35,917 bases of DNA from an uncultured Bacteroidota bacterium (GTDB lineage: Bacteria; Bacteroidota; Bacteroidia; Chitinophagales; Chitinophagaceae), in NCBI GenBank assembly GCA_903887005.1, contig CAISOH010000091.1, positions 1 to 35,917 of the forward strand, given 5' to 3'. The notes beneath the pieces are model-generated. The model had not been told where the DNA came from. It saw only the letters and a list, made by a program, of their open reading frames with translations, and did not search any database. This document shows positions 1 to 35,917 of this stretch, one piece after another. The stretch's first letter is position 1. The number at the start of each line of letters is the position of its first letter. The position numbers were made by a program, and so were the translations under genes.

Positions 1-177
1 ATAGCTGTATATCATAGCGCTAAAAGCGTATTATCATAAAACTTCAATTTGCCAAATCCAAAATCTTATCTGAACTTTGTTCCCGCCACAGCTATTTTCG
101 GCGACGGAGGGTGTTCCCAAAAGCAAAAAATACCCACAAGAGCTGGAAAACTCCCCGCTTTTTTTCAAAGAGGGGAT

Positions 178-205
178 GCCATATCAAACGACTGTTTGAT
201 ATGGC
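178..205. repeat. Perfect 12-bp palindrome with 4-nt loop
   Basis: The arms are GCCATATCAAAC (178-189) and GTTTGATATGGC (194-205), separated by GACT. It could form a strong hairpin or cruciform on either strand. No T-run follows, so it is not a typical intrinsic terminator. It may be a repeat unit or a relic of a mobile-element end. Confidence 0.7.
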
Positions 206-260
206 TGGGGTGATAAGACGGGTACTGTTAGGTTGAGTGTTGAATCTGGACAGAGCTATT

Positions 261-333
261 ATATAAATCAGGCTAATCACGGTTAATCAGGTCAATCAGT
301 GGTTCATAGTATCTCCCTCTCTTTTGGAGAGGG
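261..333. repeat. Degenerate AATC-type repeat plus GAGAGGG hairpin
   Basis: Bases 261-308 consist of 9-11 nt units built on TAATC and a GG pair. About 25 bases of it match the right-hand inverted repeat beside the GxxExxY gene (32943-32991) with two differences, so it appears to be a dispersed copy of that repeat. Next to it, CCCTCTC (315-321) pairs with GAGAGGG (327-333) across a TTTTG loop. Confidence 0.6.
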
Positions 334-516
334 TCGGGGAGAGGTCAGTGTACAGAAAACGTACAGATAATGTACAGTTCTTTCCGGCTATTTTTTCAAC
401 AACCAATTGAAAACCAACAGAATAAACCTCTGAAAGAGAAAATAAAAAAAATCTTTGAAAAAGTGTACAATTTAAATTTATGATAATATCAGGACACCAA
501 AAAATCAGGCACCAAA

Positions 517-649
517 AGAGCAAAGAATGCGCAACTGAGAGCAAAGAATGCGCAAGAATTTGTGAATATTTTTTTGATAACTAATTGATTTTCAATATTA
601 GTCTGCGCAACAATCACCAAAATAAAAAAATCAAACTAGAATTGCGCAA
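517..649. repeat. Direct repeat and four TGCGCAA words
   Basis: An 18-bp sequence at 517-534 recurs at 538-555, a 21-bp period. Each copy ends in TGCGCAA (528-534, 549-555), and the same heptamer occurs again at 604-610 and 643-649. The last copy is the full palindrome TTGCGCAA. The next gene on the plus strand starts about 300 bp downstream. A protein-binding cluster is possible but unproven. Confidence 0.5.
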
Positions 650-734
650 AACCAGTTAACCCTTTCTGTCATTGGCAGCTTTTCGCCGAACAACAATTAA
701 CTTTTAAACCAAATATGTTCCACCGCATTTTCGC

Positions 735-832
735 ACCTTCACATTTGTATATTTTCACATTAATTCCACATTTTCATATTTTCACATTCATTAAGCCATT
801 CAGCCATTACGCAATTAAGCCATTATTAATGT
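735..832. repeat. CACATT / AAGCCATT degenerate repeat tract
   Basis: The words TTCACATT, CCACATT and TTAAGCCATT recur irregularly in this AT-rich tract. The same words appear in reverse complement at 32297-32341, directly after the DsbD stop codon, so this is a family of simple intergenic repeats. Confidence 0.55.
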
Positions 833-914
833 AAGATTAACTTTTTATTGGGGGAAATGTCTTTTATGGATTTGGTGTGTTTGGATTACAACTAATAACT
901 TTACAAACTTAACA

Positions 915-922
915 TACCTTTG
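915..922 (+). promoter_or_regulatory. Bacteroidota -7 box TACCTTTG
   Basis: This is an exact match to TAnnTTTG. Transcription would begin around 927-930, just before the ATG codons at 938 and 947. It therefore excludes the in-frame TTG at 920 as the start of the following gene. I see no well-spaced -33 TTTG. Confidence 0.5.
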
Positions 923-946
923 TCGGCCTTACAAGAAATGAAATTC

Positions 947-2044
947 ATGAAAAAAATTATTTTTCCGGTTATAGCAATAGCATTCCTGTTTATTATGCCG
1001 GGTTGCTCCACTAAATTCAATGTAGCGGCACCTTATAAAAATATCACTGTCATTTTCGCATTTCTAGACCAGAATGATACCGCCCACTATATACGCATTC
1101 AAAAGGCTTTCCTGGACCAGAATAAAAGCGCGGTTACCATGGCCAAGGAACCGGATTCCAGCTATTATGCCAGCCTGAACGTTCGGGTAGAACTACATGA
1201 TTTTTCGGGCAACCTGGTTAAGACTATTCCGCTGAACAGGGTTGACCTGAACCTGGAAGGTTATCAAAAGAGTCCGGGTGTATTTTTTACCTCGCCTAAT
1301 TACGCCTATAAATTCACTGACCTGCTAAACCCCAATTATATCTACCGCATTAAAGTCACCAACCCTGTAACCGGGGAAACAGACTCTGCCGAGGCGCCCG
1401 TGATCGAAGATATCGCCAGCACCAGTTTTCCACCGCCATTTTACGTATATCTCATTGACGATTCAAACGGCGTGCGTACAGGCCTGGACTTTGCGGCAAC
1501 AGGTATTAACAAGCATATTCCGATCCATTGCAACTACTCACCCGTAAATAATTTTAGTTTTGAAGGGCTTTCCAACCCGGCCGTTATTTCCCAGTTATTT
1601 ATCAGGTTCAACTGGGTTGACTCTAATATTGTCAGCCATCAGAAAGCAGCACATTCCTATGATTATGATGCGGGATACCAGTCTATAGCAAACAACAATT
1701 TCGACTATACAATAGATGACATTTCTTTATATACAGCAATGGCTACCGGCCTGGGAACAGCGCCTGCAAATACACAAAGATTAATAGACAGGAGCGATAT
1801 AATCGTTTACCTGGGAACACAGGATTTCTCGAACTACCAGCAAACCAGCCTTACACAGGGTACCGGCCTTACCGGTTCTGAAATTGAACCCATATATACA
1901 AATATTAAAGGAGCAAACGTATTGGGGTTATTTACCTCAAGAGCTATGAAAAGTGGCAAGCTGACAATTACCTTAAATACCATTGACTCCCTGATGCTGC
2001 ATCCGTTGCTGCAAAATGCAAACATTAAGGGGACAGCTTATTAA
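947..2044 (+). CDS. Putative DUF4249-like lipoprotein
   Basis: The predicted product is an exported lipoprotein of about 365 residues. The N-terminus is a type II signal peptide: MKK, a hydrophobic stretch, then the lipobox MPGC with Cys at residue 20. The rest is beta-rich and lacks catalytic motifs. It contains the phrase HYIRIQKAFLDQ and an Ig/fibronectin-like stretch (YIYRIKVTNPVTGETDSAEA), which resembles DUF4249-type surface lipoproteins of Bacteroidota. That family assignment is tentative. The start was set at 947 because a -7 promoter box occupies 915-922. The ATG at 938 would add only three residues. The stop codon touches a CCCC/GGGG repeat module. The protein is probably anchored in the outer membrane or periplasm. 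No partner gene is adjacent. Confidence 0.7.
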   Translation: MKKIIFPVIAIAFLFIMPGCSTKFNVAAPYKNITVIFAFLDQNDTAHYIRIQKAFLDQNKSAVTMAKEPDSSYYASLNVRVELHDFSGNLVKTIPLNRVDLNLEGYQKSPGVFFTSPNYAYKFTDLLNPNYIYRIKVTNPVTGETDSAEAPVIEDIASTSFPPPFYVYLIDDSNGVRTGLDFAATGINKHIPIHCNYSPVNNFSFEGLSNPAVISQLFIRFNWVDSNIVSHQKAAHSYDYDAGYQSIANNNFDYTIDDISLYTAMATGLGTAPANTQRLIDRSDIIVYLGTQDFSNYQQTSLTQGTGLTGSEIEPIYTNIKGANVLGLFTSRAMKSGKLTITLNTIDSLMLHPLLQNANIKGTAY

Positions 2045-2065
2045 ACCCCCAACCCCTGAAGGGGA
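2045..2065. repeat. CCCC/GGGG repeat module at a stop codon
   Basis: A sequence of the form CCCCC-AA-CCCCTGAAGGGG follows the lipoprotein stop codon without a gap and contains the hairpin CCCCTGAAGGGG-like core. Related modules occur at 4212, 6091, 6236 and about 29731. The remaining spacer up to dnaK (2066-2294) also holds a 6-bp hairpin, GTCTGT (2231-2236) with ACAGAC (2239-2244). No clear dnaK promoter was recognised. Confidence 0.65.
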
Positions 2066-2294
2066 GCTACCCCAATTCCTTAACGGGAGCATATTATATT
2101 TTTTCAGTCCTAATGACGTTTTTAGCCGATTGTCTGTGTGGCTACTCCTATTCCTGACAGGATATCTGCCAATATTTCAGATAAAAAAGAATGGCATATT
2201 CATTGAGTAGTCTTAATTGACTAAAATCGTGTCTGTTCACAGACGAGGTATTATGACAATTTAAATAACTAATAGAATAAACAATAAATATATT

Positions 2295-4208
2295 ATGGCA
2301 AAAATTATCGGAATTGACTTAGGAACAACCAACTCTTGTGTATCTGTAATGGAAGGCAACGAGCCAGTGGTTATTGCAAATGATGAAGGACGCCGCACAA
2401 CGCCTTCTGTAGTGGCATTTTTGAAAAACGGGGAACGTAAGGTTGGAGACCCGGCCAAGCGCCAGGCTATCACTAACCCCATTAATACGGTACAATCCAT
2501 AAAGCGTTTTATGGGCCGCCGTTTTGATGAAGTAACAGATGAGATCTCGCATTTCAACTATAAACTGACAAGGGGTGACAATAATACTCCCCGCGTGGAT
2601 ATTGACGGACGTCTTTATACCCCACAGGAAATTTCAGCAATGATCCTTCAGAAAATGAAAAAGACCGCTGAAGATTTTCTTGGTTATGAAGTAAAAGAAG
2701 CGGTTATCACCGTACCCGCCTATTTCAACGACGCACAGCGCCAGGCTACAAAAGAAGCCGGCGATATAGCCGGGCTGAATGTACGCCGTATCATTAATGA
2801 GCCTACAGCAGCAGCGCTGGCTTATGGCATGGACAAACAACACAAAGACAGCAAGATCGCAGTTTTCGACCTCGGCGGCGGAACATTCGACGTATCCGTT
2901 CTGGAACTGGGTGATGGCGTTTTTGAAGTAAAATCAACCAATGGTGATACCCACCTTGGCGGCGATGACTTTGATAAAGTGGTGATGGACTGGCTGGCAG
3001 ATGAATTCAAGAAGGAAGAAGCTATGGACCTGCGCAAAGATCCAATGGCATGGCAGCGTCTGAAAGAAGCTTCTGAAAAAGCTAAGATCGAACTGTCATC
3101 TTCGCAGGAAACAGAAATTAACCTGCCATATATTACCGCTATTGACGGCGCGCCAAAGCACCTGGTTCGCAAGCTCAGCAGGGCTAAATTCGAGCAGCTT
3201 TCAGATAAGCTTATCGAGCGTACACTGGAGCCTTGCCGCAAAGCGCTGAAAGACGCAGGTATTACTGCCGCCGAAATAGACGAAGTAATATTAGTAGGCG
3301 GTTCAACCCGCATACCAAAAGTGCAGGAAGTGGTAGAGAAATTCTTTGGCAAGAAACCCCATAAAGGCGTTAACCCGGATGAAGTGGTAGCTATTGGTGC
3401 GGCCATACAGGGCGGCGTACTGACAGGCGATATTAAAGATGTATTGCTGCTTGACGTGACTCCGCTGTCTCTTGGTATCGAAACCATGGGCGGCGTAATG
3501 ACAAGGCTTATAGAATCTAACACGACTATACCTACCAAGAAAAGTGAAACATTCTCAACAGCGAGCGACAGCCAGCCAAGCGTAGAAATAAACGTAATTC
3601 AAGGCGAACGCCCGATGGCTAAGGATAATAAAAACCTGGGCCGTTTCATACTCGACGGCATTCCACCGGCACCACGCGGCGTACCGCAGATAGAAGTCAT
3701 CTTTGACATTGATGCGAATGGTATGCTCCACGTAACCGCGAAAGATAAGGGAACCGGCAAACAGCAAAACATACGTATTGAAGCAGGAAGCGGTCTGAAT
3801 AAAGAAGAAGTAGAACGCATGAAGAATGAAGCGAAAGCCAACGAAGAATCAGATAAGAAAGTACGTGAGCGTGTGGAAAAACTGAATAAAGCGGATGGCC
3901 TGGTTTTCAATACAGAAAAACAACTGAAAGAATACGGCGATAAAATACCAGCTGAAAAACGCGCTCCGATAGATGCAGCAGTTACCAAGCTGAAAGAAGC
4001 ACAGAAAGCCGAAGACCTGGATGCAATAGACAAAGCCGAAGCAGAACTGAACGCTGCATGGATGGCCGCCAGTGAAGAAATGTATAAGGCAGGACAGCAG
4101 CAAGGCGCACCAGCCGGTGATGGTCACCCGGGCGGACAGCAACAGCAGCAAAATGCAGGACATGATGAAAGCCATGTAGCAGACGCTGAGTATGAAGAAG
4201 TGAAGTAA
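2295..4208 (+). CDS. dnaK: Chaperone DnaK (Hsp70)
   Basis: This is the ATP-dependent cytosolic Hsp70 that binds exposed hydrophobic segments of client proteins with DnaJ and GrpE. The 637-residue length is normal for bacterial DnaK. The N-terminal ATPase domain shows the phosphate-1 loop [12 protein letters not shown] near residue 5, then [11 protein letters not shown], the phosphate-2 loop [15 protein letters not shown], and [11 protein letters not shown]. The interdomain linker and start of the substrate-binding domain read [18 protein letters not shown]. The C-terminal lid is helical, followed by a Gln/Gly-rich tail that ends DAEYEEVK. No dnaJ or grpE lies alongside, so dnaK is apparently monocistronic, and a strong hairpin terminator follows at 4275-4309. 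No CIRCE element (the HrcA operator) was seen upstream. Confidence 0.98.
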
Positions 4209-4211
4209 TAA

Positions 4212-4256
4212 CCCCAAACCCCTCCCGCTAAAAAAGCGGGACCTTGTTCCGGGGCT
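4212..4256. repeat. CCCC/GGGG module after dnaK with inner hairpin
   Basis: This begins three bases after the dnaK stop. It reads CCCCAAACCCC, followed by the hairpin CCCGCT (4224-4229) / AGCGGG (4235-4240) with an A5 loop, and then CCGGGGC. The outer C and G runs can also pair. It belongs to the same family as the modules at 2045, 6091, 6236 and 29731. Confidence 0.6.
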
Positions 4257-4274
4257 TAGCAGGAGAATATAACT

Positions 4275-4309
4275 TAAACGGCAGGATGTGATCCTGCCGT
4301 TTAGTTTTA
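4275..4309 (+). terminator. Rho-independent terminator of dnaK
   Basis: A perfect 13-bp stem, TAAACGGCAGGAT (4275-4287) with ATCCTGCCGTTTA (4291-4303), closes on a GTG loop and is followed by GTTTTAT. It may act in both directions, since the DinB-like gene ends nearby on the opposite strand. Confidence 0.85.
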
Positions 4310-4343
4310 TCAGATTGGTATAAATATCCTGATTGAATTTTTA

Positions 4344-4838
4344 TCATTTCCTCCTCACAAACCCAATAAAATCAGTTCCGGGAATTTCTTTTGCATCTGA
4401 TTGGCGCAACATCGTTACCAATTGCCCGCGATGGTATGTGGAATGGTTAAAGATATGGTGTAGTACCTGGAAGACCGGTGTTTTATGAGATGTTTTTTTG
4501 AGATCATAATACTGCAGTACATGCTGTAATGCATAGTCGTCATACTGTTTTTGAATAAACTGTTCTAATGCAACAGATACACGCTGCCAATCCGTGCAGG
4601 CCTCTTCAAAAGTTCCTTTAAAATCGCTTGCCATCCAAACGGGATGTTCAACCAGTAGGAGACGCTGCAACCAGATAAATTCTGCGCTCCATATATGGTA
4701 AACAGTAGAACGGACAGAAGGAAAGCTACTTATTATTTCCTTATCAACGGCGCCATCCCCAAGTTTTAGCAGCGCATCCATTATCCTTTTATTCGCCCAT
4801 ATATTATATCCGGCATATTGCAATAGTAATTCCTTCAT
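4344..4838 (-). CDS. DinB-family four-helix protein
   Basis: This 164-residue protein fits the DinB/YfiT-like fold, a four-helix bundle that binds a divalent metal. The expected metal-binding triad is visible as His48 (in VYHIWSAE) and His132/His136 (in NHSTYHRGQ). The final HxxxH followed by RGQ is typical of DinB. In this superfamily some members are thiol-dependent S-transferases and many have no known substrate, so no reaction is assigned. It is a cytosolic protein without a signal peptide. It is divergently transcribed from the PLP enzyme, with only 34 bp between the start codons. A TAATTTTG box on the minus strand (4856-4863) probably drives it. Confidence 0.85.
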   Translation of the reverse strand: MKELLLQYAGYNIWANKRIMDALLKLGDGAVDKEIISSFPSVRSTVYHIWSAEFIWLQRLLLVEHPVWMASDFKGTFEEACTDWQRVSVALEQFIQKQYDDYALQHVLQYYDLKKTSHKTPVFQVLHHIFNHSTYHRGQLVTMLRQSDAKEIPGTDFIGFVRRK

Positions 4839-4845
4839 GGTATAT

Positions 4846-4863
4846 TATCTTTACCCAAAATTA
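4846..4863. promoter_or_regulatory. Overlapping divergent -7 boxes
   Basis: TATCTTTA on the plus strand (4846-4853) is one base from TAnnTTTG and lies about 20 bp before the ATG at 4873. TAATTTTG on the minus strand (4856-4863) is an exact match and lies 17 bp before the DinB-like ATG. The two divergent genes thus seem to have nearly overlapping promoters in a 34-bp gap. Confidence 0.5.
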
Positions 4864-4872
4864 GAACTAAAA

Positions 4873-6114
4873 ATGACTGATAAAAATATTTCTTCAGGCT
4901 TTGATACCCTCTGCATCCATGGCGGGCATACAGCCGAGAGCAACAGGGCGCATCTTACCCCAATATATGCATCAAGCACTTATACCTTCGACAGTGCGGA
5001 GCAGTCGATAGCGACATTTAAAGGCGAGGAGAAAGGATACATTTATGGCCGCTGGGGTAACCCCACTATTACCGAGGCCGAAGAAAAGATAGCCTTGCTG
5101 GAAGCTTTCGGGCTGAAAGGTATAGACGGGAATCCTTTGCAGCTAAAGGCAATACTGCATTCGTCGGGTATGGCAGCAATTTGCACAATGTTGCTGGGTA
5201 ATATAAAATCGGGACAAAAAATAATCACACACTATTCACTCTATGGCGGCACTCATGAACTGGTAGAAAAAATATTGCCAGACCTGGGAATTGAAGCGCT
5301 GATCGTAAATTTTCATGACCTGAATAAAGTGGAAGACGCTATTAAAGCAGATACCAGCATTGCACTCATGCATATAGAAACACCGGCAAACCCTACCCTG
5401 CAATGCCTGGACCTTGAAGCATTATCGGCACTCGGTAAAAAATACGGTCTAGCGGTTTGTGTTGACAATACTTTCGCCACACCCTACCTGCAACACCCAT
5501 TTAAGTATGACGTGGATTATGTAATGCATTCTACCACCAAATTCCTGAACGGGCATGGCACTGCAATTGGCGGTATCCTGTTAGGTAAGGACGTTGATAA
5601 AATGAACAGTAGCATAACAAAGATGCACCGGTTACTAGGTGGCAACAGCAATGCATTCGATGCATTCCTGCTTACTAACGGGTTGCGCACTTTCGGATTG
5701 CGCATGGAACGCCATTGCAGCAATGCAGCAGAGGTTGCCAGCTACCTGGATAAACACCCCGGTATTGCCAGGGTTAACTATTTAGGCCTTGCCAGCCACC
5801 CTGACCTAATTATTGCTGAGAAACAAATGAAGCATCCCGGAGCTATGCTTAGTTTTGAACTAAAGGGCGGCTTTGACGCAGGCATCAGCTTCATTAATAA
5901 GCTGAAGATGTGCACCAATGCTGTATCTCTCGGCACCTGCGATACACTGGTATCACATCCTGCTTCAACCACGCACCTTGGTGTAACAAGGGAAAAACGG
6001 ATAGAATTTGGTATCACAGATGGACTGATAAGAATGAGCGTGGGTATTGAAAATGTGGCAGATATTTTGAATGATCTGGAACAGGCAATACCCCAAACCC
6101 CTAAAGGGGCTTAG
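4873..6114 (+). CDS. Cys/Met-metabolism PLP enzyme (gamma-lyase/synthase type)
   Basis: This is a 413-residue member of the Cys/Met metabolism PLP family, which covers methionine gamma-lyase, cystathionine gamma-synthase/lyase and O-acetylhomoserine sulfhydrylase. Family landmarks are YGRWGNPT (PLP phosphate contact), HSSGMAAI, the active-site Tyr in YGGTHEL, VDNTFATPYLQ, the PLP lysine in MHSTTKFLNGH, and the C-terminal SHPASTTHLG and IRMSVGIENV. Sequence alone does not settle which sulfur amino-acid reaction it catalyses. The ATG at 4837 is rejected because a -7 box at 4846-4853 lies inside it; 4873 gives the normal N-terminus. The last seven residues (PQTPKGA) are encoded by a CCCC/GGGG repeat module, so the native C-terminus seems to have been replaced. 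The gene stands alone and divergent from the DinB-like gene. Confidence 0.9.
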   Translation: MTDKNISSGFDTLCIHGGHTAESNRAHLTPIYASSTYTFDSAEQSIATFKGEEKGYIYGRWGNPTITEAEEKIALLEAFGLKGIDGNPLQLKAILHSSGMAAICTMLLGNIKSGQKIITHYSLYGGTHELVEKILPDLGIEALIVNFHDLNKVEDAIKADTSIALMHIETPANPTLQCLDLEALSALGKKYGLAVCVDNTFATPYLQHPFKYDVDYVMHSTTKFLNGHGTAIGGILLGKDVDKMNSSITKMHRLLGGNSNAFDAFLLTNGLRTFGLRMERHCSNAAEVASYLDKHPGIARVNYLGLASHPDLIIAEKQMKHPGAMLSFELKGGFDAGISFINKLKMCTNAVSLGTCDTLVSHPASTTHLGVTREKRIEFGITDGLIRMSVGIENVADILNDLEQAIPQTPKGA

Positions 6115-6260
6115 CTTGTGAATATGCATTCAGCTTTTGAATGTTTGAAAGGCTTTCTGATTGTATAATGAAGATAATTTCATTTTTGCTTAATTAAACC
6201 ATAATGCTGATAACTTCGACAGAGTCTGATAGTAGGTCCCCCTTAAGGGGTCAGGGGTTT
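6091..6260. repeat. Facing CCCC/GGGG modules bridging two genes
   Basis: One module (6091-6110) reads CCCCAAACCCCTAAAGGGGC and overlaps the 3' end of the PLP-enzyme gene. A second, inverted module (6236-6260) includes the palindrome CCCCTTAAGGGG (6239-6250) and overlaps the 5' end of the ACMSD gene. Together they frame about 125 bp of AT-rich spacer, like terminal inverted repeats of a small inserted element. The stop codon of the upstream gene lies just past the first module. Confidence 0.55.
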
Positions 6261-7250
6261 AAGATAGACATCCACACCCACATAATGCCGGAGCATATTC
6301 CGAACTGGTTTCAGAAGTTTGGTTATGGGGAATTCATACGGCTGGAACATCATAAACCCTGCTGTGCCCGCATGATAAAGGGCGACAAAGTATTCCGTGA
6401 AATAGAGCATAACTGCTGGGACGCTCATGTGCGTATGAAAGAGATGGACATGACGGAAGTAAGTACGCAGGTATTGTCCACTATACCGGTGCTGTTCAAT
6501 TATTTTGCAAAGCCGGAACACGCCCTGGAAACTTCCCGCTTTTTTAACGACCATATTGCGCAATGTGTTGACCACTACCCTACCCGCTTTATAGGCATAG
6601 GCACCGTGCCTATGCAGGATGTGGACATTGCCATTAAGGAAATGGAGCGTTGTGTAAAAGAATTAAAAATGCCCGGCCTGGAGATTGGCTCCAATATCAA
6701 TACAAAAAACCTTAGCGACCCTTATTTTGCCCCATTCTGGGAAGCCGCAGAACAGCTTGGATGCTGCCTGTTCGTACACCCATGGGAAATGATGGGGGAA
6801 AAAGAAATGCAGAAATACTGGCTTCCCTGGCTGGTAGGTATGCCTGCGGAAACAAGCCGTGCTATATGCTCCATGATATTCAGTGGTGTGTTTGAAAAGC
6901 ATCCGAAACTGAGAGTTGCCTTCGCACATGGTGGCGGTAGTTTTCCACTCACTATTGGCAGAATAGAACATGGGTTTAATGTCCGTCCTGACCTCTGCGC
7001 GATTGACAATGCAATCAATCCCCGAGATTACATCGGCAGGTTCTGGATTGATGCATTGGTGCATGACCCCAGGGCATTGGATTTTGTAACAGAAATAATG
7101 GGTCATAATAAAGTATGCATGGGCAGTGATTATCCTTTCCCGCTTGGTGAGCACCATCCCGGCAAGCTGATAGAAAGTATGAGCTTTTCAAACGAAATAA
7201 AGGAACAACTGCTCTATAAGAATGCCATGGACTGGATGGGTATCAGATAA
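6204..7250 (+). CDS. ACMSD-type amidohydrolase-fold decarboxylase
   Basis: This is a close relative of 2-amino-3-carboxymuconate-6-semialdehyde decarboxylase (EC 4.1.1.45), the metal-dependent kynurenine-pathway enzyme that diverts the intermediate away from quinolinate. Landmarks shared with characterised ACMSD are IDIHTHI (His24, His26), ENCWD-like HNCWDAHVRMKEMD, KEMERCVKELK, FVHPWEM (His192), KYWLPWLVGMPAET, AHGGGSFP (His242) and MGSDYPFPLGE (Asp309). These supply the metal ligands and the catalytic region. Known ACMSDs begin directly at the IDIH segment. Here 19 extra residues precede it, and residues 12-19 come from a repeat module that occupies the place of the expected ATG. No in-frame ATG, GTG or TTG lies between 6204 and IDIH, so 6204 is the only good start. 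No other kynurenine genes lie in the window. Confidence 0.92.
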   Translation: MLITSTESDSRSPLRGQGFKIDIHTHIMPEHIPNWFQKFGYGEFIRLEHHKPCCARMIKGDKVFREIEHNCWDAHVRMKEMDMTEVSTQVLSTIPVLFNYFAKPEHALETSRFFNDHIAQCVDHYPTRFIGIGTVPMQDVDIAIKEMERCVKELKMPGLEIGSNINTKNLSDPYFAPFWEAAEQLGCCLFVHPWEMMGEKEMQKYWLPWLVGMPAETSRAICSMIFSGVFEKHPKLRVAFAHGGGSFPLTIGRIEHGFNVRPDLCAIDNAINPRDYIGRFWIDALVHDPRALDFVTEIMGHNKVCMGSDYPFPLGEHHPGKLIESMSFSNEIKEQLLYKNAMDWMGIR

Positions 7251-7409
7251 GAAATACTTTTTTCGTTACTTTGTCAGAAAGGCGGGCACTCAAAATGACA
7301 AACATCAGGATGACAAAGGGTCCTGTTAAAATCTATTAGCATTTTTAACCTTTTCCCAATAAAAAATCCATTAAATTGCGGGTAGGAACTATTCCTTTGA
7401 GAAATTACT

Positions 7410-10400
7410 ATGAACAATTACGAGTGGCTGATCTCGCGTTTAGATGCTTTTATAAGGAAATATTACGCTAATAAGGTAATACGCGGCGGACTTGTGTTTT
7501 TAAGCTGCGTACTGTTTTACATGCTTAGTGTGAGCGTGAGCGAATACTACCTGTATCTGCCGGTATGGTCGCGCGTGATTATTGTGTCCTTATTTGTTAT
7601 TTTGGGGCTTTCTTCGTTAGTGGCATGGGTGATTATTCCACTGGCAAAAATGGGGAGGTTGGGGGAAGTGATCTCTCATGAACATGCTGCAAATATTATT
7701 GGCAGGCATTTTCCAGAGATTAGCGACCGGCTGCTGAACATATTGCAGTTGAGAAATCACCCGGATAATAATGCCAGCAGGGAGCTTGCAGAGGCAAGTA
7801 TCAATCAGAAGATCGCTCAAATTTCGGTAGTGCCTATTACTAATGCGATTGACCTTTCCAAAAATAAAAAATACCTTCCTTATTTATTGCCGGTTTTACT
7901 GGTAGGGTTATTTATACTCTTAGCCGCACCCAATATTCTCCGCGAGGGGTCTTCCCGTTTATTGCAACCTACAAAAGCGTTTGAGAAACCATCACCGTTC
8001 CAGTTCATCATTAAGAACCCTGCCCTTATCGCTATCCGTAATTCGGATTTTGTAATTATCGTGGAAACAAAGGGGAGCGCTTTGCCACAGGATGCATTTA
8101 TTGAAATAGGCTCGGAGCGGGTACCTATGCAACCAATGGAAAACCATTCGTTCCAATATACTTTTAAGAATGTTACAGAGCCTGTAAATTTCAGGTTCTT
8201 TGGCGCAGGCTTTTATTCTTCAACCAATGTGCTGAAGGTGGTGCAAAGGCCGGTATTAAAGGCATTTAAAGTACAGGTCAATTACCCTGCATATACCGGT
8301 AAAAAGAATGAAGTCCGCACCAGTCTCAGCGATATGACGCTGCCCGTAGGAACTACTGTTAGCTGGGCTTTGGTAACAGATCATACGGATGCCGCCACTA
8401 TACATTTTGGGGCAGGGACTCCGGTTACTTTAATTAAGAACGCTTCTGATTATTCTTTCCAGTATCGTTTTATGAATGATACCGCTTACACGATTACACT
8501 GCATAACAATGCCGCATCTGTTGCGGATAGTTACCGGTACCAGGTGCAGGTAATTCCTGACCAGTTTCCGGTTATACAGTTACAGCAATTTAAGGATACG
8601 GTATCAGGAAAGCAGGTGGTGCTTACGGGTAGCGCAGGCGATGACTATGGTATCACGCACGTTTCTTTCAATTACGAAATAAGTGATAAGAATAAAGTAA
8701 TACTCAGCAAGAGTATTACTGTAAAAATCACTCCGGGCGCAATGGCAACCTTCGAGCAGTATTTCGACATACAGTCATTGAACCTGCAGACAGGGCAAAA
8801 ACTTTCTTACTACATAGAGGCATGGGACAATGACGGCGTACATGGCAGTAAAGCATCGCGAAGCGAAGTGATGACTTTCCTGATGTATAATGACAAGCAG
8901 ATTGATTCGGCCATAAATGAAAACTCCCAGCAGATAAACTCAGGTATCAGCAACAGCGCGCAACGGACACAGCAATTGCAAAACGAATACAAGAGCATGC
9001 AAAGCAAAATGCTGCAAAGTAACAGTATGGACTGGGAGCAGCAGCAATCGCTGCAGGAAATGATGAATAAGCAGATGGAATTAAAAACCAATGTAGAAAA
9101 TATCAAGCAACGGTTTGAGGAACAGATGCAGCAAACCGAACAAAAAAATTATAGTGAAAACCTGAAAGAGAAACAGAAAGATCTGGATAAACAATTAAAT
9201 AATCTGCTGAATGAGGAACTGAAAGAAGAAATGAAAAAACTGCAGGAGCTTATGCAGAAACTGAATAAAGACCAGGCTGTGGAAGCTATGAAGCAAATGG
9301 AACAGGACAACAAACTGTTCAATATGGACATGGAGCGGATGAAGGAGGAAATGAAGCGGCTGGAAATGCAAATGCGTATGGAGGCTATGGCGAATAAACT
9401 GGATGAGCTTGCTAAAAAAGAAAGAGAACTGGAAAGTAAAACGGAGCAGAAGGCTGAAAAGGATAACCAGGGAGCAAATAAAGATCAGAAAGATAGTGAT
9501 AAGAAAGATAACAAGGGCACCAATAAAGATCAAAAGGATGGTGATAAGAAGGACAATCTGGGAAACAATAAAGACCAAAAGGATAGTGATAAGAAAGACA
9601 GTAAGAGCAACAACAAAGATCAAAAGGATGGCGATAAAAAAGACAATCAGGGAAACAATAAAGACCAAAAGGATAGTGATAAAAAAGACAGCCAGGGATT
9701 AAATAAAGATCAGAAAGATAGTGACAAGAAGGATAACCAAGGCAATAATAATGAGCAAAAGGAAAGCGATAAAAAAGATAGCCAGGGCTCAAACAAAGAT
9801 CAAAAGGATAGTGATAAGAAGGACAATAATGGTTTAAGTAAAGAGCAAAAGGAAAATGTAAAAAAAGACAACAATGCGTTAAGTAAGGAACAAAAAGACC
9901 TGAAAGACAAATTGGATAAAGCGATGAAAGAGGATTTGAAAGAAGCTCAAAAACTGGCTAAAGAAACAAAGCAGAACGACAGGCTGGAAAATGAGGAAAG
10001 TCAGGGTAAGGAGGCGGAACAGGATATGCAGGACAGCGAAGATGAATTGAATCAGAAACAAAATAATAAAGCCAGTAAATCACAGAGCAAAGCCGCTAAA
10101 AACCTGGAAGATATGGCTAAATCGCTTCGCAAAAAAGCGAGTGAAGAAGGCCCTGAGGAAATAGAACTTGATAAAAAGGCAACAAGGCAGATACTCAGCA
10201 ACCTGATCCGGCTATCGTTCGACCAGGAAGACCTGATGCAACTGGTAAAAACCACTTCTCCCGCAAGCCAGGCATACATTACGAACCAGGAGGAGCAACA
10301 CAGGCTGCATCATAATTCACAGATGATACGGGACAGCTTGTTTGTGCTCAGTAAGAGAATAACCAAACTTTCGGCTTCGGTGAATAAAAGCACTACGGAA

Positions 10401-11282
10401 CTGGAACACTATATGCAAAGATCCGTGGATGCCCTGGAAGACCGCAAAACTGATATCGCAAGCGCCCAGCAGCAATATTCAATGACCCATGTCAATGAAC
10501 TTGCCCTTATGCTGAATGAAATACTCGCCAACCTGATGCAGATGGAAAGCGAGGCTAAAAAGAAGCCGGGAGGAGGAGAAGGCAGTTGCACCAAACCCGG
10601 TAGTAAGCCGGGTGAAAAACCAGGCATGAAGCCCGGTAAGAATCCAGGGAAAGGGCCTGGTTCGCAATTGTCAGACATAATAACACAACAGCAAAAATTA
10701 GGAGACGCCATGCAGCAAATGGCAGCCCGGCAAGGACAAAAGAAAGATGCAAATAAACCTGGTGAAAAAGACGGTAAAGGAAAACCCGGACAAGGCAAAG
10801 AACAAGGCGGGGGCAAAAGCGGCAGCCAGGGAAACAATGATGGCGAGTATGGCGACGCCGAGCAACTGGCGCAACTGGCACAGCAACAGGCTTCGATACG
10901 CCGGAAGATACAGGAGCTTACCAGCATGCTGAACAGCAAGGGCCTTGGCGGAGCAAAAGAGCTGAGAGAAGCAGAGCAAAAGATGGATAAAACCGAAACC
11001 GACCTTGTAAACAAAAGAATGAGCAGCGAACTTATGCTGCGGCAGAAAGAAATACTCACACGTATGCTGGAAGCCGAAAAATCATTGCGGGAACAGGAGC
11101 AGGATGATAAACGCTCCTCACATACCGCACAGGAAATAAGCAGGCCAGTTCCCCCTGCCTTGCAAAAATTTATTACTGACCAGAAGCAATTACTTGAGCT
11201 TTATAAAACAGTGCCTCCTCAGCTAAAACCATATTATAAAGATATGGTTGAAAGCTATTTTCATATAATAGGAAATAAATAA
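7410..11282 (+). CDS. Large DUF4175-type membrane protein with KDQ repeats
   Basis: This 1290-residue protein matches the DUF4175 type found in Bacteroidota. It has two membrane helices near residues 25-75, a third near 150-170, and then a large beta-rich region (about 190-500). A Gln/Met/Lys coiled coil follows from about 505 to 690. Residues 691-825 are nine units of a 15-residue repeat of the form KDQKDSDKKDNQGNN. More charged helix follows, then a KPG-rich segment around 1060-1090, a second Gly/Lys linker around 1110-1150, and a conserved helical end. The function of the family is unknown. The topology suggests an inner-membrane anchor with a large soluble part, possibly a scaffold, but that is inference. 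The spacer before it (7251-7409) holds only an 8-bp inverted repeat, CTTTGTCA (7269-7276) with TGACAAAG (7311-7318). Confidence 0.85.
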   Translation: MNNYEWLISRLDAFIRKYYANKVIRGGLVFLSCVLFYMLSVSVSEYYLYLPVWSRVIIVSLFVILGLSSLVAWVIIPLAKMGRLGEVISHEHAANIIGRHFPEISDRLLNILQLRNHPDNNASRELAEASINQKIAQISVVPITNAIDLSKNKKYLPYLLPVLLVGLFILLAAPNILREGSSRLLQPTKAFEKPSPFQFIIKNPALIAIRNSDFVIIVETKGSALPQDAFIEIGSERVPMQPMENHSFQYTFKNVTEPVNFRFFGAGFYSSTNVLKVVQRPVLKAFKVQVNYPAYTGKKNEVRTSLSDMTLPVGTTVSWALVTDHTDAATIHFGAGTPVTLIKNASDYSFQYRFMNDTAYTITLHNNAASVADSYRYQVQVIPDQFPVIQLQQFKDTVSGKQVVLTGSAGDDYGITHVSFNYEISDKNKVILSKSITVKITPGAMATFEQYFDIQSLNLQTGQKLSYYIEAWDNDGVHGSKASRSEVMTFLMYNDKQIDSAINENSQQINSGISNSAQRTQQLQNEYKSMQSKMLQSNSMDWEQQQSLQEMMNKQMELKTNVENIKQRFEEQMQQTEQKNYSENLKEKQKDLDKQLNNLLNEELKEEMKKLQELMQKLNKDQAVEAMKQMEQDNKLFNMDMERMKEEMKRLEMQMRMEAMANKLDELAKKERELESKTEQKAEKDNQGANKDQKDSDKKDNKGTNKDQKDGDKKDNLGNNKDQKDSDKKDSKSNNKDQKDGDKKDNQGNNKDQKDSDKKDSQGLNKDQKDSDKKDNQGNNNEQKESDKKDSQGSNKDQKDSDKKDNNGLSKEQKENVKKDNNALSKEQKDLKDKLDKAMKEDLKEAQKLAKETKQNDRLENEESQGKEAEQDMQDSEDELNQKQNNKASKSQSKAAKNLEDMAKSLRKKASEEGPEEIELDKKATRQILSNLIRLSFDQEDLMQLVKTTSPASQAYITNQEEQHRLHHNSQMIRDSLFVLSKRITKLSASVNKSTTELEHYMQRSVDALEDRKTDIASAQQQYSMTHVNELALMLNEILANLMQMESEAKKKPGGGEGSCTKPGSKPGEKPGMKPGKNPGKGPGSQLSDIITQQQKLGDAMQQMAARQGQKKDANKPGEKDGKGKPGQGKEQGGGKSGSQGNNDGEYGDAEQLAQLAQQQASIRRKIQELTSMLNSKGLGGAKELREAEQKMDKTETDLVNKRMSSELMLRQKEILTRMLEAEKSLREQEQDDKRSSHTAQEISRPVPPALQKFITDQKQLLELYKTVPPQLKPYYKDMVESYFHIIGNK
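9480..9884 (+). repeat. Nine-unit 45-bp in-frame minisatellite
   Basis: Nine imperfect 45-bp units encode residues 691-825 of the DUF4175-type protein. Each begins with KDQK, KEQK or NEQK and has a KKD core. Positions 11-15 alternate mainly between N-type (NQGNN) and S-type (SQGLN) endings, which indicates a 90-bp higher-order unit. Because 45 is a multiple of three, copy-number change keeps the frame. It also leaves long spurious open frames in the other phases. Confidence 0.9.
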
Positions 11283-11352
11283 GTAAAATCATGTAGTAAC
11301 ATTAATTATAATTTGGCACGATTTTTGCAGTTAATTAATTATTAATTGAAGA

Positions 11353-11385
11353 TTTGGAAATACAAAAAAAATGTACGTACCTTCA
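11353..11385 (+). promoter_or_regulatory. Likely promoter of the small membrane protein
   Basis: TTTG (11353-11356) lies 21 bp before TACCTTCA (11378-11385), which differs from TAnnTTTG in its last two bases. Transcription would start near 11390, about 28 nt before the ATG. Confidence 0.45.
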
Positions 11386-11418
11386 TAATACTTAATTTAA
11401 CAATTAAAAACGGAGCCT

Positions 11419-11922
11419 ATGTTTTTTACACGAACTCACCGTTACAATTTCCCAATTTCCAAAGAAGATTTGAAGAATCGGCTTATTGGAAAACACGTTA
11501 AAATCCACAATTTAGATTTTGAAGTGATGGAAAAAGACAATTCCATTAGCATCATTCCTCATGCAGAACAGGTGGAAACAATTAAAACATTGCCGATCAC
11601 TAAAGTTGTTCTTAAGGAAGTTGGTGGGAAAACAAGCGTAACCATTACGTCCAAAATACGTAAACTGGATGCCGGCGGCCCGTTTCTGGTCGTAATTTTT
11701 TGCGGCTTTATGCTAGGTGCTTCTATCGCACTCTTTTTTGTAGGAGGGGATCAGCAAATCACCTATACTCTTTTCGGTATTGGAATGCTAATTTTTATCA
11801 CGTTTACTATACGTATGCAAATGGGTTATTTTGACTACGTTCGTAAAATACGTGCATATGTAAAAAGCAAAGCTGAGCCTATACTTTCAGGAGCAAATAC
11901 CAATTCGCCTATTCCTGCATAA
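11419..11922 (+). CDS. Hypothetical two-helix membrane protein
   Basis: I do not recognise this 167-residue protein. Residues 1-85 are soluble and beta-rich (KHVKIHNLDFEVMEKDNSIS, then KTSVTITSKIRKL). Two hydrophobic helices follow at about 88-108 and 115-132, separated by GGDQQITY. The tail is short and basic. The layout resembles small Bacteroidota membrane proteins with a PH-like or sensor-like soluble domain, but no motif supports a function. It has its own likely promoter (11353-11385) and a strong terminator (11946-11998), so it appears to be monocistronic. Confidence 0.75.
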   Translation: MFFTRTHRYNFPISKEDLKNRLIGKHVKIHNLDFEVMEKDNSISIIPHAEQVETIKTLPITKVVLKEVGGKTSVTITSKIRKLDAGGPFLVVIFCGFMLGASIALFFVGGDQQITYTLFGIGMLIFITFTIRMQMGYFDYVRKIRAYVKSKAEPILSGANTNSPIPA

Positions 11923-11945
11923 TTTCTTCCGGGAGGGCACTATAA

Positions 11946-11998
11946 AAAACATATACATCTGGGATCGCATCCCTTATAGTATATGTTTTCTTTTTTTA
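11946..11998 (+). terminator. Terminator between convergent genes
   Basis: AAAACATATAC (11946-11956) pairs with GTATATGTTTT (11979-11989) around an inner hairpin GGGAT-CGC-ATCCC (11961-11973), and CTTTTTTTATT follows. The T-run contains the stop codon of the minus-strand thioredoxin-fold gene, so the element can serve both convergent genes. Confidence 0.85.
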
Positions 11999-12586
11999 TT
12001 CTATGAATTGTTTAAGGCTATCTATTTCCACATGGCCCGTATAAGTCTTTATTAATTTTCGGTGGTTATCATAGATATTTATTTGGGGCAAAGCAGTGTA
12101 TAAAAATACGTTGTCGATAAAATTGGTACTATCGGTACCAATATACATTGCGGGATATTCATTGATATGAAATGACCTTATAAAATCAGGCATATATGGT
12201 TTCATAGGTTTTGCTGCGACCATAACTATTTTTGATTTTCTGAACAGGGAAATATTTTTCTCCAGTAATTCTGTTTCATCTTCGCAATGGGAACAGGTTG
12301 GGTTAAACATCATAACAAAAAGATTAGCTCCATTGTCGAGATCGTCATTGTTTATATATGGTTTGTGCGTTCCTTTACCAATATTCATTTCTTTTTTCTT
12401 TCCATTTTTCACCTCTGTTTGTATGCTGGTATCATAGCTGGTAATGAGCAAAAGCATAGGCATAGGAGCTCCCGTTTGTTTATAATCAATTGCAGCCGCA
12501 GCTTGCTTTTCCGTAATTTTGTTTACCTGCGCCATAGCATTTGTGGCGCTGAAGCATAGTATTACCAGTATCTTGCGTAACATCAT
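11996..12586 (-). CDS. Exported thioredoxin-fold protein (TlpA-like)
   Basis: This 196-residue protein has a cleavable signal peptide (MMLRKILVILCFSATNAMAQ, cleaved near residue 19). The thioredoxin-like core carries the redox motif FNPTCSHCEDE with Cys98 and Cys101, and a probable cis-Pro loop at INEYPAMYI. This suggests a periplasmic thiol oxidoreductase or a sensor of thiol state. It could receive electrons from the DsbD proteins encoded about 17 kb away, which is inference only. Two adjacent ATG codons (12586 and 12583) are equally good starts. It is divergent from rarA, with a 40-bp gap. Confidence 0.8.
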   Translation of the reverse strand: MMLRKILVILCFSATNAMAQVNKITEKQAAAAIDYKQTGAPMPMLLLITSYDTSIQTEVKNGKKKEMNIGKGTHKPYINNDDLDNGANLFVMMFNPTCSHCEDETELLEKNISLFRKSKIVMVAAKPMKPYMPDFIRSFHINEYPAMYIGTDSTNFIDNVFLYTALPQINIYDNHRKLIKTYTGHVEIDSLKQFIE

Positions 12587-12626
12587 GCGAATTTAAACTT
12601 TAACTTGAAAAGATAAACATAATTCT

Positions 12627-13895
12627 ATGCCGGTTACTAACATACCCCTTGCGGAGCGTGTCCGTCCAAAGTCTCTTGAAGAGTTTATAGGGCAGGAACA
12701 CCTGGTGGCTGCAGGCAAAGTACTGGAGCAAATGATACATGGAGGTAAGGGCCATTCCATTATTTTCTGGGGACCGCCGGGCGTGGGCAAAACCACACTC
12801 GCGCAGATAATAGCCCATTCATTAAACATGCCTTTCTTTACGCTCAGCGCAATAGATAGCGGCGTGAAAGATGTGCGCGCTGTAATAGAGCTGGCGCGCA
12901 GGAGCGGCCATGCGTTGTTATTCATTGATGAGATACACCGCTTTAATAAAGCGCAGCAGGATAGCCTGCTTGGAGCAGTGGAGAAGGGCATTATTACCTT
13001 AATAGGCGCTACCACAGAGAACCCGTCATTTGAAGTGATCAGCGCCTTGCTGAGCCGTTGCCAGGTATATATACTGAAACCACTGACTGAAGAAAATATG
13101 ATGGCCTTAGTGCGGCAGGCAATGGAAAAAGATAAATGGCTGGCCCAACAGCAGATCGTAATAAAAGAGTGGGAAGCCCTGCTGCAGCTTAGCGGCGGCG
13201 ACGCGCGCAGGTTATTGAATTTAGTGGAGCTGGTAGCGGCCTCATTGCAGGGAGAAGATAAGATGGTTACAAACGACATAGTGCAGGATATTGTTCAAAA
13301 GAAAATGGCTTTGTATGATAAGACCGGTGAGCAGCACTATGATATTATCTCGGCATTTATAAAATCCCTGCGAGGCAGTGATCCCAATGCGGCTGTGTAT
13401 TGGCTGGCAAGGATGATAGACGGCGGGGAAGACCCAAAGTTCATAGCGCGCCGCATGGTGATATTGGCAAGCGAAGATATCGGCAATGCCAATCCTAATG
13501 CGTTGCTGCTGGCAACAAGCTGTTTCCAGGCGGTAGAACTTATTGGTTATCCTGAATGCCGTATTATTCTTTCTCAGGCCGCCACTTATCTTGCATCTTC
13601 ACCAAAGAGTAATGCGGCATACATGGCTATAAATAATGCCCAGGCGCTTGTTGGCAAAACAGGTGATCTGCCGGTACCCCTGCCCATACGTAATGCACCT
13701 ACCGGGCTGATGAAAAAAATGGATTATGGCAAGGGCTATCAGTACGCGCATGATTTTCCGGGGAATTTTATTGACCAGGAATTTCTCCCGGATATGATCA
13801 AAGGCACCAAACTATATGATCCTGCAAATAATGCATCTGAAGCCAGAATCAGGGAATACCTGCGCAATTGCTGGAAGGATAAATACGGGTACTAA
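12627..13895 (+). CDS. rarA: Replication-associated recombination protein A (AAA+ ATPase)
   Basis: RarA (MgsA) is a DNA-dependent AAA+ ATPase that acts at stalled replication forks. The 422-residue length is typical. The sequence shows Walker A GPPGVGKTT (residues 49-57), Walker B FIDEIHRF (Asp101, Glu102), sensor 1 GATTENPSFEV, and the arginine finger region LSRCQ. It continues with sensor 2 GGDARRLLNLVE and the family-specific C-terminal tetramerisation domain (RGSDPNAAVYWLARMIDGGE and ILASEDIGNANP). The start at PVTNIPLAERVRPKSLEEF matches other RarA proteins. The palindromic repeat array begins three bases after the stop. Confidence 0.97.
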   Translation: MPVTNIPLAERVRPKSLEEFIGQEHLVAAGKVLEQMIHGGKGHSIIFWGPPGVGKTTLAQIIAHSLNMPFFTLSAIDSGVKDVRAVIELARRSGHALLFIDEIHRFNKAQQDSLLGAVEKGIITLIGATTENPSFEVISALLSRCQVYILKPLTEENMMALVRQAMEKDKWLAQQQIVIKEWEALLQLSGGDARRLLNLVELVAASLQGEDKMVTNDIVQDIVQKKMALYDKTGEQHYDIISAFIKSLRGSDPNAAVYWLARMIDGGEDPKFIARRMVILASEDIGNANPNALLLATSCFQAVELIGYPECRIILSQAATYLASSPKSNAAYMAINNAQALVGKTGDLPVPLPIRNAPTGLMKKMDYGKGYQYAHDFPGNFIDQEFLPDMIKGTKLYDPANNASEARIREYLRNCWKDKYGY

Positions 13896-13898
13896 GTT

Positions 13899-14081
13899 CC
13901 GATGGGCGTTGCCCATCGCTAACATATTCCGCCCTTTCAGGGCTTAACGGTGTTTTTTTATTTAACCGATGGGCGTTGCCCATCGCTATTCATATTTTGC
14001 CCCTTCAGGGCTCGGTAACGTTTGTTTTATTCCGATGGGCGTTGCCCATCGCTATTCATATTTTGCCCATTCAGGGCTTAA
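13899..14081. repeat. Three tandem palindromic repeat units (66-67 bp)
   Basis: Each unit starts with CCGATGGGCGTTGCCCATCG, an 8-bp perfect stem with a GTT loop, at 13899, 13966 and 14032. About 30 nt later comes a second smaller hairpin of the type GCCCTTTCAGGGC, perfect in unit 1 (13931-13943) and degraded in units 2 and 3. The spacers are T-rich. The array fills the gap between convergent rarA and the CAP-domain gene and may also stop transcription from both sides. Confidence 0.85.
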
Positions 14082-14133
14082 GTTAAAACATTGCTAACCC
14101 ACCCCCCAAAATTTAAGTATATCTCCGGATAGT

Positions 14134-14616
14134 TTATTTCCCGCGATAAATAAATATCTGTGTGAAATACAGGACGCTATCGGAGCTTTTTACAATGCCT
14201 ATGCCGCAAACGTTGTAGTCTTTACCCTCTATGTTTTTTTTATGCTCTTCGCTGCCGAGCCACTGCTCCACAACTTCTTTAGCGGTTTTAGGGCCATAAG
14301 AAACATTTTCAGCAAAGGCATATACCGGTTTTAATTGCTTGTATAATTTCTCCATTCTTTCGTTAAACCCGTCATGCCCGAACGGGAGTTTTTTTGTTGC
14401 CATATCGCGTGTATGTTTTTCTGCGGCCGCGGTAACAATTCCATTCATTCTTAATGCTGGTAATCCCTTGACTTTACGATGTTCATTTTCATATTTGAGT
14501 ATGTCGGAGGCCATATCTTTATAATATTGGCTGGTTTGCTGGGCTAATACACCGTGAGGAATGGACAATGCAAATACTGCAAACAATATTGCCGGTAAAA
14601 TAGTCTTTGTGAACAT
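14134..14616 (-). CDS. Exported CAP/SCP-domain protein
   Basis: This 160-residue protein has a signal peptide cleaved after VLAQ (about residue 26), followed by one CAP (SCP/PR-1) domain. The CAP cavity residues are visible: His68 in AEKHTRDM, His81 in FGHDGF, Glu103 in FAENVSYG and His125 in GSEEHKKNI. The CAP2 signature appears as NVCGIGIV and ends in YFTQIFI. Bacterial CAP proteins are extracytoplasmic, and their biochemical role is mostly unknown. The start at 14616 gives a normal signal peptide. A near-consensus -7 box, TATCTTTA, lies on the minus strand at 14653-14660. Confidence 0.88.
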   Translation of the reverse strand: MFTKTILPAILFAVFALSIPHGVLAQQTSQYYKDMASDILKYENEHRKVKGLPALRMNGIVTAAAEKHTRDMATKKLPFGHDGFNERMEKLYKQLKPVYAFAENVSYGPKTAKEVVEQWLGSEEHKKNIEGKDYNVCGIGIVKSSDSVLYFTQIFIYRGK

Positions 14617-14689
14617 ATTGTATTTAATAGTTGAAAATTAAAGCTGAGGGTGTAAAGATAAACAATGGCGGGAGGGCCGAGACAGAATA

Positions 14690-14956
14690 TTATGGAAAAT
14701 AGCGGTAAATTTCTTTTCTGTTCATAAAACATGCGAACTCAACAACATCTTCATTTATATAAATCCCCATTCTATAATCGCCAATCCGTATCCTATATGC
14801 ATTTTGGTATCCTTTTAATTTTCTGAGATTATTAATCTCACCAATTCCAGGCGCATTTTTTACGGAAAGTATCACATTTTCAATATTACGGGCAAGATCC
14901 CTGTTCTTTATTTTCCTGATATCTTTTTCAAACTGGTTTGTAAAAAGAACCTTCAT
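14690..14956 (-). CDS. RelE/ParE-family toxin
   Basis: The 88-residue basic protein has the RelE/ParE fold layout: VLFTNQFEKDIRKI, a helix pair, then LRKLKGYQNAYRIRIGDYRM and an end in RKEIYRYFP. Family members cut mRNA on the ribosome or poison DNA gyrase, and sequence alone does not say which applies here. The ATG overlaps the antitoxin stop codon by four bases (ATGA), which implies translational coupling with the antitoxin first. This order is typical of type II toxin-antitoxin pairs. The frame is intact. Confidence 0.88.
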   Translation of the reverse strand: MKVLFTNQFEKDIRKIKNRDLARNIENVILSVKNAPGIGEINNLRKLKGYQNAYRIRIGDYRMGIYINEDVVEFACFMNRKEIYRYFP

Positions 14957-15165
14957 TTTTCACCTTGTATTTTATGAAGTGTTTTCATTATTGTTTCTTC
15001 TGAAACATAACCTGATTTTCTTCCTTTTTCAATAGCTAAGGCGAATCCAATGTCTTCTTTTTCTTCCATAGAAAGCTTTGCAGTTGTCAAACCGAGGCGC
15101 TTAGCAAGCTCAGTAAACAATTTAATATCTCCTGGAGATTGAATATTCTTTATTACAAGTTCCAT
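14953..15165 (-). CDS. Antitoxin partner of the RelE/ParE toxin
   Basis: This is a 70-residue acidic/basic protein (MELVIKNIQSPGDIKLFTEL) directly upstream of and overlapping the toxin. The C-terminal half is helical and charged (EKGRKSGYVSEETIMKTL), the kind of segment that wraps the toxin. The N-terminal part is not a clear ribbon-helix-helix or helix-turn-helix domain. Assignment rests on position, size and overlap. A TATTTTTA box lies on the minus strand just upstream. The spacer up to the NHL gene (15166-15299) shows nothing else. Confidence 0.78.
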   Translation of the reverse strand: MELVIKNIQSPGDIKLFTELAKRLGLTTAKLSMEEKEDIGFALAIEKGRKSGYVSEETIMKTLHKIQGEK

Positions 15166-15299
15166 ATTGTAAAAATAAGCATTCGGATTTGAAAATCAAT
15201 AAAAAAATGTATAGGGGCAAATTCGCAAAATGATGTAAACTAAAACCAGGATTATCTAACCAAGTTGTAAACCTGTGTCAGTACCGGACAATTGAGGCA

Positions 15300-16643
15300 T
15301 TACTCCTTCACTACCCTATTCATACTTCTTTCTCCATCCGGCGCTGTGACTTCTAAAATATAAATACCCGGTGCGAAATATTGCATGGACAAAATATTAT
15401 CCCCATCATGCAGCGTGCCGTGCTGTAGGCACATACCTGCTATATTGAGCATACGGTATTTTGTGTTTTCAGTCACACCTGTTATCTGCAGTTCATCTTT
15501 TGCGGGATTAGGAAATACCTTAAGTTCTCCTTTAAGGGTATTAGGCTTCACTCCCACCGCATTATTTACTTTCCGAATTACATGGTTTCCTTCATCTGCA
15601 ATTAATAACTCCCCATATTTATCTACCCATATCCCTACTGGAGCTAATTTTGCATCTAAAGCGGGGCCTCCATCGCCTGAGTATCCTATCGTCCCTGTTC
15701 CAGCTATCGTCGTAATATTTCCAGTCGCTGCATCTATTTTTCTAATTGTTCCTGTCCAATATTCTGAAATAAGCATATTATTTTCATTATCAATGTATAA
15801 TCCGGCTGGCTGGTTTAAATCAGCATTTATTGCTGGGCCTCCATTTCCTGAATAACCCTGTATTCCAGTGCCAGCAATTGTTGTAATAACACCTGTTAAA
15901 ATATCAACTTTACGAACTACATTATTAATAATATCTGTAAAAATAATATTCCCTGAAATGTCAATAAATGGCTGACCTGGTTGGTTTAATTTAGCATTGA
16001 TTGCTAACCCGCCGTCTCCAATATACCCAGCTCCCCCAGTTCCTGCGATTGTGGTTATTTTACCAGTCGAGATTTCAACCTTTCTTATTTTGTTATTATC
16101 ATTATCGGCTAAATAAATATTTCCATTTCGATCTAAGCAAATGCCAGTAACACCCCCAAATTCTGCATCTACAGCCAGTCCTCCATCGCCTGATGATCCG
16201 TTATTACCGTTTCCGGCTACCGTAGTAATAATTCCTGTTGAGGCAGCAATTTTTCGTATCCTGTAATTTAGAACATCTGATATAAATACATCCCCCAAAG
16301 TATCAATACATATTCCGGTTGGAAAGAATAGTGATGCACTTGTTGCGGCAATTCCATCTCCTGAATAACCCATTAAACCATTCCCTGCAATTGTTGTAAT
16401 GATTCCGGTTGAAGCTGTTATTTTACGAACCCTATGATTACTGGCGTCAGCTATATACATATTACCAAATGAGTCTAGACACAAGTTTTCCGGATTATTC
16501 AATTTAGCAGCTATTGCAGGCCCACCATCTCCAGTAAATCCTGAAGCGGTATCCTTTCCTGCTATTGTAGTAATAATATTTACCTGTGCCTGCAAATTTA
16601 TGCATGCACAGGAAAGAAGAAGTATAGCTAAAGACCTAATCAT
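15300..16643 (-). CDS. Secreted six-repeat NHL protein with T9SS sorting domain
   Basis: The 447-residue protein has a signal peptide (cleaved after LQAQ, about residue 20). Six repeats of about 56 residues then follow the pattern ITTIAGTGxxGYSGDGGPA, a central IDxxGNxxxxD strand, and NxIRKIDxxTG, which should form a beta-propeller. A C-terminal domain of about 75 residues (KVFPNPAKDELQI ... APGIYILEV ... RVVKE) is a type A T9SS sorting signal. The product should therefore be secreted through the type IX system to the surface or medium. NHL propellers usually bind proteins or carbohydrates, and no enzymatic motif is visible. A TAAATTTG box lies immediately upstream, so the leader is very short. 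Confidence 0.92.
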   Translation of the reverse strand: MIRSLAILLLSCACINLQAQVNIITTIAGKDTASGFTGDGGPAIAAKLNNPENLCLDSFGNMYIADASNHRVRKITASTGIITTIAGNGLMGYSGDGIAATSASLFFPTGICIDTLGDVFISDVLNYRIRKIAASTGIITTVAGNGNNGSSGDGGLAVDAEFGGVTGICLDRNGNIYLADNDNNKIRKVEISTGKITTIAGTGGAGYIGDGGLAINAKLNQPGQPFIDISGNIIFTDIINNVVRKVDILTGVITTIAGTGIQGYSGNGGPAINADLNQPAGLYIDNENNMLISEYWTGTIRKIDAATGNITTIAGTGTIGYSGDGGPALDAKLAPVGIWVDKYGELLIADEGNHVIRKVNNAVGVKPNTLKGELKVFPNPAKDELQITGVTENTKYRMLNIAGMCLQHGTLHDGDNILSMQYFAPGIYILEVTAPDGERSMNRVVKE

Positions 16644-16650
16644 TCTTTTA

Positions 16651-16658
16651 CAAATTTA
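16651..16658 (-). promoter_or_regulatory. -7 box TAAATTTG for the NHL gene
   Basis: This is an exact TAnnTTTG on the minus strand, ending 8 bp before the ATG. Transcription would begin about three bases before or at the start codon, giving an almost leaderless mRNA. Confidence 0.45.
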
Positions 16659-16830
16659 TATTTAAATATCCGGTTCTCTCTATCCGTATTTTTCTGTAAA
16701 GACACCGGGCATAATACTTTGTAATAGAAAGTTTAAAAATACATGGTACGAAACACATTGATGTAAAAGAAATGATCCATTTTGCTTTAAGAGATTGAAT
16801 GTCCTGAATTTATTTTTAGTGAGTAACGCT

Positions 16831-18501
16831 TCATTTCCTTTTAAAAAACACAAAGCCATTGCTGCCGCCAATTTCCTGTAACTGCGGTAATGCACGGAAT
16901 TTCCAGGCATCCATTACTTTGCAGATGAAGTAGGCGGGTTTATCAATTTTGCCGTAAACAAGCCACATTTCATTGGCTTCGGGCTGCAGTTCCCTTCCTT
17001 TTTTGTCAACGCGGGTGCTGGTGTAGTTGGGATTTGTGGAAGGTTGTTTTTTTGTGTAAAAAAGATTGCCGTAACTTTTATAACCTACCGGCTGCACATA
17101 GACGTCTTTGCCTTCAAAGCTCCTGAAAAAAGCTATGGACGAACCTTGTGTATATAGCTCTATCTTGGGCGTGAAATGCAGAACGGTAACCTGTATCATA
17201 ATAACCTGCACAATACATAGCATCAGCATTCCACGGCGGAAATCTTTGTTCATCAGGAAAACAGCCACCCATATACCTAGCAGGTAAATGATACCCCATG
17301 TACATTCCGCATAACTCCAGGGAACATTTGCAGCAAGGTTAGCCACTACAAATTTGTCGTGGATATAGGGGGTGAGTTTTTCTTTATTAATACCCACCAC
17401 AGGCAATGCTATGATTAAAACAGCAACCAAAGAACCAACAAATAACAATAACGCTTTGACCCGGCTTTTGAGCTTACCCTGCTCATTGGATAGCCGGTAA
17501 AGCTGCAATGCCGCAAGGTATGTAAGCGGGAAATAGCAGAGGGATGAATAATGGACTATCTTGGTTTTTACAATGGAGAAAAGGATCAGCACTACCCAGA
17601 AAAGTATCCACATCCATTTTGTAAATTCCCGGGCGGCCGTCTGCTCAGCAAATCTTTTTCTGTTGTACTGGAAAAGAAATATGGATGCGGGAAAACAGCC
17701 GATAAGCAAAACAATAAAATGGTAAAAGAACGGCCCGCCATGGTCCGCGTCTTCGGTACTGAATAGCCGTACCTGGTACCACACAAACTGGCTGACAAAC
17801 CATTTGCCATATGCCATGCCGTAATGCGCAGCAGCAATGCCAAGCCATAAAAACATGGGAAGAAGGGCACATAAGGCGATTATAAACAGGTGTTTTAGTT
17901 TGTATCCGCCAAGCCCCCTGTTGATAATGATATAGACCATAAATGCCAGCAATGCCACCAATATAGCTACAGGCCCCTTCGTTAATACCGCTAAGCCAAG
18001 AAACAGGCCTGCCAAAAATGAATGCAGCCATTTGCGCTCTGAAAAACGAAGCAAATGGACCTGGAAGAAAGAAAGGAAAATAAAAAAGTTGAAGGTGGGG
18101 TCAATGATACCTGTTTTAAAATAAAAATGGGGAAGCCAGGTAGCTGCATATAGCATAACCCACCATGCAGCCATTTTTTCATTCACTATTCTTTTGCCCG
18201 CATAATAAACAGTACCAAGCGTAACGACGCCAATAAGTGCATTTGGGAAACGTGCGGCATACTCGCCCACCCCAAATATTTTCATGGCTAATACCTGCAT
18301 CCAGATAAAAAAAGGCGGCTTCTCCCAAAATGGCATGAAGTCAATCTGGGCGCGGAGATAATCTTTTGAAACAATCATTTCACGTGCACATTCGGCGAAG
18401 TTTATTTCATCCCAGTCAAATAAATGTACCTGACCGAGGAATGGAAGAAACAAGATGCACCCTATGAAAATAATAATAGTATATCGTAAGGAATTCGGCA
18501 T
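16831..18501 (-). CDS. ArnT/PMT-like membrane glycosyltransferase
   Basis: This 556-residue polytopic protein belongs to the lipid-linked-sugar glycosyltransferase group (GT83/PMT_2, ArnT-like). These enzymes transfer a sugar from an undecaprenyl or dolichyl phosphate carrier to lipid A or a protein. The first periplasmic loop carries the key motif FDWDEINFAECAREMI, followed by FWEKPPFFIWMQ as in ArnT. A second loop has KTGIIDPTFNF. About ten to twelve helices follow, then a soluble C-terminal domain. I set the start at 18501 (MPNSLRYTII). The longer frame runs into a GCAAAGGC tandem repeat. It lies downstream of the PAP2 and LptF/G genes on the same strand. The acceptor is unknown, but lipid A is plausible. 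Confidence 0.85.
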   Translation of the reverse strand: MPNSLRYTIIIFIGCILFLPFLGQVHLFDWDEINFAECAREMIVSKDYLRAQIDFMPFWEKPPFFIWMQVLAMKIFGVGEYAARFPNALIGVVTLGTVYYAGKRIVNEKMAAWWVMLYAATWLPHFYFKTGIIDPTFNFFIFLSFFQVHLLRFSERKWLHSFLAGLFLGLAVLTKGPVAILVALLAFMVYIIINRGLGGYKLKHLFIIALCALLPMFLWLGIAAAHYGMAYGKWFVSQFVWYQVRLFSTEDADHGGPFFYHFIVLLIGCFPASIFLFQYNRKRFAEQTAAREFTKWMWILFWVVLILFSIVKTKIVHYSSLCYFPLTYLAALQLYRLSNEQGKLKSRVKALLLFVGSLVAVLIIALPVVGINKEKLTPYIHDKFVVANLAANVPWSYAECTWGIIYLLGIWVAVFLMNKDFRRGMLMLCIVQVIMIQVTVLHFTPKIELYTQGSSIAFFRSFEGKDVYVQPVGYKSYGNLFYTKKQPSTNPNYTSTRVDKKGRELQPEANEMWLVYGKIDKPAYFICKVMDAWKFRALPQLQEIGGSNGFVFFKRK

Positions 18502-18530
18502 ATTATTCTGTGAATGATAATAAATATTTC

Positions 18531-18553
18531 TCGCAAAGGCGCAAAGGCGCAAA
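18531..18553. repeat. GCGCAAAGG short tandem repeat
   Basis: A 9-bp unit (GCAAAGGCG) is repeated two to three times just upstream of the glycosyltransferase, and an echo (AAAGGCGCAAAAC) follows near 18590-18603. The rest of the gap (18554-18645) is AT-rich and shows nothing else. Confidence 0.55.
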
Positions 18554-18645
18554 TTTCATAATTATTTGATAATAAGTAATTTATAAAAATAAAGGCGCAA
18601 AACTATAATTCAAAATATAAAAATTATTCCAGATTTTACAGTGTA

Positions 18646-19302
18646 TCAAATAAAAGTATCCTTTTTCTTAAAGAAAAGGTCTTTAATTTTATTTATTACA
18701 AAATAAATAAATATGCACATTACAGTACCTAATATGCTCCCAACATAAACATCACTAAAAAAATGAGCCGCGAGGTAAACGCGGGAGTAGCAAACCAACA
18801 GTGCAAGAATAAAAAATAAAAAACCGAATGCCCTGTAGCGGACAGGCAGCAAAAGCGATAAAAAACAAAAGAAACTAAATGCCCCCTCGCTATGCCCTGA
18901 TGGAAAGCTCCGGTATAAAAGTTCCGGCCAGTTTGGAGATAAATGTATCCATGGGGGATGACGAAAGTAATTAATCGGGCGTGGGCTGTCGAAATAAGAT
19001 TTTACAGTTTGCTCAATAAAAAAGGGAATAAGGTTACATAATAATGCTGCGAAAAAATACCACCAGTTTTGAAACCGGCGGAATGCGAACAATAATAATA
19101 AAACGGCAGTAATCAAAAACCCTTCGCCCATCCAGGTAGCGTAATACATAATGGTATCCGCTATCTCATTATGCCGGGAATTGATCGCAAAAAAAAGTTC
19201 CTTTCCGGAGAAATTCATTAGTAACATACCACCGGCTATTACCCACAGGAAGAATGGGAAAAGGAAAAACGGGTTGTATGATATTTTCCATTGTTTACGC
19301 AA
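18646..19302 (-). CDS. PAP2-family membrane phosphatase
   Basis: The 218-residue membrane protein carries all three PAP2 motifs: KSYFDSPRP (Lys101, Arg108, Pro109), PSGH (134-137) and SRVYLAAHFFSD (Arg174, His180, Asp184). Such enzymes remove phosphate from lipid phosphates, including undecaprenyl diphosphate and lipid A in Gram-negative bacteria. It starts with TTG at 19302, inside the last codons of the upstream permease gene. The 8-bp overlap implies one transcript and coupled translation. With an LPS-export permease upstream and an ArnT-like gene downstream, a role in lipid A or carrier-lipid metabolism is likely. That role is inferred. Confidence 0.9.
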   Translation of the reverse strand: MRKQWKISYNPFFLFPFFLWVIAGGMLLMNFSGKELFFAINSRHNEIADTIMYYATWMGEGFLITAVLLLLFAFRRFQNWWYFFAALLCNLIPFFIEQTVKSYFDSPRPINYFRHPPWIHLSPNWPELLYRSFPSGHSEGAFSFFCFLSLLLPVRYRAFGFLFFILALLVCYSRVYLAAHFFSDVYVGSILGTVMCIFIYFVINKIKDLFFKKKDTFI

Positions 19303-20764
19303 TTGCTTTTTCTTTTATCCGGAGGAAATTTTTTAACAGGCGCCATAACCTGACATACCATTCTTTGCTGAATATCTGCGAGTCGTTTCTGGCGGCAATA
19401 ATGAGCCAGACAGCCAAAGGAAAAAGAATAGCAGTTGACATCCACATGCCCATCCACGGAACCACTGAAGTAGCTTTGGCTAGCTTCTCTCCTGTAATAT
19501 TAAGAATATGAAATGTCATAAAAAAAACAACAGCTATTACTAATGGCATTCCCAATCCGCCTTTGCGTATTATAGCCCCTAAGGGCGCACCGATAAGAAA
19601 AAGCAGTATGCAGGCAAATGAAAGGGTGAACTTACGGTGCCATTCCACCACATACCTTAATAAATTGTCGGTCTGGAGTCTTTTATCAAGGGCACTGATA
19701 TCTATGGATGATTTAAAGCTCCGCAGATTATTTACAACTCCGGTAAGCACCTGCGAGCGCAATGTATCAGGGACAAACTGCATAAAAGACGAATCGTATT
19801 TATGGGGATGGCTGGTATTGTTTTTTATGTTTTTCACTATTTTCGGCCCGTCTTTAACCTTGTTTGTAATAGTAAAAAACGGTTCAATATATGAGCTTAT
19901 CGTTGCCGCTATTCTTCCCCTGGTATGCTTAATGCTATCAATGTTTTCAGAAAGTTGTGCAACATTCATCATCTGATAATTATTCTTAAAGAGGTCTTCA
20001 TTGGTATGGGAAAACTTAAAGCTGGAAAGATCAAATATTTTATCCCATTTGGCAAAGTGTACCCTTGTCTGGGAATAAGTATGTACGCCATGTTCGTATC
20101 CTTCCTCATAACGCCACCCGTCTTTCAGCTTAAAAATAAGCGATTGTTTTCCTGATCCCGATAATATCTGGCCTTCCTTTGCTATTACAACTTTATTATT
20201 TCCAGCCAAATCAGTATGGTCATAAATAATTACATCGTGTATGGTTTTGCCATCTTTATCCTTGCTGCCAACCCTTATTGAATAGCCCGGGATATCGCTA
20301 TAGAACTGGTCGGGGCGGATGTTGAGTGTCGGCTTTGCATTACGGACGTCATAGAGCAGTGATAAGGCTTTAAGATTTGCTATCGGAATCACATTGTTGC
20401 TGAAAAAAAAGGCGAAACCGCTGATTAAAACAATAAAGATCAGCAGCGGGGCCATAAACCGCAATAATGAAATGCCGGAAGATTTAATAGCTACCAATTC
20501 AAAGTTTTCCCCCATGTTCCCAAAGGTCATTATGGAAGAAAGGAGCACGCTTAAAGGCAAGGCAAGCGGCACAAGCGTGGTTGACATATATATGAGCAAC
20601 TGCAGCAGCATCCATATACTTATTCCTTTGCCAATCATCTCATCCATGTAGAGCCAGAAGAACTGCATTATGAGCACAAATAGCGATACGAAAAAAGTAA
20701 CGATAAATGGCCCGATAAAACTCCGGATGATCAATATGTCAAGCTTCTTTATCAATACTTGCAA
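19295..20764 (-). CDS. LptF/LptG-family LPS export permease
   Basis: The 489-residue protein fits the YjgP/YjgQ (LptF/LptG) family. These are the inner-membrane permease subunits that work with the ATPase LptB to extract LPS and pass it to LptC. Three N-terminal helices contain the family phrases LDILIIRSFIGPF and VLLSSIMTFGNMGENFE. A large periplasmic beta-jellyroll domain follows (about 135-380), then three helices ending in GEKLAKATSVVPWMGMW. No in-frame ATG exists before residue 33, so translation begins at TTG: 20764, or TTG at 20755, which gives MIKKLDIL. A TAGGTTTG box lies just upstream at 20778-20785. The gene heads the envelope group with PAP2 and the ArnT-like gene. Confidence 0.92.
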   Translation of the reverse strand: MQVLIKKLDILIIRSFIGPFIVTFFVSLFVLIMQFFWLYMDEMIGKGISIWMLLQLLIYMSTTLVPLALPLSVLLSSIMTFGNMGENFELVAIKSSGISLLRFMAPLLIFIVLISGFAFFFSNNVIPIANLKALSLLYDVRNAKPTLNIRPDQFYSDIPGYSIRVGSKDKDGKTIHDVIIYDHTDLAGNNKVVIAKEGQILSGSGKQSLIFKLKDGWRYEEGYEHGVHTYSQTRVHFAKWDKIFDLSSFKFSHTNEDLFKNNYQMMNVAQLSENIDSIKHTRGRIAATISSYIEPFFTITNKVKDGPKIVKNIKNNTSHPHKYDSSFMQFVPDTLRSQVLTGVVNNLRSFKSSIDISALDKRLQTDNLLRYVVEWHRKFTLSFACILLFLIGAPLGAIIRKGGLGMPLVIAVVFFMTFHILNITGEKLAKATSVVPWMGMWMSTAILFPLAVWLIIAARNDSQIFSKEWYVRLWRLLKNFLRIKEKAIA

Positions 20765-20777
20765 AAGGTTTAAATGA

Positions 20778-20785
20778 CAAACCTA
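20778..20785 (-). promoter_or_regulatory. -7 box TAGGTTTG for the envelope operon
   Basis: This is an exact TAnnTTTG on the minus strand, 14 bp before the TTG at 20764. It supports a start at 20764 or 20755. The bases behind it (20786-20820) are a low-complexity AAGTCATAAGTCATTAG tract. No well-placed -33 box was found. Confidence 0.45.
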
Positions 20786-20894
20786 CACAAAAGTCGTAAG
20801 TCATAAGTCATTAGCAGCAAGTATGCATACTTAACTCATAATCTTAACGATTCATTTATAGTATTTATACCAACTTCATTAACTTAACGGGTAA

Positions 20895-20971
20895 ATTATA
20901 TCACCCCTTCGGGGTTTAACATATAATCTTTGATTTTGCTACAATCATATCAACCCTTCGGGTTTAATATA
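20895..20971. repeat. Two copies of a TTCG-loop hairpin repeat
   Basis: Two related units (20895-20924 and 20944-20971, 49 bp apart) each contain ATATCA, a TTCG-closed hairpin (CCCC-TTC-GGGG at 20904-20914, AACCC-TTC-GGGTT at 20952-20964) and a TTTAA tail. The second copy runs directly into the MITE-like element. They form part of the 515-bp gene-free stretch 20765-21279. Confidence 0.65.
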
Positions 20972-21118
20972 CTTCACAAGAGATAAATTAGTGAGTTCAG
21001 AACTTCATTGAGCTTAAGTTCATCATTCAGCATGTCATGGTTCGGCGCGGCTCACCATGACAAATTATCTATTAAGACATATCTACAAAAGTCACTAATT
21101 TATCCCTTTTCAAGTATA
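20968..21118. mobile_element. 151-bp MITE-like element
   Basis: The outer 27 bp (20968-20994 and 21092-21118) are inverted repeats with three differences, and the inner 13 bp (GATAAATTAGTGA) are perfect. In the middle lies a second palindrome, TGTCATGGT (21033-21041) with ACCATGACA (21054-21062). There is no coding capacity. No clear target-site duplication was seen. The remaining bases to the next gene (21119-21279) contain only a weak hairpin near 21168-21193 that could end the START-like transcript on the minus strand. Confidence 0.6.
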
Positions 21119-21279
21119 ATACCTTAGTGAAATTGAGTATTTATGGATAAAACTTATTTTGAAGGAAAGCCTGTTTCCGTAAAGAAACAAGCTTTATATG
21201 CTTTCATATATAGTAAAAGCGGCTGCAATCCATAAATGGTAATTGTAGAAGTTATTTCCTGAAATACCCCGGGTGCGGA

Positions 21280-21663
21280 TTAGCTACCTATACGGTGCTT
21301 CAGTTCGCTTACCTGTGAATTCCAAAGGCGTTCCTGGTCTTTTTGATCTCCTTTATCTGCAAAATCAGTTATCCTTAAAATAGTTTCGTTAGTTACAGCG
21401 CTTTGCTCAATACTAAATTCAAAAAACTCATCTTTGCCATAGTGGTCCCACCTATACCTAATAAATTCGTTATCTATGTGTTCCAGTATTTCAGCCGTAT
21501 CCACACTACCATTCCACGTAAAATAAAAGGTGCTCTCCCTCTGATCCACTTTATCCGCAAACCATTCCTGTAAGCCTACAGGCGTTGATAAAAAATCGTA
21601 CAATATAGACGGAGAGCATCTTATTGGAAATTCTAAGGAGTACATTATTTTCTTTTTATTCAT
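21280..21663 (-). CDS. START-like (SRPBCC) domain protein
   Basis: This 127-residue cytosolic protein has the helix-grip START/SRPBCC layout seen in Bacteroidota START-like proteins. It shows YSLEFPIRCSPSILYDFLST, then LQEWFADKV, a beta-sheet with YFTWNGSVDTAEI and FIRYRWDH, and a long C-terminal helix. These proteins bind hydrophobic ligands in a cavity, and the ligand here is unknown. I chose the ATG at 21663 (MNKKKIM), which matches the usual start. An ATG at 21678 would add five residues. It is divergent from rpoD. Confidence 0.8.
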   Translation of the reverse strand: MNKKKIMYSLEFPIRCSPSILYDFLSTPVGLQEWFADKVDQRESTFYFTWNGSVDTAEILEHIDNEFIRYRWDHYGKDEFFEFSIEQSAVTNETILRITDFADKGDQKDQERLWNSQVSELKHRIGS

Positions 21664-21808
21664 TGCTGTTATATTCACTTGTTGTCAGTTTGGATGCAAT
21701 AATAAAAAAATGATGCTACAATCAAAATTTTATTATTGATTCTGTCAAATATTTATTAAGCATATTCAGGACATATAATAAATTCCTGTTAATGGAATCA
21801 TAATTTTT

Positions 21809-21840
21809 TTTGGGTGTGAATGTTAAGACCCTTAGATTTG
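21809..21840 (+). promoter_or_regulatory. Consensus Bacteroidota promoter of rpoD
   Basis: TTTG (21809-21812) and TAGATTTG (21833-21840) are separated by 20 bp, an essentially perfect match to the Bacteroidota primary sigma consensus. Transcription would start near 21845, giving a leader of about 70 nt. Confidence 0.75.
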
Positions 21841-21913
21841 CCATTACAATGTCATGTTTCATTGATGCTCATAGTTGTGAGTTAACATTTTCGAACCACT
21901 CAATTCTTTATCT

Positions 21914-22789
21914 ATGTCAATGCGTCAGCTAAAAATCACGAAGTCAATAACCAATCGTGAAAGCCAATCTCTTGAAAAATATCTGCAGGAGATCGGGAAA
22001 GTAGATTTGATAACTCCCGAGGAAGAAGTACAACTTGCAATCCGTATCAAGCAAGGAGACCAACGGGCCCTCGAAAAACTTACCAAGGCTAATCTGCGTT
22101 TCGTAGTATCTGTTGCCAAACAATACCAGAACCAGGGACTGTCGCTCAGTGATCTTATTAATGAAGGTAACCTCGGCTTAATCAAAGCAGCACAGCGTTT
22201 TGATGAGACGCGCGGTTTTAAATTTATCTCTTACGCGGTGTGGTGGATTCGTCAATCCATATTACAGGCGCTGGCAGAGCAATCGCGTATCGTTCGTCTT
22301 CCGTTAAATAAGGTAGGCCTTTCCAATAAGATCAGTAAGGCTTATTCGCAATTGGAACAGGAATATGAGCGTGAGCCTTCCACCGAAGAGCTGGCAGAAC
22401 TTTTGGAAATCGGGACAGAAGAAGTGGAAACAACTCTTGGTGTTGCTGCAAGGCATGTATCTGTTGACGCTCCCTTCGTGGACAGTGAAGACAATACCCT
22501 GCTGGACATACTTGAAAATCCAAATTCAGACTCTGCCGATGCAGAGCTATATCACGGAGAATCATTGCGTTGTGAAATAGAACGTTCGTTAAGCACGCTT
22601 ACAGACAGGCAGCGTGATGTAATAAAACTATATTTCGGAATAGGCGTGGCCAACCCTATGAGCCTTGAAGATATCGGCGAACGTTTTTCCCTTACACGGG
22701 AGCGTGTACGCCAGATAAAAGATAAGGCGATTACCAAATTACGCACTGCAAGCAGGTGCCAGTTGCTAAAGACGTACTTAGGAAATTAG
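21914..22789 (+). CDS. rpoD: Primary RNA polymerase sigma factor RpoD
   Basis: This 291-residue primary sigma factor is of the short Bacteroidota type, which lacks region 1.1 and the non-conserved insert. Region 1.2 starts at [20 protein letters not shown]. Region 2 includes [33 protein letters not shown] and the -10 recognition helix [15 protein letters not shown]. Region 3 and the region 4.2 helix-turn-helix ([20 protein letters not shown]) follow. The protein may begin at 21914 (MSMRQLK) or 21920 (MRQLK). The upstream promoter matches the consensus that this sigma itself recognises in the phylum, so positive self-transcription is expected. Confidence 0.97.
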
Positions 22790-23117
22790 TGTTTTAAGTA
22801 GAAAGTCAAAAGTAAGAAGCAAAAAGTGTGAGATTTTAGTGTTTTTAAAAAACAGATTGAGTTCATGAGATAACATTAATATTCAGGTTTTTATTTGAAC
22901 GCCCCATGCATAAATTGTGTGGGGCGTTATTACTTTAAATGAGTGAACAATTATTGTTAAAGGTTATTCTATCCTGACGATTTTACTACAAATGACTCAT
23001 AATACCCGGGTCTTTTCTACTTGTTATTACATAGGTATTAATGGTGCTTTTTATGCAAAAAAATACTTACTATAAGTATGTGATTGAAATAATTTACTGC
23101 TTTTAGCAAAGGGGATA
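22790..23117. other. Gene-free spacer after rpoD
   Basis: This 328-bp spacer starts with an AAAGTCAAAAGT-type low-complexity tract (22797-22831) and contains the rpoD terminator hairpin at 22898-22928. From about 22935 to 23117 I see only AT-rich sequence. Confidence 0.6.
22898..22934 (+). terminator. Probable rpoD terminator
   Basis: AACGCCCCA (22898-22906) pairs with TGGGGCGTT (22920-22928) over a 13-nt loop, followed by ATTACTTTAA. The stem is strong but the T-run is weak. Confidence 0.6.
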
Positions 23118-23660
23118 TTATTTATTAGGAATCTGAAGACTTGGACCATTAGCCCATCTGTAAATATTCATTTCAACTTTTACTTTACCTGGGTCAACAG
23201 GTATTGTAAACTCTCCTCCAATTAATAAACTAGTCACTAAAATCTTTACCCCGTTATTCAGAGTAATTACTGCATGATTGTAATTATCAAACGTTAGCCA
23301 AGGGTCATTTTTTTTCTGTAGCGCAAATGACTTATATTCTATCACTGAAGCAACATCATCCAAAAAAAACTTTATTTCTATCCCATTATGAGTAAAAGTT
23401 GTTTCTTTATAAATTGGGTCATAGGCCAAAATATCATCTTTATTTACAAAATAATAATTAAGATGCAATGCTAATTGGGGAAGCAATTGACTTAGGAAAC
23501 CACATCCCAAAACAATAATTATAAATTCCTTTGTATCTGGTCCTTTAAAATAAACAAAAAACCAACCTGCAATAATACAAATCAAAAAATAAATGAAAAT
23601 TAAATTTCCATTTTCCCATTGCGTTTTTGATGTTATTTTACATTTTACCATATTTTCCAT
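23118..23660 (-). CDS. Hypothetical two-helix membrane protein (PH-like domain?)
   Basis: I do not recognise this 180-residue protein. Two hydrophobic helices lie at about 20-38 and 45-65. A soluble beta-rich C-terminus follows (YFVNKDDILAYDPIYKETTF and GIEIKFFLDDVASVIEYKSF, then AVITLNNGVKILVTSLL). This pattern resembles bacterial membrane proteins with a PH-like domain, but there is no decisive motif. The start could be Met1 or Met4. Base composition is more AT-rich than the neighbours. The spacer to trmH (23661-23775) includes a GC-rich patch of about 50 bp near 23718-23770 that looks like another short repeat. Confidence 0.65.
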   Translation of the reverse strand: MENMVKCKITSKTQWENGNLIFIYFLICIIAGWFFVYFKGPDTKEFIIIVLGCGFLSQLLPQLALHLNYYFVNKDDILAYDPIYKETTFTHNGIEIKFFLDDVASVIEYKSFALQKKNDPWLTFDNYNHAVITLNNGVKILVTSLLIGGEFTIPVDPGKVKVEMNIYRWANGPSLQIPNK

Positions 23661-23775
23661 CTATGTACTCAATCTTTGCGAGTAACCACTCATAAAAAAA
23701 CGCTTACCAGCTTATACTAGCGCCGCCGCAAAAGCTAAAGGAGCAACGTGTTCGGAGAGGCCGTAAGAAGCTTTT

Positions 23776-24366
23776 TCACTCCTCATACATCCCCCACTGT
23801 TTAGCCAACCCCTTCCATTCACTTTCAGGTAATCTGGAAGTGCCATCATAAAATCCGGAGAGGCTTCTTTGCCGGAATGCTTCATATAGTGTTATGGCGC
23901 AGGCAACTGAAATATTTAACGATTGCACCATGCCCATTTGCGGAATGATAAAATTACCATCACAATATTTAAGGCATTCATCAGTAACACCAGCATGTTC
24001 ATTGCCAAAAACCAGCGCTACTTTTTGTGTGAGGTCTAAATCATAAAGTGATTGGGACGCAATACCAAGGTGGGTTGCATATATTTTATCGCATCTTTTC
24101 CTGACTGCTTCCATGCAGGCTGCAGTATTGTCGTATTGATGGATATTCAGCCATCCGGCGGCGCTTGCCGAACTTTTTTTGCCAAAACGTTTATGGGTCG
24201 GGATGATGGTAGTCAGCACAAACAAATCCTGTACGCCAACTGCATCGCAGGTACGCATAACTGCCGATATATTGTGAGGGTCGTGAACGTTTTCCATTAC
24301 CACTACCAGGTCGCCCTGGCGGTGGTTCAGCACTTTTTTTATTTTGGCTGTTCTATCAGGGGTCAT
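23776..24366 (-). CDS. trmH: tRNA (guanosine-18-2'-O)-methyltransferase-like SPOUT protein
   Basis: This 196-residue SpoU/TrmH-family enzyme uses SAM to methylate the 2'-hydroxyl of a guanosine, G18 of tRNA for TrmH itself. Motif 1 is ENVHDPHNISAVMRTCDAVG (residues 25-44), including the catalytic Arg and Asn. Motif 2 is ALVFGNEHAGV. Motif 3 forms the knotted SAM site as IIPQMGMVQSLNISVA, followed by ITLYEAFRQR. The N-terminal RTAKIKKVLNHRQGDL resembles E. coli TrmH, so the name is favoured over other SPOUT enzymes. It is cytosolic. A TACTTTTG box lies 17 bp before the ATG. Confidence 0.9.
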   Translation of the reverse strand: MTPDRTAKIKKVLNHRQGDLVVVMENVHDPHNISAVMRTCDAVGVQDLFVLTTIIPTHKRFGKKSSASAAGWLNIHQYDNTAACMEAVRKRCDKIYATHLGIASQSLYDLDLTQKVALVFGNEHAGVTDECLKYCDGNFIIPQMGMVQSLNISVACAITLYEAFRQRSLSGFYDGTSRLPESEWKGLAKQWGMYEE

Positions 24367-24382
24367 AATAATTTAGTTGTGC

Positions 24383-24390
24383 CAAAAGTA
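24383..24390 (-). promoter_or_regulatory. -7 box TACTTTTG for trmH
   Basis: This is an exact TAnnTTTG on the minus strand, leaving a leader of about ten bases before the ATG at 24366. No convincing -33 TTTG is seen at the usual distance. Confidence 0.5.
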
Positions 24391-24595
24391 AGGTGAATGA
24401 TTGATTTGTTTACTATAGTGGTTTGGTATATAAAAAGAAGTTGCAGTTAGATAATCATGAGGTGAATTCAGAACAGGAAAACCGGAAATATTCATTCTTT
24501 TCCTCTGCTCACCGCTCTGTTTCATCGCTCAAAAATATTACCTTCACAAAAAACAACTATATTAACCTCTGATCTTAATTCAATTTGCTGACGGT

Positions 24596-25108
24596 ATGAA
24601 ATCCATATTAATAATACTCCTGTTAACAACTTTGGGGTTTTCGCTACATGGGCAGAATAAAAAGATCCTGGCTGTTACAATTGAAGATTCTTTAAAACTG
24701 GAACAACTTTGGAATAAATTCTTAAAAGGCATTTCCAAAAAAGATACAAATCAATTACACCCGCTTTCATTGCCGTTGATCAATTGCGAACTATGCGCTG
24801 ATAAGCCACATGAAGATTATTTTGTACCAGTTGATACTTTCTTATTCCTTGCTTTTCTCCGCTTTCCGGATTCTAAATTATGGCAGGCAATGACAACTAA
24901 AAAGCACCGGATTTCCGGCAGGACAATGACAGAGCATTATCCGGGAAGCTTGAATAGCAGCGGGTCTCCGCTGATGATCTATGAGTTAAGAGTCGTTACA
25001 ATTGAGCCGAATGAAACAGGAAGAAGGCATGAAGGGCTGGAACATATTTTTGAGTTTATAAAAACAAACGGGGAATTTAAATTGTTTGGTTTCTCCTCCG
25101 TGCCTTAG
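24596..25108 (+). CDS. Hypothetical exported protein
   Basis: This 170-residue protein has a clear signal peptide (MKSILIILLLTTLGFSLHGQ, cleaved near residue 20). I do not recognise the mature part. It contains two Cys in INCELCADKP, the phrases LWQAMTTKKHRISGRTMTEH and YELRVVTIEP, and it ends in FKLFGFSSVP. The closing LEHIFEFIKTNGEFKLFGF is a pattern seen in secreted Bacteroidota proteins of unknown function, where a final beta-hairpin completes an NTF2-like or cystatin-like fold. The product is probably periplasmic. It is divergent from trmH with a 229-bp gap in which I see no repeats or RNA. Confidence 0.7.
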   Translation: MKSILIILLLTTLGFSLHGQNKKILAVTIEDSLKLEQLWNKFLKGISKKDTNQLHPLSLPLINCELCADKPHEDYFVPVDTFLFLAFLRFPDSKLWQAMTTKKHRISGRTMTEHYPGSLNSSGSPLMIYELRVVTIEPNETGRRHEGLEHIFEFIKTNGEFKLFGFSSVP

Positions 25109-25210
25109 GAACGATTCTATACAGCCTCAAAATTTTAGTTTATTGATTTGACAACGTTTTCAATTAAAAAATCCATCTGCACTTCTCTCAATCTCTGTAA
25201 AGAATAAAAA

Positions 25211-25240
25211 TTTGCTTTGATGGAATATTTCCTACATTTG
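25211..25240 (+). promoter_or_regulatory. Promoter of the His/Gly-rich lipoprotein
   Basis: TTTG (25211-25214) and TACATTTG (25233-25240) are separated by 18 bp. The -7 box is exact. Transcription would start near 25245, about 33 nt before the ATG. Confidence 0.65.
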
Positions 25241-25278
25241 TAACAGGCAATCATATCATAAACAACAAAAATATATTT

Positions 25279-25764
25279 ATGAAACAAGCATATTATTTCC
25301 TTGCACTTGCAGCAACATCATTGTTATTTACCCAATCCTGCAAAAAAATGGGCATGGAAGAAAAGCCTGTAATTATAACACAAACAGTAAACACCTCAAT
25401 AATAGAAAATGCCAGTTATACCTTTGCTCTGCCTGCCACAAATAAAAACAGTGTAACCCGGATAAGTACATTAGCCGCCCATTCCGCTGTGAGTACTATT
25501 GATATTGATGCTAACGGAAACAATGTCTATCAATATACTCCAACTACCAATTATACAGGGACTGATGTGGTTGTTATTACCACACAGGAAGCTGAAGAGC
25601 ATGGAGGCCACCATGGAGGCTGTAATCATGGTGGGAATGGCCATCCTAATAATGACGACCAAACAACTATTACTACCATAAACATTACTATTACTCCGGC
25701 AATAACATCAACCGCCAAATATACCGGCAGTATAAAAGCCAATACGGTTGTTAATAATTATTGA
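25279..25764 (+). CDS. Small lipoprotein with His/Gly-rich segment
   Basis: This 161-residue lipoprotein has a type II signal peptide with lipobox FTQSC (Cys21). The next about 90 residues resemble a single cadherin-like or Ig-like module (NVYQYTPTTNYTGTDVVVIT). Near residues 110-127 it carries EEHGGHHGGCNHGGNGHPN, with five His and one Cys, which could bind a metal such as zinc, copper or nickel. After that come Thr/Ile-rich beta strands (TTITTINITITP) and the end TGSIKANTVVNNY. No family assignment is firm. It has its own consensus promoter and is probably surface- or periplasm-anchored. Confidence 0.7.
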   Translation: MKQAYYFLALAATSLLFTQSCKKMGMEEKPVIITQTVNTSIIENASYTFALPATNKNSVTRISTLAAHSAVSTIDIDANGNNVYQYTPTTNYTGTDVVVITTQEAEEHGGHHGGCNHGGNGHPNNDDQTTITTINITITPAITSTAKYTGSIKANTVVNNY

Positions 25765-25864
25765 TTTGCCTTCCTGGTGAATCTCTTTTGTATTACTCGT
25801 CGTAAATCAGGAAGACATAGATGAATTCATAAATTTCGCATCAATATACCTGCATTTCTGTAAA

Positions 25865-26161
25865 TTAAATCACCGATGGCAGGAGATTGATATTATGCTT
25901 ACTTGCTACTTTTATGAGTATTGGCATGATGATAGATGCCCCTGGTATCAGCACAAAAGGAACAACAATACCCACAATCTTTAGCGTATCAGATAATTGT
26001 ATCTTAAGTACTTTATCTTCATCATCGGTTATTTTCCCGCCAGCCATATATTTTTTTATGATGGCCGCTGCTTCCTTAGTATTGGCTTCCTCTTTATGAA
26101 CACTTATTAATAAATGATGGGCGCTTGCTTCAATATGTTGAATGATAATAGTGACATCCAT
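25865..26161 (-). CDS. Short LETM1-like domain protein
   Basis: This 98-residue protein matches the end of the LETM1-like domain: LKIQLSDTLKIVGIVVPFVL, then IPGASIIMPILIKVASKHNI and LLPSVI. In full LETM1-like proteins this segment is preceded by several hundred residues. Here only an amphipathic N-terminal helix region of about 50 residues precedes it, so it may be a stand-alone module or a remnant. One hydrophobic stretch (about 62-85) could sit in the membrane. A TATCTTTG box on the minus strand at 26167-26174 lies so close to the ATG that the mRNA might be leaderless. It lies 35 bp downstream of the next T9SS gene on the same strand. Confidence 0.65.
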   Translation of the reverse strand: MDVTIIIQHIEASAHHLLISVHKEEANTKEAAAIIKKYMAGGKITDDEDKVLKIQLSDTLKIVGIVVPFVLIPGASIIMPILIKVASKHNINLLPSVI

Positions 26162-26196
26162 AAAGGCAAAGATAAAGAATAGTAACCTTTTTGGGG

Positions 26197-27063
26197 CTAC
26201 TTTATTACTACCATTTTTTGTGATGATGATACCACACCATTTACCGTTAAGTTATAATAATACATACCTGGTGCAAATTGTGAATCATCAACTATGATGA
26301 AACCAAATCGGTTATCTACAGTATAGGATTTCATCTTTTTCCCTTGGGTATCGTAGATGGTCAGCTCACCCCGGTTGGCTCCTTCAGGCAGGGTAAAGGT
26401 AATCTTTACTTCGTTTTTGGAAGGATTAGGCACAGGGCTGGATAAAATATTGGTTGGTTTTTCTTCCATTTTTGCAACGCCTAAGCCACCTCCACAAATT
26501 TCACATGGAAGCGTTCCTGGAAGGCTATAAACTCGGGGGCCATGAGTGGTTCGTACTGTTGCAATAAAATTACCAGTAGAAAGTTTATGGACTTGAAATG
26601 GGCCTGAAAAAGTAATTAAATCCAATATTGAATCTACAAAAACACCCTTTTCATTTATTATCATTAATTTACAGATTGTACCTGGAATGGACTGGTATTC
26701 AACTGCTACTTCCAATAAAGAATCATTGTTAAATAACGTTTCTGATGAGTATAAACTTGGCATTGTAAGTGAGTTTCCATAGTCAAAAATATGAAATGCA
26801 AAATAGCCCCCATAATTTGCAATTGAAGGGCAGGGAATTGTTTTCCATAAACTATAGTCCATATTATAGTAATATATAGTATCGGCGCCTGCGGTGCCCA
26901 TTTGATATCTTACTACAGCGAATTTCTCTCCTGAAATACTTAAATTTACTACCTGAATGTCATAGTTTTGGTTACTTACAAATGTATTAACCAAAGTCAT
27001 CTGCCCGAGAGATGGCGCAATAAACGAAAGGACTAATCCTAATGATAAAAAGTAGTTTTTCAT
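26197..27063 (-). CDS. Secreted protein with T9SS type A sorting domain
   Basis: The 288-residue protein has a signal peptide (cleaved near SLGQ, residue 21), a central beta-rich domain of about 170 residues that I do not recognise (ending near residue 190), and a C-terminal T9SS domain of about 80 residues. The sorting domain reads SSPVPNPSKNEVKITFTLPE, then GELTIYDTQGKKMKSY and APGMYYYNLTVNG, and ends KMVVIK. It has a Gly-rich Cys pair (CEICGGG) near residue 190. The protein is probably exported to the surface. No promoter box could be picked with confidence. Confidence 0.85.
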   Translation of the reverse strand: MKNYFLSLGLVLSFIAPSLGQMTLVNTFVSNQNYDIQVVNLSISGEKFAVVRYQMGTAGADTIYYYNMDYSLWKTIPCPSIANYGGYFAFHIFDYGNSLTMPSLYSSETLFNNDSLLEVAVEYQSIPGTICKLMIINEKGVFVDSILDLITFSGPFQVHKLSTGNFIATVRTTHGPRVYSLPGTLPCEICGGGLGVAKMEEKPTNILSSPVPNPSKNEVKITFTLPEGANRGELTIYDTQGKKMKSYTVDNRFGFIIVDDSQFAPGMYYYNLTVNGVVSSSQKMVVIK

Positions 27064-27230
27064 TTTGAGATATTTTATGCAATATACGATACTATTATGA
27101 TATGGGGCGATGTAAAATAATATATCATTGCCTAAAGATTTATTGAGTTTTATGTTTGCAACTTAATCAAATATTGATACTTTATTATTTATCTCCTCAA
27201 GAGTTTTTCCTTATTGTAGCTACTTTGGAT

Positions 27231-27238
27231 TATTTTTG
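27231..27238 (+). promoter_or_regulatory. -7 box TATTTTTG for the DUF6427-type gene
   Basis: This is an exact TAnnTTTG that ends 18 bp before the GTG start codon at 27256. No -33 TTTG at 19-21 bp was found. The upstream spacer (27064-27230) shows nothing else. Confidence 0.45.
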
Positions 27239-27255
27239 GGGCACAAAATCCATTA

Positions 27256-28239
27256 GTGCTTAGTTTAGTCAGAAATAATAGCCCGTTTACAGTTATTATC
27301 TTATTCATATTTACACTACTTGTAAAATTCCAGGTATTGCTGCATCCTGTTATGCCAATGCCGGTAACAGGGCATTTTGTTTATAACTACATTTTAAAAG
27401 TTTTGTTTTTTGTGTTCCGGCACGGTGCATTTTCATATACAATGCTAAGTATTGTTATACTGTTTATACAGTCTCTTTACCTCAAAAGTATTGCTACCCG
27501 CCATAAGCTGTTTCCGCGCTACACCTACATCCCCGCCTTTGTTTACCTGTTGCTTACTTCTTTATATCCTGCATTTAATTTTTTTAATGAAACGCTGCTT
27601 GTCAATTGGTTTTTACTTGGCGCTGTAGATATCATGTTTGGCCTTACGCAAACTTCACAGCCACGAAAGCTGATTTTCAATGCCAGTTTTCTTTTAAGCA
27701 TGGCTGCCATTTTCCAGTTTACGATGCTGGCGTATTTCTTCCTGCTGCTGGTGGGAATGGTTATGTTCCGCTCTTTCAATGTAGGTGAATGGTCTGTAGC
27801 CCTTATGGGGTATGCAACACCCCCCTATTTTTTTGCCGGCATACTCTTTCTCGCAGACAGGTTTTATTTGTTTACCCATTGGCCCCATATAGGGCTTTCC
27901 CTTACTTCTAATGTATCCTCAGTTTTTTACCTGATAGTAACCATTGCAGGCATATTAATTCTATTGGCAAGCGGCATATATGCCATGCAACAAAATGTGG
28001 CAATGAGCAATATCTATGTCCGCCGCGACTGGTTAGTTATTTCTTTTTATCTGATCATATCCATTGTAATTGCTTTTTTTACTGATATTGAAGTTAAATC
28101 GGCATGGCTGATAACCATACCGGGCCTGAGTATTATTATTACCCATGCCCTGTTGCTTGAAAAGAATAAACGGTTTAGTAACTTTATCTTTTATTTTTCA
28201 CTTGTTTTCCTTGTTTTCTGTCTTTGGGCGCATAAGTAA
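27256..28239 (+). CDS. DUF6427-type integral membrane protein
   Basis: This 327-residue polytopic protein has roughly eight to ten hydrophobic helices, including FTVIILFIFTLLVKFQVLL, ALMGYATPPYFFAGILFLAD and VISFYLIISIVIAFF. The layout and the phrase SLYPAFNFFNETLLVNWFLL match the DUF6427 type known in Bacteroidota, for which no function is established. A GTG at 27256 is the only sensible start. The stop codon is followed at once by a simple AAAAGTC tract, and purQ begins about 150 bp later on the same strand, so a shared transcript is possible. Confidence 0.85.
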   Translation: MLSLVRNNSPFTVIILFIFTLLVKFQVLLHPVMPMPVTGHFVYNYILKVLFFVFRHGAFSYTMLSIVILFIQSLYLKSIATRHKLFPRYTYIPAFVYLLLTSLYPAFNFFNETLLVNWFLLGAVDIMFGLTQTSQPRKLIFNASFLLSMAAIFQFTMLAYFFLLLVGMVMFRSFNVGEWSVALMGYATPPYFFAGILFLADRFYLFTHWPHIGLSLTSNVSSVFYLIVTIAGILILLASGIYAMQQNVAMSNIYVRRDWLVISFYLIISIVIAFFTDIEVKSAWLITIPGLSIIITHALLLEKNKRFSNFIFYFSLVFLVFCLWAHK

Positions 28240-28315
28240 TTCAAAAGTCAAAAGTCAAAAGTCAAAATTCAAAAAGTGAAAGTGAAAAGTGGAAAGTGGA
28301 AAAGTATGAAAGTGG
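28240..28315. repeat. AAAAGTC/AAAGTGG low-complexity tract
   Basis: The words CAAAAGTCAAAAGTC and GTGAAAGTGAAAAGTGG fill the space directly after the DUF6427 stop codon. Similar tracts occur at 20786-20820, 22797-22831 and 29094-29129, always between genes. Confidence 0.6.
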
Positions 28316-28392
28316 GTGAATAAAAATTTATATTTTTAAATATTAACCATTTGGAAGTTCCAAAGGGTTTTAAAAAACAAATTATTCTCAAA

Positions 28393-29085
28393 ATGAAATT
28401 CGGTATTATCGTTTTCCCGGGGTCTAATTGCGACAGAGATATGATGCATGCCCTCAGCGACGACCTCCAGCAGGAAACCATCATGCTTTGGCATAAAGAC
28501 CGCGACCTGAGCATGTTTACAAAAGAAGATTGCATTGTGCTGCCCGGAGGTTTTTCTTATGGCGACTACCTGCGATGCGGCGCCCTGGCGCGCTTTAGCC
28601 CTATGATGGAGCAGGTAATAGAATTTGCCAACAATGGCGGTAAGGTGCTTGGAGTATGTAATGGCTTCCAGATACTTTGCGAGGCAGGCTTGTTGCCCGG
28701 CGTATTATTACAAAATGATCACCAGAAATTTGCATGTAAAAATGTGTATATAAAAGCTGAAAACCATAGTAACCTTATAGGCAGGCATGTTGGAGAGAAA
28801 GTTTTGAAAATACCCGTTGCTCATGGCGAAGGCCGGTATCATGCCGATGCTGATACACTGAAATGGCTTCATGAAAACAAACAAATAGTTTTCCGTTATT
28901 GTGATGAACATGGGGAGGTTCATATAAACTCAAACCCCAATGGCGCCATCAACAATATAGCCGGAATATGCAATAAAGACCGCAATGTGTTTGGTATGAT
29001 GCCTCACCCTGAGCGTGCCTGTTCCCTGGAATTAAATAATATAGACGGACGGGGAATTTTGCAAGCATTCAGTAATATGAATTAG
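28393..29085 (+). CDS. purQ: Phosphoribosylformylglycinamidine synthase subunit PurQ
   Basis: PurQ is the glutaminase subunit of FGAM synthase in de novo purine synthesis and supplies ammonia to PurL. The 230-residue protein begins MKFGIIVFPGSNCDRD and has GGFSYGDYLRCGALARF. The catalytic Cys89 lies in GVCNGFQILCEAGLLPG. PVAHGEGRY follows, and the His205/Glu207 pair lies in MMPHPERACSLE. These are the class I glutaminase triad residues. The frame is open 14 codons further upstream from a TTG, but ATG at 28393 matches known PurQ starts. No purS or purL lies in the window. Confidence 0.97.
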   Translation: MKFGIIVFPGSNCDRDMMHALSDDLQQETIMLWHKDRDLSMFTKEDCIVLPGGFSYGDYLRCGALARFSPMMEQVIEFANNGGKVLGVCNGFQILCEAGLLPGVLLQNDHQKFACKNVYIKAENHSNLIGRHVGEKVLKIPVAHGEGRYHADADTLKWLHENKQIVFRYCDEHGEVHINSNPNGAINNIAGICNKDRNVFGMMPHPERACSLELNNIDGRGILQAFSNMN

Positions 29086-29093
29086 CACGCTAA

Positions 29094-29129
29094 ATTCAAA
29101 AGTCAAAATTCAAAAGTCAAAAAATGAAT
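29094..29129. repeat. ATTCAAAAGTC repeat after purQ
   Basis: Two near-identical ATTCAAAAGTCAAA units in tandem lie just after the purQ stop. They belong to the same simple family as 28240-28315. The rest of the spacer to 29273 shows nothing else. Confidence 0.55.
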
Positions 29130-29273
29130 CCGATTGTTCATTTAATGATACTATCCGGATTCCTAAGTGAAAAGTTAAAAAGTAAATACAGGATAAAGAA
29201 AAGCCCTTTTCTGCCTTACTTTGTTGGTAGCATAGCTTGTCTTAATTAATTGACACGCGCATAGAAATGTAAA

Positions 29274-29744
29274 ATGAAATTTATGAACAAATTAAGGCTC
29301 CTGTTTTTTTTATCCGCTTTCCTGGTAAATATGCACTCATTTGCCCAAATAACAAATGACCCTACTACCTGGAAGTATGAAGTAAAAAAGAAAAGCGCTA
29401 CCGAATACCAACTCATATTTCATCTCACCTTGCAAAAAGGCTGGCATATATGGTCGTTGCATCCCGGCGGAGATGGATATGAGATAGCCCCTTCTTTCGT
29501 TTTTGATAAAACTCTTCCCCTGAATATGAAAGGCGCCACTTATGAAAAAGGACAGCCAACCACCACAACGATGGAAGGAGTAGAAGGTAAGGTTACCTAC
29601 TTTTCCGGCAAGGTGGATTATATACAGGACATTACAGTAACAGGCAGTGCAAAAATAACCGGCAAGCATACCTACCAGGTATGCAATGACAGAATGTGCC
29701 TGCCGCCAAAGGATAAAGATTTTGTTTTTACCCTAAATCCCTAA
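29274..29744 (+). CDS. Stand-alone DsbD-alpha domain protein
   Basis: The 156-residue protein has a signal peptide (cleaved after SFAQ, near residue 25) and a single DsbD N-terminal (alpha) domain. In DsbD this domain takes electrons from the membrane domain and reduces periplasmic partners. The redox Cys pair is Cys137 and Cys142 in QVCNDRMCLPP, and the domain begins WKYEVKKKSATEYQLIFHL. It matches both alpha-like domains of the following 827-residue DsbD. It lies 68 bp upstream of that gene and is probably in one operon. Its last residues (LNP) and stop codon fall inside a degenerate CCCC/GGGG-type module. Met1 (29274) and Met4 (29283) are both possible starts. Whether it transfers electrons independently is unknown. 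Confidence 0.88.
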   Translation: MKFMNKLRLLFFLSAFLVNMHSFAQITNDPTTWKYEVKKKSATEYQLIFHLTLQKGWHIWSLHPGGDGYEIAPSFVFDKTLPLNMKGATYEKGQPTTTTMEGVEGKVTYFSGKVDYIQDITVTGSAKITGKHTYQVCNDRMCLPPKDKDFVFTLNP

Positions 29745-29798
29745 AGGGACTTTTCCATGTTTTGTAATATGGAAAGGGGACGGTACTTTCAGGGTTTA
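29731..29798. repeat. Hairpin module between the two DsbD genes
   Basis: The module ACCCTAAATCCCTAAAGGGA is followed by the hairpin TTTCCAT (29752-29758) / ATGGAAA (29769-29775) and then GGGGACGG...CAGGGTTT. Outer ACCCT/AGGGT-like ends can also pair. The stop codon of the first DsbD gene (29742-29744) is part of it. It could attenuate transcription into the second gene. Confidence 0.55.
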
Positions 29799-29812
29799 AA
29801 ATATGTAAAATT

Positions 29813-32296
29813 ATGAAGGCACTTAAAGCCATATTGGTAGTTTTATTAAGCTTATTTGCCGGTAATTGCCTGCACGCCCAAATGGTGAAGGATAACAGCA
29901 AATGGACCTTTGAAGCAAAGAAGAAAACCGGCAATCAATATGAACTTATCATTCACTTATCGCTGCCAGAAAAATGGCATATTTATTCATTAAAGCCGGG
30001 CGGCGATGGAATGGAACTTCCACCTTCATTTACTTTTAATAAAAACAGCCAGCTTAATCTTAATGGAGCCGTTAAAGAAAAAGGAAAACTCATCAGTGAG
30101 AAAATGGATGGGGTGGATGGTATCGTCAATATGTACAAAGGTAAAGTTGATTATACACAGATTGCCACTATTACCGGGAATACAAAAATATCAGGCACAT
30201 ACTCCTACCAGATTTGTAATGATTCCATGTGCCTGCCACCCACCACAAAGCCATTTTCTGTAGAGGTAAAGGATGCTGGCAACGCTACTACAACAAGTAC
30301 TACAACTGAAACTTCATTTGTTTCTTCATCAGATTCAGGAAAGAATAATAATACCACTAAAAATGGTGGTGCGATTGGAATTAATGGACTGCAACCCCAA
30401 ATGGTGATGGATAGCAGTAAATGGACCTTTGAAGCAAAAAAGAAAAGCGGCAACCAATATGAACTGATCATTCACGTATCGCTGCCTGAAAAATGGCATA
30501 TCTATTCACTAAATCCGGGTGGCGATAGTATGGAAACTCCTACTTCTTTTACTTTTAATAAGGACAGCCTGGTAACACTTAATGGCGTGGTCAAAGAAAA
30601 AGGAAAACTCATCAGTGAGAAGATGGTGGGCATTGAAGGTATCGTCAATATATTCAAAGGCAAAGTTGACTTTACCCAAGACGCAACAATTGCCGGTAAT
30701 ACAAAAATAACCGGCACATACAGCTACCAGATATGTAATGATGCCATGTGCCTGCCGCCTGCCACAAAATCATTTTCAATAGAGGTTAACGATACTGAAA
30801 AAGAATCTAAATCTTTACTCTGGTTGTTCCTCGCAGCATTAGGCGGAGGCCTTGCGGCTGTGCTGACTCCATGCGTGTATTCTATGATACCCATTACGGT
30901 CAGTTTCTTCACAAAAAGGAGCAAGACACGGGCTGAGGGTATTCGCAATGCCTTTTATTACTCCCTTTCCATCATTATTATTTTCACAGTACTGGGCGTA
31001 TTGATATCTGTGATATTCGGAGCCAATGCGCTGAATTCTCTTTCCACCAACTGGATCGCCAACCTGTTTTTCTTCATCATCTTCATCATCTTCGGCATAT
31101 CCTTTCTCGGGGCATTTGAGATCACGTTACCTTCTTCGTGGACCAGTAAAACTGATTCAAAAGCGGGTGTCGGAAGTTTCGGAGGAATATTTTTTATGGC
31201 GCTTACCCTTGCTATCGTATCCTTCTCCTGCACCGGCCCTATTGTAGGACCCTTGCTGGTATTAGCAGGCAAGGGCGGTATCGCAGGCCCGGCCTTGGGC
31301 ATGTTTGGCTTCTCCATAGGTTTGGCTTTGCCCTTTGCTTTGTTCGCCGTATTCCCCGGAATGCTCAATAAAATGGCGTCTTCCGGTGGCTGGCTCAACC
31401 AGGTTAAGGTGGTACTTGGGTTCCTGGAACTGATGCTGGCATTAAAATTCCTGTCAAATGCCGACCTCGCCATGGGCTGGCGTTTACTCGACCGGGAAAT
31501 ATTCATTGCCATATGGATAGTATTGTCTGTATTACTTGGTTTCTACCTATTGGGCAAGCTACAGTTATCACACGACGACGCCCCGGTTAAGAATATTTAC
31601 GGGCAGGAATATGTTTCTATTTTCAAGCTATTCCTTGCCATCGCCGTATTCACATTCTCTGTCTATTTATTGCCGGGCATGTGGGGCGCACCTTTAAATG
31701 GCATGAGCGCCTTTTTGCCACCATCAGGCACTTTTGAAACATTTGGCGGAGGTGGCACTGCTTCACCATCAGGCAGTGAAAACAATAACGGAGCTAAACC
31801 CATGAAGTATGCCGCTGACATGAAGATCTATGAGCCGCCCGTGGTCAAGAATCTTGGATTGGTTACCTATTTCGATTATGATGAAGCCCTGGCAGCTTCT
31901 AAAAAACTGAAAAAGCCCATCATGCTCGATTTTACCGGTATCAATTGTGTTAATTGCCGTAAAATGGAATCGCAGGTATGGTCCCAGCCGGAAGTAGCCA
32001 AAAGGCTCAAAGAAGACTTTATAGTTGTTTCCCTGTACTGCGACCTGAACCGGATAGAGCTGCCGAAAGAACAGCAATATTTTTCAAAAGACCTTGGTTC
32101 ACAGGTTACGACTTTGGGCAATAAAAACGCTGACCTGCAGGCTTCTAAATTTGGTTCAAATTCCCAACCCTTCTACTTCTATGTGGATGAAAACGGCAAT
32201 AAACTTGTGGAAGAAGGCTACTCTTATGATCCTGATGTGCAGAAATTTATTGACCACCTGGATAGGGTGAAAGCTAACTATAAGAAGGCGCATTGA
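29813..32296 (+). CDS. dsbD: Thiol:disulfide interchange protein DsbD with duplicated alpha domain
   Basis: This 827-residue DsbD-type protein moves electrons from cytoplasmic thioredoxin across the inner membrane to periplasmic partners. After a signal peptide (cleaved near residue 22), two alpha-like domains lie at about 23-155 and 196-328, with Cys135/Cys140 and Cys308/Cys313 in QICNDxMCLPP. A Ser/Thr/Asn-rich linker joins them. The membrane domain (about 335-640) carries the redox Cys354 in LTPCVYSMIP and Cys473 in FSCTGPIVG. The C-terminal thioredoxin-like gamma domain has Cys712/Cys715 in GINCVNCRKME. Usual DsbD proteins have only one alpha domain. The extra copy arose from a 519-bp in-frame duplication still readable in the DNA. 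Together with the upstream gene, three alpha domains are available for one membrane domain. Confidence 0.95.
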   Translation: MKALKAILVVLLSLFAGNCLHAQMVKDNSKWTFEAKKKTGNQYELIIHLSLPEKWHIYSLKPGGDGMELPPSFTFNKNSQLNLNGAVKEKGKLISEKMDGVDGIVNMYKGKVDYTQIATITGNTKISGTYSYQICNDSMCLPPTTKPFSVEVKDAGNATTTSTTTETSFVSSSDSGKNNNTTKNGGAIGINGLQPQMVMDSSKWTFEAKKKSGNQYELIIHVSLPEKWHIYSLNPGGDSMETPTSFTFNKDSLVTLNGVVKEKGKLISEKMVGIEGIVNIFKGKVDFTQDATIAGNTKITGTYSYQICNDAMCLPPATKSFSIEVNDTEKESKSLLWLFLAALGGGLAAVLTPCVYSMIPITVSFFTKRSKTRAEGIRNAFYYSLSIIIIFTVLGVLISVIFGANALNSLSTNWIANLFFFIIFIIFGISFLGAFEITLPSSWTSKTDSKAGVGSFGGIFFMALTLAIVSFSCTGPIVGPLLVLAGKGGIAGPALGMFGFSIGLALPFALFAVFPGMLNKMASSGGWLNQVKVVLGFLELMLALKFLSNADLAMGWRLLDREIFIAIWIVLSVLLGFYLLGKLQLSHDDAPVKNIYGQEYVSIFKLFLAIAVFTFSVYLLPGMWGAPLNGMSAFLPPSGTFETFGGGGTASPSGSENNNGAKPMKYAADMKIYEPPVVKNLGLVTYFDYDEALAASKKLKKPIMLDFTGINCVNCRKMESQVWSQPEVAKRLKEDFIVVSLYCDLNRIELPKEQQYFSKDLGSQVTTLGNKNADLQASKFGSNSQPFYFYVDENGNKLVEEGYSYDPDVQKFIDHLDRVKANYKKAH
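29877..30794 (+). repeat. 519-bp in-frame duplication in dsbD
   Basis: Bases 29877-30275 and 30396-30794 are clearly related copies, offset by 519 bp (173 codons), that encode the two alpha domains. Long identical words persist, for example in the WTFEAKKK and PEKWHIYSL regions. The about 120-bp spacer between copies is unrelated Ser/Thr-rich linker. The closeness points to a recent duplication. Confidence 0.85.
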
Positions 32297-32341
32297 TGGT
32301 TAATGGCTTAATTAATGTGGCAATGTGGTTAATGTGAAAGT
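32297..32341. repeat. TTAATG/AATGTGG tract after dsbD
   Basis: The words GGTTAATGGCTTAATTAATG and AATGTGGTTAATGTGAAAG form a simple repeat that starts directly after the dsbD stop codon. It is the reverse complement of the family at 735-832. Confidence 0.55.
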
Positions 32342-32381
32342 TTGATGGCTATGAGTAAAGAGGTTTGTGAAAGAGTAGTAA

Positions 32382-32429
32382 GTTTGTTGTCTGAACCTCA
32401 GATTAACCGAGATTCACCTGATTTACTGA
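32382..32429. repeat. Left inverted repeat framing the GxxExxY gene
   Basis: A 48-bp arm that includes CTGAACCTCAGATTAACCGA is matched in inverted orientation by 32943-32991 on the other side of the gene. There is one substitution and one single-base indel. The two arms sit about 98 bp before the ATG and 14 bp after the stop. Confidence 0.85.
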
Positions 32430-32526
32430 TTCATTTTCCTGAAAAACACGAATTATCTGTGGTTATCATGATTTGCTAATTATTATTTTTTTGTGGATTA
32501 TTTATATTTTAGTAAAAAATAATTTT

Positions 32527-32928
32527 ATGGAATATAAACATTCAGAAATGACAAGCACTGTTATTGCGGCAGCAATGGAAGTACATAAAGAAATGGGTTG
32601 CGGATTTCAGGAGGTTATATATCAACGTGCTTTAGAAATAGAATTTGCCTTTCGAAAAATGTCTTTTTCAAGAGAATTGGAAATGATAGTGTTTTATAAA
32701 CATATCGAAGTAGGGCAAAGAAGGGTTGACTTTCTTGTAAATAATATTATCTCAGTTGAATTGAAAGCGCTAACCAAATTAGAGGATGTACACCTTACTC
32801 AAGCATTAAATTATCTTGAAGCTTATAATCTTGAAGTAGGATTACTAATAAATTTTGGCGCCAAAAGTTTAGAAATAAAACGTTTGTACAACAAGAAATT
32901 TAATCCTGCTGCCAGTAATAAAAAATAA
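32527..32928 (+). CDS. GxxExxY protein (PD-(D/E)xK nuclease-like fold)
   Basis: The 133-residue protein has the family motif GFQEVIY (Gly26, Glu29, Tyr32). A PD-(D/E)xK-like catalytic pattern follows at Asp68, Glu78 and Lys80 in RRVDFLVNNIISVELKAL, with Gln92 in LTQALNYL. GxxExxY proteins are related to the PD-(D/E)xK nuclease superfamily, and their role is not established. The ATG at 32527 (MEYKHSEM) is preferred over an upstream TTG, which would add 18 residues of unlikely hydrophobic sequence. The gene is bracketed by 48-bp inverted repeats, and a diverged copy of the repeat lies at 261-308, so gene plus repeats may form a mobile unit. No transposase is present. Confidence 0.88.
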   Translation: MEYKHSEMTSTVIAAAMEVHKEMGCGFQEVIYQRALEIEFAFRKMSFSRELEMIVFYKHIEVGQRRVDFLVNNIISVELKALTKLEDVHLTQALNYLEAYNLEVGLLINFGAKSLEIKRLYNKKFNPAASNKK

Positions 32929-32942
32929 TCTGAAATTCCGCC

Positions 32943-32991
32943 TCAGTAAATCAGGTTAATCTCGGTTAATCTGAGGTTCAGACAAACAAAC
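32943..32991. repeat. Right inverted repeat framing the GxxExxY gene
   Basis: This is the inverted counterpart of 32382-32429, starting 14 bp after the GxxExxY stop codon. It contains ATC-rich sub-units (TAAATCAGG, TTAATCTCGG, TTAATCTGAGG) that also occur at 261-308. Confidence 0.85.
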
Positions 32992-33025
32992 AGCTTTTAG
33001 GATAAAAACCTAACGCAAACACACT

Positions 33026-34582
33026 ATGATAAAAACAATTTCGCTTTCTTTAATTCCGGCGGATGCTGCTAATGAGCAAGCCATAAAAAGCAGTATTGCC
33101 GATGAATGTAGTATTAGCCCCAATAGAATAACAGGTTATTCTATTCAGAAGCACTCTATTGATGCACGTGCAAAGCAGGCGAGAATCATTTTGCAGGTAT
33201 TGGTTTTTATTGATGAGCAGGTAATGGAAGCGCCTGTATTTGACCCACAATTAAGAGATGTTTCAAATGCCCCTCATGTCGTCATTGTGGGGGCAGGGCC
33301 GGCGGGATTGTTTGCCGCATTAAGGCTGATTACGCTTGGTTACAAGCCTGTAATATTAGAACGTGGAAAAGATGTTCGCCGCCGCCGCAGAGACCTTGCC
33401 ATTATGAATAAGGAGGGTATTGTAAATCCTGAATCTAATTACTGCTTTGGAGAGGGCGGTGCAGGCACTTACAGCGATGGCAAATTATACACCCGGTCCA
33501 CCAAGCGCGGCAATGTGCTACGAATACTTCAATTATTCCATCATTTCGGAGCGGACGCGGACATACTATATGAAGCCCATCCGCATATAGGTACTAATAA
33601 ACTGCCGCAGATAATTACGGCAATGCGTGAACAAATTATTGCCTGTGGCGGGGAAGTACTGTTTGAAACGAAACTTACAGATATATTGCTCAATGGCGAT
33701 ACTATTGCTGGTGTTAAAACTGCCGGTGGTAAGACGATAACATGCAATGCCGTAATACTTGCTACCGGCCATTCCGCCCACGATATTTTCACACTGTTAC
33801 ACCATAAATGTATTGCCATAGAATGTAAGCCATTTGCATTAGGCGTGCGCATAGAGCATCCACAACTGCTCATAGACCAGTCGCAATACCATTGCACCAC
33901 CCGCGACCCTTTTTTACCGCCTGCGAGCTATTCCGTGGTAGCGCAGGAAAACGGAAGAGGGGTATTCTCTTTCTGCATGTGCCCCGGAGGCATTATAGCC
34001 CCTGCGGCTACTGCACCTGGAGAGATAGTGGTAAATGGGTGGTCTCCATCGAAACGAAACAATGCTTTTGCAAATTCAGGAACCGTGGTAGCTGTTGACG
34101 AGCGGGACTTTGCGACTTATAAATTCACGGGGCCGCTTGCGGCCATGCATTACCAGCAAATGGTGGAACAACGCGCTTACCATATTGGCGGCGGCAAGCT
34201 GATAGCTCCCGCCCAGCGCATGGCCGACTTTGCTGACGGCAAAATATCATCTATCCTACCCGACTGCTCTTATATACCTGGTATTCACAGCGCAGCAATA
34301 AGCGATGTGTTGCCCAAAGAAGTGAATGCAGCATTAAAGAAGGCGGTTGTTGATTTTGGCAAAAAAATGAAAGGCTACTTTACCAATGAAGCCGTGCTGG
34401 TAGCCACAGAATCACGCACCAGTTCACCTGTCCGGATTCCACGCGATAAGGATACTTTGCAGCATACACAAATTAAGGGTCTATATCCCTGTGCGGAAGG
34501 GGCAGGTTATGCCGGAGGAATAGTATCTGCCGCTATTGACGGGGAGCGCTGTGCTGAAGCGGCTGTTATAAAGTGGCTGTAA
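33026..34582 (+). CDS. HI0933-like NAD(P)/FAD-dependent oxidoreductase
   Basis: This 518-residue flavoprotein resembles the large cytosolic FAD-binding proteins often annotated as NAD(P)/FAD-dependent oxidoreductases (uncharacterised FAD-utilising dehydrogenases). After about 80 residues of N-terminal domain (DARAKQARIILQVLVF), the Rossmann fold appears as VVIVGAGPAGLFAALR (GxGxxG at 89-94) with the ribose-binding Glu112 in VILERGKDVRRRRRD. A loop GEGGAGTYSDGKLYTR, a second motif NAVILATGHSAHD, and a C-terminal FAD cap (ATESRTSSPVRIPR and YPCAEGAGYAGGIVSAAIDG) follow. The physiological substrate is unknown. It ends 3 bp before the opposing YD-repeat gene. Confidence 0.9.
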   Translation: MIKTISLSLIPADAANEQAIKSSIADECSISPNRITGYSIQKHSIDARAKQARIILQVLVFIDEQVMEAPVFDPQLRDVSNAPHVVIVGAGPAGLFAALRLITLGYKPVILERGKDVRRRRRDLAIMNKEGIVNPESNYCFGEGGAGTYSDGKLYTRSTKRGNVLRILQLFHHFGADADILYEAHPHIGTNKLPQIITAMREQIIACGGEVLFETKLTDILLNGDTIAGVKTAGGKTITCNAVILATGHSAHDIFTLLHHKCIAIECKPFALGVRIEHPQLLIDQSQYHCTTRDPFLPPASYSVVAQENGRGVFSFCMCPGGIIAPAATAPGEIVVNGWSPSKRNNAFANSGTVVAVDERDFATYKFTGPLAAMHYQQMVEQRAYHIGGGKLIAPAQRMADFADGKISSILPDCSYIPGIHSAAISDVLPKEVNAALKKAVVDFGKKMKGYFTNEAVLVATESRTSSPVRIPRDKDTLQHTQIKGLYPCAEGAGYAGGIVSAAIDGERCAEAAVIKWL

Positions 34583-34585
34583 CCC

Positions 34586-35629
34586 TCAATAATAAACGAT
34601 TTCAGTTTCTATGGATTCAAGCGGGAAAGGTTTTCCGAATTTCGTGGTAAATTTTGTTTCCCTGATCATATTCCCGTTCTTATCGTACTCATATTCCTTG
34701 GTGTAACTTCCTTTTGTTTCCAGGTTTCCATTTGATTGATAAGAATTCACTTCAACTTCATTCCCCTTATCATCATATTTGTAGGTGTATTTTGAATCGA
34801 GAATTTCATCAGTTTTATAAATATCATCCTCTATTTTATTGCCCTTATTATCAAATTTAGAAGTCCATTTGTTTTTAATACTTCCGTCATATTCATAATT
34901 ATCTGTTTCTACAATATTTTCATCATTGTCATATTCATAAGTGCAGGTTGTATAAGGGGAGGCGTCTGGTTTATAACCGAATATCATTTTCTTATTGCCG
35001 TAATCAGTATATTTATAAGTAAACCGCATATCCATACTGCCGTCTTCCTTGTAATTATTCAACTCAATTACATTTCCCTTTTCATCGTATTTATACACGG
35101 TCCTCCTGATAAGCAGTCCTTTTGCAGAATAGCCATTATCCTCCACTTCATTCCCATTTTCATCATACTTCATGATAGACTTACCATAGAGCGCTCCAGA
35201 CTTATAATAATCCGTCTCTGTATCATGCCCTTTAGCATCAAATTTATAAGTAAACTTGCCTTCCGGTTTCCCTTCTGATTTATACTGCTGCAATTCAACG
35301 AGGTAGCCATCAGGATTGTATAATTCCACATCTTTTGACTCCACCATTTTCTGGGCTTTTCCCAATTTTTCAGTGAATTTATAATGTAGGTGGGTAATGG
35401 ATTTGATCTTCCCGATCAATCCCTTGGAAGCCAGCGTAAAATGCTTCTCTAAAATGACATTTGTTTTAGCCTTTTTGGGAGGCTTTGGAGTAGCGCTGAC
35501 ATTTTTTGCAACCGTATCACTTTTTTCTTCTTTGTTGTTTAAACTGGTATTGCCTAAGCAGGAAACCAATAAAATACCCGGCAGGCTAAATAATAATATA
35601 CGGGTTGCAAAATGTGTTATCGCTTTCAT
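34586..35629 (-). CDS. YD-repeat-like lipoprotein
   Basis: This 347-residue lipoprotein has a type II signal peptide with lipobox LLVSC (Cys24). After a Lys/Pro-rich linker it shows about nine repeats of roughly 25 residues, with cores like YKYDEKGNVIE followed by a short loop and Y-x-DGS. They resemble Rhs YD repeats or MORN-like beta-hairpins. Such repeats form elongated beta-structures and bind partners or sugars, and no toxin domain or autoproteolysis motif is present. It is probably an outer-membrane lipoprotein. A TATATTTG box on the minus strand lies 20 bp before the ATG. It is convergent with the FAD oxidoreductase, with stops 3 bp apart. Confidence 0.82.
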   Translation of the reverse strand: MKAITHFATRILLFSLPGILLVSCLGNTSLNNKEEKSDTVAKNVSATPKPPKKAKTNVILEKHFTLASKGLIGKIKSITHLHYKFTEKLGKAQKMVESKDVELYNPDGYLVELQQYKSEGKPEGKFTYKFDAKGHDTETDYYKSGALYGKSIMKYDENGNEVEDNGYSAKGLLIRRTVYKYDEKGNVIELNNYKEDGSMDMRFTYKYTDYGNKKMIFGYKPDASPYTTCTYEYDNDENIVETDNYEYDGSIKNKWTSKFDNKGNKIEDDIYKTDEILDSKYTYKYDDKGNEVEVNSYQSNGNLETKGSYTKEYEYDKNGNMIRETKFTTKFGKPFPLESIETEIVYY

Positions 35630-35649
35630 CGAAAAATGTATTTATAATA

Positions 35650-35657
35650 CAAATATA
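35650..35657 (-). promoter_or_regulatory. -7 box TATATTTG for the YD-repeat lipoprotein
   Basis: This is an exact TAnnTTTG on the minus strand, leaving a leader of about 14-18 bases before the ATG at 35629. No -33 TTTG with correct spacing was seen. Confidence 0.5.
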
Positions 35658-35685
35658 ATACGCAACATGACATTAGGAACGATGA

Positions 35686-35858
35686 CAAAATAAAATCCAC
35701 CAATTTGACTGTTCTTTTCCGTTTCTGCCTCCTTGCAAAAGCCCTTAAATAAGCTTGCTATTCGCGGATTTTGCATCTTGCATAACATGCCTTCGCTGAA
35801 CAAGCTATGGCAGTTGATAAAAGAAAAATAACTATCCGACTTAGTGGATTTTATTTTG
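35686..35858. repeat. Inverted 15-bp repeats near the window end
   Basis: CAAAATAAAATCCAC (35686-35700) and GTGGATTTTATTTTG (35844-35858) are exact inverted repeats about 143 bp apart, with weaker similarity continuing inward. The inner sequence has no convincing gene (a 75-codon minus frame only). It could be a second short non-autonomous element, but it is more AT-rich and weaker than the one at 20968-21118. Confidence 0.45.
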
Positions 35859-35903
35859 CCTAAGTTCAAGTACCAAATGCAACACGCTTAGTCAATTTAC
35901 GTC

Positions 35904-35917
35904 CGGGGGTACCCCCG
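35904..35917. repeat. Perfect palindrome CGGGGGTACCCCCG at the end
   Basis: A 14-bp perfect palindrome forms the very last bases of the window. It may be the start of another C/G-rich repeat module cut by the window edge, or an assembly end. Confidence 0.5.

Follow-up and report, generated by a model that had tools for sequence, protein, structure and literature searches.

The window analysed here is a stretch of 35,917 nt from contig CAISOH010000091.1 of an uncultured Chitinophagaceae bacterium (GenBank assembly GCA_903887005.1). The locus of interest within it consists of one small gene of the GxxExxY family that is enclosed by two long inverted repeats (hereafter, arms) and located between a DsbD-like gene and a gene for an FAD-dependent oxidoreductase. 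The features of this locus are:

29813..32296, + strand: DsbD-like gene, the upstream neighbour, co-directional with the cassette gene; its stop codon ends 85 nt 5' of the left arm
32382..32429, + strand: left arm, with the constant end TTGTCTGAAC at 32387-32396 and GATT words at 32401, 32411 and 32420 (steps of 10 and 9)
32527..32928, + strand: GxxExxY gene, 133 aa, PD-(D/E)xK nuclease (D68, E78, K80) of the class-1 subfamily
32943..32991, - strand: right arm, identical to the left arm in inverted orientation except for one substitution and one indel
33026..34582, + strand: FAD-dependent oxidoreductase gene, the downstream neighbour, co-directional; this gene and the DsbD-like gene delimit the host junction, which is empty in several relatives

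The two arms align over 48 of 49 nt and differ by one substitution and a single 1-nt indel, which agrees with the near-perfect inverted repeats described in a first-pass annotation of this DNA; their ungapped core is 43 nt long (98% identical), and their local-alignment score is 44, as compared with no more than 22 in any of 100 base shuffles. The arm core CTCAGATTAACCGAGATT (≤3 mismatches) occurs at exactly two sites in the window, i.e., the two arms, with 0.01 sites expected from dinucleotide shuffles. When the cassette is folded as RNA, a value of -183 kcal/mol is obtained (z -14.3; 0/20 shuffles as low), and the cassette has an inverted repeat at either end and an ORF in the loop between them. 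The single intact GxxExxY gene with Asp68, Glu78 and Lys80 that the same annotation had reported corresponds to the ORF starting at ATG 32527; while the ORF list gives an alternative start at TTG 32473, ATG 32527 is the start common to close relatives, yields 133 aa up to the stop codon at 32926-32928, matches the numbering of the three residues and is probably the true gene start. In a Pfam scan of the cassette ORF and its two neighbours, the only proteins scanned, no transposase was found, again as first described, and this includes Y1 HUH transposases; neither the DsbD-like nor the FAD gene is a cas gene, and identity of the window ORF as S23p was excluded by its sole Pfam match, PF13366. 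There was no rRNA family match across the window, the cassette being located between the DsbD-like and FAD genes, and an Rfam scan of the cassette returned just two sub-threshold snoRNA matches, which were taken as chance.

Just 5' of the oxidoreductase start, at 32993-33017, lies a motif, GCTTTTAGGATAAA(A/C)ACCTAACGCA, that is common to many genomes of the genus and is missing from G025 and G028, where the cassette abuts the start codon, as well as from some other genomes; Rfam gave no match at 32993-33017, and the motif may represent a short leader element. At 32297-32336, 3' of the dsbD stop codon and 5' of the left arm, a sequence containing TTAATGGCTTAATTAATG is similar to the iterons at S23p genes of the same genome (L236, L238); it may be what is left of a different cassette at the dsbD|FAD junction. 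Elsewhere in the window, an Acido-Lenti-1 RNA match above the gathering score is located at 13900-13944, directly 3' of an ORF at 12627-13895.

The window protein matches TIGR04256 (E 3.2e-37, 127.4 bits; curated cut-off 35) and PF13366 (E 1.3e-36, 125.9 bits; cut-off 22). An alignment of 64 sequences, with that of the window among them, shows no variation at D68 and E78 and has K80 in at least 90%, and an AlphaFold model built from 64 sequences (pLDDT 93, pTM 0.86) places D68, E78 and K80 on two successive strands, in line with the PD-(D/E)xK-like pattern initially noted. The best PDB fold match of this model is the Cas4 protein SSO0001 (4ic1; E 3e-4, TM 0.56), and a further match is lambda exonuclease (3slp; E 3e-3); a PDB sequence search with the window protein gave no match at E ≤1. 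With dN/dS at 0.03-0.10 in the four of ten pairs with unsaturated dS (dS being >1 in three of these), purifying selection on GxxExxY genes is supported. Eight plasmid records matched the window protein and no phage record did so at E 1e-5; in the open-access literature searched by family name and accessions, no mobile role for this family is described in the portions consulted.

Inverted-repeat framing recurs in this family. The window's genome carries six GxxExxY genes, and all six are flanked by inverted repeats that score above 100 base shuffles of their own flanks. Among the 35 genomes of the genus, mostly fragmented into tens to hundreds of contigs, 29 contain between one and seven GxxExxY matches each (fragments included). 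Fifty of the 55 genus loci were tested (L041 and L052 were left out for short flanks and L061-L063 as partial or broken; G015:C447, G022:C290 and fragment rows are also outside the counts), and inverted repeats scoring ≥20 and ≥24 were found at 38/50 and 31/50, respectively; the search of related genomes that the first-pass annotation had proposed thus did find that the repeats recur. Among genus controls, these scores were reached by 4/362 and 0/362 slid pseudo-genes (in loci >5 kb), by 0/53 and 0/53 other ORFs and, as a family control, by 1/30 and 0/30 ParE genes; the ParE set, like the S23p (35), GIY-YIG (30) and phylum-sample (30) sets considered below, comprises best matches, mostly one per genome, with many more S23p, ParE and GIY-YIG genes available. 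For named GxxExxY loci, which were picked by similarity to the six proteins of the window's genome and from which seven gene records with short flanks had been dropped, 39/75 records scored ≥20 and 20/75 scored ≥24 (35/71 and 19/71 without four duplicates of genus loci), with slid controls at 19/540 and 2/540. The four duplicates (L152, L161, L165, L184) are included in the 75-record, 123-record and named slid-control counts and excluded from the arm-similarity, orientation, tree, arm-class and non-duplicate counts. In a phylum-wide sample, GxxExxY genes were found in 74 of 148 genomes, and 15 and 12 of 29 usable loci, from the 30 best-scoring ones (L428 dropped), scored ≥20 and ≥24. Scores below 20 were obtained for 12/50 genus genes, 36/71 non-duplicate named genes and 14/29 phylum-sample loci. 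A scan of 522 short ORFs (approximately 836 kb) yielded six with a score ≥24, namely three GxxExxY genes (the window's included), one S23p gene, one GIY-YIG gene and one diffuse case, and five in the band from 20 to 22, among them a fourth GxxExxY gene with a score of 21; the stretches scanned had partly been picked for known cassettes, and the scan is free of bias solely with respect to the other ORFs that have such framing.

The arms are built up of arrayed 8-10-bp words. Class-1 arms consist of TTGTCTGAAC or TTGTCTGAAT, 3-4 nt, and GATT words whose successive spacings are mostly 9, 8 or 9, and 9 (n = 153 arms); in class-2 arms, the arrayed words are CGCAAAG, CACAAAG or CACAGAG. Of 123 gene records, 73 have an inward class-1 arm upstream and 79 have one downstream (both sides, 63; one side only, 26; none, 34); for the 119 non-duplicate records these counts are 70 and 76 (both, 60; one, 26; none, 33). 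The density in distant flanks predicts 0.015 class-1 arms per 600 bp and orientation. The detectors behind these counts and behind the arm-class calls that follow had been tuned on arms already seen in part of the loci tested. With a class-1 call requiring an arm on one side and a class-2 call word pairs on both sides, 38 loci with the LGPG motif showed class-2 arms in 21 cases, class-1 arms in none and neither in 17, and 112 non-LGPG loci showed class-1 arms in 86 cases, class-2 arms in none and neither in 26. Arm class could thus be set against protein subfamily at 107 of 150 loci, with no crossing, the remaining 43 having neither class; class-2 word pairs were found at 0/30 ParE controls. 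A protein tree, with few columns and many open forks, parts the two subfamilies, and the class-1 label is only partly clustered on its side of that tree (23 changes, as compared with 34.1 in shuffles). Specificity of the arm type for the protein subfamily is, on these comparisons, supported. The class-1 end is also present at loci from Calditrichota, Ignavibacteriota and Chlorobiota and, on one side only, from Myxococcota; variants of the constant end were seen at three of four Chloroflexota loci (GTCTTAAC) and at a Fibrobacterota locus (TTGTCAGAAC), and a strict detector found no class-1 end at L134, L175, L135, L157, L179 and L194.

Arm similarity beyond the constant end correlates with protein similarity among 61 two-armed cassettes (r 0.513; reached by 0/2000 permutations), and removal of 80 pairs with homologous flanking ORFs leaves r at 0.494 over 1750 pairs (0/2000 permutations). 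For 44 pairs in which protein similarity is ≥0.8 and flank homology was not detected, similarity between the arms of different cassettes equals that between the two arms of one cassette (15.3 in both cases; overall, 8.9). Since arm similarity tracks protein similarity in the absence of flank homology, arms and gene behave as one unit at unrelated loci; the correlation indicates linkage of this unit and is not by itself proof of recognition. We rejected the idea that the gene fell into a host repeat, as the arms track the protein rather than the genome (similarity of 6.5 between arms of the same genome, from only five such pairs, versus 8.95 between genomes). No near-identical copies at two different loci were found among 134 gene records; the 60 top pairs examined for recent copies were four duplicates of one locus from two collections, syntenic orthologues, and cases of gene-limited interspecies similarity of ≤87%. 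Many cassettes are inherited in place, as is the window's own, in G025 and G028.

With regard to position, 82 of 130 GxxExxY records are co-directional with both neighbours, 3 are opposite to both, 24 are mixed and 21 are not scorable, as compared with 275 co-directional, 74 opposite and 302 mixed among 651 background ORFs; flanking genes were taken as long ORFs rather than annotated genes. The phylum-sample GxxExxY genes (n = 29) gave 23 co-directional, no opposite and 6 mixed cases. The corresponding counts, including those not scorable, were 27, 0, 3 and 2 for S23p genes (n = 32), 6, 6, 15 and 1 for ParE genes (n = 28), and 10, 3, 15 and 1 for GIY-YIG genes (n = 29), with L249, L254 and L267 (S23p), L271 and L289 (ParE) and L363 (GIY-YIG) not listed for reasons of contig ends or broken frames.

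Two junctions allowed a comparison with gene-free loci, as had been suggested in the first-pass annotation, and both include empty and solo-arm states. A dsbD-like end lies upstream in 15 of 30 fetched FAD loci, an assignment made partly by eye from cross-frame matches and junction sequences (in L098 and L102, where the dsbD match is located at a greater distance upstream, the dsbD-like end that adjoins the junction was identified visually). With state labels other than gene matches also assigned by eye, three of the 15 junctions are filled (the window, G025 and G028), one carries a solo arm (G033), eight are empty, two contain S23p-type arrays (G030, G032) and one a GIY-type palindrome (G008). 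At the second junction, moaA is located upstream in 16 of 30 moeA loci; four of these are filled, by one lineage in G025 and G033 (88% identical) and by another in G019 and G008 (85%), with 55-56% identity between the G019 protein and the G025/G033 lineage. The others comprise three with solo arms (G028, G022, G010), one with an S23p-type array (the window's genome), one with a GIY-type palindrome (G024) and seven empty junctions, in which the genes are 4-46 nt apart. As the two cassette lineages lie in different parts of the protein tree, at least two events filled the moaA|moeA junction. The G008 cassette at this junction (L379, G008:C33) is inverted relative to its operon, while its 85%-identical G019 counterpart is in forward orientation, and the former may reflect an inversion between the arms. 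No target-site duplication was seen by eye at either dsbD|FAD or moaA|moeA, where the empty junctions are strongly diverged; the comparison of cognate sites, one of sequence alone, comprises filled and empty junctions and the two moaA|moeA lineages.

Arm sites also occur apart from the gene. Sites matching TGTCTGAAY-N2-8-GATT are present in 34 of 35 genus genomes (0-55 each, as compared with 0-3 for the reversed pattern; in G013 the count is no higher than this control), with 2-55 sites in the six genomes without a GxxExxY match and 0-42 in the 29 with one. The window's genome has 41 such sites for six GxxExxY genes, G011 has 55 sites and no gene match, and G007 has gene matches and no sites. 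In two G011 loci (L207, G011:C43; L208, G011:C76), a unit of approximately 195 bp with a class-1 arm in it is arrayed in tandem. The solo arms inspected are nearly all single. The possibility that they represent hairpin MITEs was rejected, as among 72 arm records (some in two overlapping loci) clear inverted partners were seen only for L025 and L234, both of which are GxxExxY loci. Single arms hardly fold; five of the six that were folded did no better than shuffles (z -0.8 to +1.1) and are not palindromic single repeats of the REP type, and the right arm of the window gave z -3.0.

Many genes of a second family, S23p (PF05635), are framed in a similar manner. In the window's genome all six S23p genes lie within inverted arrays, and in the genus 22/34 (these six included; L243 dropped) score ≥20 and 17/34 score ≥24; the framing words, mostly 7-8 bp, differ from the GxxExxY iterons, and four genus S23p genes, with scores of 11-13, showed no arrays. 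These free-standing S23p genes (L235-L240, L241-L269), which encode a four-helix bundle, are often framed and mostly co-directional with their neighbours. Of 30 GIY-YIG genes (L340-L369), 10 score ≥24, several having palindromic repeats (e.g., TCATGGTGAGC...GAACCATGACA) and at least one (L342) being diffuse. Since S23p cassettes share the plan without a nuclease, a nuclease is no general requirement for it, and this is the strongest reason for retaining the RNA-level and trans-acting alternatives considered below; the S23p framing also provides a link to rRNA intervening sequences (IVSs).

We propose, as a reading that we consider about equally apt to prove right or wrong in its entirety, that the locus is a minimal mobile, IVS-like cassette of inverted iteron arms and a single Cas4/lambda-exonuclease-like PD-(D/E)xK nuclease that acts via its own arms. 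Its parts differ in strength: mobility of the cassette as a unit is well supported by the sequence comparisons, and the nuclease probably acts on its own arms, a role that we infer. Under this proposal, the cassette would settle in the gap that separates a stop codon from the start codon of the following gene, usually co-directionally with both genes, such that the cassette gene would putatively be read through from the host operon and the arms could pair in the transcript. The nuclease would recognise its own iteron arms and cut there or at related sites, the cassette would be copied in through repair of the cut or template switching, and incomplete events would leave dispersed solo arms. The first-pass annotation had suggested a mobile, homing-like or trans-moved unit; recurrent framing, cassette-free junctions and arms that travel with the gene speak for this suggestion, and gene-free arm sites speak against it. 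That annotation had also named repeats occurring equally often without the gene, and without empty-site junctions, as evidence against mobility; the former is partly the case, given 2-55 sites in six gene-free genomes, but empty junctions exist. Its notion of a selfish nuclease cassette with the repeat as target or substrate had missed the subfamily-specific iteron arms, the mostly co-directional siting and the S23p genes with the same framing. More tentatively, and with somewhat less confidence than would be needed to favour it, we suggest a widespread class of transposase-free mobile units in which a small protein (PD-(D/E)xK, S23p, perhaps GIY-YIG) is enclosed by protein-specific inverted iteron arrays, co-directionally at operon stop/start junctions, with rRNA IVSs as best-known members and with the enclosed protein driving spread by binding or cutting its own iterons.

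An unlikely but serious alternative is an RNA-level, IVS-like parasite, in which the arms would form a transcript hairpin (an RNase III site or insulator) that renders insertion into an operon harmless, the protein would be a passenger or hairpin binder, and movement would depend on host repair or a reverse transcriptase. The similar framing of S23p genes by other iterons (6/6 in the window's genome, 22/34 in the genus), the ratios of co-directional to opposite orientation (82:3 for GxxExxY, 27:0 for S23p), the strong RNA fold of the cassette (z -14.3) and the poor folding of single arms (five of six) are consistent with this explanation, as is the Coxiella IVS, in which, according to the part of the report consulted, an S23p ORF lies in a loop between terminal inverted repeats and is accompanied by heptamers (PMC4990558). 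It accounts poorly, however, for an arm class that tracks the nuclease subfamily, for conserved catalytic residues, for a cassette that is inverted in its operon (L379) and for dispersed single arms, with which a hairpin is impossible. Rather improbable in our view is mobilisation in trans, by which a recombinase that recognises the arms would move a MITE-like unit with the nuclease as cargo. Such a mechanism could explain 41 arm sites for six genes in the window's genome, sites in genomes without the gene, and the occurrence of three unrelated families (GxxExxY, S23p and GIY-YIG) in inverted repeats, but subfamily-specific arms would demand a separate trans factor for each, and the constant end recurs in Calditrichota, Ignavibacteriota and Chlorobiota and, as GTCTTAAC, in Chloroflexota. 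We give still less credence to a resident intercistronic regulatory module, with the arms as binding or processing sites and a nuclease that regulates the operon or defends the cell; purifying selection, retention at the same junctions in several species and the position beside stop and start codons would fit such a module, while its patchy presence (29/35 genus genomes with 1-7 matches, 74/148 genomes of the phylum sample), the variety of its host operons, the existence of empty junctions and the filling of one junction by two lineages argue against it. Finally, we assign a negligible probability to chance, or to a common terminator-like palindrome that surrounds a short gene, as, even with slid controls reaching ≥20 in 19/540 and ≥24 in 2/540 cases, framing recurs far above controls, the arm core is otherwise absent from the window, arm class is tied to protein subfamily, and five of six single arms fold no better than shuffles, on which ground the terminator reading was rejected.

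Several known systems resemble the proposed cassette in part. In REP elements with RAYT transposases, likewise, a gene is flanked on both sides by a repeat in inverted orientation, further copies of which are scattered singly through the genome. The GxxExxY gene shares both the flanking inverted copies and the dispersed singles, but the window cassette has no Y1 HUH transposase and its class of single arms hardly folds. Cas4 and lambda exonuclease, the best PDB fold matches of the window model, have chains of approximately 200-230 aa, as opposed to 133 aa here, and the window gene is standalone, its two neighbours not being cas genes. MITEs and IS elements share inverted ends and gene-free copies; in contrast to these, the window cassette has no transposase gene between its arms, no target duplication was seen, and the arms are iterons specific to the passenger's subfamily. 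A Bacteroidota MITE with ends derived from an IS982-family element (PMC9769881) was considered as the same element and, from the part of that report available to us, set aside as a different thing. Rpn/YhgA-like proteins (PF04754) are small PD-(D/E)xK nucleases that have been proposed to function in gene acquisition; independent rpnC insertions at the same place are reported, and neither the abstract nor the outline of the report consulted mentions inverted iteron arms (PMC5350276); they belong to a Pfam family different from that of the window protein, which matches only PF13366. In Nostoc, TDNGATT repeats build the stem of trnL P6b and TAACTGA repeats are dispersed between genes; these resemble the arms in being short GATT-like or 7-bp words, but no enclosed nuclease gene is described in the parts of these reports consulted (PMC4476775, PMC4679880).

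The closest likeness is to rRNA IVSs. In the IVS of Coxiella 23S rRNA, terminal inverted repeats form a 28-bp stem whose loop contains a small S23p ORF, with heptamers close to the start codon; mobility of this IVS is suspected, and the function and origin of such IVSs are termed unclear in the sections consulted (PMC4990558). Terminal inverted repeats, one small ORF in the loop and short repeated words are thus common to this IVS and the window cassette, whereas here the host site is a protein operon, the ORF encodes a PD-(D/E)xK nuclease and the arms consist of arrayed iterons and a constant TTGTCTGAAC end. The anatomy of IVSs is therefore already known; within the open-access literature, as far as it was consulted, we found neither a nuclease-bearing operon version nor a description of the iteron-framed architecture or of the arm strings. 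Each nuclease is paired with a presumed target in its own arms, which provides ready test pairs. If the cassette reading holds, it would describe a DNA unit able to spread through operons without a recognised transposase, and it would give the GxxExxY family, present in 74 of 148 genomes of the phylum sample, both a biological role and a link to rRNA IVSs.
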